NCBI RefSeq assembly: GCF_003244315.1
Contig: NZ_QKWH01000007.1
Coordinates: forward strand, 1 to 64,000
Origin: Xylanimonas oleitrophica
GTDB taxonomy: Bacteria > Actinomycetota > Actinomycetes > Actinomycetales > Cellulomonadaceae
Length of the DNA: 64,000 bases
Direction: 5' to 3'
Shown: positions 1 to 64,000 of the stretch, one piece after another
Layout: every line of letters begins with the position of its first letter
Position numbering within the stretch: position 1 is the stretch's first letter
Translations under genes and position numbers: made by a program
Notes under the pieces: generated by a model
Database searches by the model: none
Told to the model about the DNA's origin: nothing
Seen by the model: only the letters and a program-made list of their open reading frames with translations

Positions 1-1
1 T

Positions 2-2305
2 GCCGACATCGTGAACACGGCCTCGGTCACGGCCGAGACGGCCGACCCCGACCCCGCCAACAACCAGACCACCGCGGCGCTGCCCGTCGACCGGCTCGAC
101 TCGCCGGTCGCCGACGTCGCGCTCGAGAAGGAGTTCGTCGTCCCCGACGGAGAGACGGTGACGCCGGGCGAGACGGTCGAGATGCGGTTCACGCTGAGCA
201 ACACCGGGCCGTCCACCGCCTACGACATCCGGGTGGTCGACACGCTTCCCGCCCAGCTCGCGTTCGTCGGCTCGGCGCAGTGCACCGGCACCACCGGGCT
301 GTACGGCAGTGCGCTGAGCTGCGCCCCGGTGCCGAGCCTCGAGATCGGGGCCACGGCCGTCCTGACCGTCGTCGTGCGGGTGCACCCGGCGTACACGGGC
401 GACGGCTCGGACATCGTCAACCAGGCGCAGGCCGAGCCGGGCTCCGTCGACCCGAACCCGATCAACAACATGGCCACGGCCGACCTGGGCGGCCAGGTCG
501 GCGCTCCGGTCGCCGACCTGTCCCTGGTGAAGTCCACCGAGGCGCAGCTCGTCAGCCCGGGCGACACGTTCGAGTACATCCTGACCGTGCGCAACGCCGG
601 TCCCTCCACCGCCACGGATGTGCAGCTCGTCGACACGCTGCCCGCGGAGCTGGAGTACGTGACGAACGACCGCCGGTGCGTGTTCGAGGAACCGGCCCTC
701 ACCTGCGACCTCGGCTCCATCGACCCGGGCCGCCTCTCGATCGTCGCGCTGACGGTCCGGCTCGCGGCCGACTACGTCGGGGACGGCTCCGACGTGGTCA
801 ACACCGCCACGGTGACGTCGCCGGTGACCGACCCCGACCTGGGGAACAACACCGACGAGGCCACCGTGCCGGCCGGGCAGCCGCTCGCCGACCTGGCGAT
901 CACCAAGGCTCCGGCGAGCGAGGAGCCCGTCGTCCCGGGCGAGACGTTCGACTACCTGCTGACGGTCACCAACGCGGGACCCGCGGCAGCAGCAGGCGTC
1001 GTGGTGACCGACACGCTGCCCGCCGAGCTGGCGTTCGTCTCCTCCGAGCAGTGCACGGGGACCGCGGGCGAGGGTGGAGGCACCGTGACGTGCGGGCCGC
1101 TCGCCGGCCTGGCGGTCGGCGCCGGGGTGACGTACACCCTGACGGTCCGCCTCGACCCGGGCTACCTGGGCGACGGCTCTGACGTGGTGAACACCGCGAC
1201 CGTCGACGCCGACACCGAGGACCTGGACCGCTCGGACAACACCGCGACCGCCGGGCTGCCCGGCGGCACGGTGGCCGCCGCCAGCGCCGACGTCTCCCTC
1301 ACCAAGGAGTTCCCGCTCGACGGGCCGGTGGCCCCCGGGCAGGAGGTGCCGATGGTCCTGACGGTCTCGAACGCGGGCCCGTCCGACGCCCAGGGCGTCA
1401 CCGTGACGGACCCGCTGCCGGCACAGCTCGCGTTCCTCGCCTCCGAGGACTGCGAGGCCCCTGCCGGCCAGTACGGCGCGACGCTCACCTGCACGGTGGG
1501 CACCGTCGGCGCGGCGGCGAGCGTCACGCTCTCGGTCACCGTGCTGCTCGACCCGGGCTACACCGGGACGGGCGAGGACGTGGTGAACGTGGCGACCGCC
1601 GCGGCCGCCACGCCCGACCCGGTGCCCGGCAACAACGAGGCGACCGCCACGCTCACCGGCGCGGTGGGCGAGCCGGTGGCCGACCTCGCGATCGTCAAGA
1701 CCGGCAGCGACACCCTCGAGGCGGGGGCCGAGACGGCGTACACGCTCACGGTCACCAACGCGGGCCCGTCCGTGGCCGCGCGCGTGGTGGTCACCGACGA
1801 GCTGCCGCCGCTGCTCTCGTACGTGACCGCCGGCCCGGGCTGCGGAGCCGAGGGGCAGACGGTGACCTGCGACGTCGGCGCCGTGGCCCCGGGGCAGAGC
1901 GTCGAGCTGACCCTCACGGCGCTCGTCTCGCCGGACGCCGCTCCGGGGGAGCAGATCGAGAACGTGGCTCTCGTCGCAGCGGCCACGGCCGACCCGGAGC
2001 CGGGCGACAACACCGGCTCCGCCGTCGGCACGGTGGCCGAGCCCGGCACGCAACCGCCCGGCGAGACGCCTCCGGCCGAGACACCCGAGCCTCCGGGCGA
2101 GGGAGGCCCTGTGCCCCCGGGCGCGGGTCCGGTGCCGCCCGGCGCCGGCGCTCCGCCGGCGGGGTCCGGGTGGCCCGGCTGGCCGTGGCCCGGCTTGCCG
2201 GTGACAGGTGCGGCCGTCGGGTGGATCCTGCTGGCAGCCTTGGCCCTGACCCTCTCCGGTGTCGCGGTGCGACGTGCCGGAGCACGTAGGAAGGACTCCG
2301 CATGA
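2..2305 (+). CDS. DUF11-repeat LPXTG cell-wall surface protein (5' partial)
   Basis: The reading frame is already open at the left edge: the first codons (ADIVNTASV) match the end of a repeat unit, so the N-terminus and signal peptide lie outside the window. Five further DUF11 units of about 125-135 residues follow, beginning near nucleotides 107, 512, 881, 1286 and 1673. Each starts with a [VLS]ADxx[LI].K segment and contains an N[TA]GPS and DTLPA core. A Pro/Gly linker follows, then LPVTG, a hydrophobic segment and a basic tail (ARRKDSA), the classic sortase anchor. The protein is therefore probably an extended Ig-like stalk covalently attached to peptidoglycan. It ends in an ATGA overlap with the next gene. 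Ligand and function are unknown. Confidence 0.9.
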   Translation, partial: ADIVNTASVTAETADPDPANNQTTAALPVDRLDSPVADVALEKEFVVPDGETVTPGETVEMRFTLSNTGPSTAYDIRVVDTLPAQLAFVGSAQCTGTTGLYGSALSCAPVPSLEIGATAVLTVVVRVHPAYTGDGSDIVNQAQAEPGSVDPNPINNMATADLGGQVGAPVADLSLVKSTEAQLVSPGDTFEYILTVRNAGPSTATDVQLVDTLPAELEYVTNDRRCVFEEPALTCDLGSIDPGRLSIVALTVRLAADYVGDGSDVVNTATVTSPVTDPDLGNNTDEATVPAGQPLADLAITKAPASEEPVVPGETFDYLLTVTNAGPAAAAGVVVTDTLPAELAFVSSEQCTGTAGEGGGTVTCGPLAGLAVGAGVTYTLTVRLDPGYLGDGSDVVNTATVDADTEDLDRSDNTATAGLPGGTVAAASADVSLTKEFPLDGPVAPGQEVPMVLTVSNAGPSDAQGVTVTDPLPAQLAFLASEDCEAPAGQYGATLTCTVGTVGAAASVTLSVTVLLDPGYTGTGEDVVNVATAAAATPDPVPGNNEATATLTGAVGEPVADLAIVKTGSDTLEAGAETAYTLTVTNAGPSVAARVVVTDELPPLLSYVTAGPGCGAEGQTVTCDVGAVAPGQSVELTLTALVSPDAAPGEQIENVALVAAATADPEPGDNTGSAVGTVAEPGTQPPGETPPAETPEPPGEGGPVPPGAGPVPPGAGAPPAGSGWPGWPWPGLPVTGAAVGWILLAALALTLSGVAVRRAGARRKDSA

Positions 2306-2943
2306 CCGTGACCCGACACGTCCGCCGCGCCCTGGCGGCAGGTGGCACCCTCGTCCTCGCGGCTCTCGTGGCTGCCACCCCGGCGGCGGCGGTCGCCGCC
2401 GGGGCCTCGGCGCCGGACGGCGACGTGACGGTGGCGGTGACGCCCGACCGGGACCAGGCGCTCTCGCCCGGCGACGAGGTGGTCTACACGATCGAGGTGA
2501 CCAACCACGGCGAGGCGCTGGACGCGTCACGGGTGGTGCAGCTCCTCCCGGCGGGGTTCGAGCACGTCTCCGCCGACCCGGAGGGCACGGCTGGTCCGAC
2601 CCAGACCACCTGGGAGGTGCCCCTGCAGGCCGACGAGACGGTGACGATCCACCACACCGTCCGTGCGGGCACCGCGGAGGCCGTGGACAGCGGGCGGCTG
2701 GTGCACGTGGAGCAGCCGGACGCGCCCGCGGGGTCGGCGGAGCAGTTCTCCTCGACCGTATGCGTCTACGGGCCGGCGGGCGGTGACGCCCTCGGCTGCT
2801 CGTCGGCGTGGCAGCGTCTCCAGCAGGACGGCGGAGTCTCGCCCTGGGTGTGGGCCGGTGCCGCGGCGGTACCGGTGGCCGCGCTCGGCGCCTACCTGTG
2901 GCACCGCCGCCGCTCGCAGCAGCGGGTCCTGACCCCGGCCTGA
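2302..2943 (+). CDS. small DUF11-type membrane-anchored surface protein
   Basis: The 213-residue protein starts at an ATG overlapping the stop of the upstream LPXTG gene (ATGA). Residues 1-33 form a signal peptide with an Ala-rich cleavage region. Residues 45-130 are one DUF11-like domain ([20 protein letters not shown], then [10 protein letters not shown]). Near the C-terminus a hydrophobic helix is followed by an RRRSQQR basic stop-transfer end; there is no LPXTG motif, so it should be membrane-anchored. Overlap and shared fold suggest it is produced with the stalk protein and may act as its partner. Two Cys near the end of the ectodomain (VCVYG and LGCSS) could form a disulfide. Function unknown. 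Confidence 0.85.
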
Positions 2944-2967
2944 CCCGGGGGGCGAGCCGCCGGGACC

Positions 2968-2973
2968 TAGACT
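2968..2973 (+). promoter_or_regulatory. -10 element for pdxT (probable leaderless start)
   Basis: TAGACT matches TANNNT and lies 8 nt before the pdxT GTG, so transcription would start at or next to the start codon. No convincing -35 is visible. Confidence 0.5.
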
Positions 2974-2981
2974 CGGCAGCC

Positions 2982-3620
2982 GTGACCAGCCCTACCGTCG
3001 GTGTCCTCGCTCTCCAGGGCGACGTGCGCGAGCACGCTGCCGCTCTCGAGGCAGCCGGTGCCCGCGCGGTGCCCGTGCGGCGCCCTGCGGAGCTGGCCGC
3101 CGTGGACGGGCTGGTGCTGCCCGGCGGCGAGTCGACCACGATCGGCAAGCTGCTGGGCGTCTTCGGCCTGGAGGATCCCCTGCGCGAGGCGGTGGCCGCC
3201 GGACTGCCCGTGTACGGGTCGTGCGCCGGCATGATCCTGCTCGCCGACCGCGTCGAGGGCGCGGCCGACGGGCAGCGCACCGTGGGAGGCATGGACATGA
3301 CGGTGCGCCGCAACGCGTTCGGGCGGCAGGTGGACTCCTTCGAGGCCGACCTCGAGGTCGCCGGCGTCAGCGACCAGGACGGCGGTGCCCCCGTGCGCAC
3401 GGTGTTCATCCGTGCGCCCTGGGTCGAGGAGGCAGGTCCCCGGGTCGAGGTGCTGGCCCGGATCCCTCTGCGGGCGGTCGACGGGAGCCCGGTCGGCACG
3501 GGCGCCGGTAAGATCGTCGCGGCACGTCAAGGGCGGCTGCTCGCGACCGCGTTCCACCCGGAGATCACCGGGGACCCGCGTGTGCACGCGCTGTTCGTGC
3601 GGATGGTCGCCGCAGGCTAG
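2982..3620 (+). CDS. pdxT: pyridoxal 5'-phosphate synthase glutaminase subunit PdxT
   Basis: PdxT hydrolyses glutamine and channels ammonia to PdxS for de novo PLP synthesis. The 212-residue protein shows the family features: N-terminal [10 protein letters not shown], the oxyanion segment LPGGEST (47-52), nucleophile Cys81 in GSCAGM, and the C-terminal FHPEITGD carrying the His/Glu of the triad. The GTG at 2982 is chosen because the frame upstream reads through the preceding gene with no PdxT-like sequence, and because a TAGACT -10 sits 8 nt upstream. The partner pdxS is not in this window. On the downstream side yebC follows after 26 bp, the usual actinobacterial order, so the two are probably co-transcribed. 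Confidence 0.95.
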
Positions 3621-3646
3621 AGATTCGCGAAGGAGACAACCAGTCC

Positions 3647-4405
3647 ATGTCCGGTCACTCCAAGTGGGCCACGACCAAGCACAAGAAGGCCGCGATCGAC
3701 GCCAAGCGCGGCAAGCTCTTCGCGAAGCTCATCAAGAACATCGAGGTCGCGGCGCGGGTGGGCGGCGGGGACCCCGCCGGCAACCCGACGCTGTTCGACG
3801 CGATCCAGAAGGCGAAGAAGTCGTCGGTCCCGAACGACAACATCGACCGCGCGGTCAAGCGCGGCTCCGGCGAGGGCGCCGACGCCGTCGACTACCAGAC
3901 GATCATGTACGAGGGCTACGGCAACAACGGCATCGCCGTGCTGGTGGAGTGCCTCACCGACAACAAGAACCGTGCCGCCTCCGAGGTGCGCCTGGCGTTC
4001 TCGCGCAACGGCGGCACCCTGGCCGACCCGGGCTCCGTGTCCTACCTGTTCTCGCGCAAGGGCCTCGTCGTGGTGCCCAAGGCCGACGGCGTCACCGAGG
4101 ACGACGTGATGCTGGCCGCGCTCGACGCCGGGGCCGAGGAGGTCACGGACGAGGGCGACACCATCGAGGTGCTGTGCGAGGCGACCGACCTGGTCAAGGT
4201 CCGCACGGCGATCCAGGACGCCGGCATCGAGTACGACTCGGCCGACGCGATCTTCCACCCGTCCATGCAGGTCGAGGTGGACGTCGAGGGTGCCCGCAAG
4301 ATCATGCGTCTCATCGACGCCCTCGAGGACAGCGACGACGTGCAGAACGTCTACGCGAACTTCGACGCCTCCGACGAGGTCATGGCGGCTCTCGACGAGG
4401 AGTGA
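3647..4405 (+). CDS. yebC: YebC/PmpR family regulatory protein
   Basis: The 252-residue protein opens with the family signature [17 protein letters not shown] and contains the conserved three-domain YebC sequence, including [16 protein letters not shown] and the C-terminal YANFD. YebC proteins have been described as DNA-binding regulators and, more recently, as translation factors acting at difficult peptide motifs; which applies here cannot be read from sequence. The start is supported by AAGGAG 11 nt upstream of the ATG. It sits between pdxT and ruvC, and a strong hairpin follows its stop codon. Confidence 0.95.
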
Positions 4406-4428
4406 GCGGCCGCGCCCCGCGCGGGCGG

Positions 4429-4483
4429 CGGTACGGCGACGGCCGGCCAGGGCGACGTGCCCGGGCCGGCCGTCGCCGTACCG
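4429..4483. terminator. large perfect inverted repeat between yebC and ruvC
   Basis: Positions 4429-4448 are the exact reverse complement of 4464-4483 (20-bp arms). A second 4-bp stem (GGGC/GCCC) inside the loop leaves a GACGT pentaloop. There is no T-tract. It begins 24 bp after the yebC stop, as expected for an actinobacterial terminator or processing hairpin, and would fold equally on either strand. Confidence 0.65.
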
Positions 4484-4632
4484 GCGGGTCGGCGCCGGTG
4501 AGCACCAGCCCGGCGAGCGCAGGGACCCGGCACGGAGCACGGTGCGTTCCGTGACCGATCCTTGCGCTCGGCCCGCGAGCACCGCCTGCGCGCCTGCCCG
4601 GTCGGCCGGCGCGCGCGTGAGAGGCTTCCGCC

Positions 4633-5205
4633 GTGCGCGTGCTGGGGGTCGATCCGGGGCTGACCCGTTGCGGCGTCGGCGTGGTCGACTCGCTGCGCGG
4701 TCGCCGTGCTGCGCTCGTCGCCGTCGGGGTGATCCGCACGGACCCTGCGACGAGCCCGGACCTGCGGCTGCTGCACGTGGCCGAGCGGCTCGACGCGTGG
4801 TTCGACGAGCACGTGCCCGACGTCGTCGCGGTCGAGCGGGTCTTCGCGCAGCACAACGTGGGCACCGTGATGGGCACCGCCCAGGTGGCGGGCCTGGCGA
4901 TGGTGGCAGCGGCCAGGCGGGGCGTCCCCGTGGCGCTGCACACGCCCAGCGAGGTCAAGGCCGCCGTCACCGGCTCGGGCCGCGCGGGCAAGGAGCAGGT
5001 GCAGAAGATGGTGCAGCAGCTGCTGAACCTCGACGAGCCGCCGAAGCCGCCCGACGCCGCCGACGCGCTGGCACTGGCCATCACTCACCTGTGGCGGCCG
5101 GCGGGCGCCCTGCAGGGCGGTGACAGGCACGAGCTGACCCCGGCCCAGCGGGCCTGGGCGGCGGCCGAGCACGCCGCCCGCCGGGCGCCTCGCGCGCGTC
5201 GGTGA
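4633..5205 (+). CDS. ruvC: Holliday junction resolvase RuvC
   Basis: RuvC is the endonuclease that cuts Holliday junctions moved by RuvAB during recombinational repair. This 190-residue protein keeps the four catalytic acidic residues: Asp7 ([10 protein letters not shown]), Glu68 (VERVFAQHN), Asp141 and Asp144 ([10 protein letters not shown]). The GTG start has GAGGCT 6 nt upstream, a weak match to a leaderless -10, and no clear Shine-Dalgarno sequence. A 116-bp gap with its own promoter and LexA-like box separates it from ruvA, so ruvC and ruvAB may be transcribed separately here. Confidence 0.95.
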
Positions 5206-5228
5206 CTGCCGCCGTCGGCGGGCCTGGG

Positions 5229-5234
5229 TAGGCT
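5229..5234 (+). promoter_or_regulatory. -10 element for ruvAB
   Basis: TAGGCT in the ruvC-ruvA gap matches TANNNT. The predicted start near 5241 would give a leader of about 80 nt, with the LexA-like box lying directly over the start site. Confidence 0.45.
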
Positions 5235-5243
5235 GGGCGCTGC

Positions 5244-5259
5244 TCGTACGGGTGTTCGA
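5244..5259. promoter_or_regulatory. candidate LexA (SOS) box upstream of ruvAB
   Basis: TCGTAC-GGGT-GTTCGA matches the actinobacterial SOS box TCGAAC-N4-GTTCGA at 11 of 12 positions. It lies 62 bp before the ruvA start and just downstream of a TAGGCT -10, a position where LexA would block initiation. Confidence 0.6.
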
Positions 5260-5321
5260 CGCCCGCTGCGTGAGCCGCCGCCTGAACTGCCGCCCGAACT
5301 GCCAAGGAAGAGGAACCCCGC

Positions 5322-5945
5322 GTGATCGCCTCGCTCGCCGGTGTCGTGGAGCACGTCTCGCTCGACCGGGCCGTGATCGACGTCGGCGGCGTCGGCTACC
5401 TCGTGCACGCCACGCCCGCGACGCTCGCCGGCCTGCGCGTGGGGGAGCGGGCGCACCTGGCCACCACGCTCGTGGTCCGGGAGGACTCGATGACGGTCTA
5501 CGGGTTCGCCGACGCCGAGGAACGCGAGGTGTTCGAGACGGTGCAGTCGGTCTCCGGCATCGGGCCCCGCATCGCGCTGGCCCTGCTGGCGGTGCACACG
5601 CCCGACGCGCTGCGGCGCGCGGTGCACACCCAGGACGTCAAGGCGCTGACGCGCGTGCCGGGCATCGGCGCCAAGGGCGCCCAGCGGATCGTGCTCGAGC
5701 TGTCCGGGAAGCTCGCGGCTCCCGACGACGGCGCTGCTGCGGGCGGCGCGGCGGCCCCGGTCCGCGCCGGGGACCGGCGCGACCAGGTGGTCGAGGCGCT
5801 CGTGGGCCTCGGCTACCCGGCCAAGGTGGCCGAGGAGGCCGTGGCCGCGGTGCTCTCCGACGCGGGCGCAGAGACGGTCGCCGAGGCCGACGTCGCCTCG
5901 ACCCTGCGCGCTGCGCTCCGCTCCCTGGGCGGGCGCCGTGGCTGA
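5322..5945 (+). CDS. ruvA: Holliday junction branch migration protein RuvA
   Basis: RuvA binds the four-way junction and loads the RuvB motor. The 207-residue protein has the N-terminal OB fold ([20 protein letters not shown]), tandem helix-hairpin-helix motifs ([13 protein letters not shown] and [16 protein letters not shown]), and a C-terminal RuvB-binding domain after an Ala-rich linker near residue 135. Its last 8 bases overlap ruvB, so the two are translationally coupled. GTG start; GGAAGAGG lies about 9 nt upstream. Confidence 0.95.
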
Positions 5946-7053
5946 CGGGCGCTACGAGGAGCCCGAGTTCACCAGCGAGCGGCTGGTGACGTCGTCGGCC
6001 GACGACGTGGAGCGGGCCGCCGAGGCGGCGCTGCGGCCCAAGCGGCTCGAGGAGTTCGTCGGCCAGTCCGTGGTGCGTGACCAGCTCTCCCTGGTGCTGC
6101 AGGCCGCGCTGGCCCGGGGCGCCGCGCCCGACCACGTGCTGCTCTCCGGCCCACCAGGGCTGGGCAAGACGACGCTGGCGATGATCATCGCGTCGGAGCT
6201 CGGCACGTCGCTCCGGGTCACGAGCGGTCCTGCCATCCAGCACGCGGGCGACCTGGCCGCCGTCCTGTCCTCCCTGGAGGAGGGCGAGGTGCTCTTCATC
6301 GACGAGATCCACCGGCTGGCCCGCCCGGCCGAAGAGCTCCTGTACGTCGCGATGGAGGACTTCCGCGTCGACGTCGTGGTGGGCAAGGGGGCGGGGGCGA
6401 GCGCCATCCCGCTCGCCCTGCCGCCGTTCACCGTCGTGGGCGCGACGACGCGGGCCGGCCTGCTGCCCGCGCCGCTGCGCGACCGGTTCGGCTTCACCGG
6501 CCACCTCGACTTCTACGACGCGCCCGAGCTCGAGCGCGTGATCCTGCGGTCGGCGGGGCTGCTCGGCGTGGAGATCCACCACGCGGCGGCGCACGAGATC
6601 GCCGGGCGCTCGCGCGGCACGCCCCGCATCGCCAACCGGCTGCTGCGCCGGGTCCGCGACTGGGCGCAGGTGCGCGGCGACGGCCGGCTCGACCTCACCG
6701 CCGCTCGCGCGGCCCTCGAGGTGTACGAGGTGGACCCGGTGGGCCTCGACCGGCTCGACCGGTCGGTGCTGGACGCGCTGTGCCGGCGCTTCGCGGGCGG
6801 ACCCGTGGGGCTGTCCACCCTGGCGATGACCGTGGGGGAGGAGCCGGACACCGTCGAGACCGTCGCCGAGCCGTTCCTGGTGCGCGAGGGATTCGTCGCC
6901 CGGACGCCGCGCGGGCGGGTGGCCACCGCCCAGGCGTGGTCCCACCTGGGCCTGACGCCGCCGGCCGGAGCCCCGGGGTCGCTCGCAGGCACCCTGTTCG
7001 ACGACGCCGGGACCGACCCGGAGGGCGGGAGCGGGAACCTCCAGGGCCTGTGA
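5938..7053 (+). CDS. ruvB: Holliday junction branch migration ATPase RuvB
   Basis: RuvB is the hexameric AAA+ motor for branch migration. The 371-residue protein has Walker [10 protein letters not shown] at residues 71-79, Walker B FIDEIHR, sensor 1 GATTRAGLL, the arginine-finger region PLRDRFG, and the C-terminal winged helix ([12 protein letters not shown]). The GTG start lies inside ruvA. The C-terminal tail after about residue 345 is acidic, Gly-rich and variable. Confidence 0.97.
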
Positions 7054-7070
7054 CCCGTTGGGCCACCGAA

Positions 7071-7076
7071 TAGACT
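7071..7076 (+). promoter_or_regulatory. -10 element for the yajC-secDF operon
   Basis: TAGACT lies 18 bp after the ruvB stop and about 55 nt before yajC, implying a leader of roughly 48 nt and expression of the Sec accessory genes independent of SOS control. Confidence 0.45.
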
Positions 7077-7130
7077 GGACCGGCCTCGCCGGCCCTGATC
7101 GAGGCTCCCTACCGCAAGGACGTAGTCACC

Positions 7131-7556
7131 GTGGAAATGATCATCCTCATCGTCGTGCTGCTCGGCCTGATGTTCTTCATGTCGTCGCGCACGCGCAAGC
7201 AGCAGCGCGAGGCGCAGCAGTTCCGCGCCGAGCTCGCGCCCGGCCAGGAGGTCATGACGGGCTCGGGCATGTTCGGCACCGTCGTCGAGGTCGACGAGGA
7301 GTCGGACGTCGTGACGATCGAGTCCGCCGGCTCGCGCACCCGCTGGCTGCGCGCGGCGATCGCCAAGCGCGTGGACACCCCTGCCGACGAGCCGGCTGAG
7401 GCCGACGTCACAGAGCAGTCGGGTTCGACCGGTACGATCTCGCCCGCAGGCTCTGCCCCTGCCGTCGACGTGCCGGACGACCTCTCGGGTCTCGACTCCG
7501 CCCAGCGCGAGTACCGCGAGCAGCAGCGCAAGGCCGAAGGCGACAGCGGCAAGTGA
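7131..7556 (+). CDS. yajC: preprotein translocase subunit YajC
   Basis: YajC is the small membrane subunit of the SecDF-YajC complex that assists SecYEG. The 141-residue protein has one N-terminal membrane helix (MIILIVVLLGLMFFM), then the family signature RTRKQQREAQQF and GQEVMTGSGMFGTV. The C-terminal third is an acidic/Ser-rich tail typical of actinobacteria. The GTG at 7131 is used; an in-frame ATG two codons later is an alternative. secD follows after 82 bp. Confidence 0.92.
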   Translation: MEMIILIVVLLGLMFFMSSRTRKQQREAQQFRAELAPGQEVMTGSGMFGTVVEVDEESDVVTIESAGSRTRWLRAAIAKRVDTPADEPAEADVTEQSGSTGTISPAGSAPAVDVPDDLSGLDSAQREYREQQRKAEGDSGK

Positions 7557-7638
7557 TCATGCGCCGGCCGGGAACCCTCCCGGCTGGCGCCTCCCGCGTC
7601 GACCACCCCGGCGGCGCGCACACGAGAGAAGACAGAAG

Positions 7639-9732
7639 TTGGCCAACTCCAGCACGCGACGCTCGCGGCCGGTTCGCACGCTCGTCATCTTCGCGGTCCT
7701 GACGATGCTCCTGCCGTTCGCCGGCCTCGCCGCCGGCACGTACCTCGACGGTCGCAGCGACGACAACCCTGACGGCGCGAGCTACGCCCCCGGCCTCGCT
7801 CTCGACCTCCAGGGTGGAACCCAGATCATCCTGACGCCGACCACGACGGACGGCTCCCAGGTCACGAGCGAGAACCTCAACGAGGCGATCAACGTCATCC
7901 GGCAGCGCATCGACTCCTCGGGCGTCTCCGAGGCGGAGATCGCCAGCCAGGGTGGCGGGAACATCGTCGTCGGGATCCCCGGCCGGCCCAGCCAGGCGAC
8001 GATCGACCTGGTGAGCACGGCGGCGCAGATGCGCTTCCGTCCCGTGCTGACGTACGCCCAGGGCATCCCGATGCCCGAGCCCTCCGCCGAGGACGGCACG
8101 GCGCCCGAGGACGGGACCGCCCCTGAGGGTGGTACCGCTCCTGAGGAGGAGGCCGGCCCCGCGGAGGAGGCCCCGGCCGAGGAGGCCCCCGCGGAGGAGG
8201 CCCCGGCAGACGGCGCCACCCAGGACGTCCCGGAGGGCACGAGCCCGGGCGGCCGGTCGGCCGCCGGCCCCGTCCCCGCTCCGGCCGTCGCCGCCGGGCT
8301 CCCGGCCGACACCGCGACGCCCAGCCCGACCGCTCCGGCGGAGGACGCCGCGCCCCCCGCGGACCCGAGCGACATGGCGCAGATCACCCCCGAGGTCCAG
8401 GCGCAGTTCGAGGCGCTCGACTGCACCGACCAGGAGAACCTGGTCGGTGGTGGCGGTGACGACCCGAACAGCGTGCTGGTGACCTGCTCGCAGGACGGCA
8501 CCACCAAGTTCGTGCTCGGCCCGGTCGAGGTCGAGGGCACCCACATCCGCAACGCGACGTCCGGCCTCATGCCGGGCCCGAACGGTGTCACCACGAACGA
8601 GTGGGGCGTCTCTCTCGAGCTCGACTCGACCGGTGCGCGCCAGTTCGCCCAGACCTCGCAGCGTCTGTACAGCTACGGGCAGGGCGACCCCCGCAACCAG
8701 TTCGCGATCGTCCTGGACGGCCTGGTCGTCTCCGCCCCGGGCATCAACACGCCGATCAACGACGGCCGCGCGCAGATCACGGGTTCGTTCAACCGCGACT
8801 CGGCTGCCACGCTCGCCAACCAGCTCAGCTTCGGCGCCCTGCCGCTGCAGTTCGACGTGCAGAGCCAGCAGGAGATCTCGGCGACCCTCGGGTCCGAGCA
8901 GCTGCGCAACGGCATGCTCGCCGGTCTCATCGGCCTGGTGCTGGTGGTCGTGTACTCCCTGTTCCAGTACCGCGCGCTCGGCCTGCTGACGGTCGCGTCG
9001 CTCGTGGTCGCGGGGATCATCACGTACGTCGCGATCAGCCTGCTGAGCTGGGGGATGGGCTACCGGCTCTCGCTGCCCGGCGTCGCCGGCCTGATCGTGG
9101 CCATCGGTTTCACCGCCGACTCGTTCATCGTGTACTTCGAGCGCATCCGTGACGAGCTGCGCAACGGCCGCACCCTGCAGTTCGCGGTCCAGCGCGGGTG
9201 GCAGCGTGCCCGCCGCACGATCTACGCGGCCAAGGCCGTCAACCTGATCTCCGCGATCATCCTGTACTACCTCGCCGTGGGCGGCGTGCAGGGCTTCGCC
9301 TTCACCCTCGGTCTCACCACGGTGATCGACGTCGCGGTCGTCGTCTGGTTCACGCACCCCGTCATGGAGCTCATCGCCAAGATGCGGTTCTTCCGGGACG
9401 GCCACGTGGCCTCGGGTCTGTCGCGCGAGCGCCTCACGATGTCGGCGTTCAAGCCGCGCTACGTGGGTGCGGGCCGGGTGGCGATGCCGGAGCCGGCCGC
9501 CACCGCTGCCGACGTCAACGCGGAGGCGGAGGGCGAGGTGCCGGCAGGCGAGCCGGTCGACCGTTCCGTCCTGGTGGGTGCGCCGCCGTCGACCCCGGCA
9601 GTGCCGGTCACCGACGCCAGCGGGCGCCGCCTGACCATCGCCGAACGTCGCGCCGCCGAGCGCAGGGCCGCTGCCCAGTCCGCAGGCGCCGACGTGCCGT
9701 CCACCGACGGCGAGAACGAGGAGGGCCGCTGA
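7639..9732 (+). CDS. secD: protein translocase subunit SecD
   Basis: SecD, with SecF, uses the proton gradient to pull exported proteins from the translocon. The 697-residue protein has an N-terminal membrane helix (about 12-35), the DLQGGTQI signature, a periplasmic domain, and five C-terminal membrane helices containing IGFTADSFIVYFERIRDE, the conserved proton-relay region. It is longer than usual because residues of about 150-250 are a Pro/Ala/Glu-rich low-complexity insertion with repeated PAEEA units, followed by a long Arg/Ala-rich cytoplasmic tail. The TTG start is preceded by a purine-rich GAGAAGACAGAAG. Its stop overlaps the secF ATG by one base (TGATG). Confidence 0.95.
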   Translation: MANSSTRRSRPVRTLVIFAVLTMLLPFAGLAAGTYLDGRSDDNPDGASYAPGLALDLQGGTQIILTPTTTDGSQVTSENLNEAINVIRQRIDSSGVSEAEIASQGGGNIVVGIPGRPSQATIDLVSTAAQMRFRPVLTYAQGIPMPEPSAEDGTAPEDGTAPEGGTAPEEEAGPAEEAPAEEAPAEEAPADGATQDVPEGTSPGGRSAAGPVPAPAVAAGLPADTATPSPTAPAEDAAPPADPSDMAQITPEVQAQFEALDCTDQENLVGGGGDDPNSVLVTCSQDGTTKFVLGPVEVEGTHIRNATSGLMPGPNGVTTNEWGVSLELDSTGARQFAQTSQRLYSYGQGDPRNQFAIVLDGLVVSAPGINTPINDGRAQITGSFNRDSAATLANQLSFGALPLQFDVQSQQEISATLGSEQLRNGMLAGLIGLVLVVVYSLFQYRALGLLTVASLVVAGIITYVAISLLSWGMGYRLSLPGVAGLIVAIGFTADSFIVYFERIRDELRNGRTLQFAVQRGWQRARRTIYAAKAVNLISAIILYYLAVGGVQGFAFTLGLTTVIDVAVVVWFTHPVMELIAKMRFFRDGHVASGLSRERLTMSAFKPRYVGAGRVAMPEPAATAADVNAEAEGEVPAGEPVDRSVLVGAPPSTPAVPVTDASGRRLTIAERRAAERRAAAQSAGADVPSTDGENEEGR

Positions 9733-10820
9733 TGGCCAGGTTCAGCTTCGCCGCGTGGGGCAACGACCTGTACACGGGTCGTCGCTCCTACCCGATCGTC
9801 GCCCAGCGCAAGCGGTGGTTCGCCATCGTCGGCGTGCTGGGGATCGCGTCCATCGCCATCCTCGGGTTCAAGGGCCTCGAGCTGGGCATCGACTTCCGTG
9901 GTGGCACCGAGATCGCCGTGGAGAACGTGTCCAGCACCGAGCAGGGCCCGGCGGTCCAGGCGGTGCAGGACGCCGTTCCGGGCGAGGAGCCGCGCGTGGC
10001 CACGCTGGGCTCCAGCGCCCTGCGGATCCAGACCACCACGCTGACCCCCGAGCAGGTCTCCGAGGTGGGCCGGTCCTTGGCCGGCGCCTACGGGATCGAC
10101 CCCGACGAGGACATCACCGTCTCCACGGTCGGCCCGACGTGGGGGTCCGGTGTCTCGATGCGCGCGCTGTGGGGCGTGATCGTGTTCGTCATCGCGGCGG
10201 CCGCGTTCATGGCGATCTACTTCCGTGCGTGGCGGATGTCGGTCGCGGGCATCGTCTCGATGCTCTCTGACCTGCTCATCTCCGCCGGTGTCTACGCGCT
10301 GGTGGGCTGGGAGGTCACGCCGTCCACGATCATCGGCTTCCTGACGATCCTGGGCTTCTCGCTCTACGACAAGATGGTCGTGTTCGACAAGGTCCGCGAG
10401 AATGCCGAGGGCGTGCTCTCGCAGACGCGCAACACGTACGCCGAGCGTGCGAACCTGGCCGTCAACCAGACGCTGGTGCGGTCGATCAACACCTCCGTGG
10501 TGGCGCTGCTGCCGGTGGCCGGCATCCTGTTCGTGGGTGCGCTGCTGCTGGGTGCGGGCACGCTCCGCGACCTGTCGCTGTCGCTCTTCGTGGGCATCGC
10601 GGTCGGTGCGGCGTCGTCCCTGTTCCTCGCCACCCCGCTGGACGTCGCCCTGCGCGAGCGCGAGCCCAAGATCGCCGAGCACACGGCGCGCGTGCTCGCC
10701 GCCCGCGCCGGCGCCGAGGAGGACCCGGAGGTGCTGGCTGCGGCCGGTGCCGGTTCGGTGCAGCTCACGCCCGGTCAGCACCTGGGTCACGCGGCGCAGC
10801 CCCGCCGCCGTCGCCGATGA
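9732..10820 (+). CDS. secF: protein translocase subunit SecF
   Basis: The 362-residue partner of SecD has a first membrane helix at about 30-48, the signature LGIDFRGGTE, a small periplasmic domain, and five further helices with FLTILGFSLYDKMVVFDKVRE. The ATG overlaps the secD stop by one base, implying coupled synthesis. Frame upstream of 9732 is a shadow of secD. The C-terminus ends in a basic RRRRR tail that overlaps the start of apt (ATGA). Confidence 0.96.
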   Translation: MARFSFAAWGNDLYTGRRSYPIVAQRKRWFAIVGVLGIASIAILGFKGLELGIDFRGGTEIAVENVSSTEQGPAVQAVQDAVPGEEPRVATLGSSALRIQTTTLTPEQVSEVGRSLAGAYGIDPDEDITVSTVGPTWGSGVSMRALWGVIVFVIAAAAFMAIYFRAWRMSVAGIVSMLSDLLISAGVYALVGWEVTPSTIIGFLTILGFSLYDKMVVFDKVRENAEGVLSQTRNTYAERANLAVNQTLVRSINTSVVALLPVAGILFVGALLLGAGTLRDLSLSLFVGIAVGAASSLFLATPLDVALREREPKIAEHTARVLAARAGAEEDPEVLAAAGAGSVQLTPGQHLGHAAQPRRRRR

Positions 10821-11410
10821 CCGACGACATCTCGCTGGTCGCTCTCTCCGGTCTCGGACCGGAGAGAGCGACCGAGATCCGTTCGCTCATCCGCGACGTC
10901 CCGGGCTACCCGCACGAGCCGATCGTCTTCCGGGACATCACGCCGCTGCTGGCCGACGGTGCGGCGCTGGCCGACGTCGTCGAGGCGTTCGCCCGCCTGT
11001 GCGAGGGTGATGGCGGGCACCAGGTCGACGTGGTGGCCGGGATGGAGGCTCGCGGCTTCCTGCTCGGGGCTCCGCTGGCCACGCGTCTCGGGGTCGGGTT
11101 CCTGCCGCTGCGCAAGGCCGGCAAGCTCCCGCCGCCCGTCGAGCGGGTGGACTACGAGCTCGAGTACGGCACCGCGGCGATCGAGCTGCGCACCGGGACT
11201 CTGCGACCCGGCGCGCGCGTCCTCCTGGTGGACGACGTGCTGGCGACCGGCGGCACCGCCGTGGCGGCGGCAGAGCTCGTCGAGCGGTGCGGGGGCGAGG
11301 TCGTCTCGCTCGCGTTCCTCATGGAGCTCGGCGGCCTCGGGGGCCGTGAGCGGCTCGCGGGCCGCACCGTGGAGACGCTGTTGCGCGTGGACGGGGCTGG
11401 CGAGTCGTAG
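10817..11410 (+). CDS. apt: adenine phosphoribosyltransferase
   Basis: Apt salvages adenine to AMP using PRPP. The 197-residue protein has the family core [29 protein letters not shown], and the PRPP-binding [14 protein letters not shown]. The ATG overlaps the secF stop and there is no later in-frame start before the conserved region, so this start is firm. Codons 7-19 contain a perfect 16-bp inverted repeat. The gene is followed by rel, whose -10 overlaps the apt stop codon, linking purine salvage and (p)ppGpp metabolism as in mycobacteria. Confidence 0.95.
10837..10873. repeat. perfect 16-bp inverted repeat within the 5' end of apt
   Basis: Positions 10837-10852 are the exact reverse complement of 10858-10873 with a 5-nt loop (CTCGG). 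It begins 16 bp after the secF stop, where an operon terminator would be expected, yet lies in apt coding sequence. Confidence 0.85.
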
Positions 11411-11413
11411 ACT
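11408..11413 (+). promoter_or_regulatory. -10 element for rel
   Basis: TAGACT includes the apt stop codon (TAG). The predicted start near 11420 gives a leader of about 79 nt that contains a 7-bp hairpin (11458-11479, CTGCCGG/CCGGCAG) just upstream of the GGAAGGAGG ribosome-binding site. Confidence 0.45.
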
Positions 11414-11498
11414 GGCGGACCACGGCGCATCGTGTCGGTCGCCGGCGGTCGCGAGACCTGCCGGTCAGGGGGCCGGCAGCTGGCGGAAGGAGGCGCGC

Positions 11499-13868
11499 AT
11501 GAGCGAGGAGACCAAGGTCGCGCGCGCTTCCGGCCCGGGCGCCGGGGGATCCGGGCCAGGGACGGGCGTGCGCGTGCGCAACCGGCTCGTGCGCCTGGGC
11601 GTACGGGGTGGGGGCAGCGGCGTCAGCCCGGCCCTCGAGCCGCTGCTGCAGGCGGTGCGCGCCGCGCACCCGAAGTCGGACCTGTCGGTGATCGAGCGGG
11701 CGTACGCCGTCGCCGAGCGCGCCCACCGTGGCCAGCTGCGCAAGAGCGGCGACCCGTACATCACGCACCCGGTCGCCGTCTCGACGATCCTGGCGGAGCT
11801 GGGCTTCGAGGGCACCACGATCGCCGCTGCGCTGCTCCACGACACCGTCGAGGACACCGACTACTCGCTGGAGCAGCTGCGGGCCGACTTCGGTGACGAC
11901 GTCGCGCTCCTGGTCGACGGCGTCACCAAGCTCGACAAGGTCAAGTACGGCGACGCGGCGCAGGCCGAGACCGTGCGCAAGATGGTCGTGGCGATGGCCA
12001 AGGACATCCGCGTGCTGGTCATCAAGCTGGCCGACCGGTTGCACAACGCCCGCACCTGGAAGTACGTGCCGAGCGCCTCGGCGGAGCGCAAGGCGCGCGA
12101 GACGCTCGAGATCTACGCCCCGCTGGCTCACCGCCTCGGCATGAACACGATCAAGTGGGAGCTGGAGGACCTCTCCTTCCAGGCCCTCTACCCGAAGGTG
12201 TACGACGAGATCGTCCACCTGGTGGCCGAGCGTGCCCCGGCGCGCGAGGAGTACCTGGGGGTGGTGCGCGAGCAGATCACCGCGGACCTGCGCAGCGCCA
12301 AGATCAAGGCCACCGTCACGGGCCGGCCCAAGCACTACTACTCGATCTACCAGAAGATGATCGTCCGCGGGCACGACTTCGCGGAGATCTACGACCTGGT
12401 GGGCACGCGCGTCCTCGTGGACACGGTGCGCGACTGCTACGCGGCCCTCGGGGCCCTGCACGCGCGCTGGAACCCGGTCCCCGGCCGGTTCAAGGACTAC
12501 ATCGCGATGCCCAAGTTCAACATGTACCAGTCGTTGCACACGACGGTGGTGGGCCCGGGCGGCAAGCCGGTCGAGATCCAGATCCGCACGCACGACATGC
12601 ACCGGCGTGCCGAGTACGGTGTCGCCGCGCACTGGAAGTACAAGGAGAGCGCGCGCAGCGGCCGTCCGGCCCCCGGCGCCGACCCCCGTGCGAACGACAT
12701 GGCCTGGTTGCGCCAGCTCGTCGACTGGCAGCGAGAGACGGCGGACCCGAGCGAGTTCCTCGACTCCCTGCGCTACGAGATCGGCGGGGCGGAGGTCTAC
12801 GTCTTCACGCCCAAGGGTGAGGTGCTGGGCCTGCCCGCGGGCGCCACGCCCGTCGACTTCGCCTACTCGGTGCACACCGAGGTGGGCCACCGCACGATGG
12901 GCGCGCGCGTCAACGGGCGTCTCGTGCCGCTCGACTCGGCGCTGCAGAACGGCGACGTCGTCGACATCCTCACGTCCAAGGCGGAGTCGGCGGGGCCGAG
13001 CCGCGACTGGCTCGCTTTCGTGAAGTCGGCGCGCGCCCGCAACAAGATCCGCCAGTGGTTCACCAAGGAGCGGCGCGAGGAGGCGATCGAGCAGGGCAAG
13101 GACGCCATCACCAAGGCGATGCGCAAGCAGAACCTGCCGATCCAGCGTCTCTTGTCGCACGAGGCCCTCGTGGGCCTGGCCACCGAGCTGCGCTACGCCG
13201 ACGTGTCCGCGCTGTACGCGGCCGTGGGCGAGGGGCACGTGTCGGCGCAGCACGTGACCGACCTGCTCGTGAAGTCCCTCGGCGGTGCCGACGGCACCGA
13301 GGAGGACACGGCCGAGGTGGCCGTGCCGGGCGCGACGACGACGCCGCGGCGCGTGCGCAGCGGCGACCCGGGGGTCGTCGTCAAGGGTGTCGAGGACATC
13401 TGGGTCAAGCTCGCCAAGTGCTGCACGCCGGTGCCGGGCGACGAGATCATCGGGTTCGTGACGCGTGGCGCGGGCGTGAGCGTCCACCGTGCCGACTGCG
13501 CGAACGTCGAGGGGCTCCGTGCCCAGCCCGAGCGACTGGTCGACGTCGCGTGGACGACCGGTGCGAGCACCACGTTCCTCGTGCAGATCCAGGTCGAGGC
13601 GCTCGACCGCTCGCGGCTCCTCTCGGACATCACGCGCGTCCTGTCGGACAACCACGTGAACATCCTCTCGGCGACGGTGTCCACGACGTCGGACCGGATC
13701 GCGATGTCCCGGTACGTGTTCGAGATGGCCGAGCCGGCGCACCTGGCCCAGGTGCTCAGCGCGGTGCGCAAGGTCGACGGCGTGTTCGACGTCTACCGCA
13801 TCACCGGTGCCAAGGCGGCGGAGCAGCCGAGCCTGCCCACCCACGGCGGGGCCTCCACGGCCTCCTGA
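11499..13868 (+). CDS. relA: bifunctional (p)ppGpp synthetase/hydrolase Rel
   Basis: Rel makes and degrades the stringent-response alarmone. The 789-residue protein has an HD hydrolase domain with intact HDTVEDT near residue 114, a synthetase domain (VGTRVLV near 301, then [20 protein letters not shown]), a TGS domain from about 434 ([16 protein letters not shown]), a conserved CCTPVPGD segment, and a C-terminal ACT domain from about 690. The RFKD motif is the form found in bifunctional enzymes. The ATG follows an ideal GGAAGGAGG. The first 50 residues are a Gly-rich tail that could be disordered. Confidence 0.96.
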
Positions 13869-13936
13869 CGGACTTCCGGCGGCCTCCGCCAGCGGTCCTT
13901 GCCCCGCTCCCGCATGGCGAGACCTGGGCGCCGTGG

Positions 13937-13942
13937 CAGCAT
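13937..13942 (+). promoter_or_regulatory. weak -10 element for the DNA ligase gene
   Basis: CAGCAT lies 7 nt before the GTG at 13950, the spacing seen at other leaderless genes in this window, but it matches the -10 consensus at only three positions. Confidence 0.3.
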
Positions 13943-13949
13943 CGGAGGC

Positions 13950-15113
13950 GTGACGCTGCCTCAGACGCCGGTCCTGCCGATGCTCGCCAAGGCCGTGCCG
14001 GAGGTGCCGGCCCAGCCCGACGACGGGCCGGGGTGGGTGTACGAGCCCAAGTGGGACGGGTTCCGCGCGATCGTGCACCGGGACGGCGACGAGGTGCGCG
14101 TGGACTCGCGGCAGGGCCGGCCCATGCAGCGGTACTTCCCCGAGGTGGTGGAGGCGGTGCGGGCGGCGCTCCCGGAGCGTTGCGTCGTCGACGGGGAGAT
14201 CGTCGTGGCGGTGCCTGGACCCGGTGGTGGGCCGTCCCGTCTCGACTTCGACGCGCTGTCCCAGCGGATCCACCCGGCCGAGTCCCGGGTGCGGACGCTG
14301 GCGGGAGCGACCCCGGCCAGCCTCGTGGTGTTCGACGTCCTCGCGCTCGGTGACGACGACCTCATGGAGCGGCCGCTGGCGGACCGGTTGACCGTCCTCG
14401 ACGCGCTGCGTCTCGACGGTCCGCAGGTGTTCGCCACGCCTCGCTCGCAGGACGCCGCCGTGGCGCGCCGCTGGTTCGACGAGTTCGAGGGTGCCGGCCT
14501 GGACGGCGTCGTCGCCAAGCCGCTCGACGCGCCCTACCAGCCGAACAAGCGCGCGATGCTCAAGGTCAAGCACGCCCGGACCGCTGACGTGGTGCTCGCG
14601 GGCTACCGGTTGCACAAGACGTCGACGGCGGTGCGGCCGCTCGTGGGGTCGCTGCTGCTGGGTATCTACGACGGCGTCCCGGGCGCGCCGGGGCAGCTGC
14701 GGTTCGTCGGGGTGGCGTCGTCGTTCACGGCTGCCCGCCGGGCCGCTCTGTACGAGGAGCTGGCACCGTTGGTGGTCGAACCAGGGACCCCCGAGCACGA
14801 GACCCACCCGTGGGCCGGCCACGAGGACCCGGCGAGGGGCGCCCGGGGACCGGGCGACGGCGCGGGGGAGCGGCGCCCGGGGGCACAGTCGCGGTGGAGC
14901 GCGGGCAAGGACCTCTCGTACGTCCCGCTGCGTGCGGAGCGGGTGCTGGAGGTCGGGTACGACCACATGGAGGGGTCCCGGTTCCGGCACACGGCGCAGC
15001 TCAAGCGGTGGCGCCCGGACCGCGACCCGGCGTCGTGCACGTACGCACAGCTGGAGGAGCCGGTGGGGTACGACCTGGCGACGCTCCTGCCCGGTGCCCC
15101 CGGTACGTCCTGA
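13950..15113 (+). CDS. ATP-dependent DNA ligase (LigC/LigD-ligase type)
   Basis: The 387-residue protein is a two-domain nucleotidyltransferase/OB-fold ligase: motif I EPKWDGFRA with adenylated Lys34, DSRQGRPMQRYFPE, VVDGEIVV (motif III region), LDGVVAKPLDAPY (motif IV) and MLKVKHARTADVVLAGYR (motif V). It matches the stand-alone LigC-like ligases or the ligase module of LigD, which seal breaks in end joining. A polymerase-domain gene lies immediately downstream on the opposite strand with a 24-bp gap. The GTG at 13950 removes an upstream extension with no ligase similarity. No Ku gene is present in the window. Confidence 0.9.
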   Translation: MTLPQTPVLPMLAKAVPEVPAQPDDGPGWVYEPKWDGFRAIVHRDGDEVRVDSRQGRPMQRYFPEVVEAVRAALPERCVVDGEIVVAVPGPGGGPSRLDFDALSQRIHPAESRVRTLAGATPASLVVFDVLALGDDDLMERPLADRLTVLDALRLDGPQVFATPRSQDAAVARRWFDEFEGAGLDGVVAKPLDAPYQPNKRAMLKVKHARTADVVLAGYRLHKTSTAVRPLVGSLLLGIYDGVPGAPGQLRFVGVASSFTAARRAALYEELAPLVVEPGTPEHETHPWAGHEDPARGARGPGDGAGERRPGAQSRWSAGKDLSYVPLRAERVLEVGYDHMEGSRFRHTAQLKRWRPDRDPASCTYAQLEEPVGYDLATLLPGAPGTS

Positions 15114-15137
15114 CGCGCCGGGCGCGGGCCGCGCGCC

Positions 15138-16217
15138 TCAGGTGGTCTTGCGGTCCTTGTCGCGGCTGGGCTGCACGCGCTTGGGCTCGCCGGCCATCTT
15201 GGGGTACTCGGGAGGGTAGGGCAGGTCCCCGAGGCCGTGGTCGTGCTCGTCGCGGGCGGCCAGCTCGAGCGCCGCGTCGAGGGAGCAGTCGTGGGCGGGG
15301 TCACGGTCGGCGCGCAGCGGAGCGAACAGGTCTCCCACCTCGGCCAGGCGCGCGGGCATCGTGGTCACGTCGAAGTCGTCCGGGTGGACGTCGCCGAGCT
15401 CGTCCCAGGAGAGGGGAGCGGAGACGGTGGCGCGGCGGTTGGCACGGACGGAGTAGGCGGACGCGATGGTGCGGTCGCGGGCCATCTGGTTGTAGTCGAC
15501 GAAGATGGCCTCGCCGCGTTCCTCCTTCCACCAGCGTGTGGTGACGCGTCCCGGCAGGCGCCGCTCGAGCTCCCGGCCGACGGCGATCGTGGCGCGGCGC
15601 GCCTGCGTGAACGACCAGCGGGCCTCGAGGGGGACGAACACGTGCAGCCCGCGTCCCCCAGACGTCTTGGGGTAGCCCGTGAGCCCGAGCTCGCCGAGGA
15701 CCTCGCGGAGCACGGGCGCCACACGGACGGCGTCGTCGAAGTCGGTGCCCGGCTGTGGGTCGAGGTCGATGCGGAGCTGGTCGACGGCCTCGACGTCGTC
15801 GCGTCGCACCGGCCACGGGTGGAACGTGAGGGTGCCGAGGTTCGCGGCCCAGGCCACGACGGCCAGCTCGGTGGGGCACACCTCGTCGGCGGTGCGCCCG
15901 CTGGGGAACGCGATCGTGGCGGTCTCGACGTAGTCGGGTGCGCCCTGGGGGAGGCGCTTCTGGTAGAAGGCGTCGCCGCGGCTGTCGGCGCGCGTGGCCA
16001 TGACCGCTCCGTCGAAGAACCCCTTGGGCCAGCGCTCGAGCGTCGTGGGCCGGTCCAGCAGAGCGCCGAGGATCCCGTCTCCCACGGAGACGAAGTACTC
16101 CACGACCTGGAGCTTGGTGATGCCGCGCTCGGGGAACACGACACGGTCGGGGCTGGAGACCCGCACGGTGCGGCCCGCGACGTCGAGCTCGACGGCGGGC
16201 GCGGCTGACGCTGCCAT
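15138..16217 (-). CDS. LigD-type primase-polymerase domain protein (PolDom)
   Basis: The 359-residue protein is a stand-alone archaeo-eukaryotic primase-type polymerase, the domain that fills gaps and adds ribonucleotides in bacterial NHEJ. Visible residues include WPKGFF, FHPW (His133), the catalytic RIDLDPQPG (Asp151, Asp153), SGGRGLHVF (His192) and FVDYNQ (Asp241), so the active site looks complete. In many bacteria this domain is fused to a ligase in LigD; here it is separate and convergent with the ligase gene. The C-terminal tail is basic (DKDRKTT). A TACGGT -10 lies 6 nt upstream of the ATG. Confidence 0.92.
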   Translation of the reverse strand: MAASAAPAVELDVAGRTVRVSSPDRVVFPERGITKLQVVEYFVSVGDGILGALLDRPTTLERWPKGFFDGAVMATRADSRGDAFYQKRLPQGAPDYVETATIAFPSGRTADEVCPTELAVVAWAANLGTLTFHPWPVRRDDVEAVDQLRIDLDPQPGTDFDDAVRVAPVLREVLGELGLTGYPKTSGGRGLHVFVPLEARWSFTQARRATIAVGRELERRLPGRVTTRWWKEERGEAIFVDYNQMARDRTIASAYSVRANRRATVSAPLSWDELGDVHPDDFDVTTMPARLAEVGDLFAPLRADRDPAHDCSLDAALELAARDEHDHGLGDLPYPPEYPKMAGEPKRVQPSRDKDRKTT

Positions 16218-16223
16218 GGCCTC

Positions 16224-16229
16224 ACCGTA
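16224..16229 (-). promoter_or_regulatory. -10 element for the PolDom gene (leaderless)
   Basis: TACGGT on the minus strand, 6 nt before the ATG at 16217, gives the polymerase gene its own start just downstream of the AbiEi-like gene. Confidence 0.5.
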
Positions 16230-16235
16230 GGGGCG

Positions 16236-16841
16236 TCACGCGACCCCTGCGAGTCGTCCGCGTGCCTCGGCCAGGAGCCGGCGTGCCCGGGGCCGGCCCA
16301 CGAGCCGGGTACGCACCTCGAGCGCCCGCAGGGCGCGGTCGAGGTCGGCCCCGGCCGCGGCGAGGGCGAGCACGAGGTGGAGGGCGGTGCCTTCGGGCTC
16401 GCGCAGCGCCACGTCGACGGCGGTGCGCTCCGGCGTCGTGACGAGCACGCCACCCACCGGGGCGGAGTCGGCGACGAGCCCGGGCTCGGAGCGGACGTCG
16501 GTCCAGGCCCACACCTCGGGCCGGTGCGTGCCCGGCTGGTGCCCGAGGTCGAGCCGGGCCGGGGCTTCGCCACCGACGTGGACCCAGGCCGCCGTGGGGC
16601 CGATCACCACGGTGCGCGGCGGGACGGCGCGGGCGAGGGAGGCCGCGCGCAGGGCCGCGGTGAGCGGCACGGCGGCCGGCACCGCGACGTCCTCGCGCAC
16701 GCGGCGCAGCACCCCGTCGCGCACGAGCGCCGACCATGCGCCGGGCCCGCCGACGTCGTCGGGCCGCAGGAGGGCCGACCCCGCCTCGGGACCAGGGGTG
16801 CGGGGCGGTCGCAGCAGCGCGGAGAGCGGGGTGGGGTGCAT
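16236..16841 (-). CDS. AbiEi-like antitoxin-fold hypothetical protein
   Basis: The 201-residue protein has the layout of the actinobacterial proteins annotated as AbiEi-family antitoxin domain: an N-terminal helical segment ending in GVLRRVREDVAVP (residues about 30-50), then RAVPPRTVVIGPTAAWVHVG, and VLVTTPERTAVDVAL near residue 155. No toxin partner lies beside it, and the C-terminal nuclease-like domain seen in some relatives is absent. The assignment rests on overall pattern only. A TAGCGT -10 is 7 nt before the ATG. It ends 18 bp before the PolDom start and could be a housekeeping orphan rather than an antitoxin. Confidence 0.6.
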   Translation of the reverse strand: MHPTPLSALLRPPRTPGPEAGSALLRPDDVGGPGAWSALVRDGVLRRVREDVAVPAAVPLTAALRAASLARAVPPRTVVIGPTAAWVHVGGEAPARLDLGHQPGTHRPEVWAWTDVRSEPGLVADSAPVGGVLVTTPERTAVDVALREPEGTALHLVLALAAAGADLDRALRALEVRTRLVGRPRARRLLAEARGRLAGVA

Positions 16842-16848
16842 GGCAGGG

Positions 16849-16854
16849 ACGCTA
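16849..16854 (-). promoter_or_regulatory. -10 element for the AbiEi-like gene (leaderless)
   Basis: TAGCGT on the minus strand, 7 nt before the ATG at 16841. Confidence 0.5.
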
Positions 16855-16903
16855 ACCGGCGCTCGGCGGCTGTTGTCGCGCCGCCGGGCAGCACGTGTGG
16901 ACG

Positions 16904-16945
16904 ACCACGCCCCGGCACCGTCTGTGGACGGTGTCGGGGCGTGGT
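16904..16945 (-). terminator. hairpin downstream of the DUF349 gene
   Basis: 16904-16922 pairs with 16927-16945 over 19 bp with a single G-U pair and a TGTG tetraloop. It starts 13 bp after the DUF349 stop and lies between the two minus-strand genes, fitting a factor-assisted or L-shaped actinobacterial terminator. Confidence 0.7.
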
Positions 16946-16957
16946 GGTCGCTGCAGG

Positions 16958-18805
16958 TCAGCCCCGCGACTCCTCGGCCGCACGCACGACCTGCTCGAGC
17001 CAGGCCCGGCGGGCGGCCAGGGCCGTCTCCAGGTCCTCGGCCTTGCGGGTGTTCCCGGCGGCACGAGCCTGCTCGAGCTCGGCCTCGAGACCCTCGATCG
17101 CGGCCTCGAGCTGCGCGGCAGCGCCTTCCGCACGGGCTCGGGTCTCGGGGTTGGTGCGCACCCAGCGCGCCTGCTCGGCGTCGCGCACGGCCTGCTCGAC
17201 GGCGCGCAAGCGCCCCTCGACGCGCTGGACGTCGCCGCGGGGCACCTTGCCCGCCTCCTCCCAGCGCTCCTGGATGCTGCGCAGGGCGGCCTTCGCAGCG
17301 GCGAGGTCCTTGACCGGCACCAGGGCCTCGGCCTCGGTCAGGAGCTGCTCCTTGACCACGAGGTTCTCCCGGTACTCGGCGTCCACGGCAGCGTTCTGCT
17401 CGTCGCGCGCGGCGAAGAACGCGTCCTGCGCGGCCCGGAACCGGGCCCACAGGGCGTCGTCGTCCCGGCGGGCGGCACGCCCGGCGGCCTTCCATCGCGC
17501 CATGAGGTCACGGAAGGCACCGGCGGTCGCACCCCAGTCGGTGCTGGTCGACAGCGCCTCCGCCTCGGCCACGAGCTGCTCCTTGGCAGCCTTGGCCGCA
17601 GCGTTGCGCTGCTCGAGGTCGGCGAAGTAGTGGCGTCGCTCGCGGTCGAACGCCGTGCGGGCGTGGCTGAACCGCTTCCAGAGGGACTCCTCCGTGGCGC
17701 GGTCGATGCGCGGGCCCGAGCGCTGCGCCTCCTTCCAGCGGTCGAGGAGCCGGCGCAGCTCCTCGCCGGCCGGGCGCCACTGCATGCGCTGCGGGTCGGT
17801 CGCGGCGATCTTCTCCGCGGCCTCGACGATCGCGGTGCGGGCGGCGACGGCCTCGGCCTTGGCGGCAGCACGGGCCTCCTCGAGCGCTGCGCGGCGCTCG
17901 GCCGCCCGGGTGCCGAGCGCGTCGACCCGAGAGCGCAGCGAGTCGAGGTCACCGACCGCGGCCGGCTCGGCCGTCTCCTCACGGAGGCGGGCGAGCGTCT
18001 GGTCGATCTCCTTGACCGAGAGGTCGGCGCTCTCCAGGCGCGTCTCGAACAGGGCCACCTTGGCGACCAGGTCGAGGTAGCGGCGCACGTACAGGCTCAT
18101 GGCCTCCGACGGGGAGACGCCGGGGAACTGGCCCACGGCGCGCTCGCCGGCTGCCTCGCGCACGAACACGTTGCCCTCGTCGTCGACCCGCCCGAACTCC
18201 TCCGCGGCGGCGACGGCCGCGGCGTCCAGGGCCGGCGGCACGGGAGCGACGGGCGCCGCCGGCGCGGTCGGGGCCTGAGCGCCGCCGGCCGGGCGACGCA
18301 GAGCGGTGGGCGTGGGACGCGCGCCCGGCCGCGGCAGCGCCGTCGGCTTGGGCGCGGCGGGCCGCGGGGCTGCGGGCTGCGCCGAGGCTCCGGCGGTCTC
18401 GGCCCCAGCCTCCGGCCCTGCCCCGGTCGCGCTCTCGGAGGTCTCGGCCTCTGCGGGGGCCACGTGGTCCGCGGGGCCGGCGGTCGTTGCCTCGGCGGGG
18501 CTCTCCTCGTCGGCCGCCTCGGTCGTCTCGGTCGCCTCGGTCGGCGTCGTCTCGGCCGGCGCCTGCGCGTCCGGCTCGGAGGCGGTCTCGTCGCCGGTCT
18601 GCTCGGCGGCAGCCTCGTCGGTCGTCGGGACGGCGTCCTCGCCCGCGGGGGCCTCGGTTGCCTCAGCGGTGCCCTCAGCGACCGGGGCAGCCTCGGTGGC
18701 CTCGGTGGCCTCGGCAGGAGTCTCGGCCGTCTGAGCCTCCGCGACCTCTCCGGCGACGCCCTCGGCGTCCGTGGGGCCGTTCGAGCCGGCGGTGGGATCG
18801 CTCAC
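16958..18805 (-). CDS. DUF349 domain coiled-coil protein
   Basis: The 615-residue protein has an Ala/Glu/Thr-rich disordered N-terminus (residues 1-200), then repeated helical DUF349 units recognisable by W-x2-A..A-G..RRDDDALWARFRAAQDAFF-like segments, and a C-terminal coiled coil (ALEAAIEGLEAELEQARAAG region). DUF349 proteins are intracellular and of unknown biochemical role. The GTG start overlaps the stop of the cyclophilin gene (GTGA), so the two are co-translated. Confidence in the gene is high, in any function low. Confidence 0.9.
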   Translation of the reverse strand: MSDPTAGSNGPTDAEGVAGEVAEAQTAETPAEATEATEAAPVAEGTAEATEAPAGEDAVPTTDEAAAEQTGDETASEPDAQAPAETTPTEATETTEAADEESPAEATTAGPADHVAPAEAETSESATGAGPEAGAETAGASAQPAAPRPAAPKPTALPRPGARPTPTALRRPAGGAQAPTAPAAPVAPVPPALDAAAVAAAEEFGRVDDEGNVFVREAAGERAVGQFPGVSPSEAMSLYVRRYLDLVAKVALFETRLESADLSVKEIDQTLARLREETAEPAAVGDLDSLRSRVDALGTRAAERRAALEEARAAAKAEAVAARTAIVEAAEKIAATDPQRMQWRPAGEELRRLLDRWKEAQRSGPRIDRATEESLWKRFSHARTAFDRERRHYFADLEQRNAAAKAAKEQLVAEAEALSTSTDWGATAGAFRDLMARWKAAGRAARRDDDALWARFRAAQDAFFAARDEQNAAVDAEYRENLVVKEQLLTEAEALVPVKDLAAAKAALRSIQERWEEAGKVPRGDVQRVEGRLRAVEQAVRDAEQARWVRTNPETRARAEGAAAQLEAAIEGLEAELEQARAAGNTRKAEDLETALAARRAWLEQVVRAAEESRG

Positions 18806-19605
18806 TTGGTCTCAACTCCTTCGATGGTGACGGGGATGGCGGGGGAGCCGTCAGAGGCCCCGTCCGCAACGCCCGCGTCAGCGACTGCCTGGAGAACCTC
18901 CAGGCCGGACGTGACCCGTCCGAACACGGTGTACCCGCCCGCAGCGTCGGACGGGATGGTGGAATCCTGGTACACCAGGAAGAACTGGGAGCCCATCGAC
19001 TCGCCGTTGCCGCCCTGACGCGCCATCGCGAGGGTGCCCGCGGGGTAGACGTCGTCGGCGGGGGCGTTCTCGATGGGGCCGTACGAGTACCCGGGCCCAC
19101 CGGTCCCGGTCATCGTCGGGTCGCCGCACTGCAGCACGTAGATCCCGGCCGTGGTGAGGCGGTGGCAGCCCGTGCCGTCGAAGTAGCCGGCCTGCGCGAG
19201 GGCCACGAAGCTGGCCACGGCCTGCGGCGCGGCCGCCCCGTCGAGCTCGAGCGTGACCTGCTCCTCGTCGTCGCCGGCGCACAGGTCGAGCGTGGCCGTC
19301 CAGGTGCGGCCCTCGGCGGAGGCCGGGTCCGGCAGGCCGCCGCCGGTGCGGTCCGACGTCGACCCGGGCGGGCACTGCCAGGAGGTCTGCGCGGGCGTGG
19401 GAGCGGCCGTGGCCGCGTCGGCCCCCTGCGGCTGACCGCTGTTGACCAGGCCCACCACGAGGAAGGCACCCACGAGGGCGACCACGACGGCCCCGGCCAC
19501 GATCGCCGCGGTGCGCTGGCGCCTGGCTCGCGCCCTCGCCCGTCGCTCCTCCCACTTGGCCTGTCGCTTGCGCGCGTACTCGCGCTCGCGCTTGCTGGGC
19601 GCCAC
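18802..19605 (-). CDS. membrane-anchored cyclophilin-type peptidyl-prolyl isomerase
   Basis: The 267-residue protein has a strongly basic cytoplasmic N-terminus, a membrane helix at about 33-54, a Thr/Pro linker, and an extracellular cyclophilin domain (100-265). The fold is marked by GCHRL, GDPTMTGTGGPGY, GTLAMARQG and GSQFFLVYQ, so the catalytic Arg and Gln are kept. Four ectodomain Cys (78, 109, 147, 160) could form disulfides; Cys160 replaces the usual Gly in QGGDP. It likely aids folding of exported proteins. The start is GTG at 19605, preceded by GGGAGGAG. It corresponds to the mycobacterial ppi gene between rel and hisS. Confidence 0.9.
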   Translation of the reverse strand: MAPSKREREYARKRQAKWEERRARARARRQRTAAIVAGAVVVALVGAFLVVGLVNSGQPQGADAATAAPTPAQTSWQCPPGSTSDRTGGGLPDPASAEGRTWTATLDLCAGDDEEQVTLELDGAAAPQAVASFVALAQAGYFDGTGCHRLTTAGIYVLQCGDPTMTGTGGPGYSYGPIENAPADDVYPAGTLAMARQGGNGESMGSQFFLVYQDSTIPSDAAGGYTVFGRVTSGLEVLQAVADAGVADGASDGSPAIPVTIEGVETK

Positions 19606-19627
19606 CCTCGCTCCTCCCGCCTCGCGG

Positions 19628-19647
19628 TCGGTCGCGGACGCGACCGA
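19628..19647. repeat. palindrome A in the cyclophilin leader
   Basis: Arms TCGGTCGCG and CGCGACCGA flank a 2-nt centre (GA). It abuts palindrome B without a gap and lies 23 bp upstream of the cyclophilin GTG. Confidence 0.75.
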
Positions 19648-19673
19648 GCTCCGCACGCGCACGCGTGCGGAGC
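19648..19673. repeat. palindrome B in the cyclophilin leader
   Basis: 12-bp arms (GCTCCGCACGCG and its complement) flank a 2-nt centre (CA). It begins next to the minus-strand -10 TACACT, so it covers the predicted transcription start and could be an operator or a 5' RNA hairpin. Confidence 0.75.
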
Positions 19674-19675
19674 AC

Positions 19676-19681
19676 AGTGTA
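19676..19681 (-). promoter_or_regulatory. -10 element for the cyclophilin-DUF349 operon
   Basis: TACACT on the minus strand; predicted start near 19669, giving a leader of about 64 nt that contains both palindromes. Confidence 0.45.
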
Positions 19682-19752
19682 GGCACCGAGGTGCGCGTCA
19701 CACCGCCCCGGCCCCTCTGGCCCCTCTGCCCGCCGGTGCCCGAGATCTGGGC

Positions 19753-19758
19753 TAGCGT
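19753..19758 (+). promoter_or_regulatory. -10 element for the MBL-fold gene (leaderless)
   Basis: TAGCGT 6 nt before the GTG at 19765. Confidence 0.5.
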
Positions 19759-19764
19759 GCCCGG

Positions 19765-20451
19765 GTGCAGATCCACGTCGTCGTCGCGCCCGTCTTCGCC
19801 ACGAGCTGCTGCGTGGTGGTCGAGGGGGACGACTGCGTGGTGGTCGACGCCGGTGCGGGCGTCGCCGCCCAGGTGGCGCTGCTGGTCCAGGAGCACGGGT
19901 GGACCGTGCGCGCCGTCCTCGCCACCCACGGCCACGTCGACCACACGTGGGACGCCGCCGAGCTGTGCGAGCGCTACGACGTCCCCCTGCGGGTCCACGC
20001 CGCCGACGCCTACCGCGTCGCCGACCCGTTCGGCACGCTCGGCCTCGACCCCGCCCTGCCCGGCGTCGGCGGCGCGCTCCGCCAGGCCCTGGCCGGCATG
20101 GGGCTGCGCCCCGAGGACTACCGCGCGCCCGCCGTCGTCCCGTTCGACGCGGCCGGCGACGACGGCGCCGGCACCCTCGTGGCCGGTGACGTGCGCCTGC
20201 GCGTCCAGCACGCTCCCGGCCACACCGAGGGCTCCACCCTGTTCCTCACCGACGAGGTCGTGCTCGCCGGCGACGTCCTCTTCGCCGGCTCCGTCGGCCG
20301 CACCGACCTGCCCGGCGGAGACCCCGCCACCATGCGCGCCACGCTGCACGACGTCGTCGCCCGCCTGGACCCGGCGCTCGCCGTGGTCCCGGGGCACGGC
20401 CCGACGACGACGGTGGGCCAGGAGCTCGCCACCAACCCGTTCCTGGGATAG
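19765..20451 (+). CDS. MBL-fold metallo-hydrolase (glyoxalase II-like)
   Basis: The 228-residue protein carries the binuclear metal motif THGHVDH (His55, His57, Asp59, His60), then HAPGHTEGS, a bridging Asp in AGDVLFAGSVGRTD and PGHGPTTT, the pattern of hydroxyacylglutathione-hydrolase-like enzymes. In actinobacteria, which use mycothiol rather than glutathione, it may act on mycothiol or bacillithiol-type thioesters or an unrelated ester; substrate is not deducible. Its place between ppi and hisS matches the mycobacterial order. GTG start, probably leaderless. Confidence 0.9.
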   Translation: MQIHVVVAPVFATSCCVVVEGDDCVVVDAGAGVAAQVALLVQEHGWTVRAVLATHGHVDHTWDAAELCERYDVPLRVHAADAYRVADPFGTLGLDPALPGVGGALRQALAGMGLRPEDYRAPAVVPFDAAGDDGAGTLVAGDVRLRVQHAPGHTEGSTLFLTDEVVLAGDVLFAGSVGRTDLPGGDPATMRATLHDVVARLDPALAVVPGHGPTTTVGQELATNPFLG

Positions 20452-20480
20452 CCCGGCGGCGACCGGCTCCGGCGATCTGG

Positions 20481-20486
20481 GACAAT
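20481..20486 (+). promoter_or_regulatory. -10 element for hisS (leaderless)
   Basis: GACAAT matches TATAAT at four positions and lies 7 nt before the hisS ATG. Confidence 0.5.
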
Positions 20487-20493
20487 CGCGCTC

Positions 20494-21876
20494 ATGGCTC
20501 GTATCGCCCCGCTCTCCGGTTTCCCCGAATGGCTCCCTGACGGTCGCGTCGTGGAGCAGCACGTCCTGGACACGCTGCGCCGCACGTTCGAGCTGCACGG
20601 GTTCGCCGGGATCGAGACGCGTGCCGTGGAGCCGCTGGAGCAGCTCCTGCGCAAGGGAGAGACCTCCAAGGAGGTCTACGTGCTGCGCCGCCTGCAGGCG
20701 GAGCCGGAGGAGGCGGAGAGGGGTTCGGAGAAGCAGCTGGGCCTGCACTTCGACCTGACCGTGCCGTTCGCGCGCTACGTCCTGGAGAACGCCGGCCGGC
20801 TCGCCTTCCCCTTCAAGCGCTACCAGATCCAGAAGGTGTGGCGGGGCGAGCGGCCGCAGGACGGCCGCTTCCGCGAGTTCGTCCAGGCGGACGTCGACGT
20901 GGTCGGCGCGGGCGAGCTGCCGTACCACTACGAGGTCGAGCTGCCGCTGGTCATGGCGCAGGCGCTCGGCTCGCTCGCCGAGATCGGCCTGCCCCCCGTG
21001 CGCGTGCTGGTCAACAACCGCAAGGTGGCCGAGGGCTTCTACCGCGGCGTCGGCCTCGACGACGTCGAGGGCGTGCTGCGCCAGGTGGACAAGCTGGACA
21101 AGATCGGGCCCGACGCCGTCGCCCAGCTCCTGGTGGACGAGCAGGGCGCCACCCCGGAGCAGGCCGAGGCGTGCCTGGAGCTCGCGGCGATCTCCGGCTC
21201 CGACCTCGCGGTGATCGACAGGGTCCGGGAGCTGGCGACGTCCTACGGCGCGGTGACCGAGCTGCTCGAGACGGGCCTGGCCGAGCTCGCCGCTCTCGTG
21301 GAGGCTGCTGCGGAGCGTGCACCGGGCGTCGTCGTGGCGGACCTCAAGATCGCCCGCGGCCTGGACTACTACACCGGCTCCGTCTACGAGACCGTGCTCG
21401 TGGGGCACGAGCAGCTGGGGTCGATCTGCTCCGGCGGGCGCTACGACACCCTCGCCAGCGACGGCAAGAACACCTACCCGGGGGTGGGCCTGTCGATCGG
21501 TGTCTCACGCCTCGTCTCCCGGCTGCTGTCGGCAGGCCTGGTGCGCGCCACCCGCGGCGTGCCGACGGCGGTGCTGGTCGCCGTCGTCACCGAGGAGGAT
21601 CGCGCGGCCTCCGACGCCGTCGCCACCGCCCTGCGGGCCCGCGGCATCCCCGCCGACGTCGCGCCCCGGGCGGCGAAGTTCGGCAAGCAGATCCAGTTCG
21701 CCGACCGCCGCGGCATCCCCTTCGTGTGGTTCCCCGGCGTCGTCGGCGACGACGGCGTGCGAGGCGCCGACCAGGTCAAGGACATCCGTTCGGGTGACCA
21801 GGTGGACGCCGACGCCACGACGTGGGCGCCGCCTGCGGAGGACCTGTGGCCGCGCGTGGTGCCGGCAGGGGAGTGA
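20494..21876 (+). CDS. hisS: histidine--tRNA ligase
   Basis: The 460-residue class II synthetase charges tRNA-His. It shows motif 2 (FKRYQIQKVWRGERPQDGRFREF), the histidine-specific LDYYTGSVYE, the GGRYDTL segment, motif 3 (GVGLSIGVSRL), and a C-terminal anticodon-binding domain from about 355. It starts MARIAPLSGFPEW directly in family sequence. The C-terminal region ends in an APPAEDLWPR tail found in the actinobacterial group. Expressed from its own leaderless-type promoter. Confidence 0.96.
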   Translation: MARIAPLSGFPEWLPDGRVVEQHVLDTLRRTFELHGFAGIETRAVEPLEQLLRKGETSKEVYVLRRLQAEPEEAERGSEKQLGLHFDLTVPFARYVLENAGRLAFPFKRYQIQKVWRGERPQDGRFREFVQADVDVVGAGELPYHYEVELPLVMAQALGSLAEIGLPPVRVLVNNRKVAEGFYRGVGLDDVEGVLRQVDKLDKIGPDAVAQLLVDEQGATPEQAEACLELAAISGSDLAVIDRVRELATSYGAVTELLETGLAELAALVEAAAERAPGVVVADLKIARGLDYYTGSVYETVLVGHEQLGSICSGGRYDTLASDGKNTYPGVGLSIGVSRLVSRLLSAGLVRATRGVPTAVLVAVVTEEDRAASDAVATALRARGIPADVAPRAAKFGKQIQFADRRGIPFVWFPGVVGDDGVRGADQVKDIRSGDQVDADATTWAPPAEDLWPRVVPAGE

Positions 21877-21994
21877 CGCGGCGTCCCCGGCGTCCGGAGC
21901 GGGCGCTCGGGGTTCCCCCTGAGAGTCGCACGGCCTGACCCCGGACGTGCCCTGAAACCTGCTCCGAGCAGGCCGGACGCGCCCCGGGAACCCC

Positions 21995-22000
21995 TACGCT
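21995..22000 (+). promoter_or_regulatory. -10 element for the papain-like hydrolase gene (leaderless)
   Basis: TACGCT 7 nt before the GTG at 22008. Confidence 0.5.
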
Positions 22001-22007
22001 CGGACCC

Positions 22008-22595
22008 GTGCACGTCTACGTCGTCCTCTCCCGCAGCGACACCGTCCTCTCCCGCCTGATCGGCGCGGTGACCGGTGACGAGTACACCCACGCCGCGCTG
22101 GCGCTCGACCCCGGCCTCGGCCTGATGTTCAGCTTCGGCCGTCGGCGCGCGGGCAACCCCTTCGTGGGCTGCTTCAAGCGCGAGCGGCTCGACGACGACG
22201 TCTACGGGCGCGCGCGGGAGCTTCCCGGCGTCGTGCTGGCGGTGCCGGTCACCCCCGCCCAGCGCGAGGCGGTGTGCGGCCAGCTGGCGCAGTTCCTGCT
22301 CGACAGCCACGCCTACCGGTACAACACCGCCGGTCTCGTCAGCGCCCTGGTGGGCCGGGGGAGCGAGGACGACACGCGCTTCTTCTGCTCGGAGTTCGTC
22401 TACCACGTGCTGCACCGGGCGGGGGTGTGCGACCTGGGCGTCCCCCGGCGGCTCGTGCACCCGCAGACGCTGCTGGGCGTTCCGGGGGAGGTGCTCTTCG
22501 AGGGTGACCTCAAGGCCTACGCGGCAGCCGCAGCCCCCGCGGAGAGAGGCGCCTCGTTGACGTTCGATCGAACGCGTGTTCGAATGGCGGCGTGA
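22008..22595 (+). CDS. permuted papain-fold (NlpC/P60-like, YiiX-type) hydrolase
   Basis: The 195-residue protein has the permuted NlpC/P60 arrangement: an early His in EYTHAALAL (His28) and a late catalytic Cys in RFFCSEFVYHVL (Cys127), with a Tyr/Asn motif (YRYNTAGL) between. Such proteins cleave amide or thioester bonds in peptides or lipids. There is no signal peptide, so it should be cytoplasmic. The last 34 bases of the gene contain the promoter and LexA box of the next gene, and the stop overlaps that gene's GTG (GTGA). Substrate unknown. Confidence 0.8.
   Translation: MHVYVVLSRSDTVLSRLIGAVTGDEYTHAALALDPGLGLMFSFGRRRAGNPFVGCFKRERLDDDVYGRARELPGVVLAVPVTPAQREAVCGQLAQFLLDSHAYRYNTAGLVSALVGRGSEDDTRFFCSEFVYHVLHRAGVCDLGVPRRLVHPQTLLGVPGEVLFEGDLKAYAAAAAPAERGASLTFDRTRVRMAA
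22557..22585 (+). promoter_or_regulatory. SOS promoter of the radical SAM gene
   Basis: A -35 TTGACG (22557-22562, 5 of 6) and a -10 TCGAAT (22580-22585, 4 of 6) are exactly 17 bp apart. The predicted start 6-7 nt later falls on the GTG at 22592, so the mRNA would be leaderless. The spacer and -10 hold a perfect LexA box. Confidence 0.75.
22568..22583. promoter_or_regulatory. perfect LexA (SOS) box
   Basis: TCGAAC-GCGT-GTTCGA equals the actinobacterial/mycobacterial SOS consensus TCGAAC-N4-GTTCGA. An overlapping palindrome GTTCGATCGAAC occupies 22562-22573. The box covers the spacer and -10 of the promoter, so LexA binding would exclude RNA polymerase. Confidence 0.85.
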
Positions 22596-23725
22596 GATGG
22601 GACGCGCAATCCGTCACGGCTGACGAGGGGACCCTGCCCGGCCTGGACCGGCCCGGGCTCGAACGCGCGGGCCTGCTCCGGTCCGTGCGCACCCCCGAGT
22701 TCGCCGGGATCACCTTCCACGAGGTCACCGCCAAGAGCGCGCTCAGCAAGGTCCCCGCGATGAGCAAGATGCCCTTCCGGTGGACGATCAACCCCTACCG
22801 CGGCTGCTCCCACGCCTGCACCTACTGCTTCGCCCGGCCCACCCACCAGTACCTCGACCTCGACGCCGGCAAGGACTTCGACTCCGAGGTCGTCGTCAAG
22901 GTCAACGTCGCCGACGTGCTGCGCACCGAGCTCGCCAAGCCGTCCTGGCAGCGCGAGCCCGTGGCCCTCGGCACCAACACCGACCCCTACCAGCGGGCCG
23001 AAGGGCGCTACCGCCTCATGCCCGGGATCGTCACGGCGCTCGCGGACTCCGGTACGCCGTTCTCGATCCTCACCAAGGGCACGCTGCTGCGACGCGACCT
23101 GCCGCTGATCGCCGAGGCGGCCGGCCGGGTCGAGGTCGGCCTCGGGGTGTCGATCGCGTTCGTGGACAAGGAGCTGCAGCAGGCGGTGGAGCCAGGGACC
23201 CCGGCGCCCCAGGCCCGCCTCGACCTCGTGCGTGCGATCCGGGAGGCCGGCCTTCCCTGCGGTGTCATGGTGGCCCCGGTGCTGCCGTGGCTCACCGACT
23301 CCCGGGACCACCTGCGGCGCCTGCTCGACGCCGTCGCCGACGCGGGCGCGACCGGGGTGACCGTGCTGCCCCTGCATCTCAAGCCCGGCACGCGCGAGTG
23401 GTACCTGCAGTGGCTCGGGCGCGAGCACCCGCACCTCCTCGCCGGGTACGAGCGTGTGTTCCCGCGCGGCACCTACGCGATCACGGCCTACCGGCAGTGG
23501 CTGTGGGAGCGGGTGCGCCCGCTCCTGGAGGAGCGCGGCTTCGCGTCGTCCGGCCACCGGGCCCGCTCCGGGGCGACAGGCCGTCACCACGACGACGTGC
23601 GGGCCTCGCACGACGAGGGTGACTACCCGTCCGGCTCGATGGTGCGGGGTGCGGTAGCGGGCATGCCCGCCGACGGGGGAGACCTGCGGCTGGCGGGCGG
23701 CGGGATCGAGCAGGTCCTGTTCTGA
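22592..23725 (+). CDS. radical SAM protein, Rv2578c/SPL-like family
   Basis: The 377-residue protein has a radical SAM cluster motif CxxxCxxC at Cys72, Cys76 and Cys79 (RGCSHACTYCFARP), preceded by FRWTINPYRG and followed by LGTNTDPYQ and FSILTKG, the pattern of spore-photoproduct-lyase-related proteins such as mycobacterial Rv2578c. Members are presumed to repair or modify nucleic acids, but the reaction is not established. A perfect LexA box in the promoter supports a DNA-damage role. Position between hisS and aspS is conserved with mycobacteria. The Gly/Arg/His-rich C-terminus (about 315-345) looks disordered. Confidence 0.9.
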   Translation: MRWDAQSVTADEGTLPGLDRPGLERAGLLRSVRTPEFAGITFHEVTAKSALSKVPAMSKMPFRWTINPYRGCSHACTYCFARPTHQYLDLDAGKDFDSEVVVKVNVADVLRTELAKPSWQREPVALGTNTDPYQRAEGRYRLMPGIVTALADSGTPFSILTKGTLLRRDLPLIAEAAGRVEVGLGVSIAFVDKELQQAVEPGTPAPQARLDLVRAIREAGLPCGVMVAPVLPWLTDSRDHLRRLLDAVADAGATGVTVLPLHLKPGTREWYLQWLGREHPHLLAGYERVFPRGTYAITAYRQWLWERVRPLLEERGFASSGHRARSGATGRHHDDVRASHDEGDYPSGSMVRGAVAGMPADGGDLRLAGGGIEQVLF

Positions 23726-23754
23726 CCCGGAAGGCGCTGCGCGGCCTCTGCGGC

Positions 23755-24222
23755 TCAGCCGTCGGCCAGGCGCGCCGGGAACCCGCCCGTGGCCACCGGG
23801 CCCCACCGCTCGATCGTCAGCCGCACCACGGACTTGCCCTGCTTCACCATCGCCTCGCGGTACTCGTCCCAGTCCGGGTGCTCCCCGGCCGCCGCTCGGT
23901 AGTACTCCACCAGCGGCTCCACCGACTCCGGGGAGTCGATCACCTCCGCCGTGCCGTCCACCTGCACCCACGACCCGTTGAACTCCCGGCCCAGCGCCAG
24001 CAGCGACGCCCGCGGGTCCCGGCGCAGGTTCACCACCTTGGCCCGCTCCGGGTACGTCGAGACCACCACCCTGCCCTCGCCGTCGACCGCGAACGTCACC
24101 GGGCTCGCCTGCGGCCCGCCGTCCGACCGTCGCGTGATGAGGATGCCGTCGCGTCGATCCCGCAGCGTCGCGAGCAGGCCCTCACGGTCCACGGTGGTGT
24201 TGGTGGCGATGGTGCGCGGCAC
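23755..24222 (-). CDS. PPOX-class F420-dependent oxidoreductase family protein
   Basis: The 155-residue split-barrel protein shows [40 protein letters not shown] and [10 protein letters not shown], typical of actinobacterial PPOX-class enzymes that bind F420 (or FMN/heme). It ends in [13 protein letters not shown]. The GTG at 24222 is chosen because AGGAG lies 8 nt upstream; earlier codons show no family similarity. It is divergent from aspS across 100 bp. Substrate unknown. Confidence 0.85.
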
Positions 24223-24257
24223 GGGTATCTCCTGGCTGTCGACGACGGTCCAGCACG

Positions 24258-24263
24258 TAGAAT
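24258..24263 (+). promoter_or_regulatory. -10 element for aspS
   Basis: TAGAAT, five of six to consensus. Predicted start near 24270; the leader of about 53 nt carries a small hairpin (ACCTGG/CCAGGT at 24272-24287). Confidence 0.55.
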
Positions 24264-24322
24264 CGCACGGGCACCTGGTCTCCCAGGTCCCGACACCGTC
24301 ATCCTCAGGAAGGACCTCCTCC

Positions 24323-26101
24323 GTGCTGCGCACCCACACGGCCGGCTCACTGCGGGCCGAGCACATCGGTCAGACCGTCACCCTCACGGGCTGGGTCGAC
24401 CGCCGGCGCGATCACGGAGGCGTCGCCTTCATCGACCTGCGGGACGCCTCCGGCATCGCCCAGGTCGTCGTCCGCGACGAGTCCGTCGCCCACCCGCTGC
24501 GCAGCGAGTTCGTCCTCCAGGTCACCGGCGAGGTCTCCCGCCGCCCCGAGGGCAACGCCAACCCCAACCTCGCCACCGGCGAGATCGAGGTCATCGCCAC
24601 CGACGTCGTCACCCTCAACGAGTCGGCCCCCCTGCCCTTCCAGGTCTCCACGGCGCTCGCGGACACCGAGACGATCGGCGAGGAGGCGCGCCTCAAGCAC
24701 CGCTACCTCGACATGCGCCGCCCGCAGACGGCGAACGCGCTGCGTCTGCGTGCCAAGGCGAACCAGGCGGCGCGCCGCGTGCTCGACGCCGAGGACTTCG
24801 TCGAGGTGGAGACGCCCACGCTGACGCGCTCGACGCCCGAGGGTGCGCGCGACTTCCTGGTGCCGGCGCGCCTGAGCCCGGGCTCGTGGTACGCGCTGCC
24901 GCAGTCCCCGCAGCTGTTCAAGCAGCTCATCATGGTGGGCGGCCTGGAGCGCTACTACCAGATCGCCCGGTGCTACCGCGACGAGGACTTCCGTGCGGAC
25001 CGCCAGCCGGAGTTCACGCAGCTCGACGTCGAGATGAGCTTCGTGGACCAGGACGACGTGATCGCCCTGGCCGAGAAGATCCTGGTGTCGCTGTGGGAGC
25101 TGATCGGGGTCACGATCCCGACGCCGATCCCGCGCATGACGTACCACGAGGCGATGCGTCTGTACGGCTCGGACAAGCCGGACCTGCGCTTCGGCAACCC
25201 CCTGGTGGAGCTGACGGAGTACTTCAAGGACACGCCGTTCCGCGTGTTCCAGGCCGAGTACGTGGGGGCTGTGGTCATGGCGGGCGGGGCCTCGCAGCCG
25301 CGCCGCCAGTTCGACGCCTGGCAGGAGTGGGCCAAGCAGCGCGGCGCCAAGGGGCTGGCGTACGTGACGTTCGCCGAGGACGGCACGCTCGGCGGCCCGG
25401 TGGCCAAGAACCTCTCCGACGCCGAGCGTGAGGGCCTCGCCGCCGCCACGGGTGCACAGCCGGGCGACGCGGTGTTCTTCGCGGCCGGCAAGACGTCGGA
25501 CTCGCGCGCGCTGCTGGGTGCGGCCCGCCAGGAGATCGCCAGGCGTACCGGCCAGATCGACGAGGACGCCTGGGCGTTCGTGTGGGTCGTGGACGCGCCG
25601 CTGTTCAAGCCGACCGGCGAGGACGACGACGTCGACCTCGGGCACTCCGCCTGGACGGCCGTGCACCACGCGTTCACCTCGCCCACCCCGGAGTGGGTGG
25701 ACCGGTTCGAGGAGGACCCGGGCAACGCCCTGGCCTACGCCTACGACATCGTGTGCAACGGCAACGAGATCGGCGGCGGCTCGATCCGTATCCACCGCCG
25801 CGACGTGCAGGAGCGGGTCTTCGACGTCATGGGTATCGGCCCGGCCGAGGCGCAGGAGAAGTTCGGCTTCCTGCTCGACGCCTTCCAGTTCGGCGCCCCG
25901 CCGCACGGCGGCATCGCGTTCGGCTGGGACCGCATCGTGTCCCTGCTGACGAAGTCGCCGTCGATCCGTGACGTCATCGCGTTCCCGAAGTCGGGCGGCG
26001 GGTTCGACCCGCTGACCGAGGCGCCGGCGCCGATCACGCCCGAGCAGCGCAAGGAGGCCGGCGTCGACGCCGTTCCCGAGAAGGGCGACGACGCGGAGTG
26101 A
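24323..26101 (+). CDS. aspS: aspartate--tRNA ligase
   Basis: The 592-residue class II synthetase has an N-terminal OB anticodon domain ([23 protein letters not shown]), motif 1 near [20 protein letters not shown], motif 2 ([21 protein letters not shown] region), the large bacterial GAD insertion, and motif 3 ([13 protein letters not shown]). The GTG at 24323 is supported by AGGAAGGA about 9 nt upstream; the frame is open further upstream but without AspRS similarity. The stop overlaps the next GTG (GTGA). Confidence 0.96.
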
Positions 26102-26997
26102 CCACCACCCTCGACGCCGGGCACGGCCCGGCGGGGGAGCGGGGGAGCGCCCGCCTGCTGGTCGCAGGCGTGGCGCTCCCTGAGCGCTGGGCCACGCACC
26201 CGGTGGTCGCGGCCGAGGCCAGCCACGACGGCTGGGACGCCACCGACGTGTGGTTCGACGACGCCGGACCGCACGAGGGCGGGGCGCTGCTCGCGCGGCT
26301 GCGCTGGCGCGAGCGGTCCGACGGGTACCGCCCGTACTCGGTGGAGACCGACCCGGCGGGCGTGAGCCTGTTCGCCGTCGGGTCGGCGGAGGGGGCCGCG
26401 CGCCTCGTCCTGCGCGCACGGGCGGAGCTCGAGGCGGCCGGGCGGACCCTGGGCGAGGTCGTGCGCTCGACGGCCCCGCGGGGCACCCGGGCCGTGCTGG
26501 CGCGCCTGGCTGCCCAGGAGGGCGTCGTCGTGCCGTCGCCGTTCGACGTCCCTGCCGGTGGGGAGTGGGACTGGATGTCCATCGACCACCACCCGGCGCC
26601 GCAGCCCGGTGAGGACCGCGTGGAGGAGCTGGTCGGGGAGACGGGCCGGGCCGAGGCCGCAGCGGTCCTGGCCGCCGCGAACCCTCACGGCGAGCTGGCG
26701 CTGGACGAGCCGCGCTCGCGCTGGTGGGGCTGGCGCGACGGTGACGGCGTGCTGCGCGGGGTCGTCGGGGCGAGCCGGCGGGTGCCGGGGCGAGCCTGGG
26801 TGCTCGGCTCGATCGGCACCGACCCTGCCCTGCGCGGGCGAGGCGTCGCTGCCGCGACGACGGCGGTGGCCGTCCGGGCCGGTCTCGCGGAGGCACCCGT
26901 GGTCACGCTGGGCATGTACGCCAGCAACGAGGCGGCGCGGCGAACCTACCGACGGGTCGGGTTCACGCTCGGTCAGGAGTTCGAGAGCACCCGCTGA
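26098..26997 (+). CDS. GNAT family N-acetyltransferase
   Basis: The 299-residue protein has a C-terminal GNAT domain: acetyl-CoA motif A in [17 protein letters not shown] (about residues 240-257) and [13 protein letters not shown]. The N-terminal 180 residues are divergent and may be a degenerate second GNAT half, as in several actinobacterial two-domain acetyltransferases. It is translationally coupled to aspS by GTGA and convergent with the kinase gene, 3 bp apart. Acceptor substrate unknown. Confidence 0.82.
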
Positions 26998-27000
26998 CCC

Positions 27001-27651
27001 TCACGCCGGGTCGCCGGTCCACTCCACGACCAGGTCTGCAGCCTCTCGGGTGGCGGCGACGAGCTCGGCGTTGGCCTGGTCGGTGCCGTGCGCCCACGCG
27101 TGCGCCTGCTCGGGTGTGCGACCGAACGCGGTGTGCCGGGCGGTGAGCCGTTCGAGGCGCAGGGCGTCGGCAGGAGCGAGGTACCAGACCTCGGTCATCC
27201 GGGTGCGCGCCCGCGGCCAGGCGCCGGTGGGGGCGAGGAGGTAGTTGCCCTCGGTGATGACGAGCGGCACCGAGCCCGGCACGGCCACCCCGGCCGCCAC
27301 CGGTTCCTCGATCTCGCGGCGGAAGACGGGAGCGTAGACCGGGTCGTCGCCCGGGCGCTGCACGGCGATCCGCTCCACGAGGGCCGCGTACCCGCCGTCG
27401 TCGAACGTGTCGATCGCACCCTTGCGGTCGGCGCGGCGCAGATCGTCCAGCACGGCCTGCGCGAGGTGGAACCCGTCCATCCCGACGACGACGGCGCGGT
27501 CCGGCCCCAGCGCGGCCACCAGGGCCTCGGCCAGGGTGGACTTGCCGGCACCGGGCGGTCCCGCGATCCCGAGGATCGTGCGGGTGCCGCGTGCGGCGAG
27601 GGCGGTGGCACGCGCGACGAGGTCGGTGGTCGTGAGGCGCTGGACGGTCAC
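27001..27651 (-). CDS. nucleoside/nucleotide (sugar-type) kinase, P-loop family
   Basis: The 216-residue protein has Walker A GPPGAGKST at residues 31-39, GMDGFHL, DTFDDGGYAALVERI, YAPVFRREIEEPVA and ITEGNYLL, features shared by uridine kinase/pantothenate kinase-like small-molecule kinases. It is divergent from a secreted GH30 hydrolase with a LacI-type operator over its predicted -35, which suggests phosphorylation of a sugar released by that enzyme, although this is inference. GTG start with TACCGT 7 nt upstream (leaderless). Confidence 0.85.
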   Translation of the reverse strand: MTVQRLTTTDLVARATALAARGTRTILGIAGPPGAGKSTLAEALVAALGPDRAVVVGMDGFHLAQAVLDDLRRADRKGAIDTFDDGGYAALVERIAVQRPGDDPVYAPVFRREIEEPVAAGVAVPGSVPLVITEGNYLLAPTGAWPRARTRMTEVWYLAPADALRLERLTARHTAFGRTPEQAHAWAHGTDQANAELVAATREAADLVVEWTGDPA

Positions 27652-27658
27652 GACGCCG

Positions 27659-27664
27659 ACGGTA
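27659..27664 (-). promoter_or_regulatory. -10 element for the kinase gene (leaderless)
   Basis: Minus-strand TACCGT lies 7 nt before the GTG, with TTTGCA (27681-27686) 16 bp further upstream as a possible -35 inside the operator. Confidence 0.5.
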
Positions 27665-27680
27665 CCCCCGTCCCCCGTGG

Positions 27681-27694
27681 TGCAAACGGTTGCA
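27681..27694. promoter_or_regulatory. LacI-family-type operator between kinase and GH30 genes
   Basis: TGCAAACGGTTGCA is a 14-bp palindrome with a central CG and one mismatched pair, the hallmark of LacI/GalR operators. It overlaps the kinase -35 and lies 114 bp before the GH30 start in the shared 156-bp divergent region. Confidence 0.7.
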
Positions 27695-27807
27695 GAACCG
27701 GCCGCGGTGGACCAGGGTGTGTGCGGGCGACGACGGAGCCGCCCACGCGGCGCCGGCCGACGACGACGTCCCGGAGCCGCGCCAGCACGAGACCGGGAGA
27801 CGCGACG

Positions 27808-29883
27808 ATGCGACCACGGACAAGGACCACCACAGCGGCAGCGACCCTCGCAGGGGCGCTCGCGCTCACCCTGGCGGCCGGCCCGCCCGGCACCGCCCAG
27901 GAGCACCGGCCACCCAAGGTCGTGGTCGACTGGCAGGGCGAACGGCAGACCATCGACGGGTTCGGCGGCGCCTTCGCGTTCCACAAGGCCGGTGGCATCC
28001 AGCGCGTCGGAGAACCCCTCACGTCCGAGCTGCTCGACATGGTGCTCACCGAGGAGGCCGGCATCGACCTCGACATCGTCCGGGTCATGGTCGGCGACGG
28101 CGGCATCGGCACCTGGGGCGACACCGAGTACGACGGACCGTCCGAGACCATCGAGCCCGAGCCCGGCGTCTTCGTGTGGGACCAGCCCGACTGGCCCGAG
28201 CGCAAGGACGACTTCGACGCCCACCAGGTGTGGCTCATGCAGCAGGCACAGGCACGAGGCGTGGACACCATCCTCGCCAGCGTCTGGAGCCCGCCCGCCT
28301 GGATGAAGCAGAACGGCAGCGTGGCCGCCACCGGCACCGGCACGCCCCCCAACAAGATCCGCCCCGACATGCACCAGGCGTTCGCCGACTACCTCGCCGA
28401 GTACGTGCTCGGCTACGAGCGCGAGTTCGGCATCCGCATCACCCACGTCTCGCCCAGCAACGAGCCAGACCTCAGCACCAGCTACTCCAGCAGCGAGTGG
28501 AGCCCGCAGGAGCTGCGCGACTTCGTCCGCGACCACCTCGGCCCCACCTTCGAGCGCCGCGGGGTCGACGCCCAGATCGTGCTCGGCGAGGCCGTCGGGT
28601 TCGACGAGCGCTGGGTGCTGCCCACGCTCACCGACCCCGAGGCCGACCGGTACGTCGACGTCGTCGCCGCGCACGCCTACTCCGGGCTCCTCGACGGCGG
28701 CACCCGCGCCGCCCCCGGAGCCTTCGCCACGTCGCACGCGCTGGGCAAGAGCGTCTGGCAGACCGAGTACATGAACCAGGGCTCCCCCCGCGACCGCCTC
28801 TTCGTCAACAACACCATCACCGACGGTCTGCGATACGCCGAGCTGATCGCCAACCTCTTCGACGAGACCCGCCTGAGCGCCTACTTCTGGTGGTGGCCCG
28901 TCGCGAACAACGGCGCCGACGGCTCGGACCTGGTCCGCCTCGTCAACACGGGGACCCCGCAGAGCGGCAACCCCACCGAGAACGGCCAGTACCGCGTCTT
29001 CAAGCGGTACTACACGATCGGGCAGTACAGCCGCTTCGTGCAGCCCGGCTCCGTCATGATCGACGCCGACAAGCACCCCGCCGACGGCGTCACCGTCACC
29101 GCGTACAAGGACGAGGAGACGGGCGGGTTCGCCGTCGTCGCGATCAACCACGGCACCCAGGACACCGACGTCACCTTCGACCTCGACGGAGGGTTCCCCC
29201 TCCCTCCCGAGAGCAAGGACGACTGCAAGGCCGGAGGCTGGCGCCACTTCACCTTCCCCACCTTCCGCAACCAGGGCGAGTGCGTCTCTGCGGTCGCCTC
29301 CGGCAAGGGCCCCGCCTCCGCCGTCGTGCCCTTCCGCACCTCGGCCAGCGAGAACATGGCACGGCTCGACCCGCTGCCCACCCGCGACCGCGAGTTCACC
29401 ACCACCCTGCGGGCCGGCAGCGTGACCACCTTCGTGCCCCAGCGGCTCGCCCCGCCGGCGCTCGCGGACCGCAAGGACGTCTTCTCGACGTACCCGGCCC
29501 CGCAGACCGATACCCGGTCCTCGGAGGTGGAGGTGGGGCCGGTCGACGGGCGTGCCGCGGCCCGCATGGGCGACGGCGCGTGGCTGGGGTGGCGGAACGT
29601 CAACTTCGCCGACGGCAGCGCGGCCGGCTTCGCGGAGCAGAAGGGCCAGCTCCGTGCGCACGTCGACGTGCGGGCGGGTGCGGCGGCCGTGCTCGAGCTG
29701 CGCGTGGCGGGGCCCGACGGCGCGGTCGTCGCCTCGCTCGACGTGCCGCCGGGCGGCGGGGAGACGTGGCGCACCGTGAGCGCCTGGGTCGACACCAGCC
29801 CCGGGGCGGCCAACGGGTTCCAGGACCTGTACCTGGTGGCGCGCGGCCCGGTGGACGTCGCCGAGCTGCGGTTCAGCGACTGA
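27808..29883 (+). CDS. secreted glycoside hydrolase family 30 enzyme with C-terminal CBM6-like region
   Basis: The 691-residue protein has a signal peptide (residues 1-31), then a GH30 (beta/alpha)8 barrel beginning TIDGFGGAFAF. The catalytic acid/base is Glu219 in SPSNEPD and the nucleophile Glu320 in WQTEYMNQG. A beta-sandwich follows with a Cys-containing insertion (Cys pair near 473 and 492), and the last 130 residues resemble a CBM6-type carbohydrate-binding module (TWRTVSAWVDTS then GFQDLYLVARG). Target glycan is not deducible; GH30 members act on xylan, beta-1,6-galactan or glucan. A GGGAG lies about 8 nt before the ATG. The LacI-type site suggests sugar induction. Confidence 0.9.
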   Translation: MRPRTRTTTAAATLAGALALTLAAGPPGTAQEHRPPKVVVDWQGERQTIDGFGGAFAFHKAGGIQRVGEPLTSELLDMVLTEEAGIDLDIVRVMVGDGGIGTWGDTEYDGPSETIEPEPGVFVWDQPDWPERKDDFDAHQVWLMQQAQARGVDTILASVWSPPAWMKQNGSVAATGTGTPPNKIRPDMHQAFADYLAEYVLGYEREFGIRITHVSPSNEPDLSTSYSSSEWSPQELRDFVRDHLGPTFERRGVDAQIVLGEAVGFDERWVLPTLTDPEADRYVDVVAAHAYSGLLDGGTRAAPGAFATSHALGKSVWQTEYMNQGSPRDRLFVNNTITDGLRYAELIANLFDETRLSAYFWWWPVANNGADGSDLVRLVNTGTPQSGNPTENGQYRVFKRYYTIGQYSRFVQPGSVMIDADKHPADGVTVTAYKDEETGGFAVVAINHGTQDTDVTFDLDGGFPLPPESKDDCKAGGWRHFTFPTFRNQGECVSAVASGKGPASAVVPFRTSASENMARLDPLPTRDREFTTTLRAGSVTTFVPQRLAPPALADRKDVFSTYPAPQTDTRSSEVEVGPVDGRAAARMGDGAWLGWRNVNFADGSAAGFAEQKGQLRAHVDVRAGAAAVLELRVAGPDGAVVASLDVPPGGGETWRTVSAWVDTSPGAANGFQDLYLVARGPVDVAELRFSD

Positions 29884-29928
29884 CGCCGGTCGTGCTGACC
29901 GCGCCCGACCCTGCCTGACCCTGCCGGA

Positions 29929-29963
29929 CCGTGCCCGGCCGTCGCTGCGGCGGCCGGGCACGG
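29929..29963 (+). terminator. terminator hairpin after GH30
   Basis: 13-bp perfect arms (29929-29941 and 29951-29963) with a 9-nt loop, 45 bp after the stop. Three imperfect decamers of the form GACCCTGCCT precede it (29907-29936). Confidence 0.7.
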
Positions 29964-30027
29964 CGGTGCGCGCGTCCGGTGCCACGATGCCCACCCGCTG
30001 TGCCGCGGGGGTGTCGGCGCGGCTACG

Positions 30028-30033
30028 TAGGCT
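30028..30033 (+). promoter_or_regulatory. -10 element for rarA (leaderless)
   Basis: TAGGCT 6 nt before the ATG at 30040. Confidence 0.55.
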
Positions 30034-30039
30034 GGTGGC

Positions 30040-31431
30040 ATGGACCTCTTCGACGCGATCACCACCGGCGAGCACGGCACGCCGGTGGTCGAGCGCCCCG
30101 GTCCTGGCGCGCCGCTCGCGGTGCGCATGCGCCCGGCCGCCCTCGACGAGGTGGCGGGCCAGGAGCACCTGCTGGCGCCCGGCTCGCCGCTGCGGCGGCT
30201 CGTGGAGCCGGTCGACGACGCCGCCAGGCGCGCGGCGCCGGGCTCGGTGATCCTCTGGGGCCCGCCCGGCACGGGCAAGACGACGCTCGCCTATCTCGTC
30301 GCCACGGTCTCGGGCCGGCGCTTCGTCGAGCTCTCCGCGGTCACCGCGGGGGTCAAGGACGTGCGGCAGGTGGTGGAGGACGCTCGCCGGCGCCTGGCCA
30401 CGGGTGGCGAGGAGACGGTCCTCTTCATCGACGAGGTCCACCGGTTCTCCAAGTCGCAGCAGGACGCCCTGCTGCCTTCCGTCGAGAACCGCTGGGTCAC
30501 GCTCGTCGCCGCCACCACCGAGAACCCGTCGTTCTCGGTGAACTCCCCGCTCCTGTCCCGGTCGCTCCTGCTCACGCTGCGCCCGCTCACCGGTGAGCAC
30601 GTGCGTGCCCTGGTGCGCCGCGCCGTGACCGACGAGCGCGGCCTCGCCGGCGCGGTCAGCCTCGACGAGGACGCCGAGGAGCAGCTCGTCCGTATGGCCG
30701 GGGGCGACGCGCGCAAGGCTCTGACCGTGCTGGAGGCAGCGGCAGGCACGGCGCTCTCCGAGGCGAAGGAGGGCGGGCACGACGGCGCGGAGGCCGTCGT
30801 CGTGGACCTCGCCACCGTGGAGCGGGCGGTCGACGTCGCCGCGGTGCGCTACGACCGCGACGGCGACCAGCACTACGACGTCGTCAGCGCGTTCATCAAG
30901 TCGATCCGCGGGTCCGACGTGGACGCCGCGCTGCACTACCTGGCCCGCATGGTCGCGGCAGGGGAGGACCCCCGCTTCATCGCGCGGCGCCTGGTCATCT
31001 CGGCCGCCGAGGACGTCGGGATGGCGGACCCGTCCGCCCTGCAGACGGCGGTCGCGGCCGCGCAGGCGGTGCAGCTCATCGGCATGCCGGAGGGGCGCAT
31101 CGTGCTGGCGGAGGCGGTCGTCCACCTGGCCACCGCCCCGAAGTCGAACGCCGCCTACCTCGGCATCGGCGCCGCGCTGGAGGACGTGCGGGCCGGGCGC
31201 ATCGGCGTCGTGCCCCTGCACCTGCGCGACGCGCACTATGCGGGGGCCGAGAAGATCGGGCACGGCAAGGGCTACCAGTACTCGCACGACGCCCCGCACG
31301 CGATCGCGCCGCAGCAGTACCTGCCCGACGAGCTCGACGGGCGCCGCTACTACACGCCGAGCGACCGCGGGTACGAGCGGCAGGTGGCCGAGCGGCTCGC
31401 GCGTGTCCGGGAGATCCTCGACCGCCGCTGA
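30040..31431 (+). CDS. rarA: replication-associated recombination ATPase RarA (MgsA)
   Basis: RarA is a AAA+ clamp-loader-like protein acting at stalled forks. The 463-residue protein shows Walker [10 protein letters not shown] (74-82), Walker [19 protein letters not shown], sensor AATTENPSF, the arginine-finger segment NSPLLSRS, and the C-terminal tetramerisation region with [20 protein letters not shown] and [13 protein letters not shown]. The position upstream of rpsD and alaS matches mycobacteria. Confidence 0.95.
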
Positions 31432-31491
31432 CGGCGCCCGAGGTGTGCGGCCGCCGGGTCTGCGCATGCGGGCTGGCCGGCCCAGATGGGG

Positions 31492-31497
31492 TACGAT
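31492..31497 (+). promoter_or_regulatory. -10 element for rpsD
   Basis: TACGAT, with a predicted start near 31504. Confidence 0.45.
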
Positions 31498-31503
31498 GTT
31501 GCG

Positions 31504-31656
31504 GTTGTCGTTTCGCGGATGCGCTCCGGCAGCTCCTGGGACCTCGGCCCGGAGACCTCACGGTCCATCGGCTGGTCCCGCACCCGGCACGGCCACTCCA
31601 CGGAGGAACCGCGCCCCGGGTGTGACCTCATCCACCACCACAGGACAGGAAGCACA
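31504..31656 (+). promoter_or_regulatory. long 5' leader of rpsD
   Basis: About 153 nt separate the predicted start from the rpsD GTG, far longer than other leaders here. S4 often represses its own mRNA by binding a leader structure; no specific fold could be confirmed by eye. Confidence 0.35.
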
Positions 31657-32283
31657 GTGACCTCTGTGACCCGTTCGCGCCGCCAGGTCCGCCTGAGCCG
31701 CGCCCTGGGCATCGCCCTCACCCCCAAGGCCGTCAAGCACTTCGAGAAGCGCCCCTACCCGCCCGGTGAGCACGGCCGCGCCCGCCGCCGCACCGAGTCG
31801 GACTACGCGGTCCGTCTGCGCGAGAAGCAGCGTCTGCGCGCCCAGTACGCGCTGCGCGAGAAGCAGCTCGTCAAGGTCTACGAGAACGCCCGCAAGCAGC
31901 CCGGCCTGACCGGTGAGGTCATGGTCGAGGATCTCGAGACCCGCCTCGACGCGCTCGTGCTGCGCGCCGGCTTCGCCCGCACCATCCTGCAGGCGCGCCA
32001 GGCCGTGACGCACCGCCACATCCTCGTCGACGGCAAGATCGTGGACCGCCCGTCGTTCCGCGTGAAGCCGGGCCAGACCCTCCAGGTCAAGCCCAAGTCG
32101 CAGACGACCACGCCGTTCCAGGTCGCCGCCGCCGGCGCGCACCGCGACGTGCTGCCGGCCGTCCCGGGCTACCTGGACGTCTCGCTGGAGAAGCTCACCG
32201 CCGTCCTCACGCGTCGCCCCGCGCGCGCCGAGGTCCCGGTGACCTGCGAGGTCCAGCTGGTCGTCGAGTTCTACGCGCGCTGA
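31657..32283 (+). CDS. rpsD: 30S ribosomal protein S4
   Basis: S4 nucleates 30S assembly. The 208-residue protein includes [18 protein letters not shown], the S4 RNA-binding domain ([31 protein letters not shown]) and [18 protein letters not shown]. It lacks the N-terminal zinc Cys cluster, so it is a C-minus type S4. The gene is outside the ribosomal protein operons, as in other actinobacteria where rpsD stands between rarA and alaS. The GTG at 31657 follows CAGGA-CAGGAAG; the upstream open frame has no S4 similarity. Confidence 0.95.
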
Positions 32284-32297
32284 CGACACGCGATCTC

Positions 32298-32340
32298 ACG
32301 ACGCCCCGCCGACCTGCACCGCAGGACGGCGGGGCGTCGT
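32298..32340 (+). terminator. rpsD terminator
   Basis: 13-bp perfect outer arms (32298-32310 and 32328-32340) with an inner CCTGC/GCAGG stem, 15 bp after the stop. Confidence 0.8.
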
Positions 32341-32352
32341 CGTATCTCGGGA

Positions 32353-32358
32353 TAGGGT
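32353..32358 (+). promoter_or_regulatory. -10 element for the DUF948 gene
   Basis: TAGGGT right after the rpsD terminator; predicted leader of about 70 nt. Confidence 0.4.
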
Positions 32359-32436
32359 GACGTGCGTCGCTCGCTCGGTGGTGCCCGGCGTCCCGAGCGG
32401 TCCAGCGCGTACGTACGCCAGAGAGGGGAACTACCC

Positions 32437-32817
32437 ATGAACGTGGGAGACGTGGCCGGCCTCATCGCCGCCATCGCCTTCGTGCTGCTGGTCGGCCTCC
32501 TGGCCGTGCCGCTGGTGAAGCTGGGCCGGGTGCTCGACGAGGCGACGCGCAGCATCCGGGAGGTCACCGAGCACTCGGTGCCGATCCTCGACGAGGCCGC
32601 CGGCACGGTGGCGGGGGCCAACGCCCAGCTGGGCAAGGTGGACACGATCACGACGTCGGCGGCCGAGGTGAGCGAGAACGTCTCCGCCCTGGCCGGGTTG
32701 TACGCCGCGACGCTGGGCCGCCCGCTCGTCAAGGTCGCCGCCTTCTCGTACGGCGTGCGCCAGGCGTTCGCGGGTGCGAGCCGCAAGGCCGGCTCGGCGG
32801 GCAAGGGCGGGCGCTGA
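32437..32817 (+). CDS. DUF948 family membrane protein
   Basis: The 126-residue protein has one N-terminal membrane helix (residues 6-28), then an amphipathic region with regularly spaced Ser/Thr/Val (IREVTEHSVPILDEAAGTVAG), like other DUF948 proteins thought to be envelope or cell-wall stress associated. The ATG at 32437 follows GAGAGGGGAA. Its stop overlaps the next ATG region (TGATG), so the pair is co-expressed. Function unknown. Confidence 0.85.
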   Translation: MNVGDVAGLIAAIAFVLLVGLLAVPLVKLGRVLDEATRSIREVTEHSVPILDEAAGTVAGANAQLGKVDTITTSAAEVSENVSALAGLYAATLGRPLVKVAAFSYGVRQAFAGASRKAGSAGKGGR

Positions 32818-33176
32818 TGCGCCGCCTCTTCTGGGTCGGCGTGGGCGTGGCCGTGACCGTCGTGGTGTACCGCCGCGGCCGCAAGGTGGTGCAGCAGTAC
32901 ATGCCCGCCTCCGTCGCGGAGCGGGCCGAGCAGGCTGCCCAGGATCTCGGTGAGCGTGCCGACAGCTTCGTCCAGGAGTTCCGCGTCCAGTTCACGCAGG
33001 CGCGTGCGCGCCGCGAGGCGGAGCTGACGGCCGCGCTGCTGGCCGACGGCCAGCCCGACCCCGAGCAGACGCGTGCCGCGCGAGCTACCGGCGCCCGCGG
33101 CGGGCTCGGTCAGCCGAGCCGTGCCGCGGGCGGCCCCGTGGACGACGACGAGGCCGAGCTCGGCTACTCGTTCTGA
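32817..33176 (+). CDS. small membrane protein, DUF6167-like
   Basis: The 119-residue protein has a short N-terminal hydrophobic helix (FWVGVGVAVTVVVY) followed at once by RRGRKVVQQYMP, a coil (ERAEQAAQDLGERADSFVQEF) and a disordered acidic C-terminus. It begins at the last base of the DUF948 stop. This two-gene unit between rpsD and alaS is a recurrent actinobacterial arrangement. Function unknown. Confidence 0.8.
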   Translation: MRRLFWVGVGVAVTVVVYRRGRKVVQQYMPASVAERAEQAAQDLGERADSFVQEFRVQFTQARARREAELTAALLADGQPDPEQTRAARATGARGGLGQPSRAAGGPVDDDEAELGYSF

Positions 33177-33348
33177 CCGGTTGCCGGCCCTGACAGTCCC
33201 CTCGTCCTGACCGGCGACGGACGGCTTGCGCGGGCGCCGCTCGTGCGGCCCCGTGCGTCGTCGTCCGCCCCACGCCCGACGACGTCGGGCGCCTGCGGCG
33301 AGCCCGCCGCTCTGCCCCTCTGCGTCCCGAGCACCGCGCTGCACGCGC

Positions 33349-33354
33349 GACAAT
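33349..33354 (+). promoter_or_regulatory. -10 element for alaS
   Basis: GACAAT; predicted start near 33361, leader of about 28 nt with CGAAGGA before the ATG. Upstream of it, 33177-33340 holds no gene that I can support. Confidence 0.45.
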
Positions 33355-33388
33355 GGCTCGAGCACCCCACTGACTCTCGAAGGACACC

Positions 33389-36103
<2,715 letters not shown>

Positions 36104-36110
36104 GGTCGTC

Positions 36111-36632
36111 GTGACGTTCGAGCAGGCACCCGAGGCGGGCGCTGCGGGAGTTCCCCGTGGCGCCCGCCTGGGCGTGGACGTCGGCAAGGCGCGCATCGGT
36201 CTGGCGGCGTCCGACCCGGACGGCCTGGTGGCCACCCCGGTGGAGACGGTGCCGCGCGTGCTGGACGCGACGAGCGTCCGCAGCGCCGACGTCGCCCGCA
36301 TCGCGGCCGAGGTCGAGGAGCGGTTCGCGGCCGTCGTGTACGTGGGCCTGCCGAGGCACCTCTCGGGGGCCGAGGGAGCGGCCACGGCCGATGCGAGGGC
36401 GTTCGCCGGGAGGCTTGCTGCTGCGCTGGCCCCGGTACCGGTACGGTTGGTCGACGAGCGGATGACGACGGTCAGCGCCCACGGTCAGCTCCGCGCTGCG
36501 GGACGCCGGACGAAGAGCCACCGGTCGGTGATCGACCAGGCAGCAGCCGTTATCATTCTGCAATCTGCACTCGACGCCGAGCGAGCCGCGGGCACGCGTG
36601 CCGGCGAGGTCGTCGAACCGGCAGGCACCTAG
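36111..36632 (+). CDS. ruvX: Holliday junction resolvase-like protein RuvX (YqgF)
   Basis: The 173-residue protein has the RNase H-like signature GVDVGKARIGLAASDPDG, YVGLPRHLSG, LVDERMTT and a C-terminal DQAAAVIILQSALD. YqgF proteins process pre-16S rRNA in E. coli and may act on DNA junctions. The GTG start is 7 bp after alaS; upstream in-frame sequence is a shadow of alaS. mltG follows after 31 bp. Confidence 0.93.
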   Translation: MTFEQAPEAGAAGVPRGARLGVDVGKARIGLAASDPDGLVATPVETVPRVLDATSVRSADVARIAAEVEERFAAVVYVGLPRHLSGAEGAATADARAFAGRLAAALAPVPVRLVDERMTTVSAHGQLRAAGRRTKSHRSVIDQAAAVIILQSALDAERAAGTRAGEVVEPAGT

Positions 36633-36663
36633 CAGACCGTCGACACGGACAGGAAGCCCGCGC

Positions 36664-37806
36664 GTGACCGACCTCTTCGAGCACCCCGCCGTCCAGCCGC
36701 AACCGGTGCCTGGCGGGCGTCGCTCAGCTGCCCGGGCGCGGGCTGCGGCCAAGCGTCGTCGCCGTCGCCGCCGTCGTGCCGTCATCGTCGTCGTGGCCTG
36801 CCTCGCCCTCGTGAGCGCCGTCGCCTGGGCCTCGTGGGACCGGGTATCGGGCCTCGTGTCGAACCCGTTCTCGAACCAGGCGCAGGACTATCCCGGCCCG
36901 GGCGGCGACCCGGTCGAGGTGGTGATCCCGGCCGGTGCGACGGGTACCCGGATGGGGCACGTGCTCGTGGAGTCGGACGTGGTGGCCTCCGTGGGCGCTT
37001 TCACCTCGGCGTTCAGCCAGAACCCTCAGGCGTCGCAGATCCAGCCTGGTACCTATCAGCTCCTCACGCAGATGCGGGCGTCCGACGCCGTCGCGGCGCT
37101 GGTGAAGAACGAGCGGATCGAGACCAGGGTGACGATCCCGGAGGGATTCACCGCCGAGCAGGTGCTCGAGCGGGTCGCCTCGGTCACCACGATCACGCGC
37201 GACGAGCTCGACGCCGCGATCGCGGACCCGGCCTCGATCGGCCTGCCGGCGGAGGCCCAGGGCAACGTCGAGGGCTGGCTCTTCCCCGCGACGTACACGG
37301 TGCAGCCCGGCGACGATGCGACGTCGCTCCTGTCGGCGATGGTCGCGCGCACCGTCGCGGAGCTCGACGGCCTGGGCGTGGCGCCCGACCAGCGCGAGAT
37401 CGTGCTCAACAAGGCGTCGCTGGTGGAGCGTGAGGCCAAGTACGCCCCGGACCGCCCGAAGATGGCGCGTGCCATCGAGAACCGGCTGGAGCGGGGGCAG
37501 CGGCTCGAGATCGACGCCGCCGTCGCATACGGCCTCGGCAAGTCGGGGACGGCACTGACCCGCGCGGACACGCAGGACCCGGACAACCCGTACAACACCT
37601 ACCGGCACGGCGGGCTGCCGCCGACGCCGATCGCCAACCCGGGGGCCGCGTCCGTCGAGGCCGTGGTCAACCCCGCGGAGGGCGACTGGCTGTTCTGGGT
37701 GGCGGTCAACCTGGACACGGGTGAGACGAAGTTCGCCACGACGTACGAGGAGCATCTGCAGTACGTCGCCGAGCTTCGTCGGTGGCAGGCCGAGAACGGC
37801 GGCTGA
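36664..37806 (+). CDS. mltG: endolytic peptidoglycan transglycosylase MltG
   Basis: MltG cuts nascent glycan strands, probably releasing them from the synthase. The 380-residue protein has a basic cytoplasmic N-terminus (a run of Arg), a membrane helix at about 39-58, a LysM-like domain (VVIPAGATGTRMGHVLVES) and the YceG catalytic domain with LVEREAKYAPDRP (Glu255/Glu257) and NTYRHGGLPPTPIANPG. GTG start at 36664. The gene sits with aroE as in mycobacteria. Confidence 0.95.
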   Translation: MTDLFEHPAVQPQPVPGGRRSAARARAAAKRRRRRRRRAVIVVVACLALVSAVAWASWDRVSGLVSNPFSNQAQDYPGPGGDPVEVVIPAGATGTRMGHVLVESDVVASVGAFTSAFSQNPQASQIQPGTYQLLTQMRASDAVAALVKNERIETRVTIPEGFTAEQVLERVASVTTITRDELDAAIADPASIGLPAEAQGNVEGWLFPATYTVQPGDDATSLLSAMVARTVAELDGLGVAPDQREIVLNKASLVEREAKYAPDRPKMARAIENRLERGQRLEIDAAVAYGLGKSGTALTRADTQDPDNPYNTYRHGGLPPTPIANPGAASVEAVVNPAEGDWLFWVAVNLDTGETKFATTYEEHLQYVAELRRWQAENGG

Positions 37807-37809
37807 GGG

Positions 37810-38673
37810 ATGCCCACGGCCACCCGCCGAGCAGCGGTGCTCGGTCACCCCGTCGCGCACTCGTTGTCGCCGGTGCTGCACCGCGCCGCGTACGACGCCC
37901 TGGCCCTGGAGGGCTGGGAGTACACCGCGATCGACACTCCGGCGGAGGCGCTGCAGCCGTTCCTCGCGGACCTCGACCTGACCTGGGCCGGCCTGAGCCT
38001 GACGATGCCGCTCAAGCAGACGGTGATCCCGCTGCTGGGGGAGATCGACGCCGTGGCCTCGGCGACAGGTGCGGTGAACACGGTGGTGCTGCGACCCGCG
38101 GCGTGCGGTGTCTCTCTGGCCGGCTACAACACGGACGTGCACGGGCTGGTGGCGGCTCTCCGGGAGGGGCTGAGCGGTGCTCCCGCGGCCTCAGCGGTGG
38201 TGCTCGGCGCCGGCGCGACGGCGGCCTCCGCGGTCGCCGCGCTGGCCGAGCTCGGGTGCACCACGCCGCGGGTGCTGGTGCGTTCGCTCGCGCGGACGAC
38301 CGCGCTCCAGGAGGCCGCGCAGCGCCTGGGCGTGACCCCGAGGTTCGAGGTGCTCGACGCGTTCGCGGCCGCAGGTGCGGTCTCACGGGCGGACGTGGTG
38401 GTGTCGACGATGCCGGCCCACGCGGCGGACCCGCTCGCCGCGGGCCTGGCCGACCGGGTCGGCGCCGTGGGTGGGGTGCTGCTCGACGTCGTGTACGACC
38501 CGCGCCCCACGGTGCTCTCGCGGGCCTGGGCCGAGCTGGGCGGCGCGGTCGTCGGGGGGGAGCGGATGCTCCTGCACCAGGCGGCGGAGCAGGTGCGACT
38601 CATGACGGGGCGTGTCGCCCCGCTGGACGCGATGGACGCAGCGTTGACAGGCGCCCTCGCCGCAGCGCGCTGA
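37810..38673 (+). CDS. aroE: shikimate dehydrogenase
   Basis: AroE reduces 3-dehydroshikimate with NADPH. The 287-residue protein shows the substrate loop [16 protein letters not shown], the catalytic Lys in [24 protein letters not shown] and the nucleotide-binding [19 protein letters not shown] start 3 bp after mltG, so probably one transcript. The other shikimate genes follow from 38756. Confidence 0.95.
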
Positions 38674-38742
38674 CCTTGGTGCACGCGCCGGCAGCTGCGG
38701 CCGTGGGGCGAGACGGCGGGGCGGGCGGCCACGGGCGCGTGG

Positions 38743-38748
38743 GAGAAT
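38743..38748 (+). promoter_or_regulatory. -10 element for aroC-aroK-aroB (leaderless)
   Basis: GAGAAT 7 nt before the aroC ATG; closely similar in sequence and spacing to the hisS element. Confidence 0.5.
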
Positions 38749-38755
38749 CGCGCAC

Positions 38756-39973
38756 ATGCTGCGCTGGTTGACCTCAGGGGAGTCGCACGGTCCGTCGCTC
38801 GTGGGGGTGATGGAGGGCCTGCCCGCCGGGGTGGAGCTCACGACCGCGGACATCCAGGCGGCCCTCGCCCGGCGGCGCCTGGGCTATGGCCGTGGCGCGC
38901 GGATGAAGTTCGAGCAGGACGAGGTGCGCGTGCTCGGCGGGTTGAGGCACGGCATCACCCAGGGCGGTCCGCTCGCGATCGAGATCGCCAACACGGAGTG
39001 GCCCAAGTGGGTCGACGTGATGTCGGCGGACCCGGTGCCGCCCGAGGCGCTACAGGTCGACGCGGGTACGGGCGACGCGCGCGAGGTGGCGCGCAACCGG
39101 CCGTTGACCCGCCCGCGCCCGGGGCACGCCGACCTGGTGGGGATGCGCAAGTACGGCTTCGCCGACGCTCGTCCGGTGCTGGAGCGTGCGAGCGCCCGCG
39201 AGACGGCGACGCGCGTCGCGCTGGGCGTGGCCGTCGCGAGGTTCCTGGAGCAGGCGGTCGGGGTCCGGCTGGTGTCGCACGTCGTCGCGATCGGTGCGGT
39301 CGAGGTGCCCGAGGGTGCGCAGCCGCCCGTCCCGGAGGACGTGGCCCGTCTGGACGCCGACCCGGTGCGGTGCGCCGACGAGGCGACGAGCGCGGCCATG
39401 GTCGCGGAGATCGACGACGCCCACAAGGAGGGCGACACCCTCGGTGGCGTGGTCGAGGTGCTGGCGTACGGGGTGCCGTCGGGGCTGGGCACCTACGTGC
39501 ACGGCGACCGACGCCTGGACGCGCGTCTGGCCGCGGCGCTGATGGGGATCCAGGCGATCAAGGGTGTCGAGGTCGGTGACGGGTTCCGCACGGCGCGGCG
39601 CCGGGGGTCGGTGGCGCACGACGAGATCGTTCGGGGGGACGACGGTCGCATCGAGCGGGTCACCAACCGTGCCGGCGGCATCGAGGGCGGCATGTCCAAC
39701 GGTGAGGTGGTGCGGGTGCGTGCGGCGATGAAGCCGATCTCGACGGTGCCGCGAGCGCTGCGCACGGTGGACACGGCCACGGGCGAGCCCGCCACGGCGC
39801 ACCACCAGCGCTCGGACGTGTGCGCGGTGCCGCCGGCTGCGGTGGTGGCCGAGGCGATGGTGGCCCTCGTCCTGGCGGAGGCGGTGCTGGAGAAGTTCGG
39901 TGGCGACTCCGTGGCCGAGGTGCGGCGCAACGTCGAGGCGTACCTCGCGTCGGTGCCGGAGCTGCTGCAGTGA
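38756..39973 (+). CDS. aroC: chorismate synthase
   Basis: The 405-residue enzyme makes chorismate from EPSP using reduced FMN. Signatures are [13 protein letters not shown] at the N-terminus, [12 protein letters not shown], the GVPSGLG segment, and [15 protein letters not shown] near the C-terminus. The stop overlaps the aroK GTG (GTGA). Confidence 0.96.
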
Positions 39974-40530
39974 CAGCGGCGGGGAGGGGGGCTGCCGAGG
40001 GTGACGGCGGCGTGGCGCCGCTGGCCGTGCTCGTGGGTCCTCCTGGGAGCGGGAAGTCCACCGTGGGCCGTCTGCTCGCCGAGCGGCGGGGCGTCCCGTT
40101 CCGGGACACGGACGCGGACGTCGAGGAGCGGGCCGGCAAGACGGTCGCGGAGATCTTCGTGGACGACGGTGAGCCCGCCTTCCGCGCTCTGGAGCGCGAG
40201 GCGGTGGCGACGGCGCTCGGGGACCACCCCGGCGTGCTCGCCCTGGGAGGCGGGGCGGTGCTGGACGAAGGCACCCAGAGCGCCCTCGCCGCGTACGCGG
40301 CGGGCGGCGGCGCCGTCGTCTTCCTCGACGTGTCCCTCGCCCATGCGGCACCGCGCGTGGGCTTCAACCGTTCGCGTCCCTTGCTGCTGGGCAACCCCCG
40401 GGCGCAGTGGCAGGCGCTCATGGAGGCACGCCGCCCGGTGTACGAGCGCGTGTCCACCACCCGGGTGGTGACCGACGGCCGGGACCCGGCCGACGTCGCC
40501 GCGACGATCGAGAAGGAGCTGTCCGCATGA
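39970..40530 (+). CDS. aroK: shikimate kinase
   Basis: The 186-residue kinase has Walker [10 protein letters not shown] (23-31), the shikimate-binding [13 protein letters not shown], and LGGGAVLD plus [10 protein letters not shown]. The GTG overlaps the aroC stop; the first 17 residues (Gly/Ala-rich) precede the conserved core. Its stop overlaps the aroB ATG (ATGA), so aroC, aroK and aroB are translationally coupled. Confidence 0.95.
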
Positions 40531-41687
40531 CCACCGCCGAGGAGCCCAACGCCCGGGTGACCGTCCAGGGGCCCGCCCCCTACGACGTCGTGATCGGGCG
40601 TCACCTGCTGGGCGAGCTGCCCACGATGCTCGGCCGGGACGTGCGCCGGGTGCTGGTGATGCACCCGGCATCCCTGGAGGCCACGGGCGAGGCCGTCCGG
40701 GAGGACCTGGCACGCAGCGGGTACGAGGCGTTCGCCGTCGAGCTGCCGGACGCCGAGGAGCAGAAGACGGCCCAGGTGGCGGCGTTCTGCTGGCAGGTGC
40801 TGGGCCAGGCGGACTTCACGCGGTCGGACGCGATCGTCTCGGTCGGGGGCGGCGCCACCACGGACCTGGCCGGGTTCGTCGCGGCCACGTGGCTGCGCGG
40901 CATCAAGGTGGTGCACGTACCCACCACGCTCCTGGCGATGGTGGACGCGGCCGTGGGCGGCAAGACCGGCATCAACACGGCGGAGGGCAAGAACCTCGTG
41001 GGGGCGTTCCACCCGCCGGCGGGCGTGCTGTGCGACCTCGCGGCGCTGGAGTCCCTGGACCGCTGGGACCTGGTGGCGGGTCTGGCCGAGGTGGTCAAGA
41101 CGGGCTTCATCGCCGATCCGCGCATCCTGGACCTGGTCGAGGAGCATGCCGAGGACCTGCGGGGCTGGAAGGGTGCGCAGGCTGCGCCGGAGACGTGGGC
41201 GGTGCTCGCGGAGCTGGTGGAGCGCTCGGTGGCGGTCAAGGCCCGCGTCGTCGGGGAAGACCTGACGGAGCAGGGGCTGCGAGAGATCCTCAACTACGGC
41301 CACACCCTGGGGCACGCGGTCGAGCTCACCGAGCGCTACCAGTGGCGCCACGGTGCGGCGGTGGCGGTGGGCATGGTGTTCGCCGCCGAGCTGGCCCGCC
41401 TGGGAGGCAAGCTGGACGACGCGGTGGTGGACCGCCACCGCTCGATCCTGACGGCCCTCGGGCTGCCGGTGTCCTACCGGGGCGACCGGTGGGAGCAGCT
41501 CTTGACGGCCATGCGCCGGGACAAGAAGTCGCGCGGCGACCTGCTGCGCTTCGTGGTGCTCGACGACGTCGCGCGCCCCACGCGCCTGGAGGGACCGGAC
41601 CCGACCCTGCTCGCGGCCGCGTACGCGGAGATCTCCAAGGAGCCGCCCACGGGTGGACCCGGTGTGCCCGTGCAGCTGTCCCTGTAG
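40527..41687 (+). CDS. aroB: 3-dehydroquinate synthase
   Basis: The 386-residue enzyme converts DAHP to 3-dehydroquinate. It shows the NAD site [41 protein letters not shown], and the zinc ligands in GLAEVVK..., [11 protein letters not shown] and [12 protein letters not shown] within the aroK stop. The gene ends the aroCKB unit; aroQ is separated by 6 kb. Confidence 0.96.
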
Positions 41688-41728
41688 CTGTCCCCGTAGC
41701 GCGACCTCTCGCGGGACCCTTTGCGGAG

Positions 41729-41740
41729 TCACCCGGGTGA
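41729..41740. repeat. 12-bp perfect palindrome downstream of aroB
   Basis: TCACCCGGGTGA, 42 bp after aroB and 105 bp before the excalibur gene. Confidence 0.5.
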
Positions 41741-41781
41741 AACCCTGGCAGGTGCTCGTGCGAGAGCTGTGCGCGTGCTGA

Positions 41782-41804
41782 GGTGATGGGCGACATCACC
41801 CATC
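41782..41804. promoter_or_regulatory. overlapping inverted repeats upstream of the excalibur gene
   Basis: GGTGATG-GGCGA-CATCACC (41782-41800) overlaps GATGGG...CCCATC (41785-41804). The arrangement looks like an operator about 40 bp before the next ATG; no regulator is identified. Confidence 0.5.
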
Positions 41805-41844
41805 GTCGGCGGCCGCCGCCGGCAATACCTCGTAGGGACGTGCG

Positions 41845-42693
41845 ATGACGCGTGTGCTCAATGTTCCGCCCGGGTGGCCGAAACCCCCGGAGGGCTGGGA
41901 GCCGGGGCCTGGCTGGGAGCCGGACCCGTCGTGGCCGGAGCCTCCGGAGGGCTGGGAGCTGTGGGTCGAGGCCGACGACGACGTGATCGTGGGCCCTGCC
42001 GCTGAGCCGGGGTCGGAGCCGCGGGCGCGTCGTCCTGGGCGTGCGCTGCGGTGGGCGGTGGCGGCCGTCGCGGCAGCTGCCGTCTTCGGAGCGGGTGCCG
42101 CCACGGGCGTCGCCGCGGCAGACGACGGCGTCCAGCAGCAGGCCGCCGCGGTGCAGGAGGACCGTTCGGCCCTGGAGGTCGAGCGGGCCGAGCTCGCCGA
42201 GGAGCGGGCGCGGCTGGAGGCAGCGAGCGCCGAGCTGACCGAGCGCGAGGCGGCCGTGGTGGCGGCCGAGGCCGATCTGAAGAGTCGTGACGAGCGGCTG
42301 CGGACGTCGGAGGCTGCCGCGGCGCAGCGCGAGAGCGACCTGGCGGGTGTGCAGGCGTCGCTCGATGCGCGGCAGTCGGAGCTCGACGGGCGTCAGGCGG
42401 AGCTGGACTCCCGGACCGCGGAGGTGGCGGCGCGCGAGGCCGCGGTGCGGCAGGCGTCCGCCTCGGGCGGCAGCCGTTCCTCGGGCTCGGGCGGTTCGTC
42501 CGACGCGGCCCCGGCGCCCGCACCTGCTCCGGCTCCTGCGCCGGCAGCGGAGCCGGCTCCGCCGTCGAGCGGGAACGTCTTCTACCAGAACTGCGCTGCG
42601 GCGCGGGCGGCGGGAGCCGCACCGGTGCTGCGCGGGGAGCCGGGGTACCGCCCGGCGCTGGACCGTGACGGGGACGGGATCGGCTGCGAGTAG
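41845..42693 (+). CDS. membrane-anchored coiled-coil protein with excalibur calcium-binding domain
   Basis: The 282-residue protein has four parts. Residues 8-40 are Trp/Pro-rich repeats (PPGWPKPPEGW, PGWEPDPSWPEPPEGW). Residues 70-92 are a membrane helix. Residues 95-203 form a long Glu/Ala coiled coil, followed by a Ser/Gly and Pro-Ala linker. Residues 245-282 are an excalibur domain with Cys250 and Cys281 and the Ca-binding loop DRDGDGIGCE. The C-terminal part should be outside the cell, presenting the calcium motif at the wall. A weak TAGGGA lies 7 nt before the ATG. Function unknown. Confidence 0.88.
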   Translation: MTRVLNVPPGWPKPPEGWEPGPGWEPDPSWPEPPEGWELWVEADDDVIVGPAAEPGSEPRARRPGRALRWAVAAVAAAAVFGAGAATGVAAADDGVQQQAAAVQEDRSALEVERAELAEERARLEAASAELTEREAAVVAAEADLKSRDERLRTSEAAAAQRESDLAGVQASLDARQSELDGRQAELDSRTAEVAAREAAVRQASASGGSRSSGSGGSSDAAPAPAPAPAPAPAAEPAPPSSGNVFYQNCAAARAAGAAPVLRGEPGYRPALDRDGDGIGCE

Positions 42694-42742
42694 GGGGGGA
42701 GCGTTCGGGGTCACCGGCAAGGGCTGGTGGCCCCGAGCGTCG

Positions 42743-43555
42743 TCAGGCCCACCGGCTGCGCTGCTGGAGCACCTGACGCAGGAGGTCGGCGCGGTCGGTG
42801 ACGATGCCGTCGACCCCGAGGTCGACGAGCCGGACCATCTCGGCCTCGTCGTTGACCGTCCACACGTGGACGTGACGCCCGGCCCGGTGGGCGGCGGCGA
42901 CGGTGCGGGCGTCGACGACGGTGAGCCGTAGGGGCCCCACCTGCTCGGCGACCGGTACCTGCAGCGCGTCGACGTGGCGCAGCGCTGCGCGGGCGAGCGG
43001 GTCGGTGCGCAGGCGCGCTCCGGCGAGGAACCCGACCACCTCGGTACGCCCGGCGCTGGTGGCCACGGGCACCGAGAGGCGGGCCAGGGTGGCGCGCCGT
43101 CGTGCGACGGAGAACGACGTCACGCAGACCCGGTCGTGCGCGCCGGTGCGTTCGATGGCGCGGGCGGTGGGCTCGATGCCCGAGTCGGCCTTGACGTCGA
43201 TGTTGACCCGCAGGGCCGGCCAGGTGCCGAGCACGTCTTCGAGGGCGGGCACGGGCTCGACGCCGCCGATCCTGGCACGGCGCACCACGTCCCAGGGGAG
43301 CTCGGCGACGAGGCCGCGGGCGTCGGTGGTGCGGTCGAGGGCGGCGTCGTGCAGGGCGACGGCGACGCCGTCGGCGGTGCCGTGCGAGTCGGTCTCCACG
43401 TAGCGGAACCCGAGGTCGACCGCGGCCTGGAACGCCGCCAGGGAGTTCTCGAGGCCGGAGTCGACGCCGCCTGGGCGGGCGAACCCACGGTGTGCGAGGG
43501 CGGCGACGCCGCGCCGGCCGTCGGGCAGCGTGGTGTCGAAGTAGGGGTGCGTCAC
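42743..43555 (-). CDS. glycerophosphodiester phosphodiesterase
   Basis: The 270-residue GDPD domain protein carries catalytic His22-Arg23 (LAHRGFA), metal ligands Glu54 and Asp56 (YVETDSHGT) and His69-Asp70 (ALHDA), then VNIDVKA and VHVWTVND. It releases glycerol-3-phosphate from deacylated phospholipids. No signal peptide, so cytoplasmic. The GTG overlaps the stop of the alpha/beta hydrolase gene (GTGA), placing the two in one unit. Confidence 0.93.
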   Translation of the reverse strand: MTHPYFDTTLPDGRRGVAALAHRGFARPGGVDSGLENSLAAFQAAVDLGFRYVETDSHGTADGVAVALHDAALDRTTDARGLVAELPWDVVRRARIGGVEPVPALEDVLGTWPALRVNIDVKADSGIEPTARAIERTGAHDRVCVTSFSVARRRATLARLSVPVATSAGRTEVVGFLAGARLRTDPLARAALRHVDALQVPVAEQVGPLRLTVVDARTVAAAHRAGRHVHVWTVNDEAEMVRLVDLGVDGIVTDRADLLRQVLQQRSRWA

Positions 43556-44661
43556 CGGGCCTCCTCGGTGTCGCCGTGCGGCGCGGGGGCGGGCAGCGTG
43601 GTGCCGAGCCACCGCTCGACGGTCTCCAGGTACTCGGCGCGGGGACCGTCGGCGGACAGCGCCAGGTCGTGCACCCCGCCGTCGATGCGCACCACGGTGA
43701 CGTCCCGGCCCAGACGGGGGGCCACGGCGGCGATCTGCTCGACGTCGAGCACGGTGTCGGTCGAGTCCAGGAGCGGGTTGTCGGGTGCGTCGGGGCTGGA
43801 GGTGGCCGACAGCGCCACCAGCACAGGGCACGCGATCGCGAGGCCGCGGGCGACCCGGGCGTGGGCGCGCCGCACCGCTCGCATCCATCCGACCCGCACG
43901 GGCAGCCCCTCGGGCCGCTTGAGGGTGGTGTCGAACTCCCAGCGCCCGCCGTTGGCGGCGAGCTGCCCGGTGGCGTACCACGAGGGTCCCTCCGTCATGA
44001 GCGCCAGCGGCCGCAGGGGGCCCATCGTGTCGAGCAGGCGGGTGCCGATGCCCCGCTCGAACGAGGTGCCGGGCAGGTCGAGGAACGGCGAGTTCAGCAC
44101 CAGTGCGTCCGGCCCGGCCACGGGTCCGGTGGCGTGCCGGTGCGCGTGCGCCCACAGCGCTGTGGTGAGCCCGCCGGTGGAGTGCGCGTGCACCACCAGC
44201 GGCAGGTCCGGGTGCAGGGTCCGCAGCGTGCGTGCGGCCCGTGCGACGTCGGTGGCCTGCTCACGCATGTCCGTGACGTAGTGCGGCACCTGGTCCGGCC
44301 GCAGCGACCGGCCGGCCCCGCGCAGGTCGACGGCGTAGAACAGGTAGCCCGCGTCGGCGAACGCGTGCGCCAGGTGGGCCTGGAAGAAATAATCATTGTA
44401 GCCGTGGACGTGCAGCACGGCCCCGCGCACCCGGACGTCCCGGCTGCCGGGCTCAGCACCGGTGCCCGTGCCGACGGCGGCAGCCTGGCCCCGGCCGGGA
44501 GCCAGGCGCACCAGCGTGGCGTCCCCCAGCCGCGCCTGCTCGAACCCTGCGCCCAGGAGGGTGTCCGGCTCCCACCGCAGGGTGCCTGCCCCGGACCCGG
44601 GCACCGTGGTGCGAGGTGATCCCAGCGCGGACGCGTCGGTGACGCTCAGCGTGTCGGCCAT
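43552..44661 (-). CDS. alpha/beta hydrolase, lysophospholipase/monoacylglycerol-lipase-like
   Basis: The 369-residue protein shows the oxyanion motif HVHGYNDYFF (84-93), VDLRGAGRS, the nucleophile elbow HAHSTGG with Ser161, SSPDAPDNPLLDSTD (acid region) and a final GGVHDLALS carrying the His. The pattern fits serine lipases of the Hydrolase_4 group. Coupled to the downstream GDPD, it may deacylate lysophospholipids whose headgroups GDPD then cleaves; this is inference. An ATG start with TACGAT 6 nt upstream (leaderless). The codons for the YNDY motif are unusually AT-rich. Confidence 0.88.
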   Translation of the reverse strand: MADTLSVTDASALGSPRTTVPGSGAGTLRWEPDTLLGAGFEQARLGDATLVRLAPGRGQAAAVGTGTGAEPGSRDVRVRGAVLHVHGYNDYFFQAHLAHAFADAGYLFYAVDLRGAGRSLRPDQVPHYVTDMREQATDVARAARTLRTLHPDLPLVVHAHSTGGLTTALWAHAHRHATGPVAGPDALVLNSPFLDLPGTSFERGIGTRLLDTMGPLRPLALMTEGPSWYATGQLAANGGRWEFDTTLKRPEGLPVRVGWMRAVRRAHARVARGLAIACPVLVALSATSSPDAPDNPLLDSTDTVLDVEQIAAVAPRLGRDVTVVRIDGGVHDLALSADGPRAEYLETVERWLGTTLPAPAPHGDTEEAR

Positions 44662-44667
44662 GCCCGG

Positions 44668-44673
44668 ATCGTA
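44668..44673 (-). promoter_or_regulatory. -10 element for the alpha/beta hydrolase-GDPD unit (leaderless)
   Basis: Minus-strand TACGAT, 6 nt before the ATG at 44661, within a 49-bp divergent spacer. Confidence 0.55.
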
Positions 44674-44698
44674 TGCCGCTGTGCCAGGGCTGGTGTGG

Positions 44699-44704
44699 CA
44701 CGAT
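44699..44704 (+). promoter_or_regulatory. -10 element for the alpha-hydroxyacid oxidase (leaderless)
   Basis: CACGAT 6 nt before the GTG at 44711; three of six to consensus. Confidence 0.35.
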
Positions 44705-44710
44705 CGGCGC

Positions 44711-46039
44711 GTGACGGACCTCACCTCCACCGTGACCAACGTCGGCCGCGCCGTGCAGAGCGCCGTCTACCGCGCCGGGGTGTACGGGCACCGGCCCGTC
44801 GTCCCCGTCACCCCGGCCCGCCTGGAAGAGGCGGCACGCCGCCGCATGAGCACCCAGGGGTGGGCGTACGTCGCCGGCGGGGCCGGCACAGAGCGCACCC
44901 TGGCAGCCAACGCCGAGGCCTTTGCCCGGCACCGCGTCGTGCCGCGGCAGATGGTCGACGTCGGCCGGCGCTCGCTGACGACGACCTTGCTGGGTCGCGA
45001 GCTGCCCGCACCGCTCCTGCTGGCTCCCGTGGGGGCGCTGGAGCTCGCCGTCCGGGGCGGCCCGGGCAGGGCCGAGCCGCCCGTCGCGGCGGCGGCCCGC
45101 GACCTCGGCGTGCCCATGATCATCTCGTCGCAGGCCTCGACCCCCATGGAGGAGACCGCCCGCGACCTCGGGCACAGCCCGCGCTGGTTCCAGCTCTACT
45201 GGTCCTCCGACGACTCCGTCGTCGCCTCGTTCGTCGAACGGGCCGAGGCCGCCGGCGCCGAGGCGATCGTCGTCACCCTGGACACCCACGTGCTCGGCTG
45301 GCGCACCCGCGACCTCGACCTGGGCTACCTGCCGTTCGCCCGCGGGGTCGGCATCGCCCAGTACACCTCCGACCCGGCGTTCCGCCGCCTGGTCGAGGCC
45401 AGGGCTGCCGGCCCGGCCAGCACCGTCGACGACGTGCCGGACCAGCGCCCCACGCTCGCGGCCGTCCGCTCCCTGCTGAGCATGCGCCGCCGCGGCGCCA
45501 CCCGCGGTGACGTCGAGACCTTCCTCGACGTCTTCTCCCGCTCCACTCTCACCTGGGACGACCTCGCGTGGCTGCGAGGGCGCACGGACCTGCCGATCCT
45601 CGTCAAGGGTGTCCAGCACCCCGACGACGCCCGCCGCGCCCTGGACGCCGGCGCCGACGGCCTCGTCGTGTCCAACCACGGCGGACGCCAGATCGACAAC
45701 GCCGTCGCGTCCCTCGACGTCCTGCCCGACGTCGTCGCCGCCGCGCGGGCCGCCGCCCCGCAGGCGCCCGTCCTGTTCGACTCGGGAGTCCGCACCGGCG
45801 CCGACGCCTTCGTCGCGCTCGCCCTCGGCGCGGACGCCGTCCTCCTCGGCCGCCCCTGGGTCTACGGCCTCGCGCTGGCGGGCGCCGACGGCGTGCGCGC
45901 CGTCGTGCAGCACGTGATGGCCGAGCTCGACATCACCATGGCGCTCGCGGGCGTGGCCACGGTGAGCGAGATCGGGCCCCAGCACCTGGCCTCGCACGGC
46001 CCCTGCGGGGACCGGTCGACGGCGCAGGGCGGGCGCTGA
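44711..46039 (+). CDS. FMN-dependent alpha-hydroxyacid oxidase (lactate monooxygenase/oxidase-like)
   Basis: The 442-residue TIM-barrel flavoprotein shows GWAYVAGGAGTERTL, the FMN-binding LAPVG, FQLYWSSD, VKGVQHPDDA, the catalytic His in SNHGGRQID, and FDSGVRTGADAFVALALGADAVLLGRP. It resembles lactate 2-monooxygenase and related enzymes oxidising L-2-hydroxyacids; exact substrate and whether O2 is the acceptor cannot be told. GTG start; upstream codons overlap the divergent promoter. A bidirectional terminator follows. Confidence 0.9.
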   Translation: MTDLTSTVTNVGRAVQSAVYRAGVYGHRPVVPVTPARLEEAARRRMSTQGWAYVAGGAGTERTLAANAEAFARHRVVPRQMVDVGRRSLTTTLLGRELPAPLLLAPVGALELAVRGGPGRAEPPVAAAARDLGVPMIISSQASTPMEETARDLGHSPRWFQLYWSSDDSVVASFVERAEAAGAEAIVVTLDTHVLGWRTRDLDLGYLPFARGVGIAQYTSDPAFRRLVEARAAGPASTVDDVPDQRPTLAAVRSLLSMRRRGATRGDVETFLDVFSRSTLTWDDLAWLRGRTDLPILVKGVQHPDDARRALDAGADGLVVSNHGGRQIDNAVASLDVLPDVVAAARAAAPQAPVLFDSGVRTGADAFVALALGADAVLLGRPWVYGLALAGADGVRAVVQHVMAELDITMALAGVATVSEIGPQHLASHGPCGDRSTAQGGR

Positions 46040-46053
46040 CCGGAGCGCAGAAG

Positions 46054-46095
46054 GCGCAGGGGCCCCACGCCGTCACCGGCGTGAGGCCCCTGCGC
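46054..46095. terminator. bidirectional terminator between convergent oxidase and MFS genes
   Basis: Outer arms GCGCAGGGGCC/GGCCCCTGCGC (46054-46064, 46085-46095) and inner CACGCCG/CGGCGTG form a 42-nt hairpin, 14 bp after the oxidase stop and 10 bp after the MFS stop. Confidence 0.85.
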
Positions 46096-46105
46096 GCATG
46101 GTGGC

Positions 46106-47581
46106 TCAGGCGGCCAGGTCGCGACGGCCGTCCACGCCGCTGCCGGCGGGGAACCGCACCAGCAGGAGCAGCACGAGCCCGACGGCGATGACGAGCAGGA
46201 TGCCGAGGATCCCCCAGTACGCCGCGCCGAGGGCCACGACGAACACGGAGTAGGCGGCCTGGGCGAGGAAGCTCGCCGCGCGCCCCGTCGTGGCGTACAG
46301 GCCGAACGCCTCCGTCTCGTGCCCCGGCGCGGCCAGGCGGGCCAGCAGGCCGCGGGAGGCGGACTGCGCCGGGCCGACGAACGCCGACAGCGCGAGGCCG
46401 AAGATCCAGAACACCGTCTGCCCGCGGTCGTGCAGGAAGAACACCGCCAGCCCGGCCACGAGCAGGCCTACCAGGGCGGCGATGACGACGCGGCGCGGGC
46501 CGATGCGGTCGTCGAGCCAGCCGCCCGCGATGGTCGACAGGCCGGCGACCACGTTGGCGGCGATGGCGAACACGATCACCTCGGAGCTGGTGAACCCGAA
46601 CACGGCCACGGCGAGGATGCCGCCGAACGTGAAGACCCCGGCGAGGCCGTCGCGGTAGACGGCGCTGGCCACCAGGTACCACAGGGTGGAGCGCTGGGTG
46701 CGCCACAGGTAGGCGACGTCGGCGAAGAGCTTGCGGTACGCCCCCAGGAAGCTCACGCCACCGCCGGTCTTGGCGGGGGCGTCCGGCACCATCAGCAGCA
46801 CGGGCAGCGCGAACAGGCCGAACCACAGCGCCGAGACCAGCACCGAGACGCGGATGTTCATCCCGTCCTCGCCGGTCACGCCGAACCAGCCCACCTCCGG
46901 GTCGATGAACCCGACGAACAGCACGAGCAGCAGCACGATGCCGCCCACGTAGCCTGCGCCCCAGCCGATGCCCGAGACGCGGCCTATGGTGCGCGGGGTC
47001 GAGATCTGCAGCAGCAGCGCGTTGTAGGCCACCGACGCCAGCTCGAAGAACACGTTCCCCACGGCGAGCAGCACCGCCCCGAGGATCACGGCGTCCGCGA
47101 GGGACCCGGGGACGGGCTGCACCCAGAACATCGCGACCATGGCCGCGACCACGCCGGCGGTGTTCGCCGCGAGCCACGGCTTGCGCCGGCCCCGGGAGTC
47201 GGCGAGCGCCCCCAGCGCGGGCGCCAGCAGCGCGATCACCAGGCCCGCGGCCGCGAGCGCCCAGCCGATCCAGGCGGTGTTGCGTGCCACGACGTCGGCC
47301 TCGATCTCGCCCGCCTCGACGAACGCGGAGGAGGAGAGCCACGTGGTGAAGACGAACGTGGTGACGACGGCGTTGAAGGCGGCGGAGCCCCAGTCCCACG
47401 CCGACCACGCCAGGACGTGCCGGCCGGGGCCGCCCAGGCGTCCGGCCGCGGGGGCGGTGGCCGGGGGAGGCCCGGCGGCCGCCGCGCTGAGGGCGGCGTT
47501 GAGCGCCGGCTCGGGCGTGGGCGTCGCGGGCAGGGTCGGCTGGGGCGACGACTGGTCGTCCGGCGGCATCGTGGCAGGCAC
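46106..47581 (-). CDS. MFS transporter, UMF1 (Atg22-like) type
   Basis: The 491-residue protein has 12 predicted membrane helices after a 60-residue Pro/Ala-rich cytoplasmic N-terminus. WSAWDWGSAAFNAVVTTFVF at helix 1 and APALGALADSRGRRKPWL in loop 2-3 are the marks of the UMF1 family. Later segments include DDRIGPRRVV. Substrate unknown; family members are often predicted amino-acid or metabolite exporters. The GTG at 47581 is preferred because TAGAGT lies 6 nt upstream; an ATG four codons later is the alternative. Confidence 0.9.
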   Translation of the reverse strand: MPATMPPDDQSSPQPTLPATPTPEPALNAALSAAAAGPPPATAPAAGRLGGPGRHVLAWSAWDWGSAAFNAVVTTFVFTTWLSSSAFVEAGEIEADVVARNTAWIGWALAAAGLVIALLAPALGALADSRGRRKPWLAANTAGVVAAMVAMFWVQPVPGSLADAVILGAVLLAVGNVFFELASVAYNALLLQISTPRTIGRVSGIGWGAGYVGGIVLLLVLFVGFIDPEVGWFGVTGEDGMNIRVSVLVSALWFGLFALPVLLMVPDAPAKTGGGVSFLGAYRKLFADVAYLWRTQRSTLWYLVASAVYRDGLAGVFTFGGILAVAVFGFTSSEVIVFAIAANVVAGLSTIAGGWLDDRIGPRRVVIAALVGLLVAGLAVFFLHDRGQTVFWIFGLALSAFVGPAQSASRGLLARLAAPGHETEAFGLYATTGRAASFLAQAAYSVFVVALGAAYWGILGILLVIAVGLVLLLLVRFPAGSGVDGRRDLAA

Positions 47582-47587
47582 GTGGGC

Positions 47588-47593
47588 ACTCTA
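47588..47593 (-). promoter_or_regulatory. -10 element for the MFS gene (leaderless)
   Basis: Minus-strand TAGAGT, 6 nt before the GTG at 47581. Confidence 0.5.
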
Positions 47594-47675
47594 GGCACGA
47601 ACGTGCCGTACCAGAAGGACGAAGGCTGAACTCCCGGTGAACCCTCGGTTCCCGGCCGGGGCTCCCCGTGGCGGA

Positions 47676-47681
47676 TAGGCT
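47676..47681 (+). promoter_or_regulatory. -10 element for aroQ (leaderless)
   Basis: TAGGCT 7 nt before the ATG at 47689. Confidence 0.55.
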
Positions 47682-47688
47682 CCCCGCC

Positions 47689-48147
47689 ATGACCGGCACC
47701 GCCCCACGCGTCCTCGTCCTCAACGGGCCCAACCTCGCCCGGCTCGGTGTGCGGGAGCCGGAGATCTACGGCCACGCGGACCTCGACGACCTGAACGCGG
47801 CGGTGAGCCGGTGGGGGAGCGAGCTGGGGCTGGCCGTGGAGGCTCGGCAGACCGACGACGAGTCGCAGCTCGTGGGCTGGTTGCACGAGGCCGTGGACAC
47901 CCGCAGCCACGTGGTGCTCAACCCTGCGGCGTTCACCCACTACAGCTACGCCCTGCGGGACGCGGCCGCCCAGGTCCCCACCTCGGGGCTCCTTCTCGTC
48001 GAGGTGCACCTGTCCAACCCGCACACGCGAGAGTCCTTCCGCCACTACTCGGTGGTCTCGGGGATCGCCACGGGGACTGTCGCGGGGTTCGGGTTCGACT
48101 CCTACCGGCTCGCGCTGACCGCCGTGGCCGCAAGGCTCCACCCCTGA
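47689..48147 (+). CDS. aroQ: type II 3-dehydroquinate dehydratase
   Basis: The 152-residue enzyme interconverts 3-dehydroquinate and 3-dehydroshikimate. It has VLNGPNLARLGVREPEIYG with the catalytic Tyr, ESQLVGWLHEA, LNPAAFTHYSYALRDA and VEVHLSNPHTRESFRHYSVVS. The ATG at 47689 begins directly before the conserved strand and has its own -10, so aroQ is controlled apart from aroCKB. An in-frame start 21 bp upstream lies across the -10 and is not used. Confidence 0.94.
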   Translation: MTGTAPRVLVLNGPNLARLGVREPEIYGHADLDDLNAAVSRWGSELGLAVEARQTDDESQLVGWLHEAVDTRSHVVLNPAAFTHYSYALRDAAAQVPTSGLLLVEVHLSNPHTRESFRHYSVVSGIATGTVAGFGFDSYRLALTAVAARLHP

Positions 48148-48164
48148 CTGGCGTACATCAAGCC

Positions 48165-48175
48165 TCAAGACTTGA
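48165..48175. promoter_or_regulatory. palindrome 1 of the SatD-like gene, over the -35
   Basis: TCAAG-A-CTTGA. A further TCAAG half site lies 7 bp upstream (48158). Confidence 0.6.
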
Positions 48176-48200
48176 TATCCCTCAAACAAGGCTCTAGCCT
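48172..48200 (+). promoter_or_regulatory. promoter of the SatD-like operon (leaderless)
   Basis: -35 TTGATA (48172-48177) and -10 TAGCCT (48195-48200) with exactly 17 bp between; the predicted start lies at the ATG (48208). Confidence 0.7.
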
Positions 48201-48202
48201 TG
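48187..48202. promoter_or_regulatory. palindrome 2 of the SatD-like gene, over the -10
   Basis: CAAGGCT-CT-AGCCTTG, 7-bp arms, sharing CAAG...CTTG with palindrome 1 and covering the -10 element. Confidence 0.65.
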
Positions 48203-48207
48203 AATCC

Positions 48208-48870
48208 ATGATCGTCCTCACCGTCGACCAGCGCGACAGCACAGGACGCGGCGACCACGTGCCCCACCTCCTGCCACGCCTCCACCGGCGCACCAGCGAC
48301 CACCCCGGCCTCGCCACCCCCTTCGACCGCACCGTCGGCGACGAGGTCCAAGGCGTCCTCCACGCCACCCCTGACGGCGCGGCGCTCGCGGTCGGCCTCG
48401 TGCTCGAGCTGCTGCGCGACGGCGGCTGGTCGGTCGGCGTGGGAGCCGGCGCCGTGGTGGAGCCGCTCCCGCCCGTCTCTCGCGACGCCTCCGGCCCCGC
48501 GTTCGTGCACGCCCGCGAGGCCGTCGAGCGGGCCAAGGGGCGCGGCGGGGTGCCGGTCGCCGTCGAGGCCGACGACGCCGCCCGCGCGGACGAGGTCGAG
48601 GCCCTCCTGCGCCTGCTGGGTGCCGTGGTGGTGCGGCGGTCCGACGCCGGGTGGGAGGCGGTCGATACCCTCGCCGCGGCAGGCACGCGCAAGGCCGTGG
48701 CCAGCACGCTCGGCGTCAGCGAGCAGGCGGTCAGCCAGCGGCTGCGCACGGCGCTGTGGGCCGAGGAGGAGGCCGTGCGACCCGTGGTCGCCCGGCTGCT
48801 GCACGAGCTGGCGCAGCCCGGACCCGCCCGGGGTCCGGCCGCCGGGGACGAGGGAGCGGAGGACGCGTGA
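48208..48870 (+). CDS. SatD-like protein with C-terminal HTH
   Basis: The 220-residue protein resembles SatD-family proteins: RTVGDEVQGVL (41-51), SVGVGAG (75-81), and SRDASGPAFVHAREAVERAK (91-110), an order reminiscent of a nucleotide-cyclase-type sensor fold but without clear metal Asp pair. Residues 161-182 form a helix-turn-helix (RKAVASTLGVSEQAVSQRLR), so it probably binds DNA. Two palindromes over its own promoter suggest autorepression. GTGA overlap with a membrane-protein gene. Family assignment is by pattern; sensor ligand unknown. Confidence 0.8.
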   Translation: MIVLTVDQRDSTGRGDHVPHLLPRLHRRTSDHPGLATPFDRTVGDEVQGVLHATPDGAALAVGLVLELLRDGGWSVGVGAGAVVEPLPPVSRDASGPAFVHAREAVERAKGRGGVPVAVEADDAARADEVEALLRLLGAVVVRRSDAGWEAVDTLAAAGTRKAVASTLGVSEQAVSQRLRTALWAEEEAVRPVVARLLHELAQPGPARGPAAGDEGAEDA

Positions 48871-49250
48871 ACGGTGGGGTGGTGGCCCTCGCGGTGCTCG
48901 TGTGGGTGGTGACGCTGACGGTCAGCGTCGGTGGCGGCACGCTCGTGGTGCCCTGGGTGCTGCGCCGCACCGAGAAGGAGCCCGAGGTGCGTGCGGAGGC
49001 GGCCCGGGTGCTGGCGGGCGGCACGTGGATCGGCCTGCTCGAGCGGGCCGGGGTGGCGATGGCCCTGCTGGCGGGCTACCCGGAGGGCATCGCGCTCGCG
49101 GTGGCGGTCAAGGGCCTCGGGCGCCTGCACGAGCTGCGCGACCACCCCCACGCGGGAGAGCGGTTCGTCGTGGGCACGCTGGCCTCCCTGATCTGGGCGG
49201 GCGCCGTCGGGCTGGCCGGACGCGCCGTGCTGCTCCTCGTGCTTCCCTGA
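48867..49250 (+). CDS. small integral membrane protein coupled to the SatD-like gene
   Basis: The 127-residue protein has three predicted membrane helices (about 5-31, 52-82 and 102-126) with a charged RRTEKEPE loop after the first and a LGRLHELRDHPHAGERF loop before the last. It is translated by GTGA overlap from the SatD-like gene. I do not recognise the family; it may be the effector or sensor partner of the regulator. No gene follows it before the efp promoter. Confidence 0.8.
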   Translation: MNGGVVALAVLVWVVTLTVSVGGGTLVVPWVLRRTEKEPEVRAEAARVLAGGTWIGLLERAGVAMALLAGYPEGIALAVAVKGLGRLHELRDHPHAGERFVVGTLASLIWAGAVGLAGRAVLLLVLP

Positions 49251-49255
49251 GCCGC

Positions 49256-49261
49256 TAGACT
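49256..49261 (+). promoter_or_regulatory. -10 element for efp-nusB
   Basis: TAGACT; predicted start near 49268, leader of about 64 nt. Confidence 0.5.
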
Positions 49262-49331
49262 TGCACGGGCTCTTTGCGGCCCCGCAGCTTTCTGTACTGC
49301 AGCTCTCTCGTCGCCGAACACAGGGAAGAAC

Positions 49332-49895
49332 GTGGCTACCTCCAACGACATCAAGAACGGCACCGTGCTCCGCATCGACGGTCAGCTCTGGACGATCATC
49401 GAGTTCCAGCACGTCAAGCCGGGCAAGGGTGGCGCGTTCGTCCGCACCAAGATGAAGAACGTCCTGTCGGGCAAGGTCGTCGACAAGACCTTCAACGCGG
49501 GCATCAAGGTCGAGACGGCCAACGTCGACCGCCGTGACTTCCAGTACCTGTACATGGACGGCGCGGACTACGTGTTCATGGACAACGACACGTACGACCA
49601 GATCACCATCCCGGCTGCGACCGTGGGCGACGCCAAGGACTACCTGCTCGAGGGCATGAACGTCATGGTGGCCTCCAACGACGGCCAGCCGCTCTACATC
49701 GAGCTGCCCGCCTCCGTGGTGCTCGAGATCACCTACACGGAGCCGGGCCTGCAGGGCGACCGCTCCACGGGTGGCACCAAGCCCGCCACGCTCGAGACCG
49801 GCGCCCAGATCCAGGTGCCGCTGTTCCTCGAGCAGGGCACCAAGGTCAAGGTCGACACGCGCGACGGCTCCTACCTGGGCCGTGTGAACGACTGA
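49332..49895 (+). CDS. efp: translation elongation factor P
   Basis: EF-P relieves ribosome stalling at polyproline. The 187-residue protein has the three beta-barrel domains, with the tip loop [14 protein letters not shown] holding the conserved Lys, and a C-terminal YLGRVND. Several neighbours (SecD insertion, DUF11 linker, excalibur linker) contain Pro-rich runs that could need it. The GTG follows GGGAAGAAC. nusB starts 1 bp after the stop. Confidence 0.96.
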
Positions 49896-49896
49896 C

Positions 49897-50313
49897 GTGG
49901 GTGCACGCACCAAGGCGCGCAAGCGCGCCGTCGACATCCTCTTCGAGTCCGAGCAGCGCGGGATCGACCCGCTGACGCTGCTGCGGGAGCGGATCGAGAA
50001 GCCTCAGACGGAGGCTGCCGTGCCGCAGTACTCGGCCGACCTCGTGGAGGGCGTCACCGCGGAGCGCGAGCGCATCGACGAGCTGCTGGAGACCTACTCG
50101 CACGGGTGGACGCTCGAGCGCATGCCGGCCGTGGACCGTGCGCTGCTGCGCGTGGGCGCCTGGGAGATCCTCTTCAACGACGAGGTCCCGGACGCGGTGG
50201 CGATCGACGAGGCGGTGGACCTGGCCGCGGACCTGTCGACGGACGACTCGCCGTCGTTCGTCAACGGACTGCTGGGCCGGATCGTCGAGGTCAAGCCGAC
50301 GCTGCTGGCGTGA
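49897..50313 (+). CDS. nusB: transcription antitermination factor NusB
   Basis: NusB binds boxA in rRNA antitermination. The 138-residue all-helical protein has the usual TKARKRAVDILFESEQRG start, LLETYSHGWTLERMPAVDRALLRVGAWEI, AIDEAVDLAADLSTDDSPSFVNGLLGRI. GTG start; coupled to efp. A 15-bp terminator hairpin follows 9 bp after the stop. Confidence 0.96.
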   Translation: MGARTKARKRAVDILFESEQRGIDPLTLLRERIEKPQTEAAVPQYSADLVEGVTAERERIDELLETYSHGWTLERMPAVDRALLRVGAWEILFNDEVPDAVAIDEAVDLAADLSTDDSPSFVNGLLGRIVEVKPTLLA

Positions 50314-50322
50314 GAGAGCGCT

Positions 50323-50358
50323 GACGGGGGCCTCCCAGGTGTCTGGGAGGCCCCCGTC
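50323..50358 (+). terminator. efp-nusB terminator
   Basis: 15-bp perfect arms (50323-50337 and 50344-50358) with a 6-nt loop. Confidence 0.88.
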
Positions 50359-50473
50359 GTGCTGTCCGCGGGTGCCGCACGCGGGGTGAGGGGCCCGGGC
50401 TGCACGGCCGCCGGTGTGACCCACGCCGCGCCCGCATGGTGGCCGCTCGTCCGGGGCACGCGCGGTGCCGGGT

Positions 50474-50479
50474 TACGCT
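50474..50479 (+). promoter_or_regulatory. -10 element of the pyr operon
   Basis: TACGCT; predicted start near 50486, leaving a 47-nt leader with the PyrR site. Confidence 0.5.
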
Positions 50480-50495
50480 GAGCGCCGTAAGACAC

Positions 50496-50529
50496 CCTTT
50501 AACACCGTCCTGTGAGGCGGAGAAGGAGG
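50496..50529 (+). promoter_or_regulatory. PyrR-binding leader hairpin that can mask the ribosome-binding site
   Basis: CCGUC (50505-50509) pairs with GGCGG (50516-50520) around a hexaloop CUGUGA, like PyrR-binding loops. Below it CCUU (50496-50499) pairs with AAGG (50523-50526), the first half of the AAGGAGG ribosome-binding site. Binding of PyrR with UMP would stabilise the fold and block pyrR translation, the scheme described for Mycobacterium smegmatis. Confidence 0.75.
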
Positions 50530-50533
50530 TCCC

Positions 50534-51115
50534 GTGAGCTCTGGCGTGCCCAGCCTCACCACCGTCCTCGGTGCCGAGGAGATCCAGCGGGCTCTGACCC
50601 GCATCGCCCACGAGGTGGTCGAGCGCTCCAAGGGAGCCGCCGACGTCGTCCTCCTGGGCATCCCCACCCGCGGCGTCACGCTGGCCCACCGGCTCGCCGA
50701 GCGGCTGGCGGCCATCGACCCGGCGTTCGACCCTGCCGTCGCGCTGGGTGACCTCGACGTCACCATGTACCGCGACGACCTGCGCCGGAACCCGACGCGT
50801 GCCGTCGGCCCGACGACGCTGCCGCCGGCCGGTATCGACGACAAGATCGTCGTGCTGGTGGACGACGTCCTGTACTCCGGCCGCACCATCCGTGCCGCGC
50901 TCGACGCGATCAGCGACCTGGGCCGCCCCCGCGCGGTGCGCCTGGCCTGCCTGGTGGACCGCGGCCACCGCGAGCTGCCGATCCGCCCCGACTTCGTGGG
51001 CAAGAACCTGCCCACCTCCACCGAGGAGCGGGTGAGCGTGCGCCTGCACGAGGTGGACGGGCAGGACGCCGTCGTCATCGCGGGCCGCGGCGCGGACGAG
51101 GGGAGCGCCCGGTGA
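50534..51115 (+). CDS. pyrR: PyrR bifunctional regulator/uracil phosphoribosyltransferase
   Basis: PyrR senses UMP and PRPP and binds pyr mRNA. The 193-residue protein has [40 protein letters not shown], the PRPP loop [18 protein letters not shown] and [22 protein letters not shown] start after AAGGAGG. Its stop overlaps the pyrB GTG (GTGA), so masking of its ribosome-binding site would also lower pyrB synthesis. Confidence 0.96.
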
Positions 51116-52116
51116 AGCACCTGCTGTCGACCCAGGACCTCAGCAAGGACGAGGCGGTGACGGTCCTCGACACCGCCGCCCAGATGGCTGCCACGCAGTC
51201 GCGGGAGATCAAGAAGCTGCCCACCCTGCGGGGCCGCACGGTCGTCAACCTGTTCTTCGAGGACTCGACGCGCACCAGGATCTCGTTCGAGACGGCGGCC
51301 AAGCGCCTGAGCGCAGACGTCATCAACTTCTCCGCCAAGGGCTCCAGCGTGTCCAAGGGCGAGTCCCTCAAGGACACGGCGCTCACCCTGCACGCCATGG
51401 GTGCGGACGCCGTCGTCGTGCGGCACTGGGCGTCCGGTGCGCCCCACCAGCTCGCGTACTCGGGCTGGCTGGGCGGCGGGGACGACCACGTGGCGGTGCT
51501 CAACGCGGGCGACGGCACGCACCAGCACCCCACGCAGGCGCTGCTCGACGCGTTCACGATGCGCCGCCACCTCGTGGGACGCGTCGGCGGCGCGCCCGAC
51601 GACGGCGTCGGCTCCGATCTCGCGGGCGTCAAGGTCGCGATCGTGGGCGACGTGCTGCACTCGCGGGTCGCGCGCTCGAACGTGCACCTGCTGCGGACGC
51701 TGGGCGCCGACGTGGAGCTCGTGGCCCCGCCCACGCTCCTGCCGGTCGGCGTCGAGACGTGGCCGTGCACCACGTCCTACGACCTGGACGAGACGCTCGC
51801 GCGCCGCCAGCCGGACGCCGTCATGATGCTGCGGGTGCAGCGTGAGCGGATGTCCGGGGGGGCGGGGGCGTTCTTCCCGAGCCCGCTGGAGTACACGCGC
51901 CGCTACGGGCTCGACGCCCGCCGGCTGGCGATGCTCCCGTCCCACTCGATCGTCATGCACCCCGGGCCGATGAACCGCGGCCTGGAGATCTCTGCCGAGG
52001 CCGCCGACTCGCCCGGTTCCGTCATCGTGGAGCAGGTCGCGAACGGCGTCGCCGTGCGCATGGCCGCCCTGTACCTGCTGCTGGCCGGGACCTCGGCCGA
52101 GGGGAGCGTTCAGTGA
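51112..52116 (+). CDS. pyrB: aspartate carbamoyltransferase catalytic subunit
   Basis: The 334-residue enzyme joins carbamoyl phosphate and aspartate. It carries [24 protein letters not shown], and a C-terminal [13 protein letters not shown]. No pyrI regulatory subunit is present. Overlaps pyrR upstream and pyrC downstream by 4 bp each. Confidence 0.97.
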
Positions 52117-53453
52117 CACCCACCGCTACGACCGGGGCCTGGGTGCTGCGGTCCGTCCGTCCGCTGGGCGGCGAGCCCGCCGACGTCGTGCTCGCCGACG
52201 GCGTGGTCCGGCAGGTCGCCGCACCCGGGACGGCGAGCGTGCCGGACGGCGCCGCCGTCGTCGAGGGCGAGGGGCACGTGCTGCTGCCCGGCCTCGTGGA
52301 CCTGCACACGCACCTGCGAGAGCCGGGGCGCGAGGACGCCGAGACGGTCCTGTCGGGCACGCGTGCCGCGGCAGCCGGCGGCTTCACCGCGGTGCACGCC
52401 ATGGCCAACACGTCACCGGTGGCCGACACCGCCGGCGTCGTCGAGCAGGTCTGGCGCCTGGGGCAGGAGGCCGGCTGGGTCGACGTCCACCCCGTGGGCG
52501 CCGTCACCGTCGGTCTCGACGGCGAACGGCTGGCGGAGCTCGGCGCGATGGCCGACTCCAAGGCCCGCGTGCGCGTCTTCTCCGACGACGGCAGGTGCGT
52601 CCACGACCCGATCCTCATGCGCCGCGCGCTGGAGTACGTCAAGGCGTTCGACGGCGTGGTGGCCCAGCACGCGCAGGAGCCGCGGCTGACCGAGGGCGCC
52701 CAGATGAACGAGGGCGTGGTCTCCGCGGAGATCGGCCTGGCCGGGTGGCCTGCCGTCGCCGAGGAGGCGATCATCGCCCGCGACGTGCTGCTGGCCGAGC
52801 ACGTGGGCTCGCGGCTGCACGTGTGCCACCTCTCGACGGCCGGGTCGGTGGAGATCGTGCGTTGGGCCAAGGCCCGGGGGATCGACGTCACGGCCGAGGT
52901 CACCCCGCACCACCTGGTGCTGACCGACGAGCTCGCCCGCGGCTACGACCCGGTGTTCAAGGTGAACCCGCCGCTGCGGACGGCCAAGGACGTCGAGGCC
53001 GTCCGCGAGGGCCTGGCCGACGGCACCATCGACATCGTGGCCACCGACCACGCCCCGCACACCCGCGAGGACAAGGACTGCGAGTGGGGCGCCGCGGCCT
53101 TCGGGATGACCGGTCTGGAGACCGCGCTGAGCGTCGTCCAGCAGACGATGGTCGACACCGGCCGCATGACGTGGGCCGACGTCGCGCGCGTGATGTCGAC
53201 GAACCCCGCCCGCATCGGCCGGATCGACGGCGCCCACGGGCGTCCCGTCGAGGAGGGCGAGCCCGCCAACCTCGTGCTGGTCGACCCGACCGCGTCACGG
53301 ACGGTCGACGGCGCCGCCCAGGTCACCGCCTCGTCCAACACCCCCTTCCAGGGCACGCAGCTGCCGGGCCGCGTCGTGGCCACGTTCCTGCGCGGGCGTG
53401 CCACCGTCCTCGACGGCGTGCCCGTCGACCCCACCTCGGAGGTGGTCGCATGA
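52113..53453 (+). CDS. pyrC: dihydroorotase
   Basis: The 446-residue class I type dihydroorotase has the zinc motif [13 protein letters not shown], the catalytic Asp in ATDHAPHT and NTPFQG. It closes the ring of carbamoyl aspartate. GTG inside the pyrB stop; ATGA overlap with the next gene. Confidence 0.96.
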
Positions 53454-54049
53454 ACCTCCCCATGCCTGTCGCCGTCGGGATCTGGGTGCTGCTCGGCATC
53501 CTGCTCCTGCTCGTCATCCTCACCGGTCGACGACGGCTCGCCCGGCGCACCGGACGCCTCGTGCCCGCGCCTCCCGCGGCGCCGTCCGACCTGGGCGCCC
53601 TGCGCCTCGGCCCGCTCGAGGCCACCTACGTCTCCACGACGCTGGCCGGCGACTGGCTGGCCCGCGTCGGGGCTCACGGCCTGGGCGACCGTGCCTCGGC
53701 CACGGTGAGCGTCCACGACGCGGGCGTGCTCGTCCAGCGCGCCGGCGCCGACAACCTCTTCCTGCCGGCCACCGCCCTGCGCGACGCCGGCCTGGCCCCC
53801 GGCATGGCGGGCAAGTACGTCGGGGCGGACGGCCTGGTCGTCCTCACCTGGCTCGCCCCCTCGGACGGCCACGTGCGCGCCGTGGACCTCGACACCGGCC
53901 TGCGCACCCGATACCCCGCCGACCGCTCGCGCCTCGTCGACGCGGTCCGCCACCTGATCGCCCCGACCTGGCCCGACGAGCTGGAGGCCGGCGAGCATCC
54001 CGCCGAGCCCGACGCCCCCGCCGACGTGCCCACCAAGGAGAACCCGTGA
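53450..54049 (+). CDS. PH-like domain membrane protein in the pyr operon
   Basis: The 199-residue protein has one N-terminal membrane helix (about 6-25), a basic [11 protein letters not shown], and a compact beta-rich domain (residues 45-165: [37 protein letters not shown]). It sits between pyrC and carA with 4-bp overlaps on both sides, the position of the uncharacterised membrane protein in mycobacterial pyr operons. It may be an operon-specific accessory; no enzymatic motif is visible. Confidence 0.85.
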
Positions 54050-55310
54050 CCGGAACCCAGCCAGCACCGGCGGTCCTCGTCCTCGAGGACGGCACCGCCG
54101 CCCGCGGCCGCGCCTACGGCGCCCGCGGGACCACCCTCGGCGAGATCGTCTTCTCGACCGGCATGACCGGGTACCAGGAGACGCTGACCGACCCCTCGTA
54201 CCACCGCCAGATCGTCGTCATGACGGCCCCGCACATCGGCAACACGGGCGTCAACGACGAGGACCCGGAGTCGGGCAAGATCTGGGTCTCCGGCTGGGTG
54301 GTGCGCGACCCCGCACGCCGCGTGTCCTCCTGGCGGTCCTCGCGCACCCTCGACGAGGAGCTCGCGGCCCAGGGCGTCGTGGGTATCAGCGACGTCGACA
54401 CCCGGTTCCTCACCCGGCACCTGCGCGAGCTCGGCGTGATGCGCGCCGGCATCTTCTCCGGCGACGACCTGCTGGACGCCTCGGGCCGCGAGCTGCCGGT
54501 GGCCGACCTGGTCGAGCGGGTGCGCCAGGCCCCGCTGATGGCCGGCGCCGACCTCGCCCGCGAGGTGTCGACGACCACGGCGTACACGGTGGAGCCGCAG
54601 GGCGAGTGGGCCGGCAAGGAGCCCGTGGCCACCGTCGTGGCCGTGGACCTCGGCATCAAGGCCATGACGCCCGCCCGTCTCGCCGAGCGCGGGGTGCGGG
54701 TGCACGTGCTGCCCCAGTCCTCGACGTTCGAGGACGTGGTGGCCGCGCTGCCGGCCGAGGGGGCGGTCGGCGTGTTCTTCTCGAACGGCCCGGGCGACCC
54801 CGCCGCGGCGACCCACGAGGTGGAGCTGCTGCGCCGCGTGCTGGACGCCGGCATCCCCTTCTTCGGCATCTGCTTCGGCAACCAGCTCCTGGGCCGGGCC
54901 CTGGGGTACGGCACCTACAAGCTGGGCTACGGCCACCGCGGCATCAACCAGCCCGTGCTCGACCGCACCACCGGCAAGGTGGAGGTCACGGCGCACAACC
55001 ACGGGTTCGCCGTCGACGCCCCGGTGGATGCGGTCAGCACCGCGCCCTACGACGCCGAGCGCACCGACGACGTGCGCTACGGCCGCGTGGTCGTGGCGCA
55101 CGTGGGCCTCAACGACCAGGTGGTCGAGGGCCTGACGTGCCTCGACATCCCGGCGTTCTCCGTCCAGTACCACCCGGAGGCCGCGGCCGGTCCGCACGAC
55201 TCGGCCTACCTGTTCGACCGTTTCGTCGAGCTCATGAGCACGCGCACGCCCGTGAGGGTCCCGGCCGGTGCCTTCACCGAGCCGGCCGTCACGGCCTCGA
55301 AGGAGAACTG

Positions 55311-55311
<1 letters not shown>
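54046..55311 (+). CDS. carA: carbamoyl-phosphate synthase small (glutaminase) subunit
   Basis: The 421-residue subunit supplies ammonia to CarB. It has an N-terminal [32 protein letters not shown], a Cys nucleophile in [21 protein letters not shown], and the C-terminal His/Glu in [16 protein letters not shown] overlaps the preceding stop; TGATG overlap with carB. Confidence 0.96.
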
Positions 55312-58644
<3,333 letters not shown>

Positions 58645-58652
<8 letters not shown>

Positions 58653-59514
58653 GGCGCAGGCGGCCGGCGTCGTCCCGTTCGGGGCGCGCCTGGCCGCCGC
58701 GACGGACGACCTCGGTCCGCTGTGCGTCGGCATCGACCCCCATGCGCAGCTCCTGGCGGCGTGGGGGCTGGCGGACGACGCCGCGGGCGTGCGCGAGTTC
58801 TCGCTGCGGGTCGTGGACGCGCTCGGGGGGCGAGTGGCGGCGCTCAAGCCCCAGGCCGCGTTCTACGAGCGTCACGGGGCGGCGGGCGTCGCCGCGCTGG
58901 AGGAGACGATCGCCGCCGCCAGGGCCGCGGGCACTCTCACCGTCGTGGACGCCAAGCGGGGCGACATCGGCTCCACCATGGGCGCCTACGCGGACGCGTT
59001 CCTCGGGGACGGCTCGCCGCTCGCCGGTGACGCCGTGACCGTCTCGCCCTACCTGGGCTTCGGCTCGCTGGCGCCGGCGGCCGAGCTGGCGGCGCGCACC
59101 GGGCGCGGCCTGTTCGTGCTGTGCCTGACCTCCAACCCGGAGGGTCCGCAGGTGCAGCACGCGACGACGGCAGGCGGCGTCAGCGTGGCGGCGTCGGTGG
59201 CCGCCCAGGCGGCCGCCCTCAACGCCGGCGCTGACCCGATGGGTTCGGTCGGTCTGGTGGTCGGGGCGACGATCGGGGACGCGGCGCGTGCGACGGGCAC
59301 CGACCTCGCCGCCGTCAACGGGCCCCTCCTGGCGCCCGGGGTGGGCGCCCAGGGTGCCGGCGCGGCCGAGCTCGCCGCCGTGTTCGGCGTGGCTCGGCGG
59401 CAGGTGCTGGCGTCGTCCTCCCGCGGCGTCCTGCAGGCCGGTCCCGATGTCGACGGCCTGCGTGCGGCGGCGGCGAGCGCGGCCCGGGAGGCGTCGGCGG
59501 CTCTGCGGGACTGA
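58645..59514 (+). CDS. pyrF: orotidine 5'-phosphate decarboxylase (type 2)
   Basis: The 289-residue enzyme makes UMP. Its catalytic signature [13 protein letters not shown], preceded by [12 protein letters not shown] and [11 protein letters not shown], places it in the type 2 OMP decarboxylases used by actinobacteria. GTG overlaps carB. pyrD and pyrE are not in the window. A 12-bp terminator hairpin follows. Confidence 0.95.
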
Positions 59515-59577
59515 CGCCTCCGGCGCCGCAGGGTGGGCCTGCAGGGGATACGCCCGGGATGCCCGTTTGGTCGTGCC

Positions 59578-59611
59578 TGGCGCCGCTCGTGCCTCGGGGC
59601 GAGCGGCGCCA
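59578..59611 (+). terminator. pyr operon terminator
   Basis: 12-bp perfect arms TGGCGCCGCTCG/CGAGCGGCGCCA with a 10-nt loop, 64 bp after pyrF. Confidence 0.8.
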
Positions 59612-59627
59612 CGCCGGTCACCACCGA

Positions 59628-59656
59628 TTGCCGCTCGTGCAGGTCACGGTTAGTTT
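59628..59656 (+). promoter_or_regulatory. promoter of mihF-gmk
   Basis: -35 TTGCCG (59628-59633) and -10 TAGTTT (59651-59656) separated by 17 bp; predicted start near 59663. Confidence 0.6.
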
Positions 59657-59716
59657 CGACGGAGCAGTTGACGTAGCAGTACCCACCCCATCGGCTCGAC
59701 TGAGTAGGTGACTTGC

Positions 59717-60028
59717 GTGGCCCTTCCTCCCCTTACCCCTGAGCAGCGTGCGGCGGCCCTCGAGAAGGCTGCCGAGGCGCGCCGTGCGCGCGCGGAGATC
59801 AAGAACCGGCTGAAGTACTCCCAGGGCTCGCTCAAGGACGTGATCGAGCAGGGGCAGACCGACGACGTCGTCGGCAAGCTCAAGGTCGTCTCGCTCCTCG
59901 AGTCGCTCCCGGGTGTCGGTAAAGTGAAGGCCCGGGCGATCATGGAGGAGATCGGGATCGCCGAGACCCGTCGCGTCCGAGGTCTGGGACCTCACCAGAC
60001 CGCGGCGCTCATCGAGAGGTTTGGCTGA
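59717..60028 (+). CDS. mihF: mycobacterial-type integration host factor (mIHF)
   Basis: The 103-residue nucleoid protein begins [22 protein letters not shown] and has the S13-like H2TH region [19 protein letters not shown] followed by [18 protein letters not shown]. It binds DNA without strong sequence preference and is found only in actinobacteria. GTG 59717 is preferred over 59708 because AGGTGA lies 5 nt before it and the family starts MALPPL. Overlaps gmk. Confidence 0.94.
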
Positions 60029-60716
60029 CATTTCTGCGACACCCGCCGGCGCGCCGGCACCCGAGGACCACCGTTCGCCGGCGCCCGACGTCGACGCGCC
60101 GCCTGCCCGCCTGACGGTCCTGGCCGGACCGACGGCGGTGGGCAAGGGGACGGTCTCGGCCGACGTGCGCCGACGCTACCCGCAGGTGTGGCTGTCCGTG
60201 TCGGCCACGACGCGGCCGCCGCGGCCCGGCGAGGTCCACGGGGTGCACTACCTGTTCGTCAGCCCGGAGGAGTTCGACCGGATGGTCGCCGAGGGGCAGA
60301 TGCTCGAGTGGGCCGTGGTGCACGGGCGGCACCGGTACGGCACGCCGCGCGGGCCGGTGGAGGAGCGCCTGGCCGCAGGGGTGCCGACGCTGCTCGAGAT
60401 CGACCTCCAGGGTGCCCGTCAGGTCCGCGACTCGATGCCCGAGGCGCGGTTCGTGTTCCTGGCGCCCCCGAGCTTCGACGAGCTGGTGCGCCGCCTGGTC
60501 GGGCGGGGCACCGAGGACGCCGAGGAGCGCGAGCGGCGGCTGGCCACGGCGCGGGTCGAGCTCGCTGCCGAGCAGGAGTTCGACGTGACGATCGTCAACG
60601 ACGACGTGCACCGGGCGGCCGACGCGCTGGTGGGCGTCATGGGGATCCCGGTGACGGGTGCGGTAGCCGGCGGCGTGGCCGGACCGGTGGGAGGGACCGC
60701 ACAGGTCGGCGGGTAG
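60021..60716 (+). CDS. gmk: guanylate kinase
   Basis: The 231-residue kinase phosphorylates GMP. Walker A is GPTAVGKGT (36-44), then [35 protein letters not shown] and [11 protein letters not shown]. The TTG is the only possible start between the mihF frame and the P-loop and overlaps mihF by 8 bp. The first 28 residues are an Ala/Pro extension, and the Gly-rich C-terminus after residue 205 is also outside the family core. Confidence 0.93.
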
Positions 60717-60719
60717 ACT
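60714..60719 (+). promoter_or_regulatory. -10 element for rpoZ
   Basis: TAGACT that includes the gmk stop codon; predicted start near 60726. Confidence 0.5.
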
Positions 60720-60760
60720 GTCCCCCAGTCCCTGTCCCGCTTCCTTCTGGAGTGTGAACC

Positions 60761-61057
60761 ATGGCCGGAACCGTGGCCCAGCCCATCGGCATCACCGACC
60801 CGCCCATCGACGAGCTGCTCGAGAAGACGGACTCGAAGTACGGCCTGGTCCTGTACGCCGCCCAGCGCGCGCGCCAGATCAACGCCTACTACTCGCAGCT
60901 CAACGAGGGTCTGCTGGAGAACGTGGGTCCGCTCGTGGACGCCCGTTCGCAGGAGAAGCCGCTGTCGATCGCGATGCGCGAGATCAACGAGGGTCTGCTG
61001 ACCTCCACCGCGGTGGAGCAGCCCGAGGGCAGCCGCCCGATCCCCGCCGGCTTCTGA
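60761..61057 (+). CDS. rpoZ: DNA-directed RNA polymerase omega subunit
   Basis: The 98-residue omega has [31 protein letters not shown] and [16 protein letters not shown]. Omega stabilises beta-prime; in proteobacteria it takes part in ppGpp sensing. The ATG follows TTCTGGAGTG. Sits between gmk and coaBC as usual. Confidence 0.96.
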
Positions 61058-61100
61058 TCCCGGCAACGCCGGTCAGCGTCACGAGGAGCTCGGGGTCCGC

Positions 61101-62312
61101 ATGAGGATCGTCCTGGGCGTCAGCGGGGGCATCGCCGCGTACAAGGCGGTGCTCCTGCTGCGTCTCTTCCGCGAGGCGGGCCACGCGGTCCGCGTGGTCC
61201 CCACGCACGCGGCGCTGCGCTTCGTCGGCGCCCCGACGTGGGAGGCGCTGTCCGGGGAGCCCGTGACGGCGGAGGTCTTCGAGGACGTCGAGCACGTCCC
61301 GCACGTCGCGCTGGGCCAGGGAGCCGACCTCGTGGTCGTCGCGCCGGCGACGGCCGACCTGCTGGCCCGCGCGGCGAGCGGGCGGGCGGACGACCTGCTG
61401 ACGTCCACCTTGCTGACCGCTCGCTGCCCGGTGGTCATGGCGCCCGCGATGCACACGGAGATGTGGGAGCACGCGGCGACGCAGGCCAACGTGGCGACCC
61501 TGCGCGAGCGGGGCGTGCACGTGATCGAGCCGGCGTCAGGGCGTCTGACGGGCAAGGACACCGGTGCCGGGCGCCTGCCCGAGCCGGAGGAGATCGCGCG
61601 GCAGGCGCTGGCCGTGCTCGCGGAGCGCACCGCTCCTCGTGACCTGGCGGGGCGCCACGTGGTGGTGTCCGCCGGGGGCACGCGAGAGCCCATCGACCCG
61701 GTCCGGTGGATCGGGAACCGTTCCACGGGCCGCCAGGGGGTCGCCCTGGCGGAGGCCGCCCGGGTGCGGGGGGCGCGCGTGACGCTCGTGGGGGCCAACC
61801 TCGAGGTCCCGGGCGCGGAGCGTGCCGCGGACACGTTGGTGCGTGTGGAGACGACCGCGCAGCTGCGGGACGCCGTGCGTGCCGCGGCGGCGGACGCCGA
61901 CGCCGTGGTGATGGCGGCGGCGGTGGCGGACTTCCGGCCCGCAGGGACCCACGAGTCCAAGATCAAGAAGGTTCCCGGGCAGGGTCCGGCGCCTCTGGAG
62001 CTGGTGGAGAACCCGGACGTGCTGGCCGGTCTGGTGCGTGATCGGGTGCGCGCCGACCAGGTGGTGGTCGGGTTCGCGGCCGAGACCGGCGACGCTGCGG
62101 GGAGCGTGCTGGAGCACGGGCGTCGCAAGGCGCGCCGCAAGGGGGCTGACCTGCTGGCCGTCAACGCGGTGGGTGCGGGCAAGGGGTTCGGCACCGAAGA
62201 CAACGAGGTGTGGGTGCTGGACGCGGCGGGGGAGCAGACGGCTCACGCCGTCGGCTCGAAGCGCGAGGTGGCGGATGCGATCTGGGACGCCGTCGTCAAG
62301 ATCCTGCGCTGA
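61101..62312 (+). CDS. coaBC: bifunctional phosphopantothenoylcysteine decarboxylase/synthetase CoaBC
   Basis: Two steps of CoA synthesis in one 403-residue protein. The N-terminal flavin-dependent CoaC half has LGVSGGIAAYKAVLLLRL, VAPATADLLARAASG and APAMHTEMWEH. The CoaB half from about 185 has VVVSAGGTREPIDPVRWIGNRSTGRQG, ADFRPAG and KIKK. Both active centres look complete. Confidence 0.96.
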   Translation: MRIVLGVSGGIAAYKAVLLLRLFREAGHAVRVVPTHAALRFVGAPTWEALSGEPVTAEVFEDVEHVPHVALGQGADLVVVAPATADLLARAASGRADDLLTSTLLTARCPVVMAPAMHTEMWEHAATQANVATLRERGVHVIEPASGRLTGKDTGAGRLPEPEEIARQALAVLAERTAPRDLAGRHVVVSAGGTREPIDPVRWIGNRSTGRQGVALAEAARVRGARVTLVGANLEVPGAERAADTLVRVETTAQLRDAVRAAAADADAVVMAAAVADFRPAGTHESKIKKVPGQGPAPLELVENPDVLAGLVRDRVRADQVVVGFAAETGDAAGSVLEHGRRKARRKGADLLAVNAVGAGKGFGTEDNEVWVLDAAGEQTAHAVGSKREVADAIWDAVVKILR

Positions 62313-62397
62313 GCCCCGCGTCTCGTGTGGCGGGACGCGTCTCGGAGCGTGAGCGGCTCGCGCGTGGTGCGGTGTGACGGTGCCGCTGCGCGCGCCG

Positions 62398-62403
62398 TAG
62401 GGT
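62398..62403 (+). promoter_or_regulatory. -10 element for metK (leaderless)
   Basis: TAGGGT 7 nt before the ATG at 62411. No SAM riboswitch is visible in the 98-bp gap. Confidence 0.55.
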
Positions 62404-62410
62404 GTGCCGC

Positions 62411-63604
62411 ATGACCGATGCCCTGCGCCTGTTCACGTCCGAGTCGGTGACCGAGGGGCACCCTGACAAGGTGTGCGACCAGATCTCCGACGCCGTCCTG
62501 GACGCTCTCCTCGAGCAGGACCCGACCTCGCGCGTGGCGGTCGAGACGATGGTGACCACGGGTCTGGTGCACGTGGCCGGCGAGGTCACCACGAACGCCT
62601 ACGTCGAGATCCCGCAGATCGTGCGCGACGTCGTGCGCCGCATCGGCTACACGTCGTCGGCGATGGGGTTCGACGGCGACTCGTGCGGGGTGTCGGTGTC
62701 GATCGGTCAGCAGTCTCCCGACATCGCCCAGGGGGTCGACAAGTCGCAGGAGCAGCGTGACGACGCCGCGGACTCCGACCCGCTCGACGCGCAGGGCGCC
62801 GGCGACCAGGGCCTGATGTTCGGTTACGCCTCCGACGAGACGCCGCAGCTGATGCCGCTGCCGATCTGGCTGGCGCACCGGTTGGCCGAGCGGCTGGCGC
62901 AGGTGCGGCGCTCGGGCGAGGTGCCGGGCCTGCGCCCGGACGGCAAGACGCAGGTGACGATCGGCTACGACGGTGACCGGGCGGTGCGCCTGGACGCCGT
63001 GGTGGTCTCCACCCAGCACGACCCGGACGTGACGCAGGACAAGCTCGCGCGCGCGGTGGCCGAGAGCGTCGTGGCGCCGGTGCTGGAGACCGTGGAGCTG
63101 GACACCGGCGGTCACAGCCTCTACGTGAACCCGACGGGCAAGTTCGTCGTGGGTGGCCCGCAGGGCGACGCGGGGCTGACGGGGCGCAAGATCATCGTGG
63201 ACACCTACGGCGGCATGGCCCGCCACGGTGGTGGCGCGTTCTCGGGCAAGGACCCGTCGAAGGTGGACCGCTCGGCGGCGTACGCGATGCGGTGGGTGGC
63301 CAAGAACGTGGTCGCGGCGGGCCTGGCGCGCCGTTGCGAGGTGCAGGTGGCGTACGCGATCGGCCGGGCGCACCCGGTGGGCCTGTACGTGGAGACGTTC
63401 GGCACGGAGACCGTCCCGGTCGAGCGCATCACCGCGGCGATCCGCGAGGTGTTCGACCTTCGTCCCGCGGCGATCATCCGCGACCTGGACCTGCTGCGCC
63501 CCATCTACTCCCAGACCGCCGCCTACGGGCACTTCGGGCGTGAGCTGCCGGACCTGACCTGGGAGCGCACCGACCGCGTCGACGCCCTGCGTGCCGCGGT
63601 CTGA
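62411..63604 (+). CDS. metK: S-adenosylmethionine synthetase
   Basis: The 397-residue enzyme makes SAM from Met and ATP. It contains [32 protein letters not shown] and [23 protein letters not shown] 62411 is chosen over a GTG three codons earlier because the -10 overlaps that codon. Its product is the cofactor for the radical SAM protein at 22.6 kb. Confidence 0.96.
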
Positions 63605-63664
63605 CCTGGCCCCTGTGCCCGGCGTCCGGCGAGGCCGTGGGCGGGGCATGGTGGGATGGCGTCC

Positions 63665-64000
63665 GTGACCGACCCGACGAGCGACACCGGCACGCCGGTC
63701 GACGAGCCCCAGCAGGACGCCCTGCTGGGGCTCGAGGACGTCGCGGGGCCGGCCGCGAGCCGGTCGCGGGGGCGGCGCCGGGCGCCGCTGGGTGCCCAGG
63801 AGATCGCCGAGGAGCTGCCGGTGGCCCGCGTGCTGCTGGACCTGCAGCCGCCGCACCTGGACCGTGAGTACGACTACCTGGTGCCGGCCGCGTGGTCGCA
63901 GGGTGTGGTGCCCGGGGCGCGGGTGCGGGCCCGGTTCGGTCCGCAGGAGGTCGACGGGTTCGTGGTGGCGCGGGCGGCGACCTCCGAGCACGAGGGGCGC
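63665..64000 (+). CDS. priA: primosomal protein N' (PriA), 3' truncated by the window
   Basis: The first 112 codons are present and the frame is open to the right edge. After an acidic, low-complexity N-terminus, VARVLLDLQPPHLDREYDYLVP and GARVRARFGPQEVDGFVV match the PriA 3'-DNA-binding domain. PriA restarts replication; actinobacterial versions often lack intact helicase motifs, which cannot be checked here. Start: GTG 63665 with TGGGAT 7 nt upstream, or ATG 63656. Follows metK as in other actinobacteria. Confidence 0.85.
   Translation, partial: MTDPTSDTGTPVDEPQQDALLGLEDVAGPAASRSRGRRRAPLGAQEIAEELPVARVLLDLQPPHLDREYDYLVPAAWSQGVVPGARVRARFGPQEVDGFVVARAATSEHEGR

Follow-up and report, generated by a model that had tools for sequence, protein, structure and literature searches.

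An SOS box at a fixed distance from the start codon and a clamp-binding-like tail suggest a damage-induced, DNA-directed role for the Rv2578c family of radical SAM enzymes

For years, SOS regulons have been known to include SplB-like radical SAM proteins with no assigned substrate, and their name points to a spore lesion that most of their hosts could not form. The window analysed here, the whole 64-kb stretch of Xylanimonas oleitrophica DNA, contains a gene of this kind preceded by a palindromic SOS box that lies within the coding sequence of the upstream open reading frame (ORF), raising the questions of whether the box controls the radical SAM gene and of what an enzyme under such control would do.

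The radical SAM gene begins with a GTG codon (22592-22594) that overlaps the TGA stop codon of the upstream ORF in the tetranucleotide GTGA. Ahead of it, an SOS (LexA) box (TCGAACGCGTGTTCGA) with perfect palindromic half-sites of the form TCGAAC-N4-GTTCGA occupies positions 22568-22583, an assignment based on sequence and positional conservation. On the positive strand, a -35-like element, TTGACG (22557-22562), is separated by a 17-nt spacer (22563-22579) from a -10-like element, TCGAAT (22580-22585), which overlaps the right half of the box and is followed by 6 nt to the GTG; the box overlies the spacer and the -10, as in LexA promoters of the actinobacterial type, where box and promoter overlap. 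All of these elements, including their location within the last codons of the upstream ORF (22008-22595), were found where the first-pass annotation of this DNA had placed them. Its description of the promoter as complete is borne out by conservation but not by match to consensus, as TCGAAT has no A at position 2 of the sigma-70 -10, which explains why a generic promoter and terminator scan, finding nothing at the SOS-box site, missed it.

This is the only perfect SOS box in the window; the 3.49-Mb genome contains three in total, compared with 0.05 expected from base composition and 0.12 from a first-order Markov model. The second perfect box (contig C11, 721351-721366) is accompanied by TTGACA and located upstream of a small-protein gene followed by dinB, and one-mismatch boxes are found upstream of recA, upstream of uvrA and in the lexA/nrdR region, with dinB, lexA and nrdR assigned from translations read by eye. 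The third perfect box (contig C11, 510180-510195) adjoins short ORFs in the vicinity of a DNA-methyltransferase-like ORF, in what may be a mobile or prophage region. The occurrence of the motif at recA, uvrA, the dinB operon and the lexA region indicates that the LexA protein of this genome evidently uses TCGAAC-N4-GTTCGA. An ArsR-type motif has been described that is similar to the SOS box (PMC8151990), and the operator could accordingly serve another regulator with a similar palindrome, however this is very improbable given that the same motif is shared with recA, lexA, dinB and uvrA here and that proteobacterial relatives of the gene carry instead the LexA motif typical of their lineage.

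The upstream ORF (22008-22595, positive strand, 195 aa) is situated between hisS and the radical SAM gene and belongs to no recognised family; its earlier labelling as a hydrolase could not be upheld, as it has no Pfam or NCBIfam match. The stretches CSEFV and YTHAAL recall NlpC/P60-type YiiX hydrolases, as an impression only. With the box inside this ORF, the C-terminal end of which is retained in two relatives, the palindrome might be ascribed to coding constraint on its last codons, or to chance. However, a full-length homologue with the same GTGA overlap was found at only two other loci (L106 and L195) of the approximately 190 compared, whereas the position of the box before the radical SAM gene is kept in most of them. 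Since the upstream ORF is recognisable in only three loci, that of the window included, the box is considered to belong to the radical SAM gene, and an origin of the palindrome by chance or upstream coding, refuted by this positional conservation, retains a negligible probability.

Conservation of the box was evaluated in Rv2578c-family members collected from genomes sampled over the phylum, from the window's own family and from named genomes. Rv2578c itself is reportedly a member of the mycobacterial LexA regulon. Of 191 distinct upstream regions, 135 contain a box with up to two mismatches whose first base lies 23-27 nt ahead of the start codon, at exactly -24 in 86 of them; a perfect box is found near the start codon in 63 of the 191, against a background rate of approximately 1e-4 per position elsewhere. 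Loci from the named genomes are biased to close relatives, and the counts from an evenly drawn phylum set are therefore safer; in this set, GAAC-N4-GTTC lies near the start in 72 of 88 genes, representing 22 families, compared with 4 of 2406 background stretches. By both counts, the comparison of Rv2578c-family upstream regions across Actinomycetota that had been proposed on first pass gave a strongly positive result. The promoter is conserved together with the box: TTGAC is kept at the same distance from the box in the 135 aligned regions (T 88%, T 74%, G 76%, A 64%, C 72%), the positions conserved relative to the box being TTGAC at -11, T at +12, A at +15 and T at +17, and the T in the last position of the -10-like element is conserved at 90%. 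In this register the spacer measures 17 nt, and six or seven nt separate the end of the -10 from the start codon. The box, the promoter register and the conservation of both were computed directly, and control of the radical SAM gene by LexA is very probable; from these computations, we infer that LexA would bind the site and that DNA damage would induce the gene in X. oleitrophica.

The position of the -10 and the fixed box-to-start spacing place the putative transcription start on the first base of the GTG (22592, positive strand). As this fixed geometry leaves no space for a ribosome-binding site, it supports the earlier suggestion of a leaderless transcript, and on sequence grounds the mRNA of the radical SAM gene very likely begins at the GTG itself. 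The leadered exception is provided by Streptomyces-type members, in which the box lies farther out, at -46 to -49, and the ATG has GAGGAGG ahead of it, suggesting that control was kept while the leader changed.

The gene product (22592-23725, positive strand, 377 aa) belongs to the Rv2578c family, in keeping with the homology to Rv2578c given in the first-pass annotation: it scores 534 bits against the NCBIfam model NF038135, for which the cut-off is 430, and 51 bits against PF04055. Features in common with the family include a full-length match, an MRW start, CxxxCxxC, GTNTDPYQRAEGRY and EPGTP; the C-terminal EQVLF of the window protein differs from the commoner QPTLF and QLTLL, however nothing excludes membership. 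Against the PA0069 family model (NF033668), the protein scores 223 bits, below the cut-off of 360. The CxxxCxxC motif (22805-22828, positive strand), a putative [4Fe-4S]/SAM site formed by Cys72, Cys76 and Cys79, contains the only invariant cysteines among 53 aligned members. Many members of the family, at approximately 500-750 aa (e.g., L051, L190, L194 and L198), greatly exceed the domain in length and are split by insertions that fit the intein-containing NF038136; the window's radical SAM gene has no such insertion.

In an AlphaFold2 model of the window protein, the radical SAM domain is confident and confidence is low at residues 1-19, 78-86, 322-342 and 361-377. The top PDB matches in a fold search were to spore photoproduct lyase (SPL; 4FHC and 4K9R) with an E value of 1e-6, a TM score of about 0.5 and 13-14% identity, making SPL the closest solved fold and justifying the earlier description of the protein as SPL-like; an EPGT...APV stretch is also common to SplB/SPL and the window protein. 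Family membership and fold are direct results of computation. Identity with SPL was rejected: neither SPL model (PF20903 in Pfam, TIGR04070 in NCBIfam) matches the window protein, and the extra catalytic cysteine of SPL (C140 in the solved enzyme) has no invariant equivalent among the 53 members, so that the protein would not be expected to catalyse the SPL reaction itself. Of 198 sampled genomes, 9 encode a separate PF20903 SPL-like paralogue, and no PF20903 match was found in the window's own genome. Two of these paralogues, L241 (Streptomyces-type) and L244, contain QQALFGWED or DADALFGLD near the N-terminus, which is clamp-motif-like, and the C-terminal RYAF is not.

The C-termini of Rv2578c-family proteins consist of a stretch rich in Pro, Ala, Arg and Gly followed by sequences such as QLTLL, QLSLI, QLSLF, QPTLF, QATLF and QLALFA. 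Bacterial polymerases and MutS bind the DnaN clamp through a pentapeptide with a consensus of the QL[S/D]LF type, and DnaE1 (Pol III alpha) of the same genome contains QFDLF. A strict form of the motif, Q[LPAMQ]x[LMI][FLIMVY] within the last ten residues, was computed to occur in 109 of 193 distinct tails, whereas shuffling the tails gave 0.4 occurrences and the 35 residues just before gave 2; L is found at -2 in 168 of the 193 tails and F at -1 in 115. Tail length ranges from 17 to 76 residues among members with the motif. The family resembles the DnaN-binding polymerases and MutS in the form of the motif and in its place on a flexible tail, differing in that it is a family of radical SAM enzymes, and it shows the sequence hallmark of a DnaN-binding protein, a QL[S/D]LF-type motif on an exposed tail. 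Binding of the clamp by the family is thus predicted with good confidence. No report of a clamp-binding motif in radical SAM or SplB enzymes was found in the open-access literature, although one may exist elsewhere.

In control sets, the motif was present in 1 of 64 distant viral relatives, in none of 6 PF20903 paralogues and in none of 5 other plasmid-borne relatives. The SPL-like paralogues of the phylum also lack the box. As evidence on the other side, the motif is missing from two deep families, f42 and f46. The sole viral relative with a canonical clamp motif (L352) ends in EQLGLF, and only distant relatives were found as phage copies. The PA0069 family, which includes SplB/COG1533 genes described as SOS-controlled, has a homologous domain and the same C-terminal motif as the Rv2578c family, and its members are often preceded by a LexA box of the type used in the host lineage, differing from the window gene in N-terminus and type of operator. 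Among proteobacterial PA0069 members, all 10 have a Qxx[LM][FL] ending and 7 have a box of their own lineage, GTTC-N7-GTTC or CTGT-N8-ACAG. In an actinobacterial PA0069-like subgroup, f19, the tail motif is present in 10 of 10 members and the SOS box is absent; the lexA genes of this subgroup carry a diverged operator, CAAAC-N4-GTTTG, which was not found before the f19 radical SAM genes. With neither operator, these genes appear to be outside LexA control while keeping the C-terminal motif, and the two features are therefore separable. The tail motif seems to be at least as widely kept as SOS control.

The window protein has a variable C-terminal tail (residues 322-372; 23555-23707, positive strand) that is modelled mostly at low confidence, with pLDDT below 50 at 322-342 and 361-377, and is predicted to be disordered. 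It is followed by EQVLF (23708-23722, positive strand), a derived form of the clamp-binding-like QLTLL/QPTLF motif. EQVLF recurs in related genera (L106, L112, L168, L195 and L197), Isoptericola and Cellulosimicrobium among them, and neighbouring members have DQTLF, QPALF, QLTLF or SETLF. Because the Q of EQVLF is displaced by one position, clamp binding is less certain here than in the family, and the chances that the window protein may bind DnaN are judged to be even.

The derived tail, and the fact that clamp binding is a prediction, leave room for an alternative in which the gene is a LexA-controlled, SplB-like repair gene with no link to the clamp, the C-terminal motif being a degron or an enzyme-packing tail. 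Published work is in keeping with this: splB-like genes are LexA/SOS-controlled in alpha- and betaproteobacteria (PMC3323433) and SOS-controlled in Bacteroidetes (PMC8565304), and a radical SAM gene of S. venezuelae, vnz_31145, which could be of Rv2578c type or a PF20903 paralogue, is bound by LexA in ChIP and induced 20-fold (PMC9380542). A "DNA repair photolyase" of M. tuberculosis, which may or may not be Rv2578c, shows RecA-dependent induction (PMC8151990), and in a Streptomyces study the gene was found to be naturally inactivated in one strain and the link to repair was called speculative (PMC12924846). However, the motif of the family corresponds to the canonical QL[S/D]LF clamp consensus, it may be placed one to several residues before the end of the protein (QLALFA, QLALLP, QLDLFAGIV), unlike a terminal degron, and the tail that carries it is predicted to be disordered and is variable in length. 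A role without the clamp is accordingly considered unlikely.

The substrate must also be considered, as radical SAM enzymes are diverse and the lower-ranked fold matches of the window protein include lipoyl synthase and MiaB, so that a tRNA, a peptide or a small molecule might be modified within the damage response. This is rather improbable, given that the closest fold is that of DNA-acting SPL and that the clamp motif, like LexA control, suggests a DNA substrate. We infer that DNA is the substrate, and reversal of a DNA lesion by radical chemistry is probable.

The reading that we favour as fairly probable is that the gene, SOS-induced and transcribed without a leader, encodes a radical SAM enzyme tethered to the clamp and reversing a DNA lesion. 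Without damage, LexA would cover the spacer and the -10 and block transcription; upon damage, activated RecA would bring about self-cleavage of LexA, and the radical SAM protein would then be translated from a leaderless mRNA whose first bases are the GTG. The SPL-like domain, with its one CxxxCxxC cluster, would generate a 5′-deoxyadenosyl radical from SAM, which may act on a base lesion, reversing it directly instead of excising it. For the majority of family members, docking on DnaN would be provided by a flexible tail that terminates in Q-[L/P/A]-x-L-[F/L], and would bring the enzyme to stalled forks or gaps. A clamp motif that is kept even without a LexA box would place the enzyme at replication forks or gaps, narrowing the search for its substrate to lesions met there, and clamp docking would extend the clamp-dependent repair proteins to include radical SAM enzymes. 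More broadly, and somewhat less surely, the Rv2578c and PA0069 families may constitute a widespread class of clamp-docked DNA-repair enzymes, controlled by LexA through differing operators in many lineages, whose lesion is not the spore photoproduct.

A suggestive parallel exists in archaea, where an SplB-like gene often adjoins that of NreB, whose relative NreA has a PCNA-binding motif, and where a role in crosslink repair has been suggested (PMC4929162); in the archaeal case the link to the clamp is on a neighbouring protein, whereas in the Rv2578c family it would be on the tail of the enzyme itself. With regard to regulation, SOS control of such genes is known in kind, and the phylum-wide architecture with its fixed distance was found here. 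The actinobacterial LexA promoters of recA, dnaE2 and dinB have the same 16-bp box overlapping the promoter, however at the radical SAM gene the box is locked 23-27 nt before the start codon and the transcript is probably leaderless.
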